From Clostridium sp. HBUAS56010 (GTDB taxonomy: Bacteria; Bacillota; Clostridia; Lachnospirales; Lachnospiraceae): 64,000 bases of DNA. Of this stretch, positions 1-64,000 are shown piece by piece. Positions within the stretch are counted from its first letter, which is position 1, and each line of letters begins with the position of its first letter. The stretch lies in assembly GCF_007115105.1 (NCBI RefSeq), contig NZ_SULJ01000013.1, positions 1-64,000 on the forward strand, read 5' to 3'. Position numbers and translations under genes: made by a program. The notes beneath the pieces were generated by a model, which worked only from the letters and a program-made list of their open reading frames with translations, did no database searches and was not told the origin of the DNA.

Positions 1-19
1 TCATTTGTAGTACCTCCTT
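1..19 (-). promoter_or_regulatory. Ribosome binding site and start codon of a leftward gene leaving the window
   Basis: On the minus strand AAGGAGG (13-19) is followed after 8 bases by ATG (4-2), then the window ends. Only the start codon is inside, so the product cannot be named. Upstream on the same strand lie a 6-bp hairpin, GGGGAC/GTCCCC (30-35 with 42-47), which would sit in the 5' leader, and a TATAAT-like -10 at 51-56. No good -35 is visible. Confidence 0.7.
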
Positions 20-141
20 GAATTATGTCGGGGACTTCCCTGTCCCCCAGATTATATATTCCTAATCTGTCATTCGGGCCCTGAACAACAGACTGAAACC
101 TTGCTTGATACCATGTCGTTCTAATTAAGTGTTCAAAACAG

Positions 142-324
142 CTATGGAGAATGGACTATCCGGTATAGATCACCGACCAGCGGCTTTTCTTCAACCATAT
201 CACATGAAGTGCATTCCATTCTAATTGCTATATCGTCAGTTTTTTTATTTTCATAATACCAATTTACATTTTTAATTAAATTTTTTCGGCCTTTTTCATG
301 CACAGCGAAAGGGCACTGCCTCAT
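142..324 (-). CDS. Possible small hypothetical protein (60 aa)
   Basis: A 60-codon frame not recognised from any family. It has two cysteine pairs of interest, an N-terminal QCPF and a central CTSC, which could bind metal. The Shine-Dalgarno is poor (AGG two bases before ATG), and the start codon sits inside a long imperfect inverted repeat (306-358) that would hide it in RNA. Against this, the frame is open over a stretch with no competing gene. It could be real, the remnant of a longer gene, or chance. Confidence 0.3.
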   Translation of the reverse strand: MRQCPFAVHEKGRKNLIKNVNWYYENKKTDDIAIRMECTSCDMVEEKPLVGDLYRIVHSP

Positions 325-361
325 GACCTAAAAATGTTTGTCACAAAGCAATGCCCTTTTT
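306..361. repeat. Long imperfect inverted repeat, terminator-like on the + strand
   Basis: AAAGGGCA-C-TGC and GTCAT on one arm pair with GTGAC and GCA-A-TGCCCTTT on the other, and T7 follows on the + strand. No rightward gene lies upstream, so its role as a terminator is unclear. On the minus strand it covers the start of the 60-codon frame and lies just downstream of the DUF378 gene, where it might protect the mRNA 3' end. Confidence 0.5.
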
Positions 362-379
362 TTCTGATCAATCTTCCTA

Positions 380-589
380 TCAGTCTGCTCTGGCCTCTGA
401 ATGGCCGTAAAAGGTAAGCAGATACAATCCGCAGATACCTACCAGGCCATACACGACTCTGGTAAGCCATGTCATGTTTCCGAAAATAAATGACACCAGG
501 TCAAAATTGAAGAATCCAATGAGTCCCCAGTTTACTGCGCCGATAATGGCAATGGTAAGAGCTGTGTAATTCAATGCTTTATTTCCCAT
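380..589 (-). CDS. DUF378 family small membrane protein
   Basis: A 69-residue protein with two predicted transmembrane helices (about residues 9-28 and 40-60) and the family hallmark GAVNWGLIGFF near residues 17-27. It resembles Bacillus YuzA. Family members are common in Firmicutes and have no known function; a role in the cytoplasmic membrane is all that can be said. The start is ATG with AAGGAGG eight bases upstream. It is transcribed leftward on its own, 53 bases downstream of the MoxR gene, and could be cotranscribed with that operon. Confidence 0.85.
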   Translation of the reverse strand: MGNKALNYTALTIAIIGAVNWGLIGFFNFDLVSFIFGNMTWLTRVVYGLVGICGLYLLTFYGHSEARAD

Positions 590-642
590 AGCACTACCTC
601 CTTTTCTTTCTTATTATGGAGCTATACTTTGGTTTTTATACA

Positions 643-2157
643 CTATTTTCCTAAACTATCAATACGATTTCTTAAATCATCTTCTCTTTCTTTAAATAAA
701 AGAGTTTCATTATACTGATAATATCTCTCGCATTCATACTCTTCCAGAAACTTCACACTATAATACCCGGTGTTTAACTCTGTGACAAAAACAACCATTT
801 CCTGCCCTGCCATAAATGCAGCTTCCATAAAATCAAAGGCATATTCCAGTGCTTTTCCGCCCTCTAAGAGAAGAGTCTCATAGCTTTTGCTTTCTTCAGA
901 AAAAAGCTGACGGATTCGCTGCCAGGAAGTTTCCCCATCAGAATCACCTTCTTTTTTAAGAGTTTCCTCGTAAAAGGCTAAAAGGGTCTCTACATCCCGG
1001 CACAGATAATCCTCCCTGCGGTTCATCAATCCGGCTTTACGCTTTTTATCAGAGGATTCTTTCCATTCTTTTCTTAAATCGGAAAGAGCTTTGACCATGG
1101 ATGATTCTTTCTGATTACCTGTTTCAGGATTCAACTGTTTCAATTGTTCCATCAGCATAGCTGTTTTATCTGCCTGATCTGCAACTCCCCTGAAATGCTG
1201 GGAAAGTCTGGATAAAAGAAGTCCGATTACATTTAATTTTTCATCAAATGGCGCACGTTTTAAACGGTTACACAGGCTTTCCCGAATGGTTCCAGCCAAA
1301 ATTTCATCAATCTGGTAATCGTCCTGATATTTATAGTATAGTTCCAGATAATTTGCAAAATCCTTGGAAATCTTTGGAAATTGAATGTATTGTTGCACTA
1401 CATCCCGGTCTATTTTCTTTTGAAGGCGTTCATAGATCTGGATAAAACGGGATAAATCTTCCCAGCCTCTTGGTGTGGCAAAAAATTTGCCGTCTACCGT
1501 AGATTCAATGCGGAAAAAGTTCTCCGGTCTGGTATTTAAATAAGATATAACCGCAGAGTGAAGGTTGTTGTCATACGCATAGGCTTTCCATACACCAAAA
1601 TCCGCCTCCACATGAACCAGTTTCAGCCGGTCCAGGGTCACCACGTCAAAATCACGGACAGACTTGTTAAATTCAGGGGGATTTCCTGCAGTTACAATGA
1701 CCCATCCCTCCGGAATCCTGTGGTTGCCAAAGGTCTTATATTGGAGGAACTGGAGCATGGTGGGTGCCAGTGTTTCAGACACACAGTTAATCTCGTCAAT
1801 AAAAAGAATTCCTTCTTTTAATCCTGTCTTTTCCATCTTATCGTATACCGAAGCTACGATTTCACTCATGGTATATTCTGTTACCCGGTACTCTTCGTCT
1901 CCAAACTTTTTATCCGTAATAAAAGGCAGTCCCACCGCACTCTGCCTGGTATGATGGGTGATGGTGTAAGCCACCAATCCTACTTTGCACTCTCTTGCTA
2001 CCTGTTCCATAATCTGGGTCTTTCCGACTCCTGGCGGTCCCATAAGAAAAATGGGTCTCTGCCTGAGAGACGGTATTTCATAAGAACCATGGGCATCTTT
2101 TAACAAATAAGCCTCAATGGTATTTTTAATCTCTTCTTTTGCTCGTTTTATATTCAT
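643..2157 (-). CDS. MoxR-family AAA+ ATPase
   Basis: 504 residues. The N-terminal half is a AAA+ module: Walker A GPPGVGKT (40-47), Walker B ILFIDE (117-122), and sensor-1 region TAGNP (156-160) in the MoxR-type context. The C-terminal half (about 270-504) is mostly helical with no recognised domain and could be the lid plus a partner-binding region. MoxR ATPases work as chaperone-like remodellers together with VWA-domain proteins. Here the VWA partner is encoded 14 bases upstream and an LRR protein before that, so all three are probably one operon. ATG start, AGGAG eight bases upstream. Confidence 0.88.
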   Translation of the reverse strand: MNIKRAKEEIKNTIEAYLLKDAHGSYEIPSLRQRPIFLMGPPGVGKTQIMEQVARECKVGLVAYTITHHTRQSAVGLPFITDKKFGDEEYRVTEYTMSEIVASVYDKMEKTGLKEGILFIDEINCVSETLAPTMLQFLQYKTFGNHRIPEGWVIVTAGNPPEFNKSVRDFDVVTLDRLKLVHVEADFGVWKAYAYDNNLHSAVISYLNTRPENFFRIESTVDGKFFATPRGWEDLSRFIQIYERLQKKIDRDVVQQYIQFPKISKDFANYLELYYKYQDDYQIDEILAGTIRESLCNRLKRAPFDEKLNVIGLLLSRLSQHFRGVADQADKTAMLMEQLKQLNPETGNQKESSMVKALSDLRKEWKESSDKKRKAGLMNRREDYLCRDVETLLAFYEETLKKEGDSDGETSWQRIRQLFSEESKSYETLLLEGGKALEYAFDFMEAAFMAGQEMVVFVTELNTGYYSVKFLEEYECERYYQYNETLLFKEREDDLRNRIDSLGK

Positions 2158-2171
2158 GACAGCATCTCCTG

Positions 2172-3491
2172 TTATTGAACGTTTAAATCGTCTTCTGTCA
2201 GTATCACTTTCATTGCCCAGCCTGGAACTGATATGTCCTCATACTGGTCTTCCATAAACACAAAGGCAGTTTCATACGGTGGCATGGAAAGAGGATAGAT
2301 TCCCTTTCCATCGGTAAAATACAATAACCCCCGCAGTTTTTTAAATACACCTTTGTTTAACATGCCATTCACATACTCAAAGGCAGGACGGAAATCCGTT
2401 CCTCCAAAACCGGACAAGGTGAAATGTTCCATATAGTCTTCCATCTCTTCTTTGCTGGTTATGGTCACATCAGAGCGAATCTCTTCATCACACTGAATGA
2501 TGTGAATGTTTACTTTTCTAAAATAACTTTCTGATTCCCCTAAAACGCCGTAAGTCTCCTCCAGAAAAAGTTTAACCAGATCTCCGGATACAGACATAGA
2601 AGTGTCGATAACAATCACAAACTCTTCAATTTTAAATACTTCTCTTGTCTCCAACGGTTCAATCAATGGCATATTTTTATAAAGAGTCATTCCATAAGTA
2701 TAAAAAACAGGATCAAAAGAATCCGGGTCCACTTCCACTTCTTCCCTCAGTACTGCGAATTTCCTTAAAAACCCCTTATAATCATATCGCTCCCGGTTCT
2801 CTGCTTTTACCTGTTCTAAAAGGCTTCTGCCTGACTGGGCATCGTCCTCTCCAAAGGATTCCATCTCGGTCTCCATCTTTTCCCGCATTTCCTGCCATTT
2901 ATTCTGGCGCTGAGTCCGTATTCTGGGTTCTTCCTCTTCATCCCACAGCTCATGGCTGTCCACATAAAACTCTGATGCCATTCTTCCCAGTTCTTCGGTG
3001 GAAAGATTCATGCCCTTTAAATCTTTATAAATTCCCTCTGCAGTGAAGACATTCCGCCTTGCCTTAATTCTTCCGTAAATTTCCCTGCGGTATGCCGACT
3101 GATGGCGATAAACGGACTTGACATAAAAACTGTCAAGAATTGATTCAATGGCAATGTCGCATGACACATCCCAAATCTCTTTTTCCCGGTTTCCCATCTC
3201 GCTTAAATGGCAGAACAGACAATGAAACAGCATATGAAGAAATGCCCGGTTAATTAAAATCCGGCTGCTTCTATAAAGAGAAAACAACAGATCAGGCTGA
3301 TAATAAATCACATAGCCGTCTGTGGAAAACCTGGCACCTGTCCGGTCCGCTTCAAAGACAAAACTGCTCAGTGCCACATCAAGATATCGAAAATTCAGAT
3401 AAAGTTCATTGCGGGCATTCATAAGAATCCGGTGCCCGACCTCTACCTCTTCCAGTTCTTTTATCTGCCTTTCTTTTACCGGATCAATCAT
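2172..3491 (-). CDS. VWA-like protein with degenerate metallopeptidase-like N-terminal domain (DUF2201 type)
   Basis: 439 residues. The N-terminal part resembles the DUF2201 putative metallopeptidase domain: a His-rich segment LHMLFHCLFCH (85-95) followed by the family-typical WDVSCDIAIE (108-117). The HExxH glutamate is replaced by Met87, so peptidase activity is doubtful. The C-terminal part is a VWA fold with a complete MIDAS start DTSMS (296-300), a distal GGTD and a TDG motif, so it likely binds Mg2+ and a protein ligand. MoxR ATPases pair with such proteins. It lies between the LRR and MoxR genes with gaps of 27 and 14 bases. The start ATG has AGGTGAT upstream. Confidence 0.82.
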   Translation of the reverse strand: MIDPVKERQIKELEEVEVGHRILMNARNELYLNFRYLDVALSSFVFEADRTGARFSTDGYVIYYQPDLLFSLYRSSRILINRAFLHMLFHCLFCHLSEMGNREKEIWDVSCDIAIESILDSFYVKSVYRHQSAYRREIYGRIKARRNVFTAEGIYKDLKGMNLSTEELGRMASEFYVDSHELWDEEEEPRIRTQRQNKWQEMREKMETEMESFGEDDAQSGRSLLEQVKAENRERYDYKGFLRKFAVLREEVEVDPDSFDPVFYTYGMTLYKNMPLIEPLETREVFKIEEFVIVIDTSMSVSGDLVKLFLEETYGVLGESESYFRKVNIHIIQCDEEIRSDVTITSKEEMEDYMEHFTLSGFGGTDFRPAFEYVNGMLNKGVFKKLRGLLYFTDGKGIYPLSMPPYETAFVFMEDQYEDISVPGWAMKVILTEDDLNVQ

Positions 3492-3518
3492 GAAATCACC
3501 TGCCTTTCCTGTTTCCCC

Positions 3519-4496
3519 TTACAGAGAAAACACCCTCTTCCTAGCCGGAAACCTCCGCCTCCTTAAATCCATCAAGCGCCCTGATAATTCCGGATTGTCC
3601 CTTTTTGCCGCCATGTCCACCATAGAGTCAAACACCTCCTGGTTCTCGCCGTATTCTCCGGCAAACCAGTAAAACATATCCAGATCCTCTTTTAACGCCT
3701 GTTTTGCAATACTTTCCATATGATCTTTTACATAAGCTTCGTAGATTTCTTTGTCATGCTCCAGCAGCTGCAGGGGAGTATAAAGCCGGTTTACCACAAG
3801 GGAGGCAATCACCCGCTCTGATTCCTGTATCTGGAGATGGGGAAACAAACCATCGTATTTATGAAACTGAAATTCCGCTAAATCAAAACAATAGCGGTAC
3901 ATATGTCCGCATCCGTGCATCTCCCGAATAATAATTCTTGCCGGTGTATGTTCCACAGATTCCTCAAACATCTCCGGAAATAAAAGTCTCGCTTTTCCAT
4001 GGCCGGTATAATAGTTTACATAAAGTTCCTGTCTTAACTCCGATAAAATCACCTTTAAACAGGAACGGGGTCCATCAACCATATGAATATCCAAAGTACG
4101 GACGCCGGTACATCCTGTGAACAGTCCGGAACCAAGATCTTCAATGGAACTAAAACATTCTATGCGCAACAATTCATAGCAATTATAAAACGCATAATTC
4201 CCAATCTTTTTAATGGAAGAAGGAAGGTAAATCTCTTTAAGGGTTTCGCAGCTTACAACCGGAGGAAGTTCCTCCGGATCTGGCCATATGGGATTGCCCT
4301 CTTCATCGCAATAGCGCATCTCCTGTTCCATTGATTCCATTACCTGATCTCTTCCCCAGCCTCCGGAAAACGCATAGGCAGACAGCCCTGTTACTGGCAT
4401 GTCCTGAATCTTCTGGGGAATAATTACAAAACCATTATATCCCCGGTATCCAAGAATTACTATCTCCTGGTTATTTATGACTTGATATAAAAACAT
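3519..4496 (-). CDS. Leucine-rich-repeat (BspA/LRR_5 type) protein
   Basis: 325 residues. Residues about 15-135 carry BspA-like LRR units, for example IYLPSSIKKIGNYAFYNC, a pattern shared with LRR_5 proteins. The rest is charged and helical with no recognised domain. No signal peptide is visible, so it is probably cytosolic, unlike most BspA proteins, and may be the substrate or adaptor of the VWA/MoxR pair encoded just downstream. A longer frame begins at a TTG at 4502, but ATG at 4496 is seven bases from AAAGGA and is preferred. It is the first gene of the operon. Confidence 0.78.
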   Translation of the reverse strand: MFLYQVINNQEIVILGYRGYNGFVIIPQKIQDMPVTGLSAYAFSGGWGRDQVMESMEQEMRYCDEEGNPIWPDPEELPPVVSCETLKEIYLPSSIKKIGNYAFYNCYELLRIECFSSIEDLGSGLFTGCTGVRTLDIHMVDGPRSCLKVILSELRQELYVNYYTGHGKARLLFPEMFEESVEHTPARIIIREMHGCGHMYRYCFDLAEFQFHKYDGLFPHLQIQESERVIASLVVNRLYTPLQLLEHDKEIYEAYVKDHMESIAKQALKEDLDMFYWFAGEYGENQEVFDSMVDMAAKRDNPELSGRLMDLRRRRFPARKRVFSL

Positions 4497-4530
4497 CCTC
4501 AAATCCTTTCAACTAATCATTTAACCTATC

Positions 4531-4559
4531 ATTATAGCAGATATGAAAGGTCACTGCAA
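4531..4559 (-). promoter_or_regulatory. Promoter of the LRR-VWA-MoxR operon
   Basis: Minus-strand -35 TTGCAG (4554-4559), 17-base spacer, -10 TATAAT (4531-4536), 34 bases before the LRR start codon. This is the only good sigma-A-type match upstream of the operon. Confidence 0.7.
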
Positions 4560-4570
4560 TGCCTTTATCA

Positions 4571-4614
4571 TATTTAAAGACCAGCCAAAGCTTTCAAACC
4601 GCTTTGGCTGGTCT
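4571..4614 (-). terminator. Intrinsic terminator of larE
   Basis: A perfect 14-bp stem, AGACCAGCCAAAGC (4578-4591) with GCTTTGGCTGGTCT (4601-4614), loop of 9. On the minus strand it is followed by TTTAAATA. It lies 14 bases after the larE stop. Confidence 0.85.
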
Positions 4615-4627
4615 TATGTTTTAACCT

Positions 4628-5437
4628 TTATTTTGCCTCGTCCAGGGTGGCATTCATACTGCCCATCCGGTATCCGTCCAGATCCATGGTAACATAGGAA
4701 AATCCCAGTTCGTGAAAATACTCTGCAATTTCTTCCCTTTTTGCCAAAAGTTTCTCCAGTTGGGCAGGAATTACTTCGATCCTGGCGATGGTGCCATGAA
4801 TCCGTACTCTTACCTGCCCAAATCCCAGATCAAGCAGCTGCTGTTCTGCCTTATCCACCATGGACAGCTTTTCCCGGGAAATGGTCTCTCCATAGACAAA
4901 CCGGCTGGAAAGGCAGGCAAAGGATTGCTTATCCCAGGTTTTTAATCCAAGCTCCCTGGATAGCTGCCGAATGTCATCCTTTGTCAACTGCGCATGACGC
5001 AGGGGACTTTTTATATGAAGCTCTGCAACAGCAACAAGACCAGGACGGTAATCTCCGTTGTCATCTAAGTTCGAACCTTCAGCGATCTCCCTCATTCCCT
5101 GCTCTTTTGCAATGACTGCAATTTTTTCAAATAATTCGTGCTTGCATAAATAACATCTGTTTTTTGGATTCTTGTCAAATCCTTCGATATCCAGTTCTTC
5201 ACTGTCCACAATAAAATGCCGAATGCCCTCTTCTTTACAGAAATCTTCTGCTTCCTTTAACTCCCGCTCAGGAAATGAGCAGGAGCGGGCTGTTACAGCA
5301 ATCACCTGATCTCCAAGGACTTCGTGGGCTGTTTTTAAAAGAAAGGTGGAATCCACTCCCGATGAGAAGGCAACCGCAAGACTTCCCATCTCTTTTATAT
5401 AAGACCGCAGTGCATCATTCTTTTCCTGTAATGTCAT
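4628..5437 (-). CDS. larE: LarE-type ATP-dependent sacrificial sulfur transferase
   Basis: 269 residues, the usual LarE length. The PP-loop SSGVDS (25-30) binds ATP. Cys175 in SFACLSSR matches the cysteine that Lactiplantibacillus LarE destroys (Cys176) while thiolating the pyridinium-bis-thiocarboxylate precursor of the nickel-pincer (NPN) cofactor. A further pair, CYLC (95-98), is also present. LarB, LarC and the lactate racemase LarA are absent from the window, so the partners are elsewhere or the protein has another thiolation target. Start ATG with AAGGAG six bases upstream. It is monocistronic, with its own promoter and terminator. Confidence 0.87.
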   Translation of the reverse strand: MTLQEKNDALRSYIKEMGSLAVAFSSGVDSTFLLKTAHEVLGDQVIAVTARSCSFPERELKEAEDFCKEEGIRHFIVDSEELDIEGFDKNPKNRCYLCKHELFEKIAVIAKEQGMREIAEGSNLDDNGDYRPGLVAVAELHIKSPLRHAQLTKDDIRQLSRELGLKTWDKQSFACLSSRFVYGETISREKLSMVDKAEQQLLDLGFGQVRVRIHGTIARIEVIPAQLEKLLAKREEIAEYFHELGFSYVTMDLDGYRMGSMNATLDEAK

Positions 5438-5480
5438 AATCGCTCCTTATCAGACAAACCAAACCTCTTTGTTATTGAAA

Positions 5481-5510
5481 ATTATACCAGTGAAACCAGA
5501 CCGGTGTCAA
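5481..5510 (-). promoter_or_regulatory. larE promoter
   Basis: Minus strand -35 TTGACA (5505-5510), 18-base spacer, -10 TATAAT (5481-5486); both hexamers are perfect matches to sigma-A consensus. The larE start codon follows 43 bases later. Confidence 0.8.
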
Positions 5511-5529
5511 TCGTCCTGCCTGACCATCC

Positions 5530-5976
5530 TTACTTTTCTTCTTCACCATAAGATTCTAAATTCTCACACATCCGAAGCAGGACTTTACAAAATATCTCCA
5601 CCTCTTCTTCCGATATATCCTCACAGACAATCCGCTCGAACCGGTCAAATACCTTTCCGATCTCTCTGGCTTCTTCCACACCTTTTTCTGTCAGACAGAT
5701 TAAAAAGGAACGTCTGCAGTCCGGGTTATGCTTTCGCGTCAGTACACCCATCCCTTCCAGTTTATCTAAGTTCCTTGACATGGTAGCTGCTTCAAAATGG
5801 CAGCTTTCTGCCAGTTCCTTCTGCGTTACATGATCTTTTTGGAGAAGGTAGTATAAAATTCTTGCCTGCCCCTGACCAGGTGTCAATCCAAACCCGGACA
5901 ACAGAGGGGAAAATATCTGTTTTCTCGCTCTTTCTCCACGCACCATTAATTCTCTTATATTGTGCTTTTTCATCAT
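5530..5976 (-). CDS. MarR-family transcriptional regulator
   Basis: 148 residues with a winged helix-turn-helix: LTPGQGQARILYYLLQ, then the HTH around HVTQKELAESCHFEAATMSR (48-67) and the wing KHNPDCRRSFLICLTEKG (82-99). It is the last gene of a three-gene leftward operon, 21 bases after the second ABC subunit. By analogy with MarR-type regulators in exporter operons it probably represses this operon by binding the TTGCA repeats at 9614-9633, an inference. Two adjacent ATG codons (5976 and 5973) could start it; AGAGGG lies upstream. Confidence 0.87.
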   Translation of the reverse strand: MMKKHNIRELMVRGERARKQIFSPLLSGFGLTPGQGQARILYYLLQKDHVTQKELAESCHFEAATMSRNLDKLEGMGVLTRKHNPDCRRSFLICLTEKGVEEAREIGKVFDRFERIVCEDISEEEVEIFCKVLLRMCENLESYGEEEK

Positions 5977-5997
5977 TCCCTCTTTTCACAATCCTTC

Positions 5998-7854
5998 TTA
6001 TTCCAGTTCAAACTGTCCCATATGAAGCTGATAATATTTTCCCTGCTGCTCCAGCAGTTCTTCATGATTTCCCCGCTCAATCACTTTTCCCTGCTCCAGA
6101 ACCAGTATGGCATCGGAGTTGCGGACAGTGGAAAGTCTGTGGGCAATTACAAATACAGTCCGGTCTTTCATTAACGCATCCATACCCTTTTCAATCAGCT
6201 TCTCCGTTCTGGTATCAATGGAACTGGTTGCCTCATCCATAACAAGAACCGGGGGCTGGGAGATGGCAGCTCTGGCAATGGCGATCAACTGCCGCTGTCC
6301 CTGGGACAGGTTGCTTCCATCGCTTTCTAACCAGGTTTCATATCCATTTGGCAAACGCCGGATAAAGGAGTCTGCATTGGCAATCTTTGCTGCCTCAAAC
6401 ACATCTTCATCGGTGGCATTCAGCCTTCCGTAACGGATATTATCTGCAATGGTTCCTGTAAATAAATGAGTATCCTGTACAATCAGGGAAATAGACCGCC
6501 GAAGGTCATCCTTTTTAATGTTGCGGATATTAATTCCGTCATAGGTAATGGTTCCATCATTTAATTCATAAAACCGGTTGATTAAGTTAATAATTGTGGT
6601 TTTCCCGGCTCCCGTAGAGCCTACAAAAGCGATCTTCTGACCTGGCTTGGCATAAAGACTGATTCCATTTAATATATTTTTGTCTTTATTGTAGCCAAAC
6701 ACCACATTCTGGAACCGGACATCACCCTTTAATGGAATAAGACGGTGTCCCTGTTTTTCATCCGGCACCTTCCAGGCAAAAGAACCTGTATAAGAATCTG
6801 ACTCAGTAAGGGTTCCGTCTTCTCCTGTTTCCACCCGGCTTAAAGTCACAATCCCCTGATCTTCCTCCGGTTCAACCTCCATCATTTGAAATATCTTCTC
6901 CGCACTGGCAAATGCTACCATAAGGAAATTAACCTGATTGGTAAACTGATTCATGGGCATGGCACTCTGTCTTACATAAACCAGATAAGATGCCAGAGTT
7001 CCCAGGTTAATCAGTCCGGAAAGTGCAAACAGACCGCCCACACAGGCTGAAATGGCATAGTTAATATACGAAAGGGAAACAACGGTTGGAACCGTAATAC
7101 CTGTGTAAGTATTTGCCATGGTTGAAGAGATGCGGAGCTTCTCATTAAGCTCACAAAATTGTTTAAAATCCTGTGCTTCGTGGCGGAAAATCTTTTCTAC
7201 CTTCTGACCTTCTACCATCTCTTCCACAAAACCGTTCATATTGCCCAGATTCTTCTGCTGCTGTACAAAATATTTTTTGCTAAGTCTTCCATTTCTCCGG
7301 ATATAAATAATCATAACCAAAAGGAAGAATACAACAATCAAAGACAGTCTCACATCAAGAATCACCAGCATCACAACCGTTCCGACTGATGTGATAAAGC
7401 TTTGGATCAGCAAGGTAAAGCTGTTATTAAGCGCCTCGGAAATGGTATCTACATCATTGGTAAAATGACTCATTAATTCCCCATGGGTGTGGGTGTCAAA
7501 GAATTTCAAAGGCAGTTTCTGGGTGGAACGGAATAAATCCATCCGGATTTCTCCCACCACCTGCTGGGATATATGGACCATCATCCGGTTATAGAAAAGG
7601 CAGGAAATGGCTCCGGCAAGATACACCAGCCCCATCACGGTGATCATACGGACCAGCCCAGGAATGTCTCCGGGAATAATGTAGTTATTGATTGCCGGTC
7701 TCAAAAGATAAGTGCCTGCGATTCCAGATAGTGCACTGATGCACACAAAAACAGAGATACATAATACAGATATCTTATGTCGCCCCAGATATTTCAGAAG
7801 ATGAATCAGGGTTTTTTTCGCATTTTGAGGCTTTGCACGTCCTGTGGTTCTCAT
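5998..7854 (-). CDS. ABC exporter, fused permease/ATPase, catalytically complete subunit
   Basis: 618 residues: six-helix ABC_membrane domain (about 30-325) followed by a nucleotide-binding domain with Walker A GSTGAGKTT, signature LSQGQRQL and Walker B VLVMDEATSSID, with the catalytic Glu present. About 35 extra residues separate the two domains. The first codons overlap the end of the partner gene by four bases (ATGA), so translation is coupled. Together they form a heterodimeric exporter of the BmrCD/TM287-288 type, in which this subunit supplies the canonical Walker B. Substrate unknown; drugs, lipids or peptides are possible. Confidence 0.88.
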   Translation of the reverse strand: MRTTGRAKPQNAKKTLIHLLKYLGRHKISVLCISVFVCISALSGIAGTYLLRPAINNYIIPGDIPGLVRMITVMGLVYLAGAISCLFYNRMMVHISQQVVGEIRMDLFRSTQKLPLKFFDTHTHGELMSHFTNDVDTISEALNNSFTLLIQSFITSVGTVVMLVILDVRLSLIVVFFLLVMIIYIRRNGRLSKKYFVQQQKNLGNMNGFVEEMVEGQKVEKIFRHEAQDFKQFCELNEKLRISSTMANTYTGITVPTVVSLSYINYAISACVGGLFALSGLINLGTLASYLVYVRQSAMPMNQFTNQVNFLMVAFASAEKIFQMMEVEPEEDQGIVTLSRVETGEDGTLTESDSYTGSFAWKVPDEKQGHRLIPLKGDVRFQNVVFGYNKDKNILNGISLYAKPGQKIAFVGSTGAGKTTIINLINRFYELNDGTITYDGINIRNIKKDDLRRSISLIVQDTHLFTGTIADNIRYGRLNATDEDVFEAAKIANADSFIRRLPNGYETWLESDGSNLSQGQRQLIAIARAAISQPPVLVMDEATSSIDTRTEKLIEKGMDALMKDRTVFVIAHRLSTVRNSDAILVLEQGKVIERGNHEELLEQQGKYYQLHMGQFELE

Positions 7855-9581
7855 AAGCCTTCCCGCCCTCCTTTCTGTTGGGACTCATAGATATCCCGGT
7901 AAATTTCATTGCTGTTTAATAGCTCCTCATGGATGCCAATGGCATTGACTTTGCCGTCATCAAGAATTATGATCTGATCTGCGTGCATGATGGAAGTAAT
8001 CCTCTGACTGATAATAATCTTTGTGGTATCCGGAAGTGTTTTCGCCAGACCCTCCTGAATCTTTGCCTCAGTAGCCGTATCCAGAGCACTGGTGGAATCG
8101 TCAAGAATTAACACCTTCGGCGATTTTAATATGGCTCTGGCAATGCAAAGGCGCTGTTTCTGCCCACCGGACACATTGACACCGCCCTGCCCCAGTTCCG
8201 TATCATAACCGGCATCCAGGCGGTCAAGAAATTCATCCACACAGGCAATGCGGCAAGCCTGTTCCAGTTCTTCTTCTGTGGCATCTTCCTTTCCCCACAA
8301 AAGATTCTCCCTGACTGTGCCTGAGAATAAAATATTCTTTTGAAGCACCATGGCAATGGAATCCCTTAAATGATCCTGTGTATACTCATAAATAGGGTGA
8401 CCATCTATATAAATGTTACCGGAAGTGGCTTCATAAAGCCTTGGAATCAGATGTACCAGGGTACTCTTTGCCGCACCGGTCTGCCCAATGATTCCTACGG
8501 TTTGTCCTGGTTTAATCTCAAAGGATATATCAGAAAGAACATACTCTCTGGCTGTCTCCTTATATTTAAAAAACACATGATCAAAACAGATTCCGCCTTT
8601 TTCTATGGTGAGATCTTTTGCACGGCTGTCATTGATTACAGGTTCCTCATCAATCACTTCTGAAATTCGTTTCCAGGAAGTGAGAGAACGGGTAAAGAGT
8701 AAAAACACATTGGAAAACATCATAAGGGAGTTGAGCACCTGAAGCACATAGCTTAAAAAGCTAGTCAGGGCTCCCACCTTCATGGAGCCTCCAATTACCA
8801 TATTACCACCAAACCATAGAATCGAAAGGATGGTTCCATACATCACAAACTGCATGGCTGGCATATTCAGGGAAGCCAGGGAAAAGGACCGTTCGGAAGT
8901 ATTCTGCAGATTGGAATTTACCTCATGAAACTTTTGAACCTCATGATCCCCGCGGACATACGCCTTTACAACCCGGATTGCCACAAGATTTTCCTGGATA
9001 ATCCGGTTTACCAGATCTATGGCGCCCTGCATCCTGCTATAGAGAGGTCTGACATTCTTTATGATGAAGAATAAAATAATTGCAAGAATGGGGGCAGCCA
9101 GGTAAAACACCATGGCAAGCCTTGGATTCAGATAGAAGGACACTACCATAGCTGTTATCATCATTACCGGGGAGCGGAAGCCAGGACGCATCCCGTTTGT
9201 AATGGAGTTTTGGATTGTAGTAATATCACTGGTCAGCCTTGTTACAAGGGAAGGGGTACTGAACCGGTCTGTGTTTGCAAATGAGTAGGTCTGCATTTTC
9301 TGAAATTCAGCCTTCCTGATCTCTGCACCGATTCCATTGCCGCAAAGAGCCGTATACCTTGCACAGGCATGTCCAAGAACCAGGGATATGACGGCAAAAA
9401 TTACCATCTGAATTCCCTTCATCAGGATGTACGGCTTGTCTCCGGTGGCGACTCCAACATCAATAATATCAGCCATAACCATTGGTATGAGCAATTCAAA
9501 TATGGTCTCAGCCTCAATGCAGATCACCGCCAGAATAAATTCCTTTTTGTACTTTTTCGCATAAAGAAGCAGGTTTTTCAT
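7851..9581 (-). CDS. ABC exporter, fused permease/ATPase, degenerate-site subunit
   Basis: 576 residues: six-helix membrane domain (about 12-300) and nucleotide-binding domain with Walker A GQTGAAKS, signature VSGGQKQR and Walker B VLILDDSTSALD. The glutamate after Walker B is Asp, the usual mark of the degenerate site in heterodimeric exporters such as BmrC/TM287. It is the first gene of the operon; GGAG lies eight bases before ATG. The MarR gene at the 3' end and the operator at the promoter suggest induction by the transported compound. Confidence 0.88.
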   Translation of the reverse strand: MKNLLLYAKKYKKEFILAVICIEAETIFELLIPMVMADIIDVGVATGDKPYILMKGIQMVIFAVISLVLGHACARYTALCGNGIGAEIRKAEFQKMQTYSFANTDRFSTPSLVTRLTSDITTIQNSITNGMRPGFRSPVMMITAMVVSFYLNPRLAMVFYLAAPILAIILFFIIKNVRPLYSRMQGAIDLVNRIIQENLVAIRVVKAYVRGDHEVQKFHEVNSNLQNTSERSFSLASLNMPAMQFVMYGTILSILWFGGNMVIGGSMKVGALTSFLSYVLQVLNSLMMFSNVFLLFTRSLTSWKRISEVIDEEPVINDSRAKDLTIEKGGICFDHVFFKYKETAREYVLSDISFEIKPGQTVGIIGQTGAAKSTLVHLIPRLYEATSGNIYIDGHPIYEYTQDHLRDSIAMVLQKNILFSGTVRENLLWGKEDATEEELEQACRIACVDEFLDRLDAGYDTELGQGGVNVSGGQKQRLCIARAILKSPKVLILDDSTSALDTATEAKIQEGLAKTLPDTTKIIISQRITSIMHADQIIILDDGKVNAIGIHEELLNSNEIYRDIYESQQKGGREGL

Positions 9582-9613
9582 ATTCCATTCTCCACATTCA
9601 TTCTTTTTCTATG

Positions 9614-9633
9614 TTGCACATGCAACAATTGCA
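9614..9633 (-). promoter_or_regulatory. Candidate MarR operator for the ABC exporter operon
   Basis: The + strand reads TTGCA-CA-TGCAA-CAA-TTGCA, three alternating copies of a 5-base half-site forming two overlapping palindromes. It lies 10 bases downstream of the -10 box, at about +2 to +22 of the transcript. A bound MarR dimer there would block RNA polymerase. Binding by the operon's own MarR protein is inferred, not shown. Confidence 0.65.
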
Positions 9634-9642
9634 TTCACAACT

Positions 9643-9670
9643 ATTATATCTATGTTTTTAGAATTGTCAA
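9643..9670 (-). promoter_or_regulatory. Promoter of the ABC exporter-marR operon
   Basis: Minus strand -35 TTGACA (9665-9670), 16-base spacer, -10 TATAAT (9643-9648). Both hexamers are consensus, so unregulated activity would be strong, which fits a need for a repressor. Confidence 0.85.
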
Positions 9671-9678
9671 TGGAAATC

Positions 9679-9713
9679 AAAAAAAGAACTGCACCCCAAA
9701 GGGAATACAGTCC
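9679..9713 (-). terminator. Terminator of the methionine operon
   Basis: Minus strand stem ACTGTATTCCC with GGGGTGCAGT (G:U pairs allowed), followed by TTCTTTTTTT. It begins 12 bases after the aminotransferase stop and ends just before the -35 of the exporter promoter, so it insulates the two operons. Confidence 0.75.
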
Positions 9714-9724
9714 TCTTGTTATCT

Positions 9725-10903
9725 TTATAGTCCTCTGCTCTTTACAGGAATTCTCTTTTTTATCTGGGAAAGCCTGTTTAATGCTTCATAAAGAGTATCA
9801 TCTTTCTTTGCAAAATGGAACCGGATCAGATTATTAACCGGCTCTTTAAAGAAGCTGGAACCTGGAACCGCACCTACACCCACTTCTCTTGCCAGAACTT
9901 CACAGAACTCCAGATCACTTTCATAGTGGAAGTCTGTAATATCCATCATTACATAATAAGCACCTTCCGGTACGGTATGGGATAATCCAATGTCATCAAG
10001 ACCTTTTAGAAACAATTCCCGCTTCTTTGTATATTTTGAAAGCAGTCCTTCATAGTATTCCGGTCCAAACAAAAGACCGGGAATCACTGCTTCCTGAAGA
10101 GGGGCTGCTGCTCCTACAGTCAGAAAATCATGCACTTTTCTTGCTACTTGAATGATCTCAGGCGGAGCGATGATGTAGCCAAGACGCCAGCCGGTAATGG
10201 AGTAGGTCTTTGAAAGAGAACTGCAGGAGATTGTCCGTTCCCACATTCCTGGAAGTGAAGCAATATAGGTATGTTTATTCGGAGCATATACAATATGTTC
10301 ATATACTTCATCTGCAATCACATAAGCGTCATATTTCTTTGCCAGATCCGCAATGAAGGTCAGCTCTTTCAGAGTAAATACTTTCCCGCAGGGGTTCGAA
10401 GGATTGCATAAGATCAGTGCTTTGGGGCGCTGGGCAAATGCCGCTTCCAGCTCTGCCGGGTCAAATTGAAACAGGGGCGGATGAAGAGGAACATAAATCG
10501 GCTCTGCTCCCGATAAAATGGTGTCAGCACCATAGTTTTCATAAAACGGAGAAAACACAATTACCTTATCACCAGGATTTGCTACTGTCATCATGGCAGC
10601 CATCATGGCTTCTGTGCTTCCGCAGGTTACTACGATCTCGCTGTTTGGATCAATTTCATGTCCCATTGGACCGGACTGTTTTGCGGACAGGGCTTCTCTG
10701 AAATTCTGTGCTCCCCAGGTAATGGAATACTGGTGAAAATCTTCATCTGCCACTTCTTTTAAACGGTCAAGAATTTCCTTTGGCGGGTCAAAGTCAGGGA
10801 ATCCCTGGGATAGATTAACCGCGTTGTACTGGTTGGAGATTCTGGTCATGCGTCGGATTACGGAATCCGTAAATCCCGCAGTGCGGTCAGACAGTTTCTG
10901 CAT
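9725..10903 (-). CDS. PLP-dependent aminotransferase class I (methionine/kynurenine-aminotransferase-like)
   Basis: 392 residues, fold type I. Visible active-site residues: N170 in NPSNPCG, D198 and Y201 in ADEVYE, Schiff-base K232 in SSLSKTYSITGWR, R240 in GWRLGY. The N-terminal NLSQGFPDFDPP is typical of the kynurenine/glutamine-transaminase-K and YbdL-like group, whose E. coli member prefers methionine. It likely interconverts a 2-oxo acid and its amino acid. It is the last gene of the metN operon and overlaps the preceding gene by 17 bases. A GTG at 10936 gives a longer frame, but ATG at 10903 is eight bases from AGGAGG and was chosen. Confidence 0.85.
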   Translation of the reverse strand: MQKLSDRTAGFTDSVIRRMTRISNQYNAVNLSQGFPDFDPPKEILDRLKEVADEDFHQYSITWGAQNFREALSAKQSGPMGHEIDPNSEIVVTCGSTEAMMAAMMTVANPGDKVIVFSPFYENYGADTILSGAEPIYVPLHPPLFQFDPAELEAAFAQRPKALILCNPSNPCGKVFTLKELTFIADLAKKYDAYVIADEVYEHIVYAPNKHTYIASLPGMWERTISCSSLSKTYSITGWRLGYIIAPPEIIQVARKVHDFLTVGAAAPLQEAVIPGLLFGPEYYEGLLSKYTKKRELFLKGLDDIGLSHTVPEGAYYVMMDITDFHYESDLEFCEVLAREVGVGAVPGSSFFKEPVNNLIRFHFAKKDDTLYEALNRLSQIKKRIPVKSRGL

Positions 10904-12293
10904 GGTTGTTGCCTCCTGTAATGTATGATTTGCCACTATTTAAAATTCCAAGGGGATCGAGGGCATCTTTGATCCGGTTCATTACCATAAGATTCTCTTT
11001 TGGGGTTTCATGAAGGAAATAGGGACGTTTGCTGATTCCGATTCCATGTTCGCCAGAAGTAAGACCGCCAAGTTCATATGCCTTTTTATAGATCTTTCTC
11101 ATGGTTTCCTTTAATTCTCTGTTCCAGGTTTCTTCATCCCGGTCTCCCCGGACTACACACAGATGCACATTTCCATCACCTGCATGGCCGAAGCTGACCA
11201 TCTGCATTCTGGAGTCCAGTTCCAGTTGGTTGACATATTCAATAAAAGAAGCGCTCTGGTTGATGGGAACCACAATATCCACCGGTTCCTGCTCTGATAC
11301 TGCCTCAACCGCTTTCACAAGAGCTCCTCTTACCTTCCATATGCCATCTGCCAGTTCTTTGTCATCAAGAAGAATATAGTCCATGGCCCCATGTTTCATT
11401 ACCAGTTCCCGAACCTGCAATGCGGAGGCTTCTACCTCTTCTTTTCTCCCGTCAAAGGTGAGAAGAATATAGGAGCCTGCATCTGGTCTTGGATAGCGGA
11501 TTCCCATGAATTCCTCTCCAAGGCTTACTACTTTTCTTTCTACAAATTCCACTGCTGTAGGATTTGCATTTGCCTGTAAGATGGTAAGTACATTGTTTAT
11601 TCCTGTTCTCAGGTTTTTAAAAGGAACTAATACGCTTAACGAAGTCTCTGGCTTTGGAATGATTTTTAAGATACATCTGGTGATCACTGCCAGAGTTCCC
11701 TCTGAACCAATGACCAGGTTTTTAAGGGACAATCCGCTGGCATCCTTTACATTTTTGCTTCCCACCTGCAAAACCGTACCGTCTGCCAGAACGATCTCAA
11801 GCCCCCGCACATAATCTCTTGTGACGCCATATTTGACCGCTCTCATGCCTCCCGCATTGGTACTGATATTCCCGCCGAGAGTCGATTCTTTTTCTCCCGG
11901 GTCCGGAGGATAGAAAAAGCCTTCCGCTTCAACATAAGCCTGAAAATCCTTTAAAAGAACACCAGGCTCCACAGTGGCAGTAAAGGTATCCTGGTCCAGT
12001 TCCAGTATGCGGTTCATACGGGATAAGTCAAGAATGATTCCTCCCTGGACCGGAACCGTAGAACCAACCAGATTGCTTCCCGCTCCTCTTGGTGTTACGG
12101 GAATCTGGTTCTTGTGGGCAAATGCCAGAATCCCGCTCACTTCCTCCTGAGAGACTGGGAAGACCAGCGCATCCGCTCTTCCCTTTAAACGCCCCAGATT
12201 ATCACTTAGAAACCGAGGTTCTATCTGTTCAAACCGGATACGGGATTCATCCCTGATGATCTCCTTCAAAGCTTCTTTGTGAAAATCCATCAT
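10887..12293 (-). CDS. FAD-linked 2-hydroxyacid dehydrogenase (GlcD/D-lactate dehydrogenase family)
   Basis: 468 residues. The N-terminal FAD_binding_4 (PCMH) domain shows PRGAGSNLVGSTVP and NISTNAGGMRAVKYG; the C-terminal FAD-oxidase_C domain shows GHAGDGNVH and SGEHGIG near the end. There is no signal peptide and no Fe-S domain, so a separate electron acceptor is needed. Family members oxidise D-2-hydroxy acids (lactate, glycolate, 2-hydroxyglutarate) to 2-oxo acids. Within this operon, which also encodes a methionine transporter, an L-2-hydroxyacid dehydrogenase and an aminotransferase, I infer a D-2-hydroxy acid related to methionine as substrate. Start ATG ATG at 12293; GAAGGG upstream is a modest ribosome site. 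Confidence 0.83.
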   Translation of the reverse strand: MMDFHKEALKEIIRDESRIRFEQIEPRFLSDNLGRLKGRADALVFPVSQEEVSGILAFAHKNQIPVTPRGAGSNLVGSTVPVQGGIILDLSRMNRILELDQDTFTATVEPGVLLKDFQAYVEAEGFFYPPDPGEKESTLGGNISTNAGGMRAVKYGVTRDYVRGLEIVLADGTVLQVGSKNVKDASGLSLKNLVIGSEGTLAVITRCILKIIPKPETSLSVLVPFKNLRTGINNVLTILQANANPTAVEFVERKVVSLGEEFMGIRYPRPDAGSYILLTFDGRKEEVEASALQVRELVMKHGAMDYILLDDKELADGIWKVRGALVKAVEAVSEQEPVDIVVPINQSASFIEYVNQLELDSRMQMVSFGHAGDGNVHLCVVRGDRDEETWNRELKETMRKIYKKAYELGGLTSGEHGIGISKRPYFLHETPKENLMVMNRIKDALDPLGILNSGKSYITGGNNHAETV

Positions 12294-12313
12294 CGTCTCA
12301 CGACCCTTCTTTC

Positions 12314-13228
12314 TTATTTGTTTAATAAATCCTGATCCCAGCCGGCTTTGATGAAGTATCCGCCAAATGTATCGTTGAATACGCTTTCTGTGTTTTCAGA
12401 CTGGAATGTCTTTACAATGGTTTCATATAATGCTTTTTTCTCTGGATCTGCAACATCTTCACTGCGTGCTGCAATTAAGTTCCAGTAATTCTCTTCTCCA
12501 AGGCTTGTATCCTTAAAGATGGCTTCTTCTGTCTTTAAACCAAAATCAAGGGCATAGTTTCCGTTGACAATTCCTGCTGTCACGTCAGCAAGTGTGGAAG
12601 GAATGGTATTGGCTGCCAGCTCTTCAATCTTAATTTTAACTTTATATTCCTCAATATCATCAAGGGTAGGGTTAAAATCTGCTGATTCTTTTATCTGAAT
12701 CAGACCGGCTGATTCTAAAACTTTAAGGGCACGTCCCCCGTTTGTTACATCATTGGGAATGGCAACCGTATCTCCATCTTTAAGCTCAGAAATATCTTTT
12801 ACTTTGGTGGAATAAACGTTTAAAGGTATGATAAAGGTATTTCCAATGTTTTCAATCTTATAATTGTAGCTTTCTACCTCATTCTTTAAATAAATGCGGT
12901 GCTGAAATGCGTTTAAATCAATTTCTCCGTTTGCAAGAGCATTGTTAGGAGTTACATAATCAGAGAACTGTACAATTTCAAGGTTAATGCCTTCGTCTTT
13001 TAAGGTTTCTTTGGTTGGCTCCCATATATCTTCGTAAATACTTCCCACTACCCCCAGTTTTACGGTAACCGGATCTTTCTTTTCTGCAGTGGAAGCGGCT
13101 TCTGTTGTCTGTCCCGCTTCTGTGGTCTGCTTATCTGTGGTCTCTCCGGATTTTCCACCGCAGGCTGTCAGTGCCAGGGAAAAAGCGGCTGCTGATAAGG
13201 TAAGGGTAATTAATTTTTTAATTTTCAT
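12314..13228 (-). CDS. metQ: MetQ/NlpA-family substrate-binding lipoprotein
   Basis: 304 residues. Signal peptide ending in lipobox ALTAC (lipidated Cys23), then a Thr/Glu-rich linker and a type-II binding fold typical of MetQ (VKLGVVGSIYEDIWEP, GEIDLNAFQHRIYLKN). It would bind methionine outside the membrane and deliver it to MetNI. It is separated from metI and metN by the hydroxyacid dehydrogenase gene but is in the same operon. A frame from 13243 is open, but ATG at 13228 lies eight bases from GGAGG and starts exactly at the MKIKKL signal sequence. Confidence 0.92.
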   Translation of the reverse strand: MKIKKLITLTLSAAAFSLALTACGGKSGETTDKQTTEAGQTTEAASTAEKKDPVTVKLGVVGSIYEDIWEPTKETLKDEGINLEIVQFSDYVTPNNALANGEIDLNAFQHRIYLKNEVESYNYKIENIGNTFIIPLNVYSTKVKDISELKDGDTVAIPNDVTNGGRALKVLESAGLIQIKESADFNPTLDDIEEYKVKIKIEELAANTIPSTLADVTAGIVNGNYALDFGLKTEEAIFKDTSLGEENYWNLIAARSEDVADPEKKALYETIVKTFQSENTESVFNDTFGGYFIKAGWDQDLLNK

Positions 13229-13258
13229 GTTTGTTTCCTCCATTTGGTTGTTATATGA

Positions 13259-14218
13259 TTAAAAAGTAAGTGCCAGATCAAAGTTTTCCTTCATTGTCTG
13301 ACAAGACTTGTGAAACTCTTCAAATTCTTCTTCTGTCAACGCCAGTTCTACCACTTGGGCAACCCCATGACGATTTAACACACAGGGAACGCTTGCGTAC
13401 ACATCGGTTTCCCGGTACTGTCCGGTTAAAAGAGTAGATACCGGAAGAATTCTATTTTCATCGCCGAAGATGGCACGAACCACCTCTGCAATAGCGGCTC
13501 CGATTCCAAATTCTGTAGAACCTTTTCCAGCCAGTACATGCCAGCCGCCGGCCTTTCCTTCTGCTGCAATTGCTTTCAGATCAAGTACTCCGTAGACTTC
13601 CGGCTTCTCTTTTTGAAGCTGTGCAAGGGGCTTGCCTCCAATGGTCACCGCTGACCATGCCGCCATCTGGCTCTCCCCATGTTCTCCAAGGGCATACGCG
13701 GAAATAGACTTCTGGTCGATTCCAATCGCCTCTGAAATAGCTCTGCGAAGCCTTGCACTGTCTAAAGTCGTACTGGTTGATAAAATCTTCTCCGCCGGAT
13801 AGTGAAGGGTATGTTGAATGTAATGGGTCACAACATCGGCAGGATTGGAGATATTCAGAATAATCCCCTCAAATCCAGACGTCCGGATATTCTCGGTTAC
13901 TTCCTTAATAATAGCAATGGTCTCACTCAGAGTATCCATTCTGGTCTGACCCTTGTTCATATCCGGAAGGGGACCGGCTGCTACGACCATTAAATCAGCA
14001 TCTTTTGCATCGGTATAATCACCGGCGCGCACGATACAGCGTTTTGGTAAATATACGGTGGCATCAAATAAATCCAAAGCCTGTGCTGCCGCTTTTTTTG
14101 TATCTGTGTCAATGTAAACAATCTCCTCACAAAGTCCCTGGGAGATCAGGGCATAACCGGCATGGGAACCAACATGACCGGCTCCTATGATAACAATCTT
14201 TCTCTTTTGAATTTCCAT
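13259..14218 (-). CDS. L-2-hydroxyacid dehydrogenase, lactate/malate dehydrogenase family (HicD-like)
   Basis: 319 residues. NAD-binding GAGHVG (12-17); catalytic Asp153 and substrate-carboxylate Arg156 in LDSARLR; catalytic His180 in GEHGES. The substrate loop, DMNKGQTR (86-93), has neither the Gln pattern of lactate dehydrogenase nor the Arg pattern of malate dehydrogenase, suggesting a bulkier side chain as in L-2-hydroxyisocaproate dehydrogenase. The reaction would be L-2-hydroxy acid + NAD+ to 2-oxo acid + NADH. It is placed between metI and metQ, an unusual place for a dehydrogenase, which links it to methionine-like compounds. GGAGG lies seven bases before ATG. Confidence 0.83.
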   Translation of the reverse strand: MEIQKRKIVIIGAGHVGSHAGYALISQGLCEEIVYIDTDTKKAAAQALDLFDATVYLPKRCIVRAGDYTDAKDADLMVVAAGPLPDMNKGQTRMDTLSETIAIIKEVTENIRTSGFEGIILNISNPADVVTHYIQHTLHYPAEKILSTSTTLDSARLRRAISEAIGIDQKSISAYALGEHGESQMAAWSAVTIGGKPLAQLQKEKPEVYGVLDLKAIAAEGKAGGWHVLAGKGSTEFGIGAAIAEVVRAIFGDENRILPVSTLLTGQYRETDVYASVPCVLNRHGVAQVVELALTEEEFEEFHKSCQTMKENFDLALTF

Positions 14219-14246
14219 TTACATACCTCCATTTGAATAAAACCTG

Positions 14247-14927
14247 CTAATGAGTATTTTTCTTTACCACCTGATTACCGATAATCTGAACAATACTCAC
14301 CATGATAACAAGAACTAAAATGGTCACATAAGTCACATCTGTCTGATTTCTGTCATGCCCGTAACGTATGGCATAATCACCCAGACCGCCGGCTCCTACG
14401 GCTCCTGCCATGGCTGTCAGTCCAAGTAGACTGATGGCAGTAATGGTAGTACTGCGGGCAATTCCTGCAATGCTCTCCCGCAGATAAACCCGGAAGATAA
14501 TTTCCATCGGACTTTTTCCCATGGAAAGAGCTGCCTCAATGAGTCCCCGGTCGATTTCAGCAAGAGCACTTTCAATCTGACGGGCAAAAAATGGAACAGT
14601 TCCAAACACAAGGGGAACAATGGCACCTTCCACGCCGATTGCGGTTCCCATAATCAGTCTGGAAACAGGCATAACACCTGTCAGAAGAATAATAAATGGA
14701 ATAGAACGGAAGAAGTTGATCACCTTGTCAAACACCTGATAAACCCCTTTATTCTCCAGAATTCCAGCCGGCCTGGTTACGGTAATAATCACTCCGCATA
14801 TCATACCCAGAACAAAGGAAATAGAACCAGACCAGAACGCCATAACTAATGTATCCACAATTGCCTTATAAAAAGTAGGAAGTTTCCCCATAACATTGGG
14901 GATTAAACTATGAAGCAATTCCAGCAT
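14247..14927 (-). CDS. metI: MetI, methionine ABC transporter permease
   Basis: 226 residues with five predicted transmembrane helices and the MetI coupling region, ALSMGKSPMEIIFRVYLRES, that contacts the ATPase. Sequence character is typical of MetI (FFRSIPFIILLTG). It forms the membrane channel for methionine with MetN and MetQ. It overlaps metN by 20 bases, so the two are translationally linked. ATG with GAGGTG six bases upstream. Confidence 0.93.
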   Translation of the reverse strand: MLELLHSLIPNVMGKLPTFYKAIVDTLVMAFWSGSISFVLGMICGVIITVTRPAGILENKGVYQVFDKVINFFRSIPFIILLTGVMPVSRLIMGTAIGVEGAIVPLVFGTVPFFARQIESALAEIDRGLIEAALSMGKSPMEIIFRVYLRESIAGIARSTTITAISLLGLTAMAGAVGAGGLGDYAIRYGHDRNQTDVTYVTILVLVIMVSIVQIIGNQVVKKNTH

Positions 14928-15954
14928 CTTTAATCACCTCCACTCCTACATTTTTTTCTGCCAGATAATTCATCGCCTGATCAATCTGCTCTCTTTTACC
15001 GCTCATAATTGCCACAGTGCCGCCGATGGGAGCATCCTGAATGATCTCTATATCAGAAAAAATAATGTTTAAATCAATATCAAACTTCCTCGAAACCATG
15101 GATATGAGTGGTTCTGAAACATTTTTCTCCACATAAGAAAGGCGGACAATCATCTCCCCTGGTTTTAATCTGGTTACCGGAGAATCCTCTTTTAAAAGAC
15201 CACTGATCTTTTGCAGGTTGGAGGTAGTTTTTATGAAATCCCTGGTCACATCCTCTTTGGGATTGGCAAAGATGGAAAACACCTCTCCTTCCTCCACCAG
15301 TCTTCCTTTCTCCATAACAGCCACTCTGCTGCAGATCTCTTTGATTACAGCCATTTCATGAGTAATCATCACAACGGTGATCCCAAGCTGTTTGTTCAAT
15401 TTCTTTAAAAGCTGGAGAATTGACTTGGTGGTCTGAGGGTCTAAAGCACTGGTTGCCTCATCACACAAAAGAACTTTAGGATCATTGGCAAGTGCTCTTG
15501 CAATGGCAACTCTCTGCTTCTGTCCACCGGAAAGCTGGTTTGGATAAGCATTTTCCTTATCTCCAATATCCACAAGCCGGAGAAGTTCCCGTACTTTTTC
15601 TTCTTTTTCCTGCTTGGATAAATTGCTTCCTTTTAATGGAAACGCTACATTTCCAAAAACAGTACGGGAGGGCATTAAATTAAAGTGCTGAAAAATCATT
15701 CCAATCCCTTTTCTGGCAGTTCTTAATTCCTTTGGAGACAACGTTGTAAGTTCTCTTCCATCTACCGTTACCCTTCCGCTTGTAGGCATCTCTAACAGGT
15801 TAATACAGCGGACCAGGGTGGATTTCCCAGCTCCGGAAAAACCAATAATTCCAAATATCTCCCCTTTGCCAATGGACAACGACACATCGTCAATGGCATG
15901 GACTTCTCTCCCTCCGGTTCCAAAAACCTTAGAGATCTTCTCAAGTTCAATCAC
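14908..15954 (-). CDS. metN: MetN, methionine ABC transporter ATPase with regulatory NIL domain
   Basis: About 348 residues. Nucleotide-binding domain: Walker A GFSGAGKS (near 38-45), signature LSGGQKQRVAIARAL, Walker B VLLCDEATSALD. The C-terminal ~80 residues form the NIL domain that binds methionine and inhibits transport. The frame can start at ATG 15960, but AAGGAGG is then only one base away; GTG at 15954 (third codon) is seven bases from it and gives the family-typical N-terminus IELEKISKVFG, so GTG is preferred. It is the first structural gene of the six-gene operon, read only if the upstream terminator at 15975-16002 is bypassed. Confidence 0.92.
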   Translation of the reverse strand: MIELEKISKVFGTGGREVHAIDDVSLSIGKGEIFGIIGFSGAGKSTLVRCINLLEMPTSGRVTVDGRELTTLSPKELRTARKGIGMIFQHFNLMPSRTVFGNVAFPLKGSNLSKQEKEEKVRELLRLVDIGDKENAYPNQLSGGQKQRVAIARALANDPKVLLCDEATSALDPQTTKSILQLLKKLNKQLGITVVMITHEMAVIKEICSRVAVMEKGRLVEEGEVFSIFANPKEDVTRDFIKTTSNLQKISGLLKEDSPVTRLKPGEMIVRLSYVEKNVSEPLISMVSRKFDIDLNIIFSDIEIIQDAPIGGTVAIMSGKREQIDQAMNYLAEKNVGVEVIKDAGIAS

Positions 15955-15974
15955 TTTCATTCCTCCTTAAATAG

Positions 15975-16002
15975 AAAAAAACGGACTCCCGAAGGCTCCC
16001 GT
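15975..16002 (-). terminator. Attenuator terminator in the metN leader
   Basis: Minus strand: ACGG.../...CCGU stem, inner CC(UUCG)GG tetraloop with tandem G-A mismatches between (15981-16002), followed by U7 (15975-15981). It ends 14 bases before the metN start region, so transcription stops before metN unless prevented. Its 5' arm contains GGGAGC (15995-16000), which can instead pair with GCTCCC (16054-16059) at the end of the leader peptide frame, giving an antiterminator. Stabilities were judged by eye. Confidence 0.75.
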
Positions 16003-16043
16003 TTCTGGTCTATGGTAAAACTGTGCCATAAGCACGCTATAAT

Positions 16044-16154
16044 CTACCTGACTGGGAGCATGAAGAAAAAAGCACAAGCGCAACACATGAAAGACATCGC
16101 CATTGCCATGCCCATACAGGATTCTCTACTTGCTGCGTTTACAATTTTCTTCAT
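16044..16154 (-). CDS. Met/Cys-rich leader peptide (36 aa), putative attenuation sensor of the met operon
   Basis: Open frame ATG 16154 to TAG 16044 on the minus strand, with GGGAG six bases before ATG. The 36 residues hold seven Met (1, 14, 16, 18, 20, 23, 32) and four Cys (13, 24, 25, 27); five Met and four Cys fall within residues 13-27. Position is diagnostic: 46 bases after a consensus promoter and 42 bases before an intrinsic terminator, with metNI and metQ downstream. This fits a trp/his-type leader whose ribosome stalls at Met (or Cys) codons when the charged tRNA is scarce. No relative is known to me. An alternative is a genuine small hydrophobic peptide. Confidence 0.72.
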   Translation of the reverse strand: MKKIVNAASRESCMGMAMAMSFMCCACAFFFMLPVR

Positions 16155-16200
16155 TGGTAACTCCCATCAGTATACTCTTTTACATACTAGTTTTGTTGGT

Positions 16201-16229
16201 ATGATAGCACCCTGCCTGTCCCTTGTCAA
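16201..16229 (-). promoter_or_regulatory. Promoter of the met operon and its leader peptide
   Basis: Minus strand -35 TTGACA (16224-16229), 17-base spacer, -10 TATCAT (16201-16206). No other good promoter lies between it and metN, and no SAM riboswitch or T-box signature was found in the roughly 240-base leader. Confidence 0.8.
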
Positions 16230-16296
16230 CTCAAAATTTATAATTATTCATATCTTTTTATTGGAAATAATACTTTGTATTTCTCTTTTCATACAT

Positions 16297-16340
16297 AAAA
16301 ATGTGCAGAGCCCCTTATTTTCAGGGTCCTGCACGTTTTT
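16297..16340. terminator. Bidirectional terminator
   Basis: GTGCAGAGCCC (16303-16313) pairs with GGGTCCTGCAC (16324-16334), one mismatch, flanked by AAAAA on the left and TTTTT on the right. It ends transcription of the LysM-GH18 gene on the minus strand and lies 70 bases upstream of the met promoter. Confidence 0.8.
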
Positions 16341-17486
16341 CTAATCTCCTATTTTCCGGATCTCAAACATCTGCTCAAGAAGAAGCCAGTTCGCCCGGAA
16401 AAACTGCATGATCTGCCAATACCCTGCTCCCGTAAGCCCGAACTCCTTAATCAGATCAAATTTGGCCTTATAACTTCTCACATCTTCAAACCACACCTCA
16501 TGCTCCACTCCATATTGCCAGTAACGGAAAAATGGAGTCATGGCAACTTCATCAAACTGAATCTCAGCACCATGATCAATGGCAATCTGAATCGCCTGCA
16601 GATTATTGATTGTGGTAGCACTGGTAACGCCCCTCTCAAAGGGGAGAGGCCAATCGTATCCATAATTTGGTATTCCCAGGCTGATCTTTTCCCTTGGAAT
16701 CTCTGTAAGTGCATATTCTACTACACGCCTTACCATATTAATGGGGGCTACCGCCATGGGAGGGCCATATGTATATCCCCACTCATAAGTCATTAAAATA
16801 ACCCGGTTTGCCGCTTCTCCCAAAAGCCCATAATTCACCCCTTCATACAAAAGCCCGGGCTGATCCGCAGACGTCTTTGGTGCCAGGGCTACGGACACCT
16901 GGTACCCAAACTGATTCATGATCTGGGTAGTTTTCCTTACAAATTCCGCAAAGCCCGCTCCATCCTCTGCCATAATATACTCAAAATCAATGTCCAGCCC
17001 CCCATATCCCTTCTCAAGCATTGTAAGTCCCAGGTTCCAGATAAGCCTTTGTTCTACCTGGGGATTATGGACTAAATTTGTAACCAGATTGTTGTTAAAC
17101 CTGCCATCCTCTCCAAGAGGTGTCAGAGTAAGAATCGGACGCACCCCCGTGTTCCATGCCCGTTCAATCATCCAGTTATCACTGACCATAGGAGGAACCA
17201 GTTCCCCTGTCTCCGTAAACCCATAGGAAAAAATATAAAGGTCTGTAAGATACGGGAGAGTATTGTCTAATGTATCCGATTGAATAAATGGATACGCATA
17301 CCCAAACACGTATAGGGGCGTTCTGTCCTCCGGAAGGCTGTCCCCGCCAATATACAGCGCCTGCCCCACTGCCAGACGGTATGGCGGACTGATCTGATTG
17401 TCATAAACCAGAGTTTCAACCGGGATGCCCTGGGACTGGGCAATGGAATCCACATTGTCGCCCGGTTTTACCACATATATTTTCAT
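16341..17486 (-). CDS. LysM and GH18 domain glycosidase (spore-lysin YaaH/SleL-like)
   Basis: 381 residues. One N-terminal LysM (residues 2-46, IYVVKPGDNVDSIAQSQG) for peptidoglycan binding, then a GH18 barrel with the catalytic motif LDIDFEY (D165, D167, E169). SleL/YaaH-type proteins cut muramic-delta-lactam cortex peptidoglycan during spore germination and usually have two LysM units; this one has one. No signal peptide, as is usual for spore-coat enzymes made in the mother cell. ATG with AAAGGA upstream. An inverted repeat, TTTACCA/TGGTAAA (17498-17515), lies just before the start. Transcribed alone. Confidence 0.85.
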   Translation of the reverse strand: MKIYVVKPGDNVDSIAQSQGIPVETLVYDNQISPPYRLAVGQALYIGGDSLPEDRTPLYVFGYAYPFIQSDTLDNTLPYLTDLYIFSYGFTETGELVPPMVSDNWMIERAWNTGVRPILTLTPLGEDGRFNNNLVTNLVHNPQVEQRLIWNLGLTMLEKGYGGLDIDFEYIMAEDGAGFAEFVRKTTQIMNQFGYQVSVALAPKTSADQPGLLYEGVNYGLLGEAANRVILMTYEWGYTYGPPMAVAPINMVRRVVEYALTEIPREKISLGIPNYGYDWPLPFERGVTSATTINNLQAIQIAIDHGAEIQFDEVAMTPFFRYWQYGVEHEVWFEDVRSYKAKFDLIKEFGLTGAGYWQIMQFFRANWLLLEQMFEIRKIGD

Positions 17487-17497
17487 AGAAGTATCCT

Positions 17498-17515
17498 TTT
17501 ACCAGAATTGGTAAA
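17498..17515. repeat. Short inverted repeat before the GH18 gene
   Basis: TTTACCA-GAAT-TGGTAAA, a perfect 7-bp dyad with a 4-base centre. It overlaps the ribosome-site region of the leftward GH18 gene and could act as an operator or as an RNA hairpin limiting translation. No evidence decides between these. Confidence 0.4.
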
Positions 17516-17608
17516 GTTTATGTGAAAAAGAGAAAAAACATGATAGTAAAGCCCCTAATTTCTGATATCTTTAGAAAAAAGTAAAGTGATTTTTCCTTGT
17601 CTTCGTTG

Positions 17609-17614
17609 TATAAT
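17609..17614 (+). promoter_or_regulatory. -10 box of the two-component operon
   Basis: TATAAT, 22 bases before the response-regulator start codon. No good -35 hexamer is seen at the expected distance, suggesting an activated promoter. Confidence 0.55.
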
Positions 17615-17635
17615 GGATAAAAAGGAGGGTTTCTT

Positions 17636-18331
17636 ATGCAGAATATTTTAGTATGTGATGACGATAAACAGATTGTAGAAGCCATTGATATATATTTAAC
17701 AGGAGAAGGCTTTCACGTTATAAAAGCTTATGACGGATTTGAAGCTCTGGAAATGATGGAAGAAAATGATATTGACTTAATGATTCTTGATGTGATGATG
17801 CCAGGGCTGGATGGAATCCGCACCACATTAAAGATCCGGGAGACAAGCAGTATTCCCATTATTATTCTCTCGGCAAAGTCTGAAGATACCGATAAAATTC
17901 TGGGTCTGAACATCGGCGCAGACGATTATATTACAAAACCATTTAATCCTCTGGAACTGGTGGCAAGAGTGAAATCCCAGCTTCGCCGGTATACCCAGCT
18001 TGGCAACATGAACCAGCAGCCGGCAGGTGCCGTTTATAAATGCGGCGGACTCTCCATCAACGATGATAACAAGGAAGTTCTGGTTGATGACGAACTCATC
18101 AAGCTGACGCCCATTGAATACAACATCCTTCTGCTGCTGGTTAAAAATGCAGGAAAGGTATTTTCCATTGATGAAATTTACGAACAGATCTGGAATGAGG
18201 AAGCCATCGGAGCCGACAATACGGTTGCGGTGCACATCCGCCACATCCGGGAGAAGATCGAGATTAATCCCAGAGAGCCACGCTACTTAAAAGTGGTATG
18301 GGGCGTTGGATATAAAATCGAAAAGCAATAG
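17636..18331 (+). CDS. OmpR-family response regulator
   Basis: 231 residues. Receiver domain with acidic pocket (CDDD, 7-10), phospho-acceptor Asp52 (MILDVMMPG) and conserved Lys near 104 (ITKPFNP), followed by a C-terminal winged helix (EYNILLLLVKNAGKVFSIDEIYEQIW; VAVHIRHIREKIE). It would be phosphorylated by the kinase encoded nine bases downstream and act as a DNA-binding regulator. AAAAGGAGG precedes ATG. Targets are unknown; nearby cell-wall genes (NlpC/P60 lipoprotein, GH18 protein) are candidates by location only. Confidence 0.92.
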   Translation: MQNILVCDDDKQIVEAIDIYLTGEGFHVIKAYDGFEALEMMEENDIDLMILDVMMPGLDGIRTTLKIRETSSIPIIILSAKSEDTDKILGLNIGADDYITKPFNPLELVARVKSQLRRYTQLGNMNQQPAGAVYKCGGLSINDDNKEVLVDDELIKLTPIEYNILLLLVKNAGKVFSIDEIYEQIWNEEAIGADNTVAVHIRHIREKIEINPREPRYLKVVWGVGYKIEKQ

Positions 18332-18339
18332 GAGACAAT

Positions 18340-20631
18340 ATGAAGAAACGAAAAGAGCGAACCGTCCTTTTGCATATCATCTTCGCTTTTCTTGTGGTGG
18401 TGGGCGTTACCATCATTTATAATAACCTCCATTACGGGGAAGGCATTGACTGGATTAATCACGAGACCTACGAGGATACGCCAGAGTTTACCCGGCAGCT
18501 GCGATCAGACATTAATGATATCTTTAACTATGTAAAATATAAAGAAGTATTTGAAACTGATGGAAAAATTGACTATTCAAAACCCATTGTCCGGGTTACA
18601 GAAGGGCCGGGAATGACCAGGGAATATACGGTCGATGAGATGGTCCGCAGAGCCAAGTCCCAGGGGTATTATCTGAACGAACAGTTTAAAGTCAGTGGAG
18701 GACACCCGTCCTCCGCCAGCGCTGAAAACCCGGATATACAGGTACAATACAGGGCATATGAACCGGATTTCGAAGCTACGGAGCCAGGACAGTCTTTTCT
18801 CAACATGGACCAGCTCTCCTACGAAGTCCTTACCCACCTTGGCAATTACTACTCCTTTTACTACCGCTTTATGCAAAATCCCAGTAACCTGAAATTCGAG
18901 ATACGCTATGAAAATACCAAAGAGGACTACAAGCTGTACCGGAATGCAACGGGGAAAAGTTTAAACGATTTCAAAGCAATGGGGAAATATCTATATGTGA
19001 CTGGAGAATCCTTATATGTGGATTCAAATCTTACCACAATTCCTAAGAATGTTTCTTCCCAGCTTGAGAAGATGAATCCATATAATAATGGCAACTACCA
19101 TATGACCATTGGTGTGGATACCTCATACCCCATTAACGACGCATATGCCCAGGCATCCGCCGCCTATAACCAGATGAGAATGTTATATATCTCAGGTATT
19201 GTAAGTCTTATGGTGGGGATTTCAGGAACAGGAGCCACACTTTATCTCCTTGTATCCTTAACCGGCTCTCCGGAAAACGGACCAAGCATGCCAAAGCCCC
19301 AACGCTTTGACCGGCTTCCTGCCGAAAGCTGTTTCCTGCTTTTCTCTGGGGGAGCCATCATCCTGCTTTTTCTGGCAGACAAGCTGTTTAACAAGATCAT
19401 TCATTTATTTTTAGCCTATGAACAGTGGTTTTACGGGGAACTGGTTATACAGGTCTTAATCTACTATGGCGCAGGACTTTTATTTGTCCTCAGTCTTTTA
19501 AAACGCTATAAGGCAGGAACGCTCTGGACCGGAAGTTTATTGTACCGCTGGAGAGGGAACCTGATTCTCTATATCAAGGGACACCGTTTTACCACCAGAA
19601 TCTTTCTTGCCTACCTGCTGTTTATTGTATTCAACATTGTTATGATCCTGGCGTTTTGCATTCTTCTTTTTACTTATCATGCTCTTGCCTCACGGCTTTT
19701 AATGGGTGCAATCGCCATAGTGCTTTTTGGTTTTAACTGCTGGGTATTCCATAAACTCTATTTGAATGCCTGGGAAACAGACCAGATCAATCAAGCGCTT
19801 ATACACATTTCCGAAGGGAATACTTCCTATAAGATCAATACTGATGAATTCTATGGAAAAGAACGGGAACTGGCTGAGAATATCAATCATATCAGCACAG
19901 GCCTGGAAGCAGCCCTTCAGGAAAAGGTACGAAGCGAGCGGCTGAAAACGGACTTAATCACCAATGTGTCCCACGATATTAAGACACCACTCACTTCTAT
20001 TATCAATTATGTAGACTTAATCAAGAGAGAGGGAATTAAAGATACCAAAATACAGGGATACTTAGAGGTTCTGGAACAAAAATCCCAGCGGTTGAAGACT
20101 CTGACAGAAGATCTGGTGGAAGCCTCCAAAGCAAGCTCTGGCAATCTGAAACTGGAGATCGCAAGCATTGACTTTGTTGAACTGATCCATCAGACAAATG
20201 GAGAATTTGAGGAAAAATTTTCACTTCGCAATCTGGAACTGGTCTCCAGCCTTCCTGATGATTCCTTTTTTATCGAAGCAGACGGACGGTATTTATGGCG
20301 GGTTCTGGAAAACCTCTATAATAACGCTTATAAATACGCCATGGAACACAGCCGGGTCTATGTGGATGTTTCCAGACAAGAACATGATGTGATCTTTACC
20401 ATGAAAAATATATCTGAAACCCCTTTAAACATTAACCCTGACGAACTGACGGAACGATTTGTACGGGGAGATGTCGCAAGAACCACAGAAGGCAGCGGTC
20501 TCGGAATTTCCATTGCCAAAAGTCTGACCGAACTTCAAGGCGGACAGTTTATGCTGTTTATTGATGGGGATTTATTTAAAGCATGTCTCACCTTTCCCGT
20601 GAAACAGCAAACAGAGGGAGAAAAAGCCTGA
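18340..20631 (+). CDS. Membrane sensor histidine kinase
   Basis: 763 residues, long for the class. A first transmembrane helix (about 9-27) is followed by a ~250-residue extracytoplasmic domain of no recognised family, then five or more transmembrane helices (about 284-465). The HisKA segment carries His545 in NVSHDIKTPLTS, and the ATPase domain has the N-box LENLYNNAYKYA and G-box GSGLGISIAKS. It probably senses an envelope signal and phosphorylates the regulator encoded upstream. AGGAG precedes ATG. The 3' end of the gene is part of its own terminator. Confidence 0.9.
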   Translation: MKKRKERTVLLHIIFAFLVVVGVTIIYNNLHYGEGIDWINHETYEDTPEFTRQLRSDINDIFNYVKYKEVFETDGKIDYSKPIVRVTEGPGMTREYTVDEMVRRAKSQGYYLNEQFKVSGGHPSSASAENPDIQVQYRAYEPDFEATEPGQSFLNMDQLSYEVLTHLGNYYSFYYRFMQNPSNLKFEIRYENTKEDYKLYRNATGKSLNDFKAMGKYLYVTGESLYVDSNLTTIPKNVSSQLEKMNPYNNGNYHMTIGVDTSYPINDAYAQASAAYNQMRMLYISGIVSLMVGISGTGATLYLLVSLTGSPENGPSMPKPQRFDRLPAESCFLLFSGGAIILLFLADKLFNKIIHLFLAYEQWFYGELVIQVLIYYGAGLLFVLSLLKRYKAGTLWTGSLLYRWRGNLILYIKGHRFTTRIFLAYLLFIVFNIVMILAFCILLFTYHALASRLLMGAIAIVLFGFNCWVFHKLYLNAWETDQINQALIHISEGNTSYKINTDEFYGKERELAENINHISTGLEAALQEKVRSERLKTDLITNVSHDIKTPLTSIINYVDLIKREGIKDTKIQGYLEVLEQKSQRLKTLTEDLVEASKASSGNLKLEIASIDFVELIHQTNGEFEEKFSLRNLELVSSLPDDSFFIEADGRYLWRVLENLYNNAYKYAMEHSRVYVDVSRQEHDVIFTMKNISETPLNINPDELTERFVRGDVARTTEGSGLGISIAKSLTELQGGQFMLFIDGDLFKACLTFPVKQQTEGEKA

Positions 20632-20660
20632 CCAACGGCTTTTCTCCCTCTGTTCTTTTA
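20613..20660 (+). terminator. Terminator of the two-component operon
   Basis: AGAGGGAGAAAAAGCC (20613-20628) pairs with GGCTTTTCTCCCTCT (20638-20652), then GTTCTTTTAT. The left arm overlaps the last codons of the kinase. Confidence 0.85.
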
Positions 20661-20677
20661 TTCACACACAATTTTAA

Positions 20678-22204
20678 TTAGCCAAATATTCTCCAGCCGC
20701 AGATAAAGTTCTTTTTCCACCAATTGCTTAAAGAACGTTCCACGACCTTTCCGTTACTGGAAGAAGCATCAATAACCCTTCCGCCTCCTGCAACAATTCC
20801 CACATGTCCTTTTACAACAATAATATCTCCAGCCTTTAAGCTTCCAAAATTACTGATTTTTGTATATTTCCCTACACTTCTCCAACCAGAAGACGTGATG
20901 TAACTCTGTCTTACTCCCGCCTGATTGAGACACCAGTAAATAAATCCAGAGCAGTCAAAAGAACCGGAGCCCTTGGCTCCCCATACATAAGGACGTCCAA
21001 GTTTTGACCTGGCAATGGACAAAAGACCATTCACACCAGAGCCGCCTTTTACAGTACCACCCTTGCCTCCGCTTCCCTTTCCGGAATCTTTTGATGCTGA
21101 AGAAGCACTCTTTATTCCGTTTCCTGACAGTTTTGCAAGAGTATTCTGCCCCACCGAACCATCTGGCGAAAGACCATTATTTCTCTGGAATGCCTTCACT
21201 GCATTCTCCGTCACTTCTCCATAGTAACCGGTCACATTGGAGGATGAGAGATATCCATACTTGTTCAGAAGCTGCTGGATTTTTGATACAGAATCTCCCT
21301 GCTCTCCCAGCCTCATTCCGTTAGGAGTTGCTTCTGAGCTGTTGAGTGCCACTCTGGTGGAAGGTCCCAGGTAACCGTCAACGACAAGGTCATTGCGTGC
21401 CTGGAACTGCTTCACTGCGGCTACAGTGTCATTTCCATATGCGCCGTCCGGAACAGAAATCAAATATCCCAGGTCTTTCAGACGCTGCTGGCTTGCCAGC
21501 ACCACATCACTCTTTTCTCCATAAGAAAGCATATTGGGTCTGACTTCCTCGCTGTAAAGAAGGTTCATGGTCTGACGCCCTACTTTTCCATCAATGTTTA
21601 ATCCATTGACTTCCTGCAGCTTCATTACCGCCGCCTCTGTCTCATCCCCAAAACTACCGGATACCTGTTCTGCAACTGCAAGGTATCCCAGCTCATATAG
21701 ACGAGTCTGAATTCTTGTAATGTCATCGCCCGATACGCCCTTTGCTACTGCGTAATACTTGGCAGACGGGGACATAATGGCTTCCAGCGTGGCAGAGCCT
21801 GCAATTCCATCCTGAGCCAGTTCATTCTGCCGCTGAAAGATCTTAATTGCAGCTTCCGTTACATTTCCAAAATACTGGGTCGGTTCATCGTTATCCATGA
21901 ATCCCAGGTCCATCAGACGTGCCTGGAGACTTGCCACTACCGGATGCTCCACACCGTTTCTCAGATATTCCGGAATGGGGTTTTCCTCCTGCTCCGGCAC
22001 ATCATCAAGCTTTGGAAGTAAATCGCCGCTCATAGAGAGCAGCGTTACAGAATGAAATTCTTTCTTTGCTTCGGAGACACTTGCCTCAGAAGCGGTTGCA
22101 GTATGGTTTTTCTCGTTGCCGCAGCCAGACAGGCAAACTGCGGTTACTGCTGCTATAAAAAAAGAGCGGACACAACGTCTTCTCCAACGTATTTTTATGT
22201 TCAT
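20678..22204 (-). CDS. Peptidoglycan-binding NlpC/P60 endopeptidase lipoprotein
   Basis: 508 residues. Signal peptide with lipobox CLSGC (Cys28), four PG_binding_1 repeats (about 83-143, 155-215, 225-287, 297-358), a Gly/Ser/Lys linker (365-392), and a C-terminal NlpC/P60 domain with catalytic Cys418 (FDCSGF) and His467 (GHVGI). Such enzymes cut the D-Glu to diamino-acid link in peptidoglycan stems. The protein should be membrane anchored on the outer face, with its repeats holding it to the wall. A TTG at 22207 gives one extra codon; ATG at 22204 is preferred, AAAGGA nine bases upstream. Confidence 0.9.
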   Translation of the reverse strand: MNIKIRWRRRCVRSFFIAAVTAVCLSGCGNEKNHTATASEASVSEAKKEFHSVTLLSMSGDLLPKLDDVPEQEENPIPEYLRNGVEHPVVASLQARLMDLGFMDNDEPTQYFGNVTEAAIKIFQRQNELAQDGIAGSATLEAIMSPSAKYYAVAKGVSGDDITRIQTRLYELGYLAVAEQVSGSFGDETEAAVMKLQEVNGLNIDGKVGRQTMNLLYSEEVRPNMLSYGEKSDVVLASQQRLKDLGYLISVPDGAYGNDTVAAVKQFQARNDLVVDGYLGPSTRVALNSSEATPNGMRLGEQGDSVSKIQQLLNKYGYLSSSNVTGYYGEVTENAVKAFQRNNGLSPDGSVGQNTLAKLSGNGIKSASSASKDSGKGSGGKGGTVKGGSGVNGLLSIARSKLGRPYVWGAKGSGSFDCSGFIYWCLNQAGVRQSYITSSGWRSVGKYTKISNFGSLKAGDIIVVKGHVGIVAGGGRVIDASSSNGKVVERSLSNWWKKNFICGWRIFG

Positions 22205-22282
22205 CAACCAGATTCCTTTCGTATGTAAAATCAGGTCTATTTTAGCACATTTTTGTCAGAAAGGGAAAGGGAATTTATCTCA

Positions 22283-22311
22283 TTGCACCAAAATCTCCCA
22301 TATGATATATT
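22283..22311 (+). promoter_or_regulatory. Promoter of the ZIP transporter gene
   Basis: -35 TTGCAC (22283-22288), 17-base spacer, -10 TATATT (22306-22311), about 55 bases before the ATG. Confidence 0.6.
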
Positions 22312-22365
22312 TATATAAATGATAAATTATATTAAAAACAAATTATTTTATAGGAGGGTTTGTCT

Positions 22366-23172
22366 ATGACACCTATTTTATGGGCCGCAGGCGGCACTGG
22401 TTTTACATTTTTAATGACTACATTAGGAGCTTCTGTGGTATTTTTCTTTCGGAAAGAAGTGAATCAGTCCGTTCAAAGAATATTTCTTGGATTTGCTGCT
22501 GGCGTTATGATTGCCGCTTCTGTCTGGTCCCTTTTAATACCAGCCATTGAAGAAGCGGAAGCAGCCGGTGGGATCGGCTGGATTCCGGCTGCAGGCGGTT
22601 TTGTGCTCGGAGTGGTCTTTTTAATCGTTTTAGACTCTCTGCTTCCTCACCTTCACCCGGATTTAAACAATCCAAAAGACAGCCAGACAGAAGGAATCTC
22701 CTCCACCTGGAAACGAACCACACTTCTTGTTATGGCAGTTACCCTTCACAACATTCCAGAAGGCATGGCTGTGGGGCTGGCATTCGCACTGGCAGCACAA
22801 CACGGAGATAATCCGGCACTTTATACCTCTGCCATGGCTCTTGCCATTGGAATCGGCATACAGAACTTTCCTGAGGGTGCCGCCATCTCTCTTCCATTGA
22901 GACAGGAAGGGCTTTCCACAAGGAAGGCATTTTTCAAGGGCAGCATGTCGGGAATTGTAGAGCCTGTTTTTGGAATCCTGACAGTTCTGATTGCCGGAAG
23001 CATTACTCCCCTCATGCCCTGGCTTTTGTCCTTTGCGGCAGGTGCCATGATGTATGTGGTGGTAGAAGAACTGATCCCGGAAGCTCACCTTGGGGAACAT
23101 TCCAACGCAGGCACACTTGGGGTTATGGGCGGCTTTCTGATTATGATGATCTTGGACGTTGCCTTAGGTTAA
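22366..23172 (+). CDS. ZIP-family divalent metal transporter
   Basis: 268 residues, about eight transmembrane helices. Two metal-site helices show the family motifs HNIPEGMAVG and QNFPEGAAIS; in the second the His of the more usual HNxPEG is Gln, a common variant in GufA-like ZIPs. A His-containing loop, LLPHLHPDLN (around 88-97), lies between helices 3 and 4. It likely imports Zn2+ or another divalent metal. TTG at 22360 also opens the frame, but ATG at 22366 has GGAGG at eight bases. Monocistronic. Confidence 0.9.
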   Translation: MTPILWAAGGTGFTFLMTTLGASVVFFFRKEVNQSVQRIFLGFAAGVMIAASVWSLLIPAIEEAEAAGGIGWIPAAGGFVLGVVFLIVLDSLLPHLHPDLNNPKDSQTEGISSTWKRTTLLVMAVTLHNIPEGMAVGLAFALAAQHGDNPALYTSAMALAIGIGIQNFPEGAAISLPLRQEGLSTRKAFFKGSMSGIVEPVFGILTVLIAGSITPLMPWLLSFAAGAMMYVVVEELIPEAHLGEHSNAGTLGVMGGFLIMMILDVALG

Positions 23173-23212
23173 AAAAAAGATATCCTGACAGTTACCTCAG
23201 GATATCTTTTTT
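23173..23212. terminator. Bidirectional terminator between the ZIP gene and atpC
   Basis: AAAAGATATCCTGA pairs with TCAGGATATCTTTT around an 8-base loop, with A- and T-runs on both sides. It serves the rightward ZIP gene and the leftward F-type ATPase operon, whose stops flank it directly. Confidence 0.9.
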
Positions 23213-23214
23213 AT

Positions 23215-23640
23215 TTATTTTCTTTCAGATCCCATCTTCTCTTTTGTACGCAGTCTGGCCAGTGATCTGGCTAAAGATGCCTCAAAATGAGAGTGTTCCT
23301 GAATGCTCTTGCTCTGCCTCAGTTGTTCCTCAGCTCTTTCCCTTGCTTCCTCCGCACGGCGTTCATCAATTTCTTCCGGACGCTCGGCTGTATCCACAAG
23401 GACAGTAACACGGTTGTTGATAATCTGGACAAATCCATTGCCAACTACACCACTGGTCCACTGGCCGTTCCCGTCAAGAATCCGCATCTCCCCGATGGAA
23501 ACAGCGATTACCATGTTTTCATGACGGGGAAGAACTGCTTTTTCACCATCCATAAGCGGAATGACGAGTTCCTGGCAGGAACCTTTATAAAACACTTTAT
23601 CGCTGGCAAGAACCTGAAGGAAAAATGTATTCGTACTCAC
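23215..23640 (-). CDS. atpC: F-type ATP synthase epsilon subunit
   Basis: 141 residues: N-terminal beta-sandwich (about 1-85, with GEKAVLPRHENMVIAV) and a C-terminal helical hairpin rich in Arg and Glu. It is the central-stalk subunit that can inhibit ATP hydrolysis. A TTG at 23655 opens the frame earlier, but GTG at 23640 is eight bases from GGAGG and gives the standard start. Last gene of the atp operon. Confidence 0.93.
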   Translation of the reverse strand: MSTNTFFLQVLASDKVFYKGSCQELVIPLMDGEKAVLPRHENMVIAVSIGEMRILDGNGQWTSGVVGNGFVQIINNRVTVLVDTAERPEEIDERRAEEARERAEEQLRQSKSIQEHSHFEASLARSLARLRTKEKMGSERK

Positions 23641-23656
23641 AGGCAGCACCTCCAAG

Positions 23657-25057
<1,401 letters not shown>

Positions 25058-25060
25058 TTA

Positions 25061-25084
25061 CTCACAGTCGTGAGGACTCCTCCT
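25061..25084 (-). promoter_or_regulatory. Hairpin-bridged ribosome binding site of atpD
   Basis: AGGAGG (25079-25084) is followed by a 5-bp hairpin with a GACT loop (25061-25074) and then nine bases to ATG 25051. Folding out the hairpin shortens the gap from 27 to 13 bases. Such bridged sites are known in phage T4; here it is an inference from sequence. Confidence 0.45.
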
Positions 25085-25112
25085 CTCTCAATTCGTTGAA
25101 AACACGATGAAG

Positions 25113-26009
25113 CTACGCTTTCTTCCTTTTTTTCTTCTGGGCTTTTGCCCCGCTGATTACCTCAGTAATTTCCTGAGTGATAGCTGCCTGACGTACACGG
25201 TTATAAGTAATTGCCAGTTCATCAAGCATATCCTGAGCACTGTTTGTGGCAGCCTGCATCGCCATCATACGGGAATTCTGCTCACTGGAATAAGACTCCA
25301 CCAGACCTCCATAGACGAATCCTGCCACATAATTTGGTACAATGGCATCAATAACAGCCTGTGGAGAAGGGCTCATGGTGATCTCCTCCAAATGTACATT
25401 GACCGGCACATTCTTTGTGATCTGTTTTTTTGGAATCGGAAGAAGCTGCTGAACCTCTGCTTCCATCTTCATGGCATTTGCCATTCTGGTGTAAATCATA
25501 TAAACCTCATCAAGCTTACCGGACAGGAAATAATCCACGATCTTTTCCTGAATGATTCTGGCACGGCTCATGTTGGGCTTCTGAACAGTATACCGGAAAT
25601 CCTGCTCCACCGGTATTCCCTTTTTTGTGAAATACTGCTGACCCAGCTCACCAACCACAAATAACATGGGGTTGCCGCCTTTATCAATCTGTTCCTGAGC
25701 CAGTTTAAATACATTATGATTATACGCACCCGCAAGTCCTTTATCCGCTGTTACCACGATATAACCGATCTTACGGTCTTCCTTTTTGATCTCCGGTCTT
25801 GTATCCAGATAAGGATCATTAATATCGGGAGTATGTCTGATAATTCTGGCAATGGTACTTTGCAGTGCATAAAAATAAGGTTCTGTATCAGCCAGGGTTT
25901 TCCTTGCCCTTTTCAGCTTTGACGAGGAAATGGTATACATCGCATTCGTTATCTTCATGGTGCTTTTGATGCTGTTCATTCTGCTTTGTATTTCTCTCGC
26001 ATTTGCCAT
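25113..26009 (-). CDS. atpG: F-type ATP synthase gamma subunit
   Basis: 298 residues. Conserved N-terminus AREIQSRMNSIKSTMKITNAM and C-terminus AITQEITEVISGA, the coiled coil forming the rotor shaft; VTADKGLAGAYN is in the middle. GGGTG six bases before ATG. The last nine residues are mostly Lys. It lies three bases after atpA. Confidence 0.96.
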   Translation of the reverse strand: MANAREIQSRMNSIKSTMKITNAMYTISSSKLKRARKTLADTEPYFYALQSTIARIIRHTPDINDPYLDTRPEIKKEDRKIGYIVVTADKGLAGAYNHNVFKLAQEQIDKGGNPMLFVVGELGQQYFTKKGIPVEQDFRYTVQKPNMSRARIIQEKIVDYFLSGKLDEVYMIYTRMANAMKMEAEVQQLLPIPKKQITKNVPVNVHLEEITMSPSPQAVIDAIVPNYVAGFVYGGLVESYSSEQNSRMMAMQAATNSAQDMLDELAITYNRVRQAAITQEITEVISGAKAQKKKRKKA

Positions 26010-26012
26010 ATC

Positions 26013-27521
26013 CTACACCCGTTTCTGTTTAAATTCCACCACTGTATCAAGAATTTTCTGTTTCAGTTCATCAGACAGCGCTTTGGTTTCTTCGATTTCC
26101 GTTACGATCTCCGGATGGACGCTTTCAAAGAATTCAAGCATCTCCTTCTGAAATGCCTTAATCTTCGGAACCTCTACATCTAATAACAGACGGTTATTGG
26201 CAGCCACAAGACTGATGACCTGTGCATGAAGACTTAAAGGATTACATAATGGCTGCTTTAACAGCTCTGTAAGTCCTCTGCCGTACTGGATCTGTTCCTG
26301 AGTTGCAGCATCTAAGTCAGAACTGAACTGGGTAAATACTTCCATCTCACGGCACTGGGCAAGATCAATACGGATACTTCCTGCCGCTTTCTTCATTGCC
26401 TTGGTCTGAGCCGCACCACCAACTCGTGATACGGAAAGACCAACGTTAACAGCTGGTCTCATACCAGAGAAGAACAAGTCACTCTCTAAGAAGATCTGTC
26501 CGTCAGTGATGGAGATGACATTGGTAGGAATATAAGCAGATACGTCTCCTGCCTGAGTCTCAATGATTGGAAGAGCTGTAATAGAACCGCCTCCAAGTTC
26601 ATCTTTTAAACGGCTGGAACGCTCAAGCAGTCTGGAATGAAGATAGAAAACATCTCCAGGATAAGCCTCACGTCCGGGAGAACGCTCTAAAAGCAGAGAC
26701 AGGGAACGATAAGCCACTGCATGCTTGGATAAATCATCATATACAATCAGTACATCTTTTCCTTTGTGCATAAAATACTCTGCAAGAGCAGTTCCTGAAT
26801 AAGGAGCAATGTACTGAAGCGGTGCAGGTTCACTTGCTGAAGAAGTCACAACAATGGTGTATTCCATTGCGCCGTAATGAGTCAGTGTGTTCACCAGTTT
26901 TGCAACGGTAGATGCTTTCTGTCCGATTGCAACATAAACGCAGATCACACCTTTGCCTTTCTGGTTCAGAATTGCATCAATGGCAATGGAAGTCTTACCA
27001 GTCTGACGGTCACCGATAATCAGCTCTCTCTGTCCACGTCCGATTGGGAACATGGAGTCAATGGCAAGAATACCGGTCTCCATAGGAACGGATACGCTCT
27101 TACGGTCTACAATTCCAGGAGCCTCATTCTCAATGGGGCGGTAATCATCAGAAACAATATCACCTTTTCCGTCAATTGGTGCACCAAGAGAATCTACAAC
27201 TCTTCCTACGAATCCTTCCCCTACGGGAATCCCTGCACGTTTCTTAGTTCTTGTTACTTTGGAACCTTCTTTTATCTCACGGTCAGAACCAAACAGAATG
27301 CAGCCGATATCACCTCTTCTGATATCCTGTACCATTCCCTTGATTCCACTATCAAAAATAACGATCTCGCCGTACATTGCATGATCAATGCCATATACCG
27401 TTGCAATGCCGTCGCCTACGCTGATGACAGTTCCCACTTCCTGGTCCCTGGCATGAGCATCATAATCTTCAATTTCACTTCTCAATATAGAAATAATTTC
27501 ATCTGAATTGATGGAAGCCAC
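26013..27521 (-). CDS. atpA: F-type ATP synthase alpha subunit
   Basis: 502 residues. P-loop [19 protein letters not shown], and the ATP-synthase alpha/beta signature [14 protein letters not shown]. It holds the non-catalytic nucleotide sites. GTG at 27530 opens the frame but directly abuts GGAG; GTG at 27521 lies eight bases from GGAGG and gives [13 protein letters not shown], so it is chosen. It begins six bases after the atpH stop. Confidence 0.96.
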
Positions 27522-27526
27522 GTTTT

Positions 27527-28030
27527 TCACCTCCGCATTATATTTTGTTCTAATTGTCTCAGACGTCCCTTTAAGCTCCAGTCAGTCTCCACATCTCCTA
27601 CACGGATGATGAATCCACCGATTAAACCCGGGTCTTCGATCAAACGGAGTTCTACAGTCTTTTTGTCGTACTTTCTGCAAAGCATTGCCTTGATTTCCTT
27701 AAGCTGTTCTTCCTCAGGCTTCGTTACATAATACAGAGAAGCCTGTAAAACACCTTCCTGTTCGGCTGTAAAACCACGCCATGCTTCAAAAATATCACCA
27801 ACAATATCCATATCCCGGCGGTCTGCCACAACCTTTAAAAAGGTTCTCATTTCCTTAGGAAATACCCGCTCGATCACACGATACTTGCTGCTCTTTGCAA
27901 TAACCGGGCTGCTTAAAGCACGATTAAGCTCCGGTACTGTATCAAGCACCAGAGCTGTTTCCTCTATGGCCGTTTTGGAGATTGAAAGTTCATAAAGTAC
28001 CCGTCCGTAATTAATTGCTGCCTGCATCAT
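27527..28030 (-). CDS. atpH: F-type ATP synthase delta subunit
   Basis: About 167 residues (OSCP/delta family), with YGRVLYELS at the N-terminus and the C-terminal signature [14 protein letters not shown]. It joins the peripheral stalk to F1. A GTG at 28039 opens the frame, but ATG at 28030 is six bases from AGGTG. It overlaps atpF by 20 bases. Confidence 0.92.
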
Positions 28031-28511
28031 GGGAATCACCTGCTTCTGCTAAAAATGAATCGTAAAGTGCCTGGTCTGACAGGGCACTCGCTTCCTGATT
28101 AACTACCTTTGCTGCTGCCGCAATAACTAAGCCTGCAATCTGTGCTTTCGCCTCACGCAAAGCCTTTTCCTGGTCTGCTTCTGCCTTTTTATGTGCATCT
28201 TCCACCACACGTCCGGCATCTTCATCTGCACTTTTCAAAATGCGTTCGTACTGAGCCTTTGCCTGTGCTTTCGCTTCTTCAACAATCTTTGATCCTTCTT
28301 CTGCAGATGCAGCCAGCTTTTCTTCGTACTGCTTTTTAATTACTGCTGCCTGCTCTTCGCTGGTTCTGGCATTGGAAATGCTGTTCTCAATCATTGCCTG
28401 CCGCTTATTCATAATACCCATAACCGGCTGAATCAGAAAATGCTTAAGCAGAAGGTACAGGACAATCAGATTCACGATATTCCACACAAGGTTCATATCT
28501 AGTCTAAGCAT
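28011..28511 (-). CDS. atpF: F-type ATP synthase b subunit
   Basis: 166 residues: one N-terminal transmembrane helix (about 7-25) followed by a long Ala/Glu/Lys-rich coiled coil (30-150) forming the peripheral stalk. Standard length for a homodimeric b. AGG lies eight bases before ATG. Confidence 0.94.
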   Translation of the reverse strand: MLRLDMNLVWNIVNLIVLYLLLKHFLIQPVMGIMNKRQAMIENSISNARTSEEQAAVIKKQYEEKLAASAEEGSKIVEEAKAQAKAQYERILKSADEDAGRVVEDAHKKAEADQEKALREAKAQIAGLVIAAAAKVVNQEASALSDQALYDSFLAEAGDSHDAGSN

Positions 28512-28566
28512 CTCTACTGCCTGCCTTTCTTCACTTTATTTTCCGTACAAATCCTGTAGTCAGGCA

Positions 28567-28785
28567 TTATTTAAGGAATAAGATGATAAGAAGGGCAATA
28601 ACGAAACCGTAGATAGCAGTTGCCTCTGCAAGAGCACAACCTAATAAGAGTGCTTTGCTGATCTTGCCTTCTGCTTCTGGCTGTCTTGCAATAGCGTCTA
28701 CGGATTTAGAAGTTGCTACACCGATACCAATACCTGCTCCAATACCTGTAAAAACTGCGATTCCTGCTCCAATTGCTGTTAACAT
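28567..28785 (-). CDS. atpE: F-type ATP synthase c subunit
   Basis: 72 residues, two transmembrane helices joined by the polar loop ARQPEAEG. The ion-binding carboxylate is Glu54 (ALAEATAIYG). Aligned to the Na+-binding Ilyobacter c subunit, the Gln32 ligand is Ile21 and the Ser66 ligand is Ala55, so the ring is probably H+-selective. AAAGGAG precedes ATG. Confidence 0.95.
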   Translation of the reverse strand: MLTAIGAGIAVFTGIGAGIGIGVATSKSVDAIARQPEAEGKISKALLLGCALAEATAIYGFVIALLIILFLK

Positions 28786-28822
28786 AATAATCTCTCCTTT
28801 TAATTAAAAATTAAACTGTTTT

Positions 28823-29518
28823 TTACTCCACTGACTCTTTAATAAACAGTGCAGTCAGAAATACAAATACATACGCCTGAATCAATCCATCAAAAATATC
28901 AAAATACATAGAAAATGGAATGGGTACAATTGGCGCTGCAACCAGCTTGATCAGCTCCATAACTACGAACGCACCTAAAACGTTACCAAACAACCGCATA
29001 CAAAGGGATAATGGTTTGATAAACAGTTCCAGGATATTAATCGGCGCAATGATGGGCACCGGCTCCGCAAAGCTCTTGATAAAGCCTTTCAGACCTTTCT
29101 TGTGAAAGCTTGCATATTCAATCAGCAGAATGCTCATAATAGCAAGCGCTGCGGTGGCATTTAAATCTTTGGTAGGTGGTTTTACTCCCAGCAAACCGAT
29201 TAAATTGGCCACACCGACGTAAATTGCTACAGAAACCAGGTAGGGGATATAACGTCTTCCTTCTTCACCGATTAAATCGTCAAAGAAGCCGTAAAGTCCA
29301 CCAATCGCCAGTTCCAGTACCTGCTGCTTCCTCCCAGGGTTCTCAACCTTTAAATTCCTTACCAGGCAAATGGAAAGCAGCGTTAAGGCCGCCATAATAA
29401 ACCACGTTATCACGACAGATTCCGAAATAGGAATTCCTCCAAATACCGGAATGGTAAATACCGTTTCGCAGTTCAGTTCTTCCATTAACTTCTCTGCTAA
29501 ATCCTCCGTAATGCTCAC
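28823..29518 (-). CDS. atpB: F-type ATP synthase a subunit
   Basis: 231 residues, five to six transmembrane helices. The essential Arg175 is in PLSLCMRLFGNVLG and the C-terminal helix has the GLIQAYVFVFLTALFI pattern. It forms the proton half-channels. First gene of the operon (B-E-F-H-A-G-D-C order, no atpI visible). The start is uncertain: GTG at 29518 lies one base from AAAGGA, whereas the third codon, ATT, lies at the ideal seven bases. Confidence 0.93.
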   Translation of the reverse strand: MSITEDLAEKLMEELNCETVFTIPVFGGIPISESVVITWFIMAALTLLSICLVRNLKVENPGRKQQVLELAIGGLYGFFDDLIGEEGRRYIPYLVSVAIYVGVANLIGLLGVKPPTKDLNATAALAIMSILLIEYASFHKKGLKGFIKSFAEPVPIIAPINILELFIKPLSLCMRLFGNVLGAFVVMELIKLVAAPIVPIPFSMYFDIFDGLIQAYVFVFLTALFIKESVE

Positions 29519-29608
29519 TTCCTTTCTTAGAGACAGTCTTTCTCTTTCATTTACTACCGGCAGAAATTGTACTTTTTGATGTACAATGTTCCGTGAGGTA
29601 TATGGTGT

Positions 29609-29637
29609 ATCATACTTTCATCCGCGAAAATTGTCAA
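29609..29637 (-). promoter_or_regulatory. Promoter of the F-type ATP synthase operon
   Basis: Minus strand -35 TTGACA (29632-29637), 17-base spacer, -10 TATGAT (29609-29614), about 90 bases before atpB. Confidence 0.8.
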
Positions 29638-29639
29638 CT

Positions 29640-30360
29640 TTTTGGGTATTTCATAACATTTTATTAATGTCTACAATTGTTTGAACATTTGGAACAACTT
29701 TTTCACTATAATTCTTAATTTTCTATCCATTTTTTAACGTAAAAAGTAATGAAAATGTAAAGTTTTTTCTTCTTAGCAGATTTTTCTAGGATTTAATGGG
29801 GATTTTATGCTTATAATTTGTGAAACTTAACTACGTTTTTACTCTTTTTTTTAATTTCACCGTCATTACTTACTAATATACCTGTGTTTTAAAAGGAATA
29901 CATGAAAGAATATACATAACCACCAATATCTCCCACGGGTTCGTGAGAAAACTGGCTTGATGCTCCCAGCCTGATAGTACACATTTAGAACGACTTTCTT
30001 CCTATTAAATGGAAATGTATCTGCAAGTTTATTGTGAATTACTATTAAGATTGATTTCGCTTTGGGAGCACAAAACCTTTTTTTATTAACAAAAGAGCTT
30101 CCGGGAGCATCCTTATTGAGGATCTGTCTTAACGCTTGTTAAGGAAAATCCCTGGAAATTCATATCATGTTCCATGACTGTTATTCTACATCCTTCTTAT
30201 AGTTTCTGACCGGCTCATAATTGCACTGAATCATTCTGCTTACTTGTGAATCCTGATTATGAAACAGGGAAACTTATGATTGCCTTCCGGGTTATGATTG
30301 CGTACGGTCACATTCATGCCCGTTGACTGATAGATACGCTGGCTTATTATTATAGAAGAA
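29640..30360. other. 720-base intergenic stretch without a recognised gene
   Basis: Between the atp promoter and the terminator at 30390-30428 no frame of 60 codons was found. The left third is very AT-rich. The right part has higher complexity: GGGAGCA at 30064-30070 and 30103-30109 with the complementary ATGCTCCC at 29960-29967, and on the minus strand several short coding-like frames, for example a 25-codon frame at 30240-30317. It may hold a small RNA or decayed genes. I recognise no RNA family in it. Confidence 0.4.
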
Positions 30361-30430
30361 ACAGGTGCAGAGGAAACATAATTCTGCACAAAAAAAGAAA
30401 GCCATCACCTGCATGGCTTTCACTTTTTTC
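30323..30430 (+). ncRNA. Candidate small structured RNA (about 75 nt)
   Basis: The + strand has -35-like TTGACT (30323-30328), 17 bases, then ATTATT. Next come a perfect hairpin, GTGCAGA/TCTGCAC (30365-30371 with 30383-30389), and a second, terminator hairpin, GAAAGCCAT/ATGGCTTTC (30397-30405 with 30413-30421), followed by ACTTTTTTC. CAGGTG and CACCTG can also pair across the two, giving an alternative fold. No family recognised; low certainty. Confidence 0.3.
30390..30428. terminator. Terminator hairpin, usable on both strands
   Basis: GAAAGCCAT (30397-30405) and ATGGCTTTC (30413-30421) form a 9-bp stem with A7 on the left and T6 on the right. On the minus strand it is the likely end of the tRNA-Lys transcript. 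Confidence 0.75.
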
Positions 30431-30496
30431 TTTTTTCGGACAAAGGAAAAGCACCGTCCCCAACGCTCTCCGTCGTCAAAAACAGTACTTTTTTAG

Positions 30497-30569
30497 TGCG
30501 CCTTCGGGGGCTCGAACCCCGGACAAATAGATTAAGAGTCTACTGCTCTACCAACTGAGCTAAAGGCGC
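30497..30569 (-). tRNA. tRNA-Lys (anticodon CUU)
   Basis: 73 bases, full cloverleaf. Acceptor GCGCCTT with AAGGCGC (7 bp, perfect); D arm GCTC/GAGC; anticodon stem GTAGA/TCTAT with loop CTCTTAA, anticodon CTT; T arm CGGGG-TTCGAGC-CCCCG; discriminator A. The 3' CCA is not encoded. It reads AAG codons. Confidence 0.97.
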
Positions 30570-30614
30570 CTGTCTTTTGTTTTTTGCTGTGCGCTTGTCT
30601 CAAGCACGAGTGTA

Positions 30615-30643
30615 ATTATATAACTGGCTTCAACAAAAGTCAA
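30615..30643 (-). promoter_or_regulatory. tRNA-Lys promoter
   Basis: Minus strand -35 TTGACT (30638-30643), 17-base spacer, -10 TATAAT (30615-30620), 46 bases before the tRNA. Confidence 0.8.
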
Positions 30644-30679
30644 CACCTTTTTTACAAATTATTTACTATTTTTTATTAT

Positions 30680-30832
30680 TTATTTATTTTTCTTATTTTT
30701 CTCTATTTTTCCTCCTAATGTTTTGTTCACTTCTACAAATGATTTGTTCAGAGTAAGCATCTTCTTATTGAGTTCTGTTTTATCACTGGTTGCCTGTAAA
30801 AGCTTATTTGTAACCTTATCTTTCATTCCCAT
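30680..30832 (-). CDS. Small basic hypothetical protein (50 aa)
   Basis: A frame from ATG 30832 to TAA 30680 encoding a Lys-rich, mostly helical peptide with no membrane segment. AGGTG lies seven bases before ATG and a TATAAT -10 box (about 30868-30873) lies farther upstream. The lysine-rich C-terminus resembles small DNA- or RNA-associated proteins in character only; no family recognised. It sits alone between trmB and tRNA-Lys. Confidence 0.5.
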   Translation of the reverse strand: MGMKDKVTNKLLQATSDKTELNKKMLTLNKSFVEVNKTLGGKIEKNKKNK

Positions 30833-30918
30833 AACACTGCACCTGGATCTGCTTTTGTATTATTATATGCAAATCCGGTGCTCTGGTTATAAAAAACCAT
30901 GCACCGGCACCATCTTCC

Positions 30919-31557
30919 CTATCTTCTGCCTGCAATCAGTTTGTAAATAGGATTTCCTTTTGAAGAAAACTTTTCCTCATATTCCGTCATGACATTCCCT
31001 TTTCCCATCTCACTGTGATGGAGATCCCTGGTAAATTCTCTGATTTGCCATATATCGCTTGGAATCGCCTCAAGAGAATAATCAAACAGTCCCTTATTGT
31101 CGGTTTTAAATTCCACCACACCGTCCGGCTTTAAGATCTTATCATACACTTCCATAAATTCCTCTGATGTAAGTCTTCGCTTTGCATGGCGATCCTTGGG
31201 CCAGGGATCAGAAAAATTTAAATAGACCTTCTGCACTTCACCTGGTTCAAAAATCTCAGACAGATCCTTGGCATCCACACACATAAAGTATATATTGTCA
31301 AGTTCCATTCCTGCTCTTTTTTGAAGCCCCCGCAGCAATACGCTGGGATATCTTTCAATTCCAACATAATTAATATCCGGGTGAAGGGATGCCAGTTCCA
31401 TAATAAAACGCCCCTTTCCCATGCCTACCTCTATCTCAATGGGATTATCATTGCAAAAAACTTCCCGCCAGTTTCCCTTTTTTTCTTCCGGATTCTGGAC
31501 CACATAAGGACTTTTGGCGATCTCCTCTTCCGAACCTGGTATGTGACGTAACCTCAT
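30919..31557 (-). CDS. trmB: tRNA (guanine-N7-)-methyltransferase TrmB
   Basis: 212 residues. SAM-binding EVGMGKGRFIMELA near 43-56 and the family signature NFSDPWPKDRHAKRRL (about 114-129) with TEYEEKF near the C-terminus. It methylates G46 in the tRNA variable loop. GGAGG lies eight bases before ATG. Transcribed leftward, divergent from the SH3 protein gene. Confidence 0.95.
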   Translation of the reverse strand: MRLRHIPGSEEEIAKSPYVVQNPEEKKGNWREVFCNDNPIEIEVGMGKGRFIMELASLHPDINYVGIERYPSVLLRGLQKRAGMELDNIYFMCVDAKDLSEIFEPGEVQKVYLNFSDPWPKDRHAKRRLTSEEFMEVYDKILKPDGVVEFKTDNKGLFDYSLEAIPSDIWQIREFTRDLHHSEMGKGNVMTEYEEKFSSKGNPIYKLIAGRR

Positions 31558-31721
31558 ATTCTATTCCTCCAGCCAGTATCATCTTTCTTTTATCATAACT
31601 CTTTTTCTTTCCTGCAGAGTGATTGTATCATATCCTCCCCAAGAGGCGCAAGTAGGCACCAAAATTCGGCAAATAAGCCAATTAGAGAAAAATAACAGGT
31701 GCGCAATCACAGAGAATCGGG

Positions 31722-31747
31722 TATAATATCTTTATATTCGAATATAA
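31722..31747 (+). promoter_or_regulatory. -10 box and 16-bp palindrome before the SH3 protein gene
   Basis: TATAAT (31722-31727) is followed at about +3 by a perfect palindrome, TTATATTCGAATATAA (31732-31747). Its place just after the transcription start suggests an operator. The -35 is weak. Confidence 0.45.
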
Positions 31748-31771
31748 CCGTTTTTGCAAAGGAGGAAATAT

Positions 31772-32731
31772 ATGGGAACGACAGATAACACATTCTGGAT
31801 CAGAATTCAACAGGGTCTTCGGGAATCTGAGATGCTTCTTAATCAAAAGCAATATAATATGTCCATGATTAAGGCCCGCCAGACCCTGGAATACATGGTG
31901 AACTATTTGGGAGAGAAAGCCCTGATTGTAGAAGGCGATTTAGCTGACAGCATTGACCAGTTATTTGAAGGACGTCTGATCTCCCAGGCCACCAAAGACC
32001 ACTATCACAGAATTCGTATGATTGGCAACAAGGCAGTCCACGAAGGCAATGACAGTCCCTATGATGCAGGCGAATCACTAAAGCTTCTTTCACAGGAAAT
32101 AAACGCCTTTGCAAATACATTCAATAAAGGGGGCGCAAAGGAAACTCCCCGTAATCCTTCTGTAAAAAGCGCACCGTCTAAAAGACAGCCCCAAAGGAGT
32201 CCTGTTCCCGGAACAGCTCCAAGAAAACAAACAGGTGAACGATCTCCCCGTCCGCAGCAGAGGAACGCTTCCAGAGGCCGGAGCAGACGTCGGTCTCCAA
32301 ACAGCAGCCAGGATGTCAGCGGTCTTTTAAAACCTGCACTGATTTTTTTAGCCGTTTTAATTCTTGTGCTGATTTTTATTAAACTGGTACCTGGAAAAGG
32401 AGACGGAAAAAAGGCTTTCCAGCCGGAGACAACCGCACAGATTTCTACAGAAGCAGTTACAACAGAAGACGATACACCGGAGACTTCTGAACAGGAGACT
32501 GAATCGAAAAAAATTTATACAACCAAAAGTAAGCTTAACGTCCGTTCCACTCCTTCTACAGAAGGAACAAGACTTGGAAGCCTTGCAGCCGGAACTGTAA
32601 TTGATTTTGTGAAAAAATATGATGAGAAATGGACCGTCATCAAGTTTGAAGAGAAAGAAGCTTATGTTGCAACAGAATTCCTGACCGTGTCCGAAGAAAG
32701 TTCTGAAACATCAACAAAAGCAAGTGAATAA
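31772..32731 (+). CDS. Membrane protein with DUF4145/HEPN-like N-terminus and C-terminal SH3 domain
   Basis: 319 residues. Residues 1-105 resemble DUF4145 (helical, RQTLEYMVNYLG and RMIGNKAVHEG); then a very basic, Pro/Ser/Arg-rich linker (120-185), one transmembrane helix (about 189-207), an acidic Thr/Glu linker and a bacterial SH3 domain (about 245-308; KSKLNVRSTPSTEGTRLGSLAAGT) that would lie outside the cell. This suggests a single-pass protein with a cytosolic helical head and a wall- or peptide-binding tail. TTG at 31754 opens the frame, but ATG at 31772 after AAAGGAGG is correct. Function unknown. Confidence 0.75.
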   Translation: MGTTDNTFWIRIQQGLRESEMLLNQKQYNMSMIKARQTLEYMVNYLGEKALIVEGDLADSIDQLFEGRLISQATKDHYHRIRMIGNKAVHEGNDSPYDAGESLKLLSQEINAFANTFNKGGAKETPRNPSVKSAPSKRQPQRSPVPGTAPRKQTGERSPRPQQRNASRGRSRRRSPNSSQDVSGLLKPALIFLAVLILVLIFIKLVPGKGDGKKAFQPETTAQISTEAVTTEDDTPETSEQETESKKIYTTKSKLNVRSTPSTEGTRLGSLAAGTVIDFVKKYDEKWTVIKFEEKEAYVATEFLTVSEESSETSTKASE

Positions 32732-32741
32732 TTACCTTAAA

Positions 32742-32785
32742 ACGAAAAACAGAGTGGAAATATCTCTGTTTTTCGTTTTTTATTA
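32742..32785 (+). terminator. Terminator of the SH3 protein gene
   Basis: ACGAAAAACAGAG and CTCTGTTTTTCGT form a 13-bp stem with a 9-base loop, then TTTTTATT. Confidence 0.85.
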
Positions 32786-32862
32786 TTCATTCATATTCGA
32801 TAATTCTATAGCATAATTTATAGGTAGGGTTAATTTCTTGTAAATTTAGTAAATTTTACCGA

Positions 32863-32892
32863 TTTACACTGGTATTTTTTTTTAAATATAGT
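32863..32892 (+). promoter_or_regulatory. Promoter of the V-type ATPase operon
   Basis: -35 TTTACA (32863-32868), 18-base spacer, -10 TATAGT (32887-32892). A leader hairpin AATAAGTT/AACTTATT (32903-32926) follows, just before the ribosome site AAGGAGG. Confidence 0.55.
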
Positions 32893-32943
32893 ATGATTAT
32901 ATAATAAGTTATTCAACAAACTTATTGATAAGGAGGCTACGAT

Positions 32944-33255
32944 ATGGATAAAGTAATTGAAAAGATTTCTGATATCGAATCGGCAGCAACTTCCATTATG
33001 GATAACGCCAACGAACGCAAAAAAGCTTTTGCGAAAGAAATGGAAAAGAGAACCGCTGCGTTTGATAACGATTTAGAGGCTCAGACCAATGCTAAGATTG
33101 ACAAGCTTCGTGCAGACTTGGAGACTGAGATGAACAACCAGTTAAAAGCCCAGAGAAACGAATCCTTAAAAATTCTGACTGCACTGGAAACCCACTACAA
33201 GGAACACCATGAACAGTACGTTGAAGATCTTTTTCAAACCATGATAAAGGAGTGA
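32944..33255 (+). CDS. V-type ATPase subunit G/H (peripheral stalk coiled coil)
   Basis: 103 residues, almost wholly charged coiled coil (Glu/Lys/Ala-rich), no membrane segment, C-terminus VEDLFQTMIKE. By size, composition and first position in the operon it is the stalk partner of subunit E (AhaH / NtpF type). Good AAGGAGG upstream; it ends five bases before subunit C. Confidence 0.8.
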   Translation: MDKVIEKISDIESAATSIMDNANERKKAFAKEMEKRTAAFDNDLEAQTNAKIDKLRADLETEMNNQLKAQRNESLKILTALETHYKEHHEQYVEDLFQTMIKE

Positions 33256-33259
33256 TTCT

Positions 33260-34306
33260 ATGGGAGATTTGCTATCCTACAGCGGCATTACAACCAAAAT
33301 AAGGGCAATGCAGAGCCATATGATCACGGAAAATCAATTTCGGGAGATGGCTGGCCTGTTGACGGTTTCTGACGCAGTAGAATATTTAAGCCGCTTAAAA
33401 CCCTATCAGGGTCTTTTTTCCGATCTGGAGGGCGAAGGTCTTCACAGAGGAGCGATTGAACAGCGGCTGATCCTTTCCCTTTACCAGGATTTTGCCAAGC
33501 TCTACCGCTTTTCCAATGTGAATCAGCGTAAGTTTTTAGACCTGTATTTTATGCACTTTGAAATCGATATCCTGAAAAAATGTTTCCGAAATGCCATGGG
33601 AAACAATCAGCCGGATATCGATCTTTCTGTTTTTGAGGAATTTTTTCAAAACCATTCCAAACTGGATTTGGGAAAGCTTTCCGCTTCCGCCAATCTGGGG
33701 GATTTTCTTGCAGCTTTAGAAGGCTCGGTTTATCACGGTCTACTGTCTGGTCTGGCAGACACAGAGGAACCTACTCTGTTTGATTACGAGGTTCATCTGG
33801 ATCTTTTGTATTTTAAAACCATATGGAAGGTCATGGGCAAACATTTAAAAAAGGAAGAAAGAGAAGTTCTCAGTCAATGCTTTGGGAGCAAGCTGGACCT
33901 GCTTAATGTCCAGTGGATCTACCGTTCTAAAAAGTATTACCGGCTACAGCCGGCGCAGATCTATTCCCTTCTCATTCCTACCAATTACCGTTTGAAAAAG
34001 GAACAGATTACCAAAATGACAGAGGCCGGAACCATAGAGGAGTTTTACGGAGTACTAAAGACCACCTTTTATGGACAGAAAGCTAATATAGAAACATTTG
34101 AAGCGCCGAATCTGGAACGGCTGACCATGGAGGTCCTTGATAAGATTCATCATTCCTCCAGTCAGCAAAATCCCTATTCCATTGCTACTCTGAATTCCTA
34201 TCTCTATTTTAAAGAGGAGGAGATTCAAAAGGTTGTCACCCTCATAGAGAGCATCCGGTACCGTGTGAACCCGGATGAAATTATCTCCTATGTGGTAAAA
34301 CAGTAA
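33260..34306 (+). CDS. ntpC: V-type ATPase subunit C
   Basis: 348 residues of the vATP-synt_AC39 (archaeal C / yeast d) family, helical, with the N-terminal TTKIRAMQSHMI. It is the funnel linking the central shaft to the membrane ring. AAAGGAG seven bases before ATG. Confidence 0.9.
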   Translation: MGDLLSYSGITTKIRAMQSHMITENQFREMAGLLTVSDAVEYLSRLKPYQGLFSDLEGEGLHRGAIEQRLILSLYQDFAKLYRFSNVNQRKFLDLYFMHFEIDILKKCFRNAMGNNQPDIDLSVFEEFFQNHSKLDLGKLSASANLGDFLAALEGSVYHGLLSGLADTEEPTLFDYEVHLDLLYFKTIWKVMGKHLKKEEREVLSQCFGSKLDLLNVQWIYRSKKYYRLQPAQIYSLLIPTNYRLKKEQITKMTEAGTIEEFYGVLKTTFYGQKANIETFEAPNLERLTMEVLDKIHHSSSQQNPYSIATLNSYLYFKEEEIQKVVTLIESIRYRVNPDEIISYVVKQ

Positions 34307-34322
34307 AGGGGGTTGTTTTTTT

Positions 34323-36251
34323 GTGATAGAAAAGATGAAATTCTTAAGTATCACCGGACCTAAGGAGGATATTGACCGGGTCATTGACACCTATTTATCC
34401 CGATATGAGATTCATTTGGAGAATGCACTGTCTGAATTAAAGACGGTGAAAGATTTAAGACCTTATGTGGAAACCAATCCTTATAAGGATATCCACCAGC
34501 GTGCTCTGGATCTCTGCCAGTTACTGCCGCCTGATGCCATTGCCTCGGGACCCGGCAAAGTTACTGTTACACAAGCCGTGAAGATTGTTGAGGAGATTGG
34601 AAAACAAACAGCGGAACTTAAATCAAAGGAAGAAGAGTTAGTAGCAAAACGGGATTCCTTAAAAGATTCCGTGGAGAAAATTCTTCCATTTACCGGACTG
34701 AACTATGATTTAAGTTCCATCCTTAAATTCCGCTATATCAAGTTCCGCTTCGGCCGCATTACCCATGAGTATTACAATAAGTTTGAGAACTATGTATACG
34801 ATACCATTGATACGGTACTTTACAAATGTAAGGAAGATGAGGAATACGTGTGGCTGGTTTATTTTGTACCGGAGACTATCTCCGACCGAATTGATGCCAT
34901 CTATGCTTCCATGCACTTTGAGCGGATCATCGTTCCGGATGAATATACGGGTACGCCCTATGAAGCGACCCAGTCCATTGAAGACCGCATGAAAAAGATA
35001 CAGTTGGAGATTAAAGATGTCCGAAGACAGATTGCCTCTTTCTTGGAGTCCAGACAGGATGATCTGCTGGCTGCCAGGGAACGGCTTGACACCTTTTCCA
35101 CCAATTTTAATGTAAGAAAACTGGCTGCCTGCACCAAACAGAAAAAAAATACATTTTATATTCTCTGCGGCTGGATGAGCCATCGGGATGCGGATGCATT
35201 CCAGAAAAATATTGCGGACGATGAAAAGACCTTTTGCATTGTGGAAGATGATCAGGAGAACATCATGAGCAACCCTCCCACCAAACTTTTGAATCCACGT
35301 CTGTTCAAACCCTTTGAAATGTTTATCCATATGTACGGACTTCCTGCTTACAACGAGATTGACCCTACCGTATTGATTGGTATTGTCTACTCTTTCCTGT
35401 TTGGCTTTATGTTCGGAGATGTTGGACAGGGACTCTGCCTGTTGCTTGGAGGATTGATTTTATACCGGATTAAGAAGATTGACCTGGCTGCCATCATCTC
35501 CTGCTGTGGCTTTTTCTCCACTATATTCGGATTCCTCTTTGGAAGTATCTTTGGTTTTGAAGATATTATTCATGCGTTCTGGCTAAGACCTATGGAACAT
35601 ATGACAGAGCTTCCATTTATTGGACGTCTGAATACCGTATTTATCGTAGCTGTATCCCTGGGAATGGGAATTATTCTCCTTTCCATGATTCTTAATATGG
35701 TAAACAGTTACCGTTTTAAAGATCCGGAAAAAACATTTTTTGATACCAACGGTCTGGCTGGCTTTGTCTTTTATGCGGCTCTTGTCCTCACCATTGTCCT
35801 TTATATGACCGGAAATGCTGTTCCGGCGGCGGCCGTTTTAATCCTTATGTTTGGTCTTCCGCTGCTTGTTATATTCTTTAAAGAACCGCTTACCAACCTG
35901 GTAGAACAAAAGGCAAGAATTATGCCAAAGGAAAAAGGGATGTTTGTGGTTCAGGGATTTTTCGAACTGTTTGAAGTTCTTTTAAGTTATTTTTCCAATA
36001 CCCTCTCCTTTGTCCGTGTAGGCGCCTTTGCAGTGAGCCATGCGGCAATGATGGAAGTGGTACTGATGCTGTCCGGCCACGAAGCCGGCCATGTAAACTG
36101 GCTGATCGTTGTGTTGGGAAACCTGTTTGTATGCGGCATGGAAGGTCTGATTGTAGGAATCCAGGTACTTCGTCTGGAATACTATGAACTGTTCAGCCGA
36201 TTTTACCGCGGCACCGGCCGTGCCTTTAAACCATACGGAAAGAAAATATAA
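34323..36251 (+). CDS. ntpI: V-type ATPase subunit I (a-subunit)
   Basis: 642 residues. The N-terminal half (1-330) is cytosolic with coiled coils and binds the peripheral stalks; the C-terminal half has seven to eight transmembrane helices. The conserved YSFLFGFMFGDVGQG and the SYFSNTLSFVRVGAFAVSHAAM helix, which carries the essential Arg, are present. It is the ion-path stator. GTG start, GGGGG nine bases upstream. Confidence 0.94.
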   Translation: MIEKMKFLSITGPKEDIDRVIDTYLSRYEIHLENALSELKTVKDLRPYVETNPYKDIHQRALDLCQLLPPDAIASGPGKVTVTQAVKIVEEIGKQTAELKSKEEELVAKRDSLKDSVEKILPFTGLNYDLSSILKFRYIKFRFGRITHEYYNKFENYVYDTIDTVLYKCKEDEEYVWLVYFVPETISDRIDAIYASMHFERIIVPDEYTGTPYEATQSIEDRMKKIQLEIKDVRRQIASFLESRQDDLLAARERLDTFSTNFNVRKLAACTKQKKNTFYILCGWMSHRDADAFQKNIADDEKTFCIVEDDQENIMSNPPTKLLNPRLFKPFEMFIHMYGLPAYNEIDPTVLIGIVYSFLFGFMFGDVGQGLCLLLGGLILYRIKKIDLAAIISCCGFFSTIFGFLFGSIFGFEDIIHAFWLRPMEHMTELPFIGRLNTVFIVAVSLGMGIILLSMILNMVNSYRFKDPEKTFFDTNGLAGFVFYAALVLTIVLYMTGNAVPAAAVLILMFGLPLLVIFFKEPLTNLVEQKARIMPKEKGMFVVQGFFELFEVLLSYFSNTLSFVRVGAFAVSHAAMMEVVLMLSGHEAGHVNWLIVVLGNLFVCGMEGLIVGIQVLRLEYYELFSRFYRGTGRAFKPYGKKI

Positions 36252-36273
36252 AACATCTTAGGAGGTATACCTT

Positions 36274-36702
36274 ATGTCCATGTTAGTAAAAATCACCTTA
36301 GCAACCGCTTTAATTTTAAGTATTGTCCTTCCCCTCTTCGTATTTGCCATGGGAGAAAAAACAAAGGGCCGTTATAAAACTGCTCTTTCCATTAATGTAT
36401 TGCTGTTTTTTGGAACCTTAATCTTCTCCAGTGTTTTAATGTTCCAGGGCCAGTCCTATGCAGCAGAAGCTGCAGGTGCTTCCAGCAGTGTTGCAGGAAT
36501 GGGCTATCTGGCTGCTGCCTTATCCACCGGACTGGCATGTATCGGCGGCGGTATAGCCGTATCCGCAGCTGCAAGTGCTGCTCTTGGTGCCATTAGTGAA
36601 GACGGATCTATTTTAGGTAAATCACTCATCTTCGTAGGGCTTGCCGAAGGTGTTTGTCTTTATGGTCTGATCATCTCCTTCATGATCCTTGGTAAGCTTT
36701 AA
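36274..36702 (+). CDS. ntpK: V-type ATPase subunit K (proteolipid)
   Basis: 142 residues, four predicted transmembrane helices. Only the second hairpin looks functional: helix 3 is Gly/Ala-rich and helix 4 carries Glu125 (GLAEGVCLYG). The first hairpin lacks a carboxylate, as in other two-hairpin K subunits. The Gln110 and Thr64/Gln65 Na+ ligands of Enterococcus NtpK are not visible, so the ion may be H+, an uncertain inference. AGGAGG precedes ATG. Confidence 0.92.
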   Translation: MSMLVKITLATALILSIVLPLFVFAMGEKTKGRYKTALSINVLLFFGTLIFSSVLMFQGQSYAAEAAGASSSVAGMGYLAAALSTGLACIGGGIAVSAAASAALGAISEDGSILGKSLIFVGLAEGVCLYGLIISFMILGKL

Positions 36703-36704
36703 TC

Positions 36705-37013
36705 ATGAAAATGTATTTAATCAGCGACAACCTGGATACCTGGGCCGGCATGAGGCTGGCTGGGGTGGAGGGTGCCGTTGTTCATGAAAAGGCTGAATTA
36801 AAACGTGAACTGGATAAAGTCCTGGCCGACAAAGAGATCGGGATCATCCTTCTGACAGAAAAATTCGGAAGATCATTTCCGGATATGATTGATGATGTGA
36901 GGTTAAACCGTAAGCTTCCACTCATCATAGAAATTCCTGACCGCCACGGTACCGGCCGCAAGCAAAACTTTATCACAGATTATGTAAACCAAGCTATCGG
37001 ATTAAAACTATAA
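36705..37013 (+). CDS. V-type ATPase subunit F
   Basis: 102 residues of the ATP-synt_F family: small alpha/beta protein, MYLISDNLDTWAGMRLAGVEG at the N-terminus, GIILLTEKFG in the middle and a central PLIIEIPD. It is part of the rotor shaft and regulates hydrolysis. Starts two bases after subunit K and lacks a clear ribosome site, so it is probably translationally coupled. Confidence 0.9.
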   Translation: MKMYLISDNLDTWAGMRLAGVEGAVVHEKAELKRELDKVLADKEIGIILLTEKFGRSFPDMIDDVRLNRKLPLIIEIPDRHGTGRKQNFITDYVNQAIGLKL

Positions 37014-37029
37014 GAAAGAGGTGGTCATC

Positions 37030-37632
37030 TTGACAACTGAGGAAAAATTACAGCATTTCCTGGAGTTTTGTATGGAAGATGCCAGATCCCGCAGTGCGAA
37101 GATGCTTGACGAATATACTACCGCTCTGGAACAGACCTTTGCGGAGCATCAGGCCAGCGCAAACCGGAGAGCCGGACAGCAGGTGGCATTGGAAAAGAAA
37201 CAAATCGAACGGGAATTCAACAAAAAGCTGTCTCTGGAACAGATAAATATTAAACGGGAATTCGGGAAAAAACAGGATGAATTGAAAGATCAACTGTTTC
37301 TGGAACTTACAGACCGGCTTACCAGATACATGAAAACACCGGAATACACCACGCTTTTAAATTCTCAGATTAAGAAAGCATTAGAACTTGCAAATAAGGA
37401 ATTTATCACAATCTATATTGATCCGGCAGATGAAGAGAAAGTTATGGATTTAACCCTTCCCCAGAGTGCGGATATCCGTGTCAGTGAATACGCCTTCATG
37501 GGAGGGATCAGAGCCGTTATTCCCTCAAGACATATTTTGATTGATAACTCGTTCCAGACGAAACTTTCCGAAGCGAAACGTGATTTCCGCTTTCATGTTA
37601 AGGATATAATGGGAGGTACCGCCAATGGCTAA
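37030..37632 (+). CDS. ntpE: V-type ATPase subunit E
   Basis: About 200 residues: N-terminal coiled coil (10-100) and a globular C-terminus (GGIRAVIPSRHILIDNSF), typical of the peripheral stalk E subunit. GTG at 37021 opens the frame but overlaps the ribosome site; TTG at 37030, about five bases from GAGGTGG, is preferred. It overlaps subunit A by eight bases. Confidence 0.88.
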   Translation: MTTEEKLQHFLEFCMEDARSRSAKMLDEYTTALEQTFAEHQASANRRAGQQVALEKKQIEREFNKKLSLEQINIKREFGKKQDELKDQLFLELTDRLTRYMKTPEYTTLLNSQIKKALELANKEFITIYIDPADEEKVMDLTLPQSADIRVSEYAFMGGIRAVIPSRHILIDNSFQTKLSEAKRDFRFHVKDIMGGTANG

Positions 37633-39391
37633 CACAGGTAAAATCTCCGGCATCAACGGTCCTGTTATTTATTTAAAGGGCGATTCCGGATTTAAAATGA
37701 ATGAAATGGTCTACGTCGGACGGGACCACCTGGTGGGAGAAATCATTGGTCTGACAGACCGAAGAACCACGGTTCAGGTCTATGAGGAAACCAGTGGATT
37801 AAAACCTGGTGAAACCGTAACTTCCACTGGCTATCCCGTATCCGTTACCCTGGCACCAGGAATCTTAAACAACATCTTTGACGGTATTGAACGTCCGCTA
37901 TCAGAGATTGCAAAAACCGGAGGGCACTACATTGACCGGGGAATCCAGGTAGCATCCCTTGACGAAGAAAAGCTTTGGGAGACTCATATCACTGTGAAAA
38001 AGGGAGATCACCTTTTCCCAGGCTCGATTATTGCTGAGGTTCCTGAGACCCCTGCGATTGTCCATAAGGTTATGATTCCTCCAGATGTGGAAGGCACCGT
38101 TCTTGATGTCGTTGCCGATGGCTCTTATACAATCAACCAGCCACTTCTCACCCTGGAACTTCGGGACGGAACAAAAAAAGAGATCACCATGACACAAAAG
38201 TGGCCCATTCGTGTGCCCAGGCCCACATTAAAACGGTACCCGGCTACCAGACCTTTAATTACGGGACAGCGAATTATTGATACGCTCTTTCCCCTTGCCA
38301 AAGGAGGCACTGCCTGTATTCCCGGCGGATTTGGTACTGGAAAGACCATGACCCAGCATCAGATTGCCAAATGGTCTGATGCGGATATCATCATCTACAT
38401 CGGCTGCGGAGAGCGTGGTAATGAGATGACCCAGGTTCTGGAAGAATTTACAGAACTGATTGATCCCCGTTCCGGCAATCCTTTAATGGACCGGACCACT
38501 CTGATTGCCAACACTTCCAACATGCCTGTAGCCGCCAGAGAAGCCAGTCTGTACTCCGGACTCACCCTGGCAGAGTACTATCGGGACATGGGGTATCATG
38601 TGGCAATTATGGCAGATTCCACTTCCCGGTGGGCAGAAGCGTTAAGAGAACTGTCAGGCCGTCTTGAGGAGATGCCGGCAGAGGAAGGCTTCCCTGCATA
38701 CCTGGCATCCCGGTTATCCGCATTTTATGAGAGAGCCGGAATGATGCAGAACCAGAACGGAACCGAAGGATCGGTAACCATCATCGGTGCCGTATCTCCC
38801 CAGGGAGGTGACTTCTCCGAGCCGGTAACCCAGAACACCAAACGTTTTGTCCGCTGTTTCTGGGGACTGGACAGAAACCTTGCCAATGAACGGCATTTCC
38901 CGGCAATCCACTGGCTGAGCAGCTATTCTGAATATCTCACTGACCTGGCTCCCTGGTATGTGGATTATGTCGATAAGAAATTCGTGGATTACCGGAACCG
39001 TATGGTATTTTTACTGACCCAGGAAAGCAGTCTGATGGAGATTGTAAAACTGATCGGAGGAGATATGCTTCCCGACGATCAGAAACTGATTCTTGAGATC
39101 TCAAAAGTAATCCGGATCGGATTCTTACAGCAGAATGCGTTCCACAAAGAAGATACCTGTGTACCAATGGAAAAACAGTTTTTAATGATGGACCTGATCC
39201 TGTATTTATACAAAAAAGCCCGTTCCCTGATTTCTATGGGAATGCCCATGTCTGTATTAAAAGAGGATCCTATCTTTGATAAGATCATTTCCTTAAAATA
39301 CGACATTCCCAATGACCGGCTGGATCTTTTCGATGATTATAAAAAGCAGATTGATGCTTTCTATGATTCCGTCATTGAAAGAAACGCCTAG
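37625..39391 (+). CDS. ntpA: V-type ATPase catalytic subunit A
   Basis: 588 residues, full length. P-loop GGFGTGKT (234-241), the A-specific insertion at about 110-200, catalytic GCGERGNEM, and [14 protein letters not shown]. It hydrolyses or makes ATP. GGAGGT seven bases before ATG. Confidence 0.97.
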
Positions 39392-39405
39392 AAAGGAGGC
39401 AGAAC

Positions 39406-40809
39406 ATGGCAATTGAATATTTAGGCTTAAGTGCAATCAACGGCCCCCTGGTCGTATTAGAAGGCGTCCAGAATGCTGCTTTCGATGAAATCGTGGAAAT
39501 GACGGTAGAGGGCAAAACAAAAAAACTGGGAAGAATTATTGAAGTTTATGAAGACAAGGCCATTATCCAGGTCTTTGAGGGAACTGACGGACTGGCACTG
39601 CGCAATGTGCATACCCGGCTTACGGGTCACCCTATGGAACTGTCTGTTTCTGAGGACATGTTAGGACGTACCTTTAACGGAATCGGAGAACCCATTGACG
39701 GGCTTGGAGATATTGGTTCTGATATCCGCCTGGACATCAATGGAAAACCGCTTAATCCGGTAACCCGTGAATACCCCAGAGATTATATCCGTACCGGAAT
39801 CTCAGCCATTGACGGACTATTAACCTTAATCCGTGGGCAGAAGCTTCCCATCTTCTCCGGTAATGGTCTTCCCCACGATGAACTGGCTGCCCAGATCGTT
39901 CAGCAGGCATCACTTGGGGATGATGCAGAATCCAGCGAGAAGTTTGCCGTAGTATTTGCGGCAATGGGTGTTAAATATGATGTGGCAGATTTCTTCCGCA
40001 GAACCTTTGAGGAAAGCGGTGTTTCCGATCACGTTGCCATGTTTATCAATCTGGCAAATGATCCTGTAGTGGAACGGCTTATTACACCAAAAGTAGCCCT
40101 GACTCTGGCAGAATATCTTGCCTTTGAAAAGGGAATGCACATTCTGGTTATTTTAACGGATATGACTGCTTATGCGGAGGCGCTCCGTGAGGTTTCCTCC
40201 TCGAAAGGAGAGATTCCATCCAGAAAAGGGTATCCCGGATATCTGTACAGTGAACTGGCATCTATTTACGAGCGTGCAGGAATTGTAAAAGACAGACACG
40301 GATCTGTGACCCAGATTCCCATTCTGACCATGCCAAATGATGACATTACCCACCCGATTCCTGACCTTACAGGGTATATTACAGAAGGACAGATCGTTCT
40401 GGACCGGAATTTACACGGACAGTCCATCTATCCGCCCATCAATGTACTGCCCTCCCTCAGCCGTCTTATGAAGGATGGCATCGGAGAAGGATTTACAAGA
40501 GCGGACCATCAGGGCGTGGCAAACCAGCTTTTCTCCTGTTATGCAAAAGTTGGTGATGCAAGAGCGCTGGCATCGGTTATCGGTGAAGATGAGCTTTCTC
40601 CCATTGATAAGAAATATCTGGTTTTTGGTAAAGAATTTGAAAGTCGGTTTGTGGGCCAGGGAAACCATGCCAACCGAAATATTTTGGAAACGCTTACCAT
40701 TGGCTGGGAACTGTTAGGACTTCTCCCAAGAGGAGAATTAGACCGTATTGATACCAAGGTTTTAGACCGGTACTACAAGGAAACCGCCCCTGACGCTTCG
40801 GAAGAATAG
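39406..40809 (+). CDS. ntpB: V-type ATPase subunit B
   Basis: 467 residues. Degenerate P-loop region ([19 protein letters not shown]), as is normal for the non-catalytic B subunit; signature [20 protein letters not shown] near 350. AAAGGAGG upstream. Confidence 0.97.
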
Positions 40810-40820
40810 GAGGGAAGCTT

Positions 40821-41444
40821 ATGAATCCCAATACATTTCCCACAAAGGGAAATTTAATTCTTGCTAAGAACTCTCTCGCTCTTGCCAGACAGGGTTATGA
40901 GTTAATGGATAAAAAGCGGAATATCCTGATCAAAGAGCTGATGGAATTAATCGACGAAGCAAAGGGCATTCAGTCTGAGATTGATGAAACCTTTACCTCT
41001 GCCTATAAGGCTCTTCAAAAGGCCAACATTGAGCTGGGCATTGATTATGTAAAGGACATTGCCATGGCAGTTCCGGTAGATGAATCCATCCGAATCAAGA
41101 CCAGGAGCATTATGGGAACAGAGATCCCTTTGGTGGAACATGAGGAACGGCCTTTGAACCTGACTTATGCGTATTACAGCACAAAGGAATCTCTTGATGA
41201 AGCCCGGTACAAATTCGAGCGTGTAAAAGAATTGACTTTAAAACTCTCCATGGTTGAAAATTCTGCTTACCGTCTGGCAAACAGCATCAAACGAACCCAG
41301 AAACGTGCCAATGCCCTTAAAAACATTACCATTCCCCGTTATGAAACGCTTACAAAAGGGATTACCAATGCCCTGGAGGAAAAAGACAGGGAGGAATTTA
41401 CAAGGCTTAAGGTGATTAAAAGAAACAAAAAAAGCAGTAATTAA
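40821..41444 (+). CDS. ntpD: V-type ATPase subunit D
   Basis: 207 residues, long N- and C-terminal helices (PTKGNLILAKNSLALARQGYELMDKKRNIL; RTQKRANALKNITIPRY split by a short loop), the rotor shaft. AGGAGG upstream. Last gene of the operon. Confidence 0.94.
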   Translation: MNPNTFPTKGNLILAKNSLALARQGYELMDKKRNILIKELMELIDEAKGIQSEIDETFTSAYKALQKANIELGIDYVKDIAMAVPVDESIRIKTRSIMGTEIPLVEHEERPLNLTYAYYSTKESLDEARYKFERVKELTLKLSMVENSAYRLANSIKRTQKRANALKNITIPRYETLTKGITNALEEKDREEFTRLKVIKRNKKSSN

Positions 41445-41460
41445 TATTGGAATGAAAAAG

Positions 41461-41503
41461 GCAGCAGGAAACCCACAGATCTGGTTTGCCTGCTGTTTCT
41501 TTT
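41461..41503 (+). terminator. Terminator of the V-type ATPase operon
   Basis: GCAGCAGG-A-AACC (41461-41473) pairs with GGTTT-G-CCTGCTG, followed by TTTCTTTTC. Confidence 0.8.
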
Positions 41504-41534
41504 CTCTGCCGTCTGAACTGCCTGAATCTCATTT

Positions 41535-42173
41535 CTAATATCCAAATTCTCCGTTAACAAAAATAACTTTTATCCTCTCTTCATCAAACTGTCCTGTAAT
41601 CAACACAAAATCATTGCAGATCCTTTCCCTGTGACCGCAGTCAATGCAACGGTTTAAAACCGTGCAGGGCGTTGATTTTCCAAGACGTCTGGCATCCAGG
41701 GGAGCTGCCACCTGTCTGGTTCTTTTCACCGCTTCTTCTGTATCCTTGACAATCTTATTGGTTCCAACTACAACAATCACCTGATCCGGTCCGTAGATCA
41801 TTGGCGCAACCCTGCTTCCGTTGCCATCTATATTAAATAACATCCCAGCCTTGGTCACAGCATTGGTTCCTGTAATAAATGTATCCGCCATGAAATTCTT
41901 CCGGTATATTTCTTTTTTCTCTTTTTTTGTAAGAGATGGTTCAAACTTATCCAGAAACCGGATCTCCCTTTTTCTTAAATATTCAAACACACCAAGTTCC
42001 TCTAACGTAACAGAATCCCCACAGCCTACGGTGGTTTTATCTGGGATAAATTCACAGAGCTGTGTGAAAAGTTCTTCTTTTCCATTTACAAAATAGCCTG
42101 ACATATGCTTTCTTTTAAGCGCCTTTATTGTCTCATTAATCTCTGCTGTCTGTTTTGAAAAATCATTCTCCAT
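41535..42173 (-). CDS. LUD-domain protein (lactate utilisation LutC/YkgG-like)
   Basis: 212 residues, one LUD domain: TVGCGDSVTLEELGVFEYLR, ITGTNAVTKAGMLFNIDGNGSRVAPMIYGP and the C-terminal Cys-rich CTVLNRCIDCGHRERICNDF (four cysteines). Single-domain LUD proteins of this kind are widespread in clostridia; the LutABC partners for lactate oxidation are absent here. Role unknown; iron-sulfur or thiol chemistry is possible. AGGAGG five bases before ATG. Confidence 0.82.
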   Translation of the reverse strand: MENDFSKQTAEINETIKALKRKHMSGYFVNGKEELFTQLCEFIPDKTTVGCGDSVTLEELGVFEYLRKREIRFLDKFEPSLTKKEKKEIYRKNFMADTFITGTNAVTKAGMLFNIDGNGSRVAPMIYGPDQVIVVVGTNKIVKDTEEAVKRTRQVAAPLDARRLGKSTPCTVLNRCIDCGHRERICNDFVLITGQFDEERIKVIFVNGEFGY

Positions 42174-42262
42174 ACCAGCCTCCTGTTCCCGGAAATGTTT
42201 TGTCTGTTTTATAATCTATCATAGAACTGTTAAAATGAAAAGGACAAGTAATCCAATGATAG

Positions 42263-42292
42263 TTGACAAAAATTATTCATTTGTGTTATGAT
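42263..42292 (+). promoter_or_regulatory. Promoter of the P-type ATPase gene
   Basis: -35 TTGACA (42263-42268), 18-base spacer, -10 TATGAT (42287-42292), about 10 bases before the riboswitch. Confidence 0.8.
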
Positions 42293-42299
42293 ACTAAAA

Positions 42300-42396
42300 C
42301 ACTTGAGGGAGTAGTTTGCGCAGAATATTCTGCGTGTCAAGTCAACACACTGACCTTAACGGTCTGGCTTGCCTTAATAAACGAGACTCATGTATA
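42300..42396 (+). promoter_or_regulatory. yybP-ykoY (Mn2+) riboswitch
   Basis: The conserved GAGGGAGTAG (42305-42314) is followed by a perfect hairpin palindrome, CGCAGAATATTCTGCG (42319-42334), then GTCAACACACTGACC...GGTCTGGC and the 3' conserved AATAAACGAGACTCATG. This matches the yybP-ykoY aptamer layout, known to bind Mn2+ and to control P-type ATPases and other metal exporters. A terminator overlaps its 3' end, so ligand binding probably permits read-through. Identified by eye. Confidence 0.82.
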
Positions 42397-42422
42397 GCAA
42401 TCGCTGTACATGGGCTTTTTTT
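42389..42422 (+). terminator. Riboswitch expression-platform terminator
   Basis: CATGTATAGC (42389-42398) with GCTGTACATG (42403-42412), loop AATC, then T7 (42416-42422). The left arm overlaps the aptamer 3' end (ACTCATG), so the two folds compete. Confidence 0.8.
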
Positions 42423-42423
42423 G

Positions 42424-42457
42424 ACTCATACATCGCTTTGCTATGTATGAGTTTTTG
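42424..42457 (+). terminator. Second, tandem terminator before the P-type ATPase
   Basis: ACTCATACAT (42424-42433) and ATGTATGAGT (42443-42452) form a perfect 10-bp stem followed by T5. It begins one base after the first terminator's U-run. Confidence 0.7.
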
Positions 42458-42488
42458 TTATTATAAACAATTTAAGGAGAACATTGCA

Positions 42489-45140
42489 TTGAAGGAGTTT
42501 CAGGAAAACACACAAGATTTACTGGACCGGCTGAATACACACGAGTCAGCAGGACTAAAAAACAAACAGGTTGATGAACAGCGGGAAACATACGGCGCCA
42601 ACACCCTGACAAAAGAAAAGCCCGAATCCATGATAAAGCGTATTGCGGATGCTGCCAGGGAACCCATGATTCTTATGCTGATTATGGCTGGGGTGATCGC
42701 TCTTCTCGTCAACATGATCCGTGCCACCACAGGGTCTGAGGCAGACTTTTTAGAATGTCTGGGGATCTTTGCCGCAATCTTTCTATCGGTGCTCATTACC
42801 GTCATTATGGAAGGAAAAAGCGCAAAAGCTTTTGAAGCCTTATCCCGCATCAGTGACGATGCCATGATTAAAGTCATCCGGGATGGCACCACTCATCTGG
42901 TGAGCCAGAGAGAGATTGTTGTTGGAGATATTGTTCTTCTTTCTACCGGAGATAAAATTCCGGCAGATGGCCGTCTTTTGCAAAGTTCCGAACTTGCCGC
43001 TGACGAATCTGCCCTGACGGGAGAAAGTGTTCCTGCAAAAAAAGATGCAGATATGCTTATCATTGATGAAAAGACGCCTCTTGCCGAGCGTGCCAATATG
43101 GTGTATTCCGGCAATTACATCACAAGTGGTTACGGAAAGATGGTAGTAACTGCCGTTGGCGACAGCACAGAATTTGGACATATTGCAAGAGAACTGACCA
43201 ATACAGAGCGTTCCTCCACTCCTTTACAGGAAAAGCTTGCAAGACTGGGGAAGACAATTACCATTCTGGGAATTATTGCTGCTGTTATTGTCTTTGTTTC
43301 AGAACTGATCTCCTTCTCTCTCGAAGGCGGACTGACACTGGAGACCGTTCTTGATGCGTTTGTTACCAGCATTGTGTTGATTGTTGCTGCAGTACCGGAA
43401 GGACTTCCTACGATTGTAGCAGTGTCCTTATCCATTAATATTATCAAGCTCTCCAAACAGAATGCTCTGGTTAAAAAGATGATTGCCTCTGAAACCGTAG
43501 GCTGTATTAATGTAATCTGCTCTGACAAAACAGGAACACTTACGGAAAACAAAATGACTGTTTCCGCCTTCTATGATGACTCCTGGAAAGAAAAAACCAG
43601 TGATCTTAATTCCGACTGGCTGGTTCATAACATCTGTTTAAATACTACGGCAGATATTGCTTCGGATGGTTCCTTTATTGGAAATCCTACAGAATGTGCC
43701 ATGTTAAACTTTTATCAGAAATCGGACGCCTTTAAAAGAAGCGGAAAAACTTATAAGGATGAAAGGTCAGACCACGATGTACTCCATGCCTTTCCATTTT
43801 CTTCTGAACTAAAACATATGACCACAATCAGCAAGGTTGACGGTAAAATTATTTCTTATGTCAAAGGCAGTCCGGAATGCGTATTTGCCATGTGCGCCCT
43901 CTCACAGGAAAAGCGGACAACCATTGAAGCCTTTATTGTAAAGGCGCAGAAAAAAGCCATGCGGGTTATCGCCTTTGCCCATAAAGAGCTTTTAGAGATG
44001 CGTAACTATGAAGAGGAAGCTCATCATAATGCAATGGAAAAGGACATGATTTTTGATGGTTTTATCGCCATCTCCGATCCTCTCCGCTCTGATGTTTATG
44101 AAGCTGTAAAAAATTGCCGTATGGCTGGTGTGGATCTAAAGATTCTTACAGGAGATAATATTATTACAGCAAAAGCCATTGCTGATGAACTTCATATTCT
44201 GGAAGATGGAAGAATCGCTGTGGAAGCAAATGATATTGCCGATTTAAGCGACCGTAAGCTCCTTGAGATGCTTCCTAAGATCAGTGTAATCGCCCGAAGC
44301 ACTCCCGCTACTAAAATGCGGGTGGTAAAGCTGTTAAAATCCCAAAACAACGTGGTTGCAGTAACCGGAGACGGAATCAACGATGCTCCTGCTTTAAAGA
44401 ATGCAGATGTGGGCATTGCCATGGGAATCTCTGGCACAGAAGTCTCAAAGGAAGCAAGCGACATTGTTCTTCTTGACGATTCCTTCTCCACCATTGTAAA
44501 AGCCATTGCATGGGGACGGGGCATTTATGAAAACTTCAAACGCTTTATCCAGTTCCAGCTTACTGTTAATGTATCTTCCGTAATCGTTGTCTTCACCTCC
44601 ATTCTTCTGGGCTTAAAAGCGCCGTTTACAGCTCTGCAGCTCTTATGGATTAATATTATTATGGACGGCCCTCCTGCCCTGACTCTGGGTCTGGAACCGA
44701 TTTACGACGATCTGATGAACCGTCCTCCTACAGGAAGAGGCGATAACATTATCTCAAAAACCATGTTTTTAAGAATCGGTCTTACTGGACTTTATATCTC
44801 GGTCATCTTCCTGTGTCAGTATGTATTTAACTTCTTAGGTGCTGCCCATGGGGAAATGAATACGGTGCTGTTTACTCTGTTTGCTTTATTTCAGCTTTTT
44901 AACGCATTTAATTGCCGGGAACTTCATGCCACAAGTATTTTCAGACATTTATTAAAAAACAGGATTATGCTTTTGGTCATATCCATTACGTTCTTTCTGC
45001 AGATTTTAATTATTCAGTTTGCCGGGGCATTCTTTGGAACCGTCCCCCTCAGTTTTGCCATGTGGGTGAAAATATTTGGTCTTACGTTCAGTGTCATCCT
45101 CATCTCAGAGCTGGTGAAACTTTTCTTACGCCGTAAGTAA
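42489..45140 (+). CDS. P-type cation-transporting ATPase (P2A, Ca2+/Mn2+ type)
   Basis: 883 residues. N-terminal cation-ATPase domain, PEGLP in helix 4, phosphorylated Asp346 in SDKTGTLT, nucleotide-binding domain with KGSPE, and the hinge motif GDGINDAPAL, with about ten transmembrane helices. Family members export Ca2+; control by a yybP-ykoY riboswitch suggests Mn2+ export here. The open frame runs back to 42390 inside the riboswitch, but the real start is TTG at 42489, nine bases after AAGGAG. Monocistronic with a terminator at 45147. Confidence 0.93.
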   Translation: MKEFQENTQDLLDRLNTHESAGLKNKQVDEQRETYGANTLTKEKPESMIKRIADAAREPMILMLIMAGVIALLVNMIRATTGSEADFLECLGIFAAIFLSVLITVIMEGKSAKAFEALSRISDDAMIKVIRDGTTHLVSQREIVVGDIVLLSTGDKIPADGRLLQSSELAADESALTGESVPAKKDADMLIIDEKTPLAERANMVYSGNYITSGYGKMVVTAVGDSTEFGHIARELTNTERSSTPLQEKLARLGKTITILGIIAAVIVFVSELISFSLEGGLTLETVLDAFVTSIVLIVAAVPEGLPTIVAVSLSINIIKLSKQNALVKKMIASETVGCINVICSDKTGTLTENKMTVSAFYDDSWKEKTSDLNSDWLVHNICLNTTADIASDGSFIGNPTECAMLNFYQKSDAFKRSGKTYKDERSDHDVLHAFPFSSELKHMTTISKVDGKIISYVKGSPECVFAMCALSQEKRTTIEAFIVKAQKKAMRVIAFAHKELLEMRNYEEEAHHNAMEKDMIFDGFIAISDPLRSDVYEAVKNCRMAGVDLKILTGDNIITAKAIADELHILEDGRIAVEANDIADLSDRKLLEMLPKISVIARSTPATKMRVVKLLKSQNNVVAVTGDGINDAPALKNADVGIAMGISGTEVSKEASDIVLLDDSFSTIVKAIAWGRGIYENFKRFIQFQLTVNVSSVIVVFTSILLGLKAPFTALQLLWINIIMDGPPALTLGLEPIYDDLMNRPPTGRGDNIISKTMFLRIGLTGLYISVIFLCQYVFNFLGAAHGEMNTVLFTLFALFQLFNAFNCRELHATSIFRHLLKNRIMLLVISITFFLQILIIQFAGAFFGTVPLSFAMWVKIFGLTFSVILISELVKLFLRRK

Positions 45141-45146
45141 TCGAAA

Positions 45147-45197
45147 AAGCCAGCAGGAGTTTTCATGATTTTATGGAGACACCTGGCTGGCTTTTTA
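45147..45197 (+). terminator. Terminator of the P-type ATPase gene
   Basis: AAAAGCCAGC-AGG pairs with CCT-GGCTGGCTTTT around a loop of about 24 bases, followed by a T-run. Confidence 0.7.
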
Positions 45198-45262
45198 CTT
45201 TTTATGGTTTGGTTTTGATTTGAATGGTATAATAAGATTAAATGATATGAATGAGGAGTGTT

Positions 45263-45961
45263 ATGAAGATTGCAATATGCGATGATAATCGTTTGTTTCA
45301 AGAAGAGATGAAGCATCTTTTATATGAATACTTTGATAAGCTTTCTATAGAAATCAGGCTTTTTTCCAGCGGAAGTCAGTTTCTTCTTGCTGCCCAATCC
45401 CAGCCCACCCCCTTTGACCTTGTTTTTATGGACATTGAAATGCCTGGACTCGACGGACTGGAGACTTCCAGAATCCTTAGAAAAGAAAATCATGATCTGT
45501 TTTTAATCTTCTTATCAAGCCATACAGAACTTGCCTTTGAGGGCTATGAAGTCAATGCCTTCCGCTTTCTCACCAAGCCGGTGAATCAGGAAAAGTTGTG
45601 GAAAGCATTAAAAGACTGGGAGAACTTACGGCTTTCCAATGAGAGAATCTGTCTGAATCTGGGCGAACACAGCCAGTTGTTAAGCTGGAGCGATATTTAT
45701 TATATTCAAAGCGAAAATGTCTATGTAAATGTGATTACAGCAAAGCAGCGAATCCTTGTACGCATAAAAATAAAGGACTTAGAAAAAAAGATGCCCAAAT
45801 CCATGTTTTTTAAACCTCACCGCAGTTTTCTGGTGAATCTGCAGCATATCCATACTTTTGATTCAAAAAAACTCCGCATGGTTAACGGTGTAGAAATCCC
45901 TCTTAGCCGTACCAACGCAGAGAATTTCCGGAACTGCATGATGAATTTTCTGAATCGTTAA
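45263..45961 (+). CDS. LytTR-family response regulator
   Basis: 232 residues: receiver domain with CDDN (6-9), Asp57 (LVFMDIEMPGLDG) and Lys near 105, and a C-terminal LytTR DNA-binding domain (about 135-230; IYYIQSENVYVNVIT, KPHRSFLVNLQHI). Like AgrA it is expected to bind paired direct repeats. ATG at 45263 follows AGGAG by four bases; an ATG 12 bases earlier lacks a ribosome site. A TATAAT -10 box lies at 45228-45233. It is followed by a GHKL kinase and a CPBP protease, an Agr/Com-like arrangement, but no peptide precursor gene was found. Confidence 0.9.
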   Translation: MKIAICDDNRLFQEEMKHLLYEYFDKLSIEIRLFSSGSQFLLAAQSQPTPFDLVFMDIEMPGLDGLETSRILRKENHDLFLIFLSSHTELAFEGYEVNAFRFLTKPVNQEKLWKALKDWENLRLSNERICLNLGEHSQLLSWSDIYYIQSENVYVNVITAKQRILVRIKIKDLEKKMPKSMFFKPHRSFLVNLQHIHTFDSKKLRMVNGVEIPLSRTNAENFRNCMMNFLNR

Positions 45962-45998
45962 GCCTTAACCGAACATAAAAAACGAAAGGAACACACTT

Positions 45999-47282
45999 AT
46001 GGCTAACTTGTATCTTTGGCTGGGAGGGCTTGAAGTTCTTATGGTGATGACCGCCATTGCCCAATCTGTTTTTCTGATTAAAGCTCCCAAAACACGAGAG
46101 AGACAGGTACTTTTCTGGGGGAGTTTTCTCCTCTTTCAAACACTGGGCACAATTTCTCCCTATCAGGAGACAGCAAATGCTTTGCTTCCATTTTTGTTTT
46201 TAATCATATTTCTACGCCGCAGAATAATCTTTTTCTTTCCCATTACAGGAATCGTCCTTTCACTCCTGTTTATTCCCTTTCTGATCGTATACATGTTTAA
46301 CGGCTCTATGGATCAGGTACTGGAGATTGACAACACCTTCTGGATTCTCATGGATCTTTTGTTTTGGATTTTGTGGATTCTTTTTATCATAAAAAAGAGA
46401 CAGTGGAACCGTCTGTATCCGGATTTCTCAGGACCGCAAAAACGCAGTTTCTGGGAAAATACCTTATTATGGGGAACCGGCACCGTATTACTGGTTCTGT
46501 TCTTTCTGCTCAGTGCTATTGATGATTTCCATTTCTTCCCTTCTTTAGCCAAAGGGTTTATTCTATGCGGCACTGCGATCTTAGGAATTATGCTGTATGC
46601 CATTTTGGCAGTCACGATTCAGGGAAACTTAAAGGCTCACTTTGAACGGGAAGCAGCTCTTAATGAATACTACTTAAATGCTCAGCTAAAACACTTTAAG
46701 TCTTTTGAAAAGACGCAAAAGGAAACCAGAAGAATCCGGCACGACATAAAAAACCATACTGGGGTTCTTTATACACTTTTAGAAAAAGAACAGTTTGAAG
46801 AAGCCAGACAATATATCAAAGAATTCAATGATGTGGTCAATCACCCTGGAGAACGGTTTCACTTGGGAGATCCTATTATTGATGCCATTATAAACGAAAA
46901 AGACTCCTATGCTTCCACACAGGGAATCCGGCTGACGGCAGAGGGAATTCCAGGCTTTCATCACATGGACCCGCTGGATGTCTGCACCATCTTTGCCAAT
47001 GCCCTTGACAACGCCATTGAAGCTCAAAAAGAGTTAAGGGGACAGGACAAATGGATTCATGTATCCTTTGTGAATCAAAACGCCATGCAGTACATCCGCA
47101 TAGAAAATCCTGCGAAAGAAGTCCACAAAAACGGCTCTTTCTTTGTTACTACTAAGGATCCCGGGAAGCACGGAATCGGACTGGGCAATATAAAACGGGC
47201 AGTTGAGAAATATTATGGACAGATGAATGTGTCTTATCATAATGGTATCTTTACGCTTGAATTGCTTTTCACAACAAAATAG
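45999..47282 (+). CDS. GHKL-type sensor histidine kinase (AgrC-like)
   Basis: 427 residues. About six transmembrane helices (5-27, 40-75, 80-100, 113-132, 158-175, 185-207), a dimerisation helix with His248 (RRIRHDIKNH) and a GHKL ATPase domain (FANALDNAIEA; GIGLGNIK). The topology matches kinases that sense peptides at the membrane, so the ligand may be a peptide, perhaps processed by the protease encoded downstream. AAAGGAAC precedes ATG. Confidence 0.9.
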   Translation: MANLYLWLGGLEVLMVMTAIAQSVFLIKAPKTRERQVLFWGSFLLFQTLGTISPYQETANALLPFLFLIIFLRRRIIFFFPITGIVLSLLFIPFLIVYMFNGSMDQVLEIDNTFWILMDLLFWILWILFIIKKRQWNRLYPDFSGPQKRSFWENTLLWGTGTVLLVLFFLLSAIDDFHFFPSLAKGFILCGTAILGIMLYAILAVTIQGNLKAHFEREAALNEYYLNAQLKHFKSFEKTQKETRRIRHDIKNHTGVLYTLLEKEQFEEARQYIKEFNDVVNHPGERFHLGDPIIDAIINEKDSYASTQGIRLTAEGIPGFHHMDPLDVCTIFANALDNAIEAQKELRGQDKWIHVSFVNQNAMQYIRIENPAKEVHKNGSFFVTTKDPGKHGIGLGNIKRAVEKYYGQMNVSYHNGIFTLELLFTTK

Positions 47283-47331
47283 CCACCATTCACAACAAAA
47301 AATACCGTTCATACTGTTCTGATGTTATATT
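47264..47331 (+). promoter_or_regulatory. Candidate LytTR-controlled promoter before the CPBP protease
   Basis: Two identical 12-mers, TTCACAACAAAA (47268-47279 and 47289-47300), start 21 bp apart, two helical turns. ACCGTTCAT (47304-47312) fits the LytTR consensus fully. A -10 TATATT (47326-47331) follows with a poor -35, as for an activated promoter. The first repeat overlaps the kinase 3' end. Binding is inferred. Confidence 0.5.
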
Positions 47332-47374
47332 GAATCTATTAAAACCGCAGGGAAGCGGTAGAATGGTGGTTCCT

Positions 47375-48331
47375 ATGAATGAAAAAATAAAAATCAAAAA
47401 ACATACCAATGGTGTTGCAAAAGGAATTTTGATCTATCAATTGATTATGATGGCAGTCAGTATCCTTGTTCCTCTCATAAAAGTCATACAGGTTGCACTT
47501 CATTACGCCAAAGATGCGGAACTGGATCAGAAGGTCAATGCCGTACTGGAACAATCTATGAACAGTGGTATGGGTATGATAATCTCTCTTGCACTCGGTC
47601 TTCTTCTCTTATTTTTTTACTTTCGGAAACAGGAGTTTTCCAAGAAATTATTCAATAAAAATAAGTCCATGAAGATTTCCTCATTTTGTTTTAACTTTGT
47701 CTTATTTATGTCCGCACAAGCGATCTTTATGGTAATCAGTGCAGGAAGCGAATCGATTCTCAACTTGTTTGGATACAGTATTATGGCTGAAATCGAATCG
47801 GCAACCGGACAAAGTACAATGCTCTCCATGTTTTTGTATGTCTCCTTTCTTGGCCCTATTGCAGAAGAAGTGATATTCCGCGGTTTTGTCATGAGAGCCT
47901 TTGAAGGATTTGGAAAAACTACGGCAATTGTATGTTCCGCTATTTTATTTGGTGCCTTTCACGGAAACCTGATTCAGGGAATATTTGCGGCAGCCGTAGG
48001 GTTGGTACTGGGATATGTGGCAATGGAGTATTCCATCTACTGGTCTATTATCGTGCATATTATCAATAATTTCGTCTTTGGTGATCTGTGGTCCTATGCG
48101 GTCGGCAGACTGAATGAAACGCTGCAGCAGATTCTCTTTGGTGTTTTTCACGGTTCTTTCTTTCTTGGTGCAGTCATTCTCATTTTTCTGAAACGGAAAG
48201 AAATTAAGAATTACTGGGAACAGAACAGAGGGGAAAAGGGTATTTATAAAATAATATTTACTTCTTTCTGGCTTCTTCTCTTTATGACGCTTCAGCTTGG
48301 AATCGGGCTAATGGGAATTCATAAAATTTAG
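47375..48331 (+). CDS. CPBP-family intramembrane metalloprotease
   Basis: About 318 residues, seven to eight transmembrane helices. Family motifs: EEVIFRG (Glu164, Glu165), FGAFHGN and IIVHIINNF, which supply the glutamates and histidines that bind the catalytic metal. Such proteins process peptides or give bacteriocin immunity. The location after a LytTR/GHKL pair suggests a peptide-linked role. The frame opens at TTG 47330; ATG 47363 (AGGGA upstream) and ATG 47375 (GGTGG upstream) are both possible, the latter preferred. Confidence 0.87.
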   Translation: MNEKIKIKKHTNGVAKGILIYQLIMMAVSILVPLIKVIQVALHYAKDAELDQKVNAVLEQSMNSGMGMIISLALGLLLLFFYFRKQEFSKKLFNKNKSMKISSFCFNFVLFMSAQAIFMVISAGSESILNLFGYSIMAEIESATGQSTMLSMFLYVSFLGPIAEEVIFRGFVMRAFEGFGKTTAIVCSAILFGAFHGNLIQGIFAAAVGLVLGYVAMEYSIYWSIIVHIINNFVFGDLWSYAVGRLNETLQQILFGVFHGSFFLGAVILIFLKRKEIKNYWEQNRGEKGIYKIIFTSFWLLLFMTLQLGIGLMGIHKI

Positions 48332-48336
48332 GGGGA

Positions 48337-48365
48337 TTGACAAACCCGCCTCCAACTCTTATACT
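48337..48365 (+). promoter_or_regulatory. Promoter of the TRIC-type channel gene
   Basis: -35 TTGACA (48337-48342), 17-base spacer, -10 TATACT (48360-48365), six bases after the CPBP stop. Confidence 0.8.
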
Positions 48366-48405
48366 TTGTTTAATTTATAAAAAGGGAATAATCCGGAGGT
48401 TATCC

Positions 48406-49062
48406 ATGAAAGCTGAACTTTCCCTGTTTTTTTTCATTGAAGTCATCGGCACCATTGCTTTTGCTTCTTCCGGAGCAATGATTGCCATTAAGAAACAACT
48501 GGATTTACTGGGTGTGATTGTCCTGGGGGTCACAACAGCAGTAGGAGGCGGAATGATTCGGGATCTGATCATCGGCAACGTACCTCCTGCGCTGTTTCAG
48601 AATCCCATTTATGTATTACTTGCCTTTTTTACGGTTATGATTTTATTTGTAATCGTCCGGCTGAACCAGCAGATCATTGCCAGCCGTTCCATGGCAACCT
48701 ATGAAAAGGTCATGAACATCTTTGATGCCATAGGACTTGGTGCTTTTACCGTGGTTGGCATTGATACTGCCATCTTTTCCGGATATGGGCAGTACCACTT
48801 TCTCACGATATTCCTGGGTGTCATTACGGGAGTGGGAGGTGGAATTTTAAGAGACATTATGGCAGGTCAGACTCCTTATGTTCTCCGTAAGCATATTTAC
48901 GCTTCTGCTTCTATCACAGGCGCCATTCTCTATGCCGTCCTGTTAGAACACATTAATGGCAATGCCGCCATGCTGGCTGGTGCCTGTTCCGTAGTTTTGA
49001 TTCGCCTTCTGGCAACTCATTACCGCTGGAATCTGCCCACTGCAACGAAAAACAAATCATGA
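48406..49062 (+). CDS. TRIC-type / UPF0126 membrane protein
   Basis: 218 residues, seven helices in two related halves. The repeated glycine-rich motif appears in each half: TTAVGGGMIRDLI and ITGVGGGILRDIM. UPF0126 (YicG) proteins are bacterial TRIC homologues that form trimeric K+-permeable channels; some clostridial members have been linked to glycine uptake. The frame opens at 48337, inside the promoter, but ATG at 48406 is six bases from GGAGG. It continues into the DUF1461 gene 13 bases later. Confidence 0.9.
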   Translation: MKAELSLFFFIEVIGTIAFASSGAMIAIKKQLDLLGVIVLGVTTAVGGGMIRDLIIGNVPPALFQNPIYVLLAFFTVMILFVIVRLNQQIIASRSMATYEKVMNIFDAIGLGAFTVVGIDTAIFSGYGQYHFLTIFLGVITGVGGGILRDIMAGQTPYVLRKHIYASASITGAILYAVLLEHINGNAAMLAGACSVVLIRLLATHYRWNLPTATKNKS

Positions 49063-49075
49063 AAGGGGAATAATC

Positions 49076-49771
49076 ATGAACCGGCTGCTGCAATACACCA
49101 TCGGAATTGTTTTTTCAATCTGTTTTATGATTGTTCTATTATTTACCTCTGTAGAAGCTGCTGTTTACTGGGTTCCAGGATATTTTGAAGCGGAATACAG
49201 CAAATACCAGGTTACCGATGCAGTCTCCATGACCATGGACGATCTGCTTGAGGTCACAGATGAAATGATGTTATATTTAAAAGGAAAAAGAGCGGATCTC
49301 CATGTCACCACCACCATGGGCGGCTTGGAACGGGAGTTTTTTAATGCAAGGGAAATTGCTCACATGGAAGATGTGAGAGGGCTGTTTTTAGGAGGTATTG
49401 CCATGAGAAAAGGCTGCCTTTTAATAATGGCTTTTTGTGTTATTCTGCTCTATTTATTAAAAACCAGTTTTAAGAAAACCTTTCCACGTGCAGTATGCGC
49501 CGGAAGCGGACTCTTCTTTCTCCTTACAGCTATTGTTTCATTTATTATCTCAACTGATTTTAACAGATATTTTATTCTTTTCCATGAAATGTTCTTTAAA
49601 AATGATTTATGGATGCTGGATCCCTCTACCGATATGCTCATTAACATTGTCCCGGAAGGATTCTTTTCCGACACAGTCTTCCTAATTGCGTCTTTTTTCT
49701 TCCTTTCTGTCCTGATTCTCATCTCTATCTGCCTGTTTGTGACACATAAATACGGGAAAAATGCCGATTAA
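49076..49771 (+). CDS. DUF1461 / TIGR01906 family membrane protein
   Basis: 231 residues, four transmembrane helices (about 8-30, 114-131, 140-160, 200-222). The extracytoplasmic loop between helices 1 and 2 contains DLHVTTTMGGLEREFFNAREIAHMEDVR, shown here in part as GGLEREFFNAREIAHMEDV, typical of TIGR01906. Function unknown. AAAGGGG precedes ATG; probably cotranscribed with the upstream channel gene. Confidence 0.82.
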   Translation: MNRLLQYTIGIVFSICFMIVLLFTSVEAAVYWVPGYFEAEYSKYQVTDAVSMTMDDLLEVTDEMMLYLKGKRADLHVTTTMGGLEREFFNAREIAHMEDVRGLFLGGIAMRKGCLLIMAFCVILLYLLKTSFKKTFPRAVCAGSGLFFLLTAIVSFIISTDFNRYFILFHEMFFKNDLWMLDPSTDMLINIVPEGFFSDTVFLIASFFFLSVLILISICLFVTHKYGKNAD

Positions 49772-49773
49772 TC

Positions 49774-49802
49774 TTTACTTGTTACCCTAAATACCCTATA
49801 CT
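49774..49802 (+). promoter_or_regulatory. Promoter of the D,D-carboxypeptidase gene
   Basis: -35 TTTACT (49774-49779), 17-base spacer, -10 TATACT (49797-49802), 56 bases before the chosen start. Confidence 0.55.
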
Positions 49803-49857
49803 GTAGACTGGAGAATTGTTTGAAACTGAATTTGAACTTATGGAGAGATTATCCAAT

Positions 49858-51366
49858 ATGACTCAATTTACAAAAAGGTTATCTACGTTTTCCCTATGTA
49901 TGCTTCTATTTCTATCCTCCTTTGCAGGGACAGCCCAGGCGGCGGCACAATGGCCTTCTGATCTGTCTGTGAATGCACAGGGGGCTATTGTTATGGATGC
50001 AGACACAGGAACCGTTCTTTGGGGACAGAACATTCACAGCCAGTATTTCCCTGCCAGTATTACAAAGGTTATGACAGCCCTTGTGGTAATTGAAAACTGC
50101 AAACTGGACGAGACCGTAACATTTTCCCGCAATGCAGTGTTTAATGTGGAATCCGGAAGCAGCAATGCCGGAATCAACGAAGGGGACAAACTGTCTGTAA
50201 AAGACTGTCTCTACGCTTTGCTTTTAAAATCTGCCAATGAATCTGCCAATGCACTTGCCGAACATGTTGCCGGCAGTACAGAAGCATTTGCGGATATGAT
50301 GAATGCAAAAGCAAAGGAACTGGGGTGCACCAACACACATTTTGCCAATCCAAGCGGTCTGAATAATCCGGATCATTATACGTCTCCTTATGATATGGCA
50401 TTAATTACAAAAGCGGCGTTTGACAATCCGGTTTTTGAAGAGATTGACTCCACCACTTATTATAAGCTCCCCCCTAATTCCATCAACAAAGAGGGACTCG
50501 CTATCTCTCCGGGACACCGGATGATGAGAAAATCAAGCCCCTATTACTACCCCGGTATTGTGGGCGGTAAGACAGGCTATACCACACTGGCAGGCAACAC
50601 ATTAGTTACATGTGCAGAAAAAAACGGAATGAAACTGATTACCGTAATTTTAAAAGGGTCTACCCCTCTTTACTGGTCAGATACCAAACGCCTTTTGGAC
50701 TTTGGTTTTGATCATTTTGTCTCTTTAAAAGCTGCAGATTATGAAAATACTTATAGTTCCATTACCAGCGACTTAAGTTTCAGCGGACTTGCAATTAAAA
50801 GGCCGGAAGCACTGGTGCTTGATCCCAACAGCCGCATTATCCTTCCAAAAACCGCAGATTTTTCTGATGCAAAGGCGGAGTTAAGCTATGACATTTCTCC
50901 TGGTGACCCGGAGGGTGCGATTGCCAAAATAAACTACCGCTACAATGACCGGGTGGTTGGAAGCACATTTCTGGAGATTAATAAAGACTTGTTAAAGGTC
51001 CCGGAGAAGAAAGAACTTCCTGCAGAAGACGCAGAAAAAACATTACCCAAATCCAGGCAGGCTGCTGCCAGTGTTTCTGAAGAATACCGCCAGAAAGCCC
51101 TAAGGCCGTTTCAGATTCCCCTTGCAGCATGGCTGGTCCTTGGAGGAGTCGGAATATTGGTCCTGACTGGTGCAATTGTGTCTTTTTTTCTATACAAAAG
51201 ACGCAAAGACAGGGAAGATTCCATAATTCGAAGAGAACAACGTATGAAACGACTTAAGGATTCCGGGGTTTCAGTCGATGAATTCAACAGTATCTTAGAA
51301 CAAAGACGCAGTTCGTTTACGTCAAAACGGAAAGGCCGGCGGGGTGGCTGGCTAAAATTCCGTTAA
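49858..51366 (+). CDS. dacA: D-alanyl-D-alanine carboxypeptidase (PBP5/DacA family)
   Basis: About 502 residues. Signal peptide ending TAQA (28), then peptidase S11: catalytic SITK (67-70), SAN (125-127), KTG (238-240). A beta-rich C-terminal domain follows (about 300-380), then, unlike the amphipathic helix of classical PBP5, a full transmembrane helix (about 420-445) and a basic cytosolic tail of about 55 residues. It trims the terminal D-Ala of peptidoglycan stems. TTG at 49816 opens the frame; ATG at 49858 with GGAGAG ten bases upstream gives a clean signal peptide. Confidence 0.9.
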   Translation: MTQFTKRLSTFSLCMLLFLSSFAGTAQAAAQWPSDLSVNAQGAIVMDADTGTVLWGQNIHSQYFPASITKVMTALVVIENCKLDETVTFSRNAVFNVESGSSNAGINEGDKLSVKDCLYALLLKSANESANALAEHVAGSTEAFADMMNAKAKELGCTNTHFANPSGLNNPDHYTSPYDMALITKAAFDNPVFEEIDSTTYYKLPPNSINKEGLAISPGHRMMRKSSPYYYPGIVGGKTGYTTLAGNTLVTCAEKNGMKLITVILKGSTPLYWSDTKRLLDFGFDHFVSLKAADYENTYSSITSDLSFSGLAIKRPEALVLDPNSRIILPKTADFSDAKAELSYDISPGDPEGAIAKINYRYNDRVVGSTFLEINKDLLKVPEKKELPAEDAEKTLPKSRQAAASVSEEYRQKALRPFQIPLAAWLVLGGVGILVLTGAIVSFFLYKRRKDREDSIIRREQRMKRLKDSGVSVDEFNSILEQRRSSFTSKRKGRRGGWLKFR

Positions 51367-51384
51367 ATCTATCAGGGGGAGGAC

Positions 51385-52476
51385 ATGAAGAATTTTAAGT
51401 TACCGACGAAAAAAGAACTGGCATGTAATATGATAACGACATTTGTCTTTCTGATGTCAGCTACCATTATCTCTTACATGATTGTGCTGTTCGGCGGTTT
51501 TACCAATAACGTGGGAATGGTTTATATCATGGCAGTGGTTTTAATCTCCCGCTTTTCCAATGGCTATATTCCGGGGTTAGTTGCATCATTTATCAGTATT
51601 ATCTGTGTCAACTATATCTTTACTTACCCCTACATGGAATTTAAGCTTACCGGAATCGGGTATTCCATTACCTTTATTACACTGCTTGTTATTTCAACCA
51701 TTACAAGTGCTACCACCACTCATTTAAAACAGCAGAACCGTATTTTAAGCGAACGGGAAAAGCTTCTCATGGAAGCAGAGAAAGAAACCATGAGAGCCAA
51801 CCTTTTAAGGGCTATTTCCCATGACCTTAGAACCCCTCTTACGGGAATTATCGGTGCCAGCAGTGCTTATCTTGATAATGAAACCAGCATGTCGGAAGAT
51901 GAAAAAACCAGTCTGGTATCCAACATCAAAGAGGATGCCAACTGGCTGCTGAACATGGTGGAGAATCTCCTTAGTGTTACAAGAATACGGGATACAGGTG
52001 CACATGTAACAAAGCAGATGGAGCCGCTTGAGGAAGTGGTCAGCGAAGCTCTCCAGCGCTTTAAGAAGAGACTTCCCAATGCCACAGTCCATGTAAAGGT
52101 TCCTGACGAGATGATTATGGTTCCCATGGATGCTACCTTAATCGAGCAGGTGATTATCAACCTTCTTGAAAATGCAGTGTATCACTCCAATTCCACAGAG
52201 CCAATCTGTCTGTCCATCTCTGTTCATGATGGATATGCCTGGTTTGATGTGAGTGATCAGGGAATCGGGCTTCCATCGGAGAGACTATCCACTTTATTTG
52301 ACGGTTATACTTCATTGCCTAACAACAGCTATGATTCCCATAAGGGGATGGGAATTGGCCTTTCAATCTGTAAGACCATCATCGCTGCTCATAACGGAAG
52401 AATTACCGCTTCCAACAAAGAGCATGGAGCTGTTTTTACGTTTACATTACCATTAGGGGAGGATATTTATGAGTAA
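51385..52476 (+). CDS. KdpD-like sensor histidine kinase, short form
   Basis: 363 residues. It begins with the four-helix DUF4118 membrane region (about 15-112) of KdpD and continues with HisKA (His146, AISHDLRTPLTGI) and the ATPase domain (NLLENAVYHS; KGMGIGLSICK). The N-terminal KdpD and Usp domains that bind c-di-AMP or nucleotides in full-length KdpD are missing. It overlaps the regulator by eight bases. Only two bases separate GGAGG from ATG. Confidence 0.9.
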   Translation: MKNFKLPTKKELACNMITTFVFLMSATIISYMIVLFGGFTNNVGMVYIMAVVLISRFSNGYIPGLVASFISIICVNYIFTYPYMEFKLTGIGYSITFITLLVISTITSATTTHLKQQNRILSEREKLLMEAEKETMRANLLRAISHDLRTPLTGIIGASSAYLDNETSMSEDEKTSLVSNIKEDANWLLNMVENLLSVTRIRDTGAHVTKQMEPLEEVVSEALQRFKKRLPNATVHVKVPDEMIMVPMDATLIEQVIINLLENAVYHSNSTEPICLSISVHDGYAWFDVSDQGIGLPSERLSTLFDGYTSLPNNSYDSHKGMGIGLSICKTIIAAHNGRITASNKEHGAVFTFTLPLGEDIYE

Positions 52477-53179
52477 GTTTACAATCGTGATGATTGAGGA
52501 TGAAAAGAATATTTGTAATTTCATAGAAAGCGCATTGGAGAGGCAGGATTATAAAGTCAACACCGCCTGCAACGGCAGAGACGGTCTTGCACTGATTAAC
52601 ACCCTGTGCCCGGATGTGATCCTACTGGATTTGGGGCTGCCAGACCTTGATGGAATTGATATCATAAAGAGTGTCAGAAGCTGGACAACGATTCCCATTA
52701 TCGTCATATCAGCAAGAACCCAGGAGCAGGAAAAGGTGGCTGCCCTGGACTATGGTGCAGATGATTATATTACCAAGCCATTTGGCACCAGTGAGCTTTT
52801 AGCCAGAATCCGTACTGCACTGCGCCATGGTAAGCCTACGGTAAAAGCGGTTGATGGATACGTGATACAGACTCCCTACCGCAGTGAAGGGCTGGTTATT
52901 GACTTTGCCAGACGTCTTGTAACTCTTCACGACCATAAGATTCACCTGACTCAGATTGAATATAAGCTGGTATCTCTTTTAGCCGAAAACTCCGGAAAGG
53001 TTCTGACTTACGACTACATCATCAGCCATATATGGGGACCGTATGCGGACAATAACAACCAGATCCTCCGGGTTAATATGGCACATATCCGCCGTAAGAT
53101 TGAAGTCAATCCGGCAGAGCCCAGATACATATTCACCGAGATCGGTGTGGGATACCGTATGAAGGAAAGTGAAATTTAA
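52469..53179 (+). CDS. KdpE-like OmpR-family response regulator
   Basis: 236 residues: receiver domain with acidic pair IEDE (9-12), Asp54 (ILLDLGLPDLDG) and Lys105-region ITKPFGT; winged-helix C-terminus (LTQIEYKLVSLLAENSGK). Pairs with the short KdpD-like kinase. No kdpFABC genes are in the window, so the target may be remote or different. Its last four bases overlap the end of the convergent exonuclease gene. Confidence 0.9.
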   Translation: MSKFTIVMIEDEKNICNFIESALERQDYKVNTACNGRDGLALINTLCPDVILLDLGLPDLDGIDIIKSVRSWTTIPIIVISARTQEQEKVAALDYGADDYITKPFGTSELLARIRTALRHGKPTVKAVDGYVIQTPYRSEGLVIDFARRLVTLHDHKIHLTQIEYKLVSLLAENSGKVLTYDYIISHIWGPYADNNNQILRVNMAHIRRKIEVNPAEPRYIFTEIGVGYRMKESEI

Positions 53180-54168
53180 GAAAGGGGCTGTGCCCCCTTC
53201 TTCTTATTCTGTTTTCGGACTTTCGTTTTTTCTACACGCTTTTTTCTTGATTCTTCTTTCTTCTCATATATTTCATCAATCTCATCTTCACCAATCAGTT
53301 TCATGGTCTTCACCACATAAACCTGGCCATCATCATTACGCCGCATCCGAATCTTGCCTTTTACGTTTCCATGTACCGGACAGCAGCCAAGGGCCGTGTA
53401 AAACTTCTGGTTCACAGAAAACCACCGGATCTTTTTCCGCAGCATACGGTGGCATTTGCAGCAGATTAAATCCGTTACCACTTTATCTGCAATCGCATCC
53501 TGTTTGGTCTCAAATGGTTTTGATATATATTTGGCATATTCCGGAAACACCAGATATACCTCTTCTTCCCGATTCTGAGGCAGTCTGTAATAATCCGTGG
53601 ACCAATACTCCCTCACCTTTTCAAACTCCATTCTGCTCATGATCCGCCCGGTATAATGAGCATCATCAAGAGCACGGTGAAACGGACGCTCCTCCATAAT
53701 TCCCATATCTAAGACAGCAATGTCAAGGGACACCCGGTCTTTCCCGTTCCCATAAAGCAGGCTGAATAATTTTTGTATGTCATAATAAAGAAGAGGTTTT
53801 GAAAATGGATTCTCAATTCCATAGTAAGAGACATTCCGCTGCAGCTCTGTAAGATCCATGGACCCCCAGGTACAGTAACAGGCGTCTTGTCCGCACCATT
53901 CCATAAATTCCTGAAACGCACGTTTAAAATCCATTCCTTCTTTCATAAGAATCTTTTGATCCATATGGGTCACTTCCAGAATCTTCTCATGAAGTTCTTT
54001 ATAAACTTCCGGTTTGATCAGCCGCCTGAACTCTGATACTTCTGAAAACGTTTCATCAAGCTTTACCGCACCTATCTCTATAATCTCAAAGGGAAAATGC
54101 TCAATGGTATCTTCTTTTCCTCCTGCACTCTGGTTCCATTCCAGGTCCAGTACAATATAATTCTTCAT
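53176..54168 (-). CDS. DEDDh 3'-5' exonuclease with C-terminal zinc-ribbon-like region
   Basis: 330 residues. Exonuclease domain: DLEWNQ (Exo I Asp/Glu), TWGSMDLTEL (Exo II Asp) and HRALDDAHYT (Exo III His and Asp). The second half has two Cys pairs, CCKC-type near 248 and GCCP near 273, suggesting a zinc ribbon followed by a basic tail. The family includes KapD and RNase-T-like enzymes; the substrate (DNA or RNA) is not known. TTG 54171 directly precedes ATG 54168; ATG with AAAGGG eight bases upstream is used. Last gene of a three-gene operon. Confidence 0.86.
   Translation of the reverse strand: MKNYIVLDLEWNQSAGGKEDTIEHFPFEIIEIGAVKLDETFSEVSEFRRLIKPEVYKELHEKILEVTHMDQKILMKEGMDFKRAFQEFMEWCGQDACYCTWGSMDLTELQRNVSYYGIENPFSKPLLYYDIQKLFSLLYGNGKDRVSLDIAVLDMGIMEERPFHRALDDAHYTGRIMSRMEFEKVREYWSTDYYRLPQNREEEVYLVFPEYAKYISKPFETKQDAIADKVVTDLICCKCHRMLRKKIRWFSVNQKFYTALGCCPVHGNVKGKIRMRRNDDGQVYVVKTMKLIGEDEIDEIYEKKEESRKKRVEKTKVRKQNKKKGAQPLS
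53182..53205 (+). terminator. Hairpin after the KdpE-like gene
   Basis: AAGGGG (53182-53187) pairs with CCCCTT (53194-53199), then CTTCTTATTCT. It lies inside the 3' coding end of the convergent exonuclease gene. Weak U-run. Confidence 0.45.
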
Positions 54169-54180
54169 CAATTAAACCCT

Positions 54181-54393
54181 TTATTCTATCAGTCTTCTTA
54201 GCTTCGCGGCCATGGCCTCTTGGCGTTCCCTGGTTCCATCTGCATCAATGCTCCAGCCATTGTCCTTCCGGAGAATCAAATCCCCTTCCCTGGCGTCTTT
54301 TGGAAGCTCTGCAGCACTTATCTTTACGCTGTCTCCGTTCTCGTCCTCACAGACAGCGATTCCTCCGCTTATCCGGTCTATGGTATATCTCAT
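54181..54393 (-). CDS. DUF3006 family protein
   Basis: 70 residues: RYTIDRISGGIAVCEDENG followed by an acidic beta-rich core and a C-terminal helix. DUF3006 genes often lie beside ComEC-like metallo-beta-lactamase genes, as here (24 bases after it). ATG at 54393 is five bases from AAGGAG; an earlier ATG at 54408 is not preferred. Confidence 0.85.
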   Translation of the reverse strand: MRYTIDRISGGIAVCEDENGDSVKISAAELPKDAREGDLILRKDNGWSIDADGTRERQEAMAAKLRRLIE

Positions 54394-54417
54394 AACGTCT
54401 CCTTCCATGCCTTTGTC

Positions 54418-55560
54418 TTATGGCTTACAGATTTTACAGGCATCATACCCATCTTCAACCAGTTTCTCCCTGCTGCCGTTAAATGTACTGCGGTTCTCTG
54501 CCTTTATGGAGCTCACAGAACTGCATGAGGGACGATGGAACTTGTGGGTCTTTGTATTAATCACATACTCCTGTTCCTGAGTAACACGCTCTCCCTCTTT
54601 CCCTTCACTGCCAGTCTCAGGTACCGTCTCAGATGGTACTTCTTCTGAGGATTCTGCTCCGCCCTTTATTCCTGGAAATGTAATCTCTGTTCCATCACTA
54701 ACTGCCACAATGGTTCCAAGCTGATCGGTTCGAAAGACCTGTATGTTCTTTTCTTTCATCAATTCCAGAACTTCCTTATGGGGATGTCCGTAATCGTTAT
54801 TCTTCCCGGAGGAAACAATGGCATACTTCGGGTTAACCCGTTGGATAAACTCTCTGGAGGAGGAAGTGCTGCTTCCATGATGGGATAGCTTCAGCACATC
54901 AGCCTTTAGAGAAAGCCCATTGGCTAACATGTCGCTTTCAGCCTTCTTCTCCGCATCTCCGCACAGGACAAAGCTGTTTTTTCCGTAATCAAGACGAATT
55001 CCTACAGACCAGTTATTCAGTTCATTGCCGTATTTCCCGTTCGGTGCTATGATCTGAAAGGCTGCCTCTCCCAACTCATAGCTGGTTCCTGGCTCTGGAA
55101 GGGTAATCTTAAGCCCCTTCTCTTCAATGGCATCCAAAAGACGTTCATACTGCTTCGTGGTATGGGCTTTCTCCGGCATGATAACTTTTTTTACGTCAAA
55201 TGCCTTTATAACCGTTTCAAGCCCTCCAATGTGATCGGAGTGGGGATGGGTTCCAATGACATAATCAAGCTTCCCTACCCCCTGTTTTTTCAAGTAAGAC
55301 ACAACTCCCTGTCCCTGATCCCGTTCCCCGGCATCAATCAGCATAAAATGTCCGTCCTTCTCAATCAGGGTACTGTCTCCCTGCCCTACATCAATGAAGT
55401 GTACCTTTAAATCTGAACCGACTGCTGCCTTAGAATGCTCCACTGAGCCTGGTCCCGTTGCTGATGGTAATCCTGCGCATCCAGTCAAAACCAGAGCCAT
55501 AATCAAAACCATGGTCAAAGCCATGCGTTTGTAAAATCTTACTGCCATCGTTTCTCTCAT
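54418..55560 (-). CDS. Secreted ComEC-like metallo-beta-lactamase-fold lipoprotein
   Basis: 380 residues. Signal peptide with lipobox LTGC (Cys28), then an MBL domain with VHFIDVGQGDS, metal motif HPHSDH (105-110), GDAEKKAE and LKLSHHGS, matching the C-terminal domain of ComEC as a stand-alone protein. A disordered Glu/Ser/Thr linker leads to a C-terminal Ada-like metal-binding module (HKFHRPSC...CKICKP). It may be an extracellular nuclease or phosphodiesterase, inferred from the ComEC relation. AAGGAG nine bases before ATG. Confidence 0.87.
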   Translation of the reverse strand: MRETMAVRFYKRMALTMVLIMALVLTGCAGLPSATGPGSVEHSKAAVGSDLKVHFIDVGQGDSTLIEKDGHFMLIDAGERDQGQGVVSYLKKQGVGKLDYVIGTHPHSDHIGGLETVIKAFDVKKVIMPEKAHTTKQYERLLDAIEEKGLKITLPEPGTSYELGEAAFQIIAPNGKYGNELNNWSVGIRLDYGKNSFVLCGDAEKKAESDMLANGLSLKADVLKLSHHGSSTSSSREFIQRVNPKYAIVSSGKNNDYGHPHKEVLELMKEKNIQVFRTDQLGTIVAVSDGTEITFPGIKGGAESSEEVPSETVPETGSEGKEGERVTQEQEYVINTKTHKFHRPSCSSVSSIKAENRSTFNGSREKLVEDGYDACKICKP

Positions 55561-55581
55561 TCCGATTTGCTCCTTCGTGCT

Positions 55582-55610
55582 ATTATATGATAGAATCTCT
55601 CATCCTACAA
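55582..55610 (-). promoter_or_regulatory. Promoter of the MBL-DUF3006-exonuclease operon
   Basis: Minus strand -35 TTGTAG (55605-55610), 17-base spacer, -10 TATAAT (55582-55587), 21 bases before the MBL gene. Confidence 0.65.
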
Positions 55611-55644
55611 GTATTTTTCTGGTGAACACCAGTTCTTCCATTCT

Positions 55645-55676
55645 TAAAAATACAGGCTGCAAACAGATGCAGCCCC
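55645..55676 (-). terminator. Terminator of the choline-binding-repeat gene
   Basis: Minus strand GGCTGC-N8-GCAGCC (55655-55674) followed by TGTATTTTT. A second hairpin, CTGGTG/CACCAG, lies a little further along. Confidence 0.7.
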
Positions 55677-55694
55677 ATTTTATCCGTCAATTGC

Positions 55695-56384
55695 TTATGA
55701 AATCTTTGCACCATCGCTGCCAACCACAGACCCGTTTGGTGCAGTCGTACCTGCCAGCATATGTCCGTCCTCCGGATCACAGTAATACTGTTTTCCGTTC
55801 CAGTCTACCCAGCCGGTCGCCATATAACCACTTTCTTCAAAAAAGTACCATTTCTCACCGATGCTTTCCCACCGGTTTGCGGCATAACCTCCGTTCCGGT
55901 ACGCATACCACCAGCCAGTCTCATTTTTCATCCAGACGCCTGGTGCTTCTTTTCCGGTAGACGTCTGAGCGGACGCCCCTGACTCACCTAACTTGGGAAA
56001 CTCAACCGTTACGGTCAAAGTCCTGCTTAAATCTGCCCTTCTCTGCTTTATGTAAGTGGCGCCTTTCACCAGAATGCCACTTTCATTGGTTGCGAAATAA
56101 TATCCATCTTCTGCATAAAGCTTCACTTCCAGTCTGGGAACATCTCCCTCACTCCACTGAAACCCGTCATTTATAAACACACAGTCTCCCAGATAAACCC
56201 TGCTGTTGTCCACCGTAACTTCTGCCTGTTGTCCTGCAATGGATTCTCCGGGATTAATCTGGGCTGTGACATTCATCTTCACTTCCATGATCTTTTTCCT
56301 GGAAGCTGCCATTGCCGGAGCAGAAAACAGACCCGCCGCCAACATTCCGGCAAGAACTGCTGCAACTACCTTTTTACCAGTCAT
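55695..56384 (-). CDS. Secreted protein with choline-binding (cell-wall) repeats
   Basis: 229 residues. Signal peptide ending AMAA (about 27), a beta-rich domain of about 110 residues with no recognised family, a short linker and at least three CW_binding_1 repeats (GWWYAYRNGGYAANRWESIGEK is the first, cut here to GWWYAYRNGGYAANRW; then KWYFFEESGYMATGWV and KQYYCDPEDGHMLAG). The repeats bind choline or related wall polymer groups. Probably displayed on the cell surface; role unknown. Confidence 0.83.
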   Translation of the reverse strand: MTGKKVVAAVLAGMLAAGLFSAPAMAASRKKIMEVKMNVTAQINPGESIAGQQAEVTVDNSRVYLGDCVFINDGFQWSEGDVPRLEVKLYAEDGYYFATNESGILVKGATYIKQRRADLSRTLTVTVEFPKLGESGASAQTSTGKEAPGVWMKNETGWWYAYRNGGYAANRWESIGEKWYFFEESGYMATGWVDWNGKQYYCDPEDGHMLAGTTAPNGSVVGSDGAKIS

Positions 56385-56662
56385 ATAACCTATCCGCCTT
56401 TCCTTTATAACTCAATTACCAGCCAATTCCAACTGTATTTTTCTATTATAACTCATTTCATGGTATTTGAACATGGATATTCCGCCATTCCTCCATAAGA
56501 AACAAAATCTCCTGATTGTTTTATTTTTCACTAGGAATCCAATCTTTAATATGCTATCATAAATTCAGGGTGTACCTATTTGGAATAAATGTGCACTCAC
56601 ACAAACAGAAGATAAATTTTACAATGCTTTGAATGTTGTAAGACAAGGAGGAATCACACCTG

Positions 56663-57826
56663 ATGGCCGCGAAGATGATTTTCTATCATGGTTCTGCTGG
56701 TTCCAAACCGGATTTTGCTGAAGACCAGAAAAAGTTTGAGCACTTTATCTGCCGTATACCGGATCAGGACACGGAATCCGTTTTTATACTCCCCGAGAAC
56801 AAGGCTCTCTCAAAACCTTATTACTGGACCGGCATGGCACAGATCAGTAAGCTGGAATCCATTGGTGCCGTGGGACTTCAGACTGATCTCAGTGTTTCCA
56901 TTGGAAAAGGACTAAAGCTCTTTGATATGGAAGGCGGGCAAAAGGAGAAACTTCGGCTTTGTGCCATTTTTCAACCGGAACATCTCACTTTAAGTAAATT
57001 TTTAAGTCAGTGCCAGAAACTAATAAAGGAAAATATCTCTTTCTCTGTATGTGTCTACGGACTGCCTGAGAATCTGAATCTTATAAAGGAACTCCGCACC
57101 TGCCTTCCCGCTGATATCTATCTATGGATTGCCCCTGCAGACCGTGGTCTGCCTTACGCTCCAGATGATCAGGCTGAATTTGAAACCATTGACCCTTTCT
57201 TCTTGAAAGAAGCTGATGAATATTTTGGACGTTTTCCTTTATTCCGTATCCCATGGAAACCCAAAGCGTTCTTTTTTTATGGAGACAATGTTCCTTACAA
57301 AGAACTTAAGGGGGAGACTTCTGTTCTTTTATCTGCCTTAAAAAGGAACAGGGAGACTGCCCCTCTTTTTATCATAACCTCCCTTTCGCACCAGGAAGCC
57401 AGCAGGCATTTTCACAACATACTTCCATTGTGCACAGGAGGGATTTTTTCCGGCGGTGCACATATTTTTCTCAACAGAAGAAGAAGACAGCCGTTTAAAG
57501 AAGAATATCGTTTTACGGATTCTTCCCTGACTCCTGTTCTGGAACATATGGAGGCAAAATACGGATGCCGTCTAAGAATTTCTGAAGAAAAAGCTATGGT
57601 TTATAAATTCACTTTGGAAAAGCCCTCCAGCCGGTTGTGGAGAGAAGAAGAACTGAATGAGTTAAAGAGACAGATTCCACCGGAGCATTATAATTGTATT
57701 ATGGAAGGAAGCTGCCTCCATATTGTTTCTTCCAAGGCAGACATTACAAATGGAATACGAACCATCAGCAGATGGCTTTCTGTTCCAGAGGAATCCTGCG
57801 TAATTCTGGATGAATTTTTTAATTAG
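56663..57826 (+). CDS. Unknown protein; C-terminus resembles a HAD (Cof-type) domain lacking its last catalytic motif
   Basis: 387 residues, no signal peptide or membrane helix. The N-terminal 260 residues are unrecognised alpha/beta sequence. Residues about 285-387 resemble the cap and C-terminal core of sucrose-phosphatase-like HAD hydrolases (CLHIVSSKADITNGIRTISRWL), but the protein ends at VILDEFFN where such enzymes have GDxxND. No DxD nucleophile was found at the N-terminus either, so it is probably not an active HAD phosphatase. Start ATG at 56663; AAGGAGG is 11 bases away, a long gap. Confidence 0.55.
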   Translation: MAAKMIFYHGSAGSKPDFAEDQKKFEHFICRIPDQDTESVFILPENKALSKPYYWTGMAQISKLESIGAVGLQTDLSVSIGKGLKLFDMEGGQKEKLRLCAIFQPEHLTLSKFLSQCQKLIKENISFSVCVYGLPENLNLIKELRTCLPADIYLWIAPADRGLPYAPDDQAEFETIDPFFLKEADEYFGRFPLFRIPWKPKAFFFYGDNVPYKELKGETSVLLSALKRNRETAPLFIITSLSHQEASRHFHNILPLCTGGIFSGGAHIFLNRRRRQPFKEEYRFTDSSLTPVLEHMEAKYGCRLRISEEKAMVYKFTLEKPSSRLWREEELNELKRQIPPEHYNCIMEGSCLHIVSSKADITNGIRTISRWLSVPEESCVILDEFFN

Positions 57827-57880
57827 AACAAATCTTTTGATGTATGAAAATGATTATAAAACATTAGCAAAGGTGAGAAA

Positions 57881-58330
57881 ATGACCGTTAAAGAAATTGA
57901 AGAGCGTTCTAATGACATAATAAAGTGCCTGCTTCATATTTGGGAGCATTCAGTACGAGCAACGCATTCATTCCTTTCAGAGGAAGACATTCAGAAAATT
58001 TCTAAATGCATTCCAAACGCATTGCTGCAAGTTCCTCATTTAATTGTTATCCAAAACACAGACTATGACGTTGTTGGATTCATGGGAATCGCAGACACAA
58101 AATTAGAAATGTTGTTTATAGTCCCAGAGGAAAGAGGCAGGGGAGTTGGAAAGCATTTAGTAGAGTATGCTATAGAAAAACATTCTGTCAATGAGGTTTG
58201 TGTAAATGAACAAAATCCGCAAGCAGTTGGATTTTATCAGCATATGGGGTTCTCCGTATCCAAACGCACAGAATATGATGAGCAAGGCAATTCATTCCCT
58301 TTGCTATTCATGAATAGAGCAGTAACCTGA
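57881..58330 (+). CDS. GNAT-family N-acetyltransferase
   Basis: 149 residues. Acetyl-CoA site RGRGVGKHLVEYA (about 86-98), preceded by the beta-4 strand LEMLFIVPE, and NPQAVGFYQHMGF near the end, typical of Gcn5-related enzymes such as PhnO/RimI-like YjaB. Substrate unknown. AAAGGTG precedes ATG. Its codon use is more AT-rich than neighbouring genes, consistent with recent acquisition, though this was judged only by eye. Confidence 0.87.
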   Translation: MTVKEIEERSNDIIKCLLHIWEHSVRATHSFLSEEDIQKISKCIPNALLQVPHLIVIQNTDYDVVGFMGIADTKLEMLFIVPEERGRGVGKHLVEYAIEKHSVNEVCVNEQNPQAVGFYQHMGFSVSKRTEYDEQGNSFPLLFMNRAVT

Positions 58331-58384
58331 TTTTACAATTTTTAAACCAATATTCCCTTATTATTTTGTGGGAGCCTGGGCATG

Positions 58385-58529
58385 TCTGAAAACTGCTTGT
58401 TTCAAGAAGCTCGCTATACTTCGTGGGAGGTTTGTTCCAGATGAAGACGCGTAGCAGGCTACGAAAACTGAGTTTGGAGCAAATATACTGCTAAGTGGAA
58501 CGCGTAGATTGAATCAATGAGTTTTCAGA
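58385..58529. repeat. MITE-like or structured element, 145 bp with 10-bp terminal inverted repeats
   Basis: Ends are TCTGAAAACT (58385-58394) and AGTTTTCAGA (58520-58529), perfect inverted repeats. Inside are GTTCCA...TGGAAC, the dyad CGTAGC-AG-GCTACG, and the direct repeat ACGCGTAG occurring twice. Without a protein gene this looks like a miniature mobile element or a repeated structured RNA. It occupies most of the 487-base gap between the acetyltransferase and tRNA-Arg; the remainder (58530-58767) holds nothing I can support. Confidence 0.5.
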
Positions 58530-58767
58530 ACTTGTTTTTTCTCCATAATTGAGTTGAATTCATCGGTAGAAATGCCAGAATCCTCAAGCCGCTTTCTGCA
58601 TCGCTCTCTTCGGAGTAAAACCAGCCATGCAATGAAAGGAATCTCAAAAGGATGTAACACTTCTCCTCATAAGTATATTTTTGTAGTGGCTTTTTCAATC
58701 GTATTGGGTCTTTGTGCCACAATTATTATTGTTCTCCCCTGTATAGCAGGGGTGTGTTTTTTGACAC

Positions 58768-58816
58768 AAAAAATGCCGCCCCCTTTGCAAACCAAGGAGT
58801 TCGGCATTCTTTTTTA
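58768..58816 (-). terminator. Terminator of tRNA-Arg
   Basis: Minus strand AATGCCG (58802-58808) with CGGCATT (58772-58778), loop of 23, followed by TTTTTGTG. It starts about 10 bases after the tRNA. Confidence 0.75.
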
Positions 58817-58817
58817 A

Positions 58818-58891
58818 CGTTCCCGAGGTGATTTGAACACCCGGCCTACCGCTTAGGAGGCGGTCGCTCTATCCAGCTGAGCTACGGAAAC
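58818..58891 (-). tRNA. tRNA-Arg (anticodon CCU)
   Basis: 74 bases, full cloverleaf. Acceptor GTTTCCG with CGGGAAC (one G:U); D arm GCTC/GAGC; anticodon stem ACCGC/GCGGT with loop CTCCTAA, anticodon CCT; T arm GGGTG-TTCAAAT-CACCT; discriminator G. CCA not encoded. It reads AGG codons. Confidence 0.97.
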
Positions 58892-58925
58892 ATTGCTGTG
58901 TTACAATAATTGTTGTAACACAGTG
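58892..58925 (-). promoter_or_regulatory. Leader hairpin of tRNA-Arg
   Basis: CTGTGTTACAA (58896-58906) and TTGTAACACAG (58913-58923) form a perfect 11-bp stem with a 6-base loop, extendable past a small bulge. It lies between the promoter and the 5' end of the mature tRNA, so it may guide processing. Confidence 0.55.
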
Positions 58926-58933
58926 CAATCATT

Positions 58934-58962
58934 ATTATATTCATTATTATGCCTTTCGTCAA
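58934..58962 (-). promoter_or_regulatory. tRNA-Arg promoter
   Basis: Minus strand -35 TTGACG (58957-58962), 17-base spacer, -10 TATAAT (58934-58939). Confidence 0.8.
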
Positions 58963-58975
58963 GACATAACTTCCA

Positions 58976-59863
58976 TTATTCTGCTTTCTCTTTAAAATTC
59001 ACAGTTCCCTGCATCCAGATCTCTCCCTTAAATCTGCGTCCAACCTCCGGGACTCCCGTCAGATCCTTTTTTGCAATGGCTACATGAAAGATTAAGTCAC
59101 TGCACTCTAACGTAAAATCATAAACTTCTTCATCGGTGATCTGGTTCTTCTTCTCATCAATCTTTAAAATCTCGCCAATGATGGAATACTGGTCACACTC
59201 CACACCACAGGGCATGAAGCAGGAATCAATAATGGAATACAGGTCTTCCTTCATGGCTCTTCTGGAGGCCTGAGAATATAAATCAATGTCTTCAATGGTC
59301 AAAGTCTCCATGGCATCTTCATCACCGTTCTTTGCCGCTTCCAAAAGGGTGTTACGGTCTTTGGCGGCAACTCTGGCATTCTCTCTCTGCTTATCGGATT
59401 TCTGTATAGGAAGAAGAATCTTCCCTTCCACAGAAAGCCCTGACAGGCATGCATCCCTTGTATCCATAGAATGATGATCTATGAAACGCTCTCTGCATTC
59501 AAAGGAATTGTCTATATAAAAGATCAGGGAAATCCCAACCTTATATTCATCTAAAAGACCTGCATAAGTCTCCCGTTCGGTATGACGCTGAATGGTACAG
59601 GGAACATCTGATGTCACGTCAATGGTGTTCAAATAAGGATAATAATAGCTTCTCTGGAACTTTCCTTCCAGGTCCATCTCTCCAAAGATGGCAACCCCCA
59701 TTCCTGGTGCTACCTCCTTGCGAAGTTCACAAAGATTGGATTCTTCATCAATCTGAATCCGTTTTAAACCGGATAAGTCCTCACAGAACTGATCCAACAG
59801 TTTCTCTATGTCCCTGTCCTTCTGGTATAAACTAAAACCAATGGTTCTCAGGAATTTGTGCAT
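58976..59863 (-). CDS. DUF3881 family protein
   Basis: 295 residues, soluble, no membrane segment. It opens with HKFLRTIGFS and has the family's GVECDQYSIIGEILKIDE region near 220-237; DUF3881 is, to my knowledge, confined to Lachnospiraceae-like clostridia. Function unknown. AGGTGATG lies upstream of ATG. It has its own transcription unit, ending just before the tRNA-Arg promoter. Confidence 0.85.
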   Translation of the reverse strand: MHKFLRTIGFSLYQKDRDIEKLLDQFCEDLSGLKRIQIDEESNLCELRKEVAPGMGVAIFGEMDLEGKFQRSYYYPYLNTIDVTSDVPCTIQRHTERETYAGLLDEYKVGISLIFYIDNSFECRERFIDHHSMDTRDACLSGLSVEGKILLPIQKSDKQRENARVAAKDRNTLLEAAKNGDEDAMETLTIEDIDLYSQASRRAMKEDLYSIIDSCFMPCGVECDQYSIIGEILKIDEKKNQITDEEVYDFTLECSDLIFHVAIAKKDLTGVPEVGRRFKGEIWMQGTVNFKEKAE

Positions 59864-60003
59864 AGAATCATCACCTGCTTTCTGTTTTCTAAGATGAATT
59901 TCAGGAAAACAATAAGGCGAAGAACACTCCGCCTCAAGTCTTATCGCTTATTATATAACAAAACCACTGACAATACCAGTAAAATTTTTGTGAAACGCCT
60001 GTA

Positions 60004-61395
<1,392 letters not shown>

Positions 61396-61410
61396 TTAAA
61401 AAATGGCAAA

Positions 61411-61443
61411 AAGGGACCAGAACTTATGAAGTTCCGGCCCCTT
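61411..61443 (-). terminator. Terminator of the LPXTG protein gene
   Basis: AAGGGACCAGAACTT (61411-61425) and AAGTTCCGGCCCCTT (61429-61443) form a stem with a 3-base loop; on the minus strand it is followed by TTTTTGCC. It separates this gene from gdhA. Confidence 0.85.
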
Positions 61444-61514
61444 TGCCTGATCACTGCTTGTAAAAAATTATAGCAAGTTCATTTAATAAAGTCAATAATG
61501 GGTTTTATTTTATT

Positions 61515-64000
61515 TTATTCGTATTTCCTTTTCTTTTTCATAAGTATTCCTGAAAGAATTGCCATAAGCCCTGAAAGAGCGATGAACACCTCTCCTGCAT
61601 TTTTCCTATTCTCTCCTGTTTTTGGGAGTCCGGCAAGGGGAACTGCCCCATCTTCGATCACAATCAGATCCTCAGGCATACTCCCTGGAAGATCCGAAAG
61701 GGGAACCGGATCAGGAATAATGGTAACTAACGGGTTATCCGGTGACGGACCGTCTGAGCTGCCTCCACCTCCGCCGCCTCCAGGAAGCCGCTCATCCTGA
61801 ATGGTGATAACAAAAGCATGGATTCCGTCTAATGTCAATGGCGGAATATTGGTATTAATGGAATAACCGGCTGGAGCTTTTGTCTCAATAAACGTATAAG
61901 TATCTTTTGGAATTCTCTTTAACAGTATCTGACCATCTTCTCCAGTTACAAGAGTGGTGGCAGCCCCTTCTTCCGCTGTATATCCGGCAAAAGACCCACG
62001 CTCAAAACGGGCATACCTTCCATCCGAAGCTTTCAGAATAAATTCTGCTCCCTTTAGTCTCTGATCTGCATAAACTGCGTTTGTTTTTATTAGAGTCAAG
62101 GTGGAAGGCTTATTTTTAATAGCTCCTTCTGTTTTTTCAAACAACCGGGAATTGGTGTAGCGCACCTCCTTGTGTCCTTTTTCTATGGTAAATTCTCTGG
62201 TCCACGGATCTGTTCCCAGAATGTAGCCCCCCGGTGCCTTTATTTCCGTCAGACGGTAGGTACCAAAGGGAAGGTTCTCAATAATACCTTTTTCATGAAG
62301 GACAAAGGTTATGGTGTCTCCTTTCACCTGCTGCTCATTCCATGATGCTCCAAGTCCAGCAACTTCCGCCCGGTATTGTTCCCAGGCTCCCGGCACCAGG
62401 GTGGTCAGATTGGTCAGAGTAAATTCTGCCCCGTCAAGCCTTAAGGTCTTATTCTCACTGTCAACCTTTTCTAACTCCAGCGTTCCTGTACTGATCTGAT
62501 TGGTTACAATCAGGGTAACCGGCTGCCGCGCCGATATCTGGACCAATTGTTCTGGTGCTTTTAATATTTCAAGCGTGCCATTTTGCTTTACACGGATATA
62601 AAAAGGCTCTATGGGATCATATTGATCGTTTGGAACTTCCCGTATCTCATAATCTCCATGTTTTAATCCCAGGCGGATCAATCCATTGTGATCTGTTGAA
62701 AATACTCCACGTCCTGAATCCACCTCTTTCTGAAACCGCTCTATGCCAAAGGCAGATAAGAACCCTGTACTGTCATATTTTCCAGGTCCCAGGATTTGGA
62801 ACTGCATCCCTTCTATACTGCGTCCCAGATTATCCGATTTTTGAAGTCTGATTTCAAACTCTGCCCGTTGGTTTTCGATGACGTTGTTATTACCCAGTAC
62901 AGCCGTTTTCTGATTTTCTGACAGGGTAAAGAAGTATTCCCTGCTTCCATTGAGGCTTAAATATCCGTCAGGTGCCTTCTCCTCCTTTAACTGATAGGTT
63001 CCATAAGGTATCCCGGGAATTTCCACATGACCGGTTACCAGTTCAAACTCCACACTAGTTTCCGACAGCTTCAAATCCGTAATTCCCATGGTTCTTAACT
63101 CTTGTTCTGATTTGTTTCTTAAGTCTGACATAAAACTTAAAAATGCGTTGTCAAGCTCTGCCTTCTCTTTTGTCAGTGAAAATCTGGCAGAGGAAAGTAT
63201 TTTTCCTGTATCCTGGTCCACTTTATCAAAGCTCAGGGAACCAGTTCCATAATTATTCACCACAGTAACGGTGCTTGAAACAGGATCTGCTGCGACCTGA
63301 AACTCCTTACTTTTTAAAATCCATGCCTTCTGTCCTTTTACTTCATAAGAATCCATGGGTTCCATATCGGAAGATCCGGCTTGCTCCATCTCATATCCTG
63401 CAGGAGCACCATCTTCTGCAATAATATAATTTCTGTAATAGAGTAGTTCTCCAGCCTCCCACAGTGCCTCTCCGTTCTTTATAACCGTGGTTCCTGCTGC
63501 TGCAGGAGAGGAAAGTACAGAAGGATCTGTAACCGGTGACGTTTTCAGTGTTTCTATTTCTTCATTGGTAAATGGACCGTATATGGTAAAGTGCACTCCT
63601 TCTACCGGATTGTGCTCCTGATCGGTCTTCTTAACCGTTACGGAACGATAGGGAACAAAACCAATGTCCTTTGTGGTATCATAATCGCCTGATGTAGACC
63701 ACAGGAAGAAATCTTCGGAAAAATAACCGTTTTTCTTTTCCATAAAATTACTATCAAGGCTTTCTTCATAGTTGATTCCCCCTGGCTTTAAGGTCTGGGG
63801 AAGTCTGGACCTTCCTGGTGTTTCATTCTCTCCTGCCGCCGTTTGATATGGCTTTGCCAGTTTTAAAACCAGATCTTCATATCCCTTGGGCATGTTTTTT
63901 GTATTCACAAAGATCTGATAATGAGCAGGGTGTTCCCCTTTTAATTTGGTCACATCGAGAGACGATCCCTGATACCAGCGATCTTCCTGTTCTTTGGTAA
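61515..64000 (-). CDS. LPKTG-anchored SpaA/Cna-B repeat surface protein (5' end outside window)
   Basis: 828 codons are present and the frame stays open to the right edge, so the N-terminus and signal peptide are missing. There are at least five SpaA/Cna-B units, recognised by openings such as VTVKKTDQEHNPVEGVHF, LSFDKVDQDTGK, LELEKVDSENK and LTLIKTNAVY, and by the closing isopeptide-type glutamate motifs EEKAPDGY, EIKAPGGY and ETKAPAGY. The C-terminus has a Gly/Pro linker, sortase motif LPKTG, a hydrophobic helix and KKKRK. Such proteins are pilus subunits or adhesins with self-made isopeptide bonds. No sortase gene is in the window. Confidence 0.92.
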   Translation of the reverse strand, partial: TKEQEDRWYQGSSLDVTKLKGEHPAHYQIFVNTKNMPKGYEDLVLKLAKPYQTAAGENETPGRSRLPQTLKPGGINYEESLDSNFMEKKNGYFSEDFFLWSTSGDYDTTKDIGFVPYRSVTVKKTDQEHNPVEGVHFTIYGPFTNEEIETLKTSPVTDPSVLSSPAAAGTTVIKNGEALWEAGELLYYRNYIIAEDGAPAGYEMEQAGSSDMEPMDSYEVKGQKAWILKSKEFQVAADPVSSTVTVVNNYGTGSLSFDKVDQDTGKILSSARFSLTKEKAELDNAFLSFMSDLRNKSEQELRTMGITDLKLSETSVEFELVTGHVEIPGIPYGTYQLKEEKAPDGYLSLNGSREYFFTLSENQKTAVLGNNNVIENQRAEFEIRLQKSDNLGRSIEGMQFQILGPGKYDSTGFLSAFGIERFQKEVDSGRGVFSTDHNGLIRLGLKHGDYEIREVPNDQYDPIEPFYIRVKQNGTLEILKAPEQLVQISARQPVTLIVTNQISTGTLELEKVDSENKTLRLDGAEFTLTNLTTLVPGAWEQYRAEVAGLGASWNEQQVKGDTITFVLHEKGIIENLPFGTYRLTEIKAPGGYILGTDPWTREFTIEKGHKEVRYTNSRLFEKTEGAIKNKPSTLTLIKTNAVYADQRLKGAEFILKASDGRYARFERGSFAGYTAEEGAATTLVTGEDGQILLKRIPKDTYTFIETKAPAGYSINTNIPPLTLDGIHAFVITIQDERLPGGGGGGGSSDGPSPDNPLVTIIPDPVPLSDLPGSMPEDLIVIEDGAVPLAGLPKTGENRKNAGEVFIALSGLMAILSGILMKKKRKYE

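Follow-up and report, generated by a model that had tools for sequence, protein, structure and literature searches.

A Met/Cys-rich leader in front of metN in Clostridium sp. HBUAS56010 as a probable tRNA-charging attenuator, with counterparts across Lachnospiraceae

What controls the methionine importer operon on the minus strand of the window, the 64,000-nt stretch of Clostridium sp. HBUAS56010 DNA analysed here? Methionine genes of Firmicutes are usually described as being under SAM riboswitches or T-boxes. The Rfam scan found neither a SAM riboswitch (RF00162) nor a T-box (RF00230) at the site in front of metN, where the initial annotation of this DNA had proposed a translated Met/Cys-rich leader with a terminator. 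The minus-strand gene order at 9725-15960 is metN-metI-LDH-like-metQ-GlcD-like-aminotransferase. metN (14908..15960) encodes an ABC ATPase with a NIL domain (PF09383; TIGR02314, 432.2 bits, below its cut-off of 499.7), and metI (14247..14927) encodes the permease (NF008049, 202.4 bits; cut-off 212). The other genes encode an L-lactate/malate dehydrogenase family protein (13259..14218), a metQ/NlpA-family substrate-binding lipoprotein (12314..13243), a GlcD-like FAD-linked oxidase (10887..12293) and a class I/II aminotransferase (9725..10936). This gene content would suit a route in which D-/L-2-hydroxy acids, such as methionine hydroxy analogue, are imported, oxidised to the keto acid and then transaminated to give Met. 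Among 12 loci with a leader of the window's type (first type; one locus is incomplete), the LDH-like gene adjoins metNI in eight and the GlcD-like gene in seven.

The promoter, Shine-Dalgarno (SD) sequence, Met/Cys frame, hairpin with T run and metN all lie at the coordinates first given for them, on the minus strand. The sigma-70-type promoter (16201..16229) consists of TTGACA (16229), a 17-nt spacer and TATCAT (16201), with 11 of 12 consensus matches plus a TG extension, and is kept in congeners. It is the top-scoring promoter-like site in the 8 kb scanned; such sites occurred there at chance frequency (17 seen, 16.1 expected from shuffles), so the match by itself is no proof. Directly after the -10, an interrupted inverted repeat, ACCAAC-N7-GTATGT (16182..16200), was noticed by eye. 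Repeats at this place were seen in both leader types (the window, L022, L133, L130 and L029), with the variants ACCAAC-N7-GTAGGT in L022 and CCTAC-N6-GTAGG in L029. The repeat is a possible operator, which we take to resemble CymR/Rrf2-type sites.

The SD region of the leader, GATGGGAG (16161..16168, by eye; region 1), contains GGGAG at 16165-16161. The 36-codon frame (16044..16154) runs from the ATG at 16154 to a TAG ending at 16044 and encodes MKKIVNAASRESCMGMAMAMSFMCCACAFFFMLPVR. Its composition is the one originally described: 7 Met (start included) and 4 Cys, with nine of these 11 in residues 13-27, the proposed stall zone (16074..16118). The binomial probability of this Met+Cys content, calculated for this frame alone and not genome-wide, was ~2e-7 against the composition of ten window proteins. 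Met and Cys made up 16.6% and 11.1% of the post-start residues in 22 chosen leaders, versus 2.6% and 0.8% in ten window proteins.

Two further motifs sit at the claimed positions: GCTCCC in leader codons 32-34 (16059-16054; region 2), the proposed antiterminator strand, and GGGAGC (16000-15995; region 3) in the 5' arm of the intrinsic terminator hairpin (16005-15978, by folding). Between leader and terminator there is a possible small spacer hairpin, GTGC-TTATG-GCAC (16023..16035, by eye). The terminator ends in a run of seven T (15980-15974), and metN begins 13 nt past it. The stem contains imperfections (two cut-outs folded at -8.8 and -10.1 kcal/mol), and a simple terminator scan of 8 kb did not list this hairpin. 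The distal leader had also been said to match the leader's own SD region, and CTGATGGGAG at the SD indeed pairs with CTCCCAGTCAG, with one bulge. By eye, the complement between the SD region and the distal CTCCCA is a perfect 8-bp one in G002/G010, has one mismatch in G022 and one bulge in the window; we make no claim for this 1:2 pairing as a conserved feature. A plus-strand frame over the region (15898-16344, 148 aa) was rejected as a gene because its openness is not kept in relatives, the longest antisense open stretch being 127 aa in the window's upstream region and 44-88 aa in five relatives.

An attenuator of this kind had been expected to show a conserved leader frame in relatives, and the comparison shows the frame conserved. 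Frame and Met/Cys codons are kept, with a terminator after the leader, which mostly favours the attenuator. The MetN search found close metN genes (83-100% identity) in 8 of 25 congeneric genomes, and all eight loci carry a Met/Cys leader, an SD, a distal CTCCC and a terminator. Leader sequences differ between congeners (e.g. MNRMMHAACCISQRAGNMTMAMSLMCCAHLYFLYSHPGK and MAKEMNTMMLCKCMCMDMAMSMMCCAHFYVCAPSFSYNRKLSLYH), with the Met run ending in MCC retained; in 7 of 8 first-type leaders, the residue after MCC is A, N, D or T and the next one is H (MCCAC in the window). In congeners G018 and G008, the frame extends ~10 codons beyond CTCCC. pN/pS was ~0.5 in the four more distant congener leader pairs of equal length (each with just 6-7.5 synonymous changes), which had pS of 0.31-0.38 and pN of 0.16-0.19. 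The two closest pairs (pS 0.05 and pN 0.05; pS 0.11 and pN 0.02) had too few changes to judge. The window's leader is a short SD-led frame near the predicted transcript 5' end and under coding constraint.

A second metN of the genus, ~48% identical to the window's, also lies behind a Met/Cys leader, of different sequence. Thirty of the 38 listed genus matches were examined; the leader was present at 17 of 17 loci of this paralog, and five loci of a third metN group had no Met/Cys leader. The commonest second-type form is MRRLTAMQMNMDQMNGMCMMMCCFSECVKNR, and the window genome's own form is MNQSYAMQMNMDRLNNMCKRCCISDCSKKP. The window's genome, like at least three congeners (G022, G023 and G001), has Met/Cys leaders at two distinct metN loci. 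pN/pS was 0.45 pooled over 12 second-type leaders. Codons 7-10, ATG CAG ATG AAT (ATGCAGATGAAT), are unvarying in all 12 distinct leaders (L042, L029, L033 and kin) and complementary to TTCATTTGTAT past the stop in most of them (by eye; L262 is not in this set). GGATTGTGAT, which adjoins TTCATTTGTAT, is by eye able to pair with the terminator arm. The invariant codons and their complement after the stop suggest a role of the second-type RNA itself.

Beyond the genus, a MetN match at E ≤1e-78 was found in 179 of 397 family genomes. The family set comprised 14 close matches (L126-L139) and 100 of the next-best among the matches listed (three with short upstream regions: L175, L229 and L267), which do not form a random draw. 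A leader was called where a frame behind an SD had 6 or more Met+Cys within 15 residues, a rule fixed after the first leaders were known. Such frames precede metN in 21 of 114 family regions chosen without regard to leaders (19 genera besides the window's), and in 24 of 117 when three loci from a leader-profile search (L142, L143 and L146) are included (20 genera besides the window's). On the reverse complements, the same rule found none in 117 family and 30 genus regions (0/147 together). A looser rule (at least 4 internal Met, 10%) gave 3/123 on the reverse complement, and with at least 3 internal Met (10%) there were 20/100 forward and 2/100 reverse; among the forward ones, L190, L206 and L237 were judged to be chance. 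When at least 5 of one residue in 15 were required in the 117 regions, forward/reverse counts were 20/0 for Met, 4/0 for Cys, 15/1 for Arg, 7/1 for Ala, 4/0 for Lys, 4/1 for Gln, 7/8 for Leu and 7/9 for Ser. The Ala, Lys and Gln frames are heterogeneous, as are the Arg-rich ones, which were rejected as leaders; because these also lie at varied distances, they were taken for out-of-frame reading.

At the closest family loci (L126-L139), a Met/Cys leader was found at 5 of 14 and none at nine, one of which has a T-box, indicating that the device is common, not universal. Leaders were also found in an Agathobaculum MAG (L046) and in strain KNHs2131 of Lachnoclostridium phytofermentans (L051), a species of this family. 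The 80 genome-contig loci to which these two belong, many from other phyla, otherwise yielded just two weak matches (L060 and L074), which were forward matches to the four-Met rule and were judged to be chance. Of five class-level metN loci, two have a SAM riboswitch and one has a T-box; the other two have neither, and no Met/Cys leader was seen there. In L126, L127 and L239, the stretch immediately before metN looks, by eye, like the end of a gene resembling cysteine synthase.

The known regulators are present elsewhere. SAM riboswitches precede metN in G624 and G728, and T-boxes precede it in G508 and, within the family, in G141. Rfam gave no match in 100 further family metN upstream regions, at the leader loci L017, L022, L023, L045, L126, L130, L133, L135, L137, L046 and L051, or for the regular-expression T-box calls L231 and L250, which were dropped. 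In the window's genome, a single SAM riboswitch passed the cut-off, in front of metK (a gene recognised by eye), as did 12 of 14 T-box matches; none of these lies at either metN.

A profile built from the metN leaders matched the window's genome at both metN loci only (E ≤0.5). At the same threshold, it matched 64 of 397 family genomes, mostly weakly. Twenty-two match loci were inspected, two of which were ended by the contig; three of the 20 readable loci held new leaders, all before metN, and the remaining inspected matches were taken as chance (L161, L162, L167 and matches without loci are outside this count). Across genera, the leader peptides have a mean column identity of 29% and no invariant column. 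These results bear on the alternative that the frame is a small-protein gene, whose product would be a functional peptide rich in Met/Cys(/His) (perhaps one that binds metal or arrests as a nascent chain), with its own terminator, metN being expressed by readthrough; the peptide would then matter, not tRNA charging. Conservation beyond the Met codons in close congeners, that is, the MCC motif and the following H, and pN/pS below 1 would suit such a gene. However, there is little common to the peptides across genera except Met/Cys, the leaders newly found by profile all precede metN, and in several lineages the terminator arm has a complement in the distal leader, as described below. We consider a small-protein gene improbable.

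The criterion yielded 49 leaders, and 37 entered the terminator and pairing tests after near-duplicates were dropped (L018, L020, L030, L031, L032, L034-L038, L040, L043 and L044); L046 was also outside this set, and L242 was included though under the Met+Cys threshold. The script placed 35 of these leaders, and in 34 of them a hairpin and T run separate the leader from metN; inspection by eye added two with GTG/TTG starts (L222 and L266), giving 36 of 37. In L126 (G196), the hairpin that follows the Met/Cys leader is very stable but has no T run; it may not be a typical intrinsic terminator, or the locus may have a different mode of control.

For 34 script-located leaders (L126 left out), pairing was scored as the best duplex of the terminator 5' arm with the RNA past the leader's median Met/Cys codon and was compared with 400 dinucleotide-shuffled versions of that RNA. 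In the window, GCUCCC:GGGAGC forms 6 bp (-12.7 kcal/mol) and was equalled by 12 of 400 shuffles. The L133 pairing, CUCCCGGAC:GUCCGGGAG, was reached by none of 400, and those of L135, L023 and L022 by 5, 6 and 15, respectively; in L264, with the arm trimmed to the true stem, the value was -12.4 kcal/mol (13/400). These six leaders are the ones with p ≤0.05 among the 34. Pairing was no better than chance in several others (L178, 200; L181, 308; L191, 308; L142, 311 of 400 shuffles). When 12 lineages, none of them of the genus types, were combined, p was 0.0012, rising to 0.045 without L133 and L264 and to 0.17 without L133, L264 and L135; these lineages are distinct in sequence, their independence being unproven (L135 and L137 begin alike, and L255 resembles the second type). 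Since the significance is carried by three lineages, the pairing is clear in some lineages, in differing sequences, and not in the rest. For GCTCCC as the antiterminator, the complementarity thus stands, at 12/400 shuffles and in few lineages, whereas arm occupancy in the window, given next, was not above shuffles. The competing pairing is the weaker part of the interpretation, with moderate support that comes from few lineages.

Occupancy of the arm was computed for 22 leaders on RNA reaching only to the terminator loop, with the ribosome position varied and 200 shuffles. The arm was held with the ribosome in the Met/Cys zone and freed afterwards in Agathobaculum, G196, G143, G194, G151 and G246, where the fall in occupancy between a mid-leader Met codon and the stop was matched by 11, 3, 12, 0, 7 and 14 of 200 shuffles, respectively. 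Hold and release were partial in G018 and G008 (drop matched by 27 and 44 of 200), and the drop was matched by 1 shuffle in G241 and 59 in G166. Window occupancy was 0.53 versus a shuffle mean of 0.59 (138/200 shuffles as good). It falls to 0.06-0.2 at codons 30-36 and climbs again at the stop, with no net drop there (153/200), and the five nearest relatives are alike (172-195/200). In eight second-type leaders, occupancy exceeded that of most shuffles (equalled by 1 to 27 of 200), without a fall at the stop in 6 of 8.

With the whole terminator included, the terminator probability in the window was 0.12-0.29 with the A site at codons 24-28 (Cys 24, 25 and 27) and back at 0.98-0.99 past codon 28, a dip matched by 18-28 of 200 shuffles. 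In equilibrium folding, the terminator prevails at most stall positions. In these computations, competing folds of the kind envisaged in the initial annotation switch with ribosome position in several divergent members; in the window, the occupancy test showed no effect and the dip at codons 24-28 was equalled by 18-28 of 200 shuffles. Nor is it a general rule that the ribosome covers GCTCCC, as had been supposed: the frame overruns CTCCC in G018 and G008, and the second-type pairing segment lies mostly beyond the stop codon. On these models, the members would not all be explained by one simple geometry.

Taken together, the comparisons support an attenuator interpretation, and we put at roughly 0.8 the probability that the window's leader is a ribosome-mediated transcription attenuator that senses how much Met-tRNA and Cys-tRNA is charged. 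Under scarcity of Met (or Cys), the ribosome would stall within codons 13-27, leaving the distal GCUCCC free to pair with GGGAGC in the terminator's 5' arm before RNA polymerase has made the 3' arm, and the polymerase would read through into metNI-ldh-metQ-glcD-aminotransferase. When both are ample, the ribosome would pass over GCUCCC, or GCUCCC would pair back with the SD region after release, and the terminator would form. That the leader is translated, that ribosomes stall in it, that the switch operates and how Met weighs against Cys are all inferred here from sequence and comparison.

The same leader RNA might instead respond to another input, as an aptamer or a protein-bound element in which the short frame merely positions ribosomes. 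The conserved second-type RNA (codons 8 and 10, CAG and AAT, in 12/12, and GGATTGTGAT past the stop) and the inverted repeat seen by eye after the -10 could be read this way; against it, Rfam had no match at the scanned leaders, and by eye the RNA is hard to align across lineages except for the Met/Cys codons and the terminator. We hold this to be slightly less probable still than a small-protein gene. An accidental Met-rich frame between an ordinary promoter and a leaky terminator, with which the window's occupancy and the chance frequency of promoter-like sites would agree, is strongly disfavoured by the recurrence at 8/8 orthologous and 17/17 paralogous loci and in 20 other genera, set against 0/147 reverse complements.

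The tRNA-charging attenuator of the window is most likely one case of a widespread Met/Cys attenuator class for methionine importers in Lachnospiraceae. In its full form, the claim is that a widespread dual Met/Cys class, absent from the literature searched, controls these importers through leaders of at least two types, before two paralogous metN in one genome, responds to the charging of tRNAs for both sulphur amino acids together and replaces the SAM riboswitch and T-box used elsewhere in the same genome; this we regard as reasonably likely. Met/Cys leaders in front of an importer in ~20 genera within a single family would bring in a third mode of regulation, in which both sulphur amino acids act through the charging of their tRNAs. 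A natural comparison is available within one genome, where a SAM riboswitch controls metK and a leader precedes metN, and the leaders make it possible to test directly whether attenuator specificity depends on codon content alone. Gene finders may miss such short frames before metN.

Classical amino-acid attenuators (trp, his, leu, ilv, thr and phe) combine a leader rich in the regulated amino acid, an intrinsic terminator and a competing pairing. Compared with these, the window's leader would have Met plus Cys as its input, controls an importer operon and belongs to Lachnospiraceae. SAM riboswitches (RF00162) and T-boxes (RF00230) are likewise known attenuators and lie before metN in other genomes, but have no match at the window's leader. 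No Met leader attenuator in Firmicutes was found in the literature searched, which covers few subscription papers.

The closest precedent found is metL of Streptomyces lividans TK24, a putative attenuator before metNIQ with Met and Cys codons (MSTTSDRTPATEATTTPGARCMCRRMCAF), described as having a leaderless start and missing a typical Rho-independent terminator (PMC8079986). Like the window's leader, metL is a short Met/Cys frame upstream of metNIQ; unlike it, metL is actinobacterial, leaderless and without a typical terminator (PMC8079986). Cys codons in short upstream frames are described for the cys and cbs operons of Actinobacteria (PMC1262725) and the cysS uORF of Rhodobacterales (PMC8632094). 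These leaders differ from the window's in being described by Cys and not Met codons and in serving other genes, and the mycobacterial cases have no conserved terminator (PMC1262725, PMC8632094). In bacilli, a His leader precedes hisS* and hisZ; it resembles the window's as a regular leader peptide replacing a T-box in Firmicutes and differs in its amino acid, histidine, and its hisS-family genes (PMC2965389). The attenuation mechanism proposed for the window is classical; as far as searched, its Met/Cys input and its setting are new.
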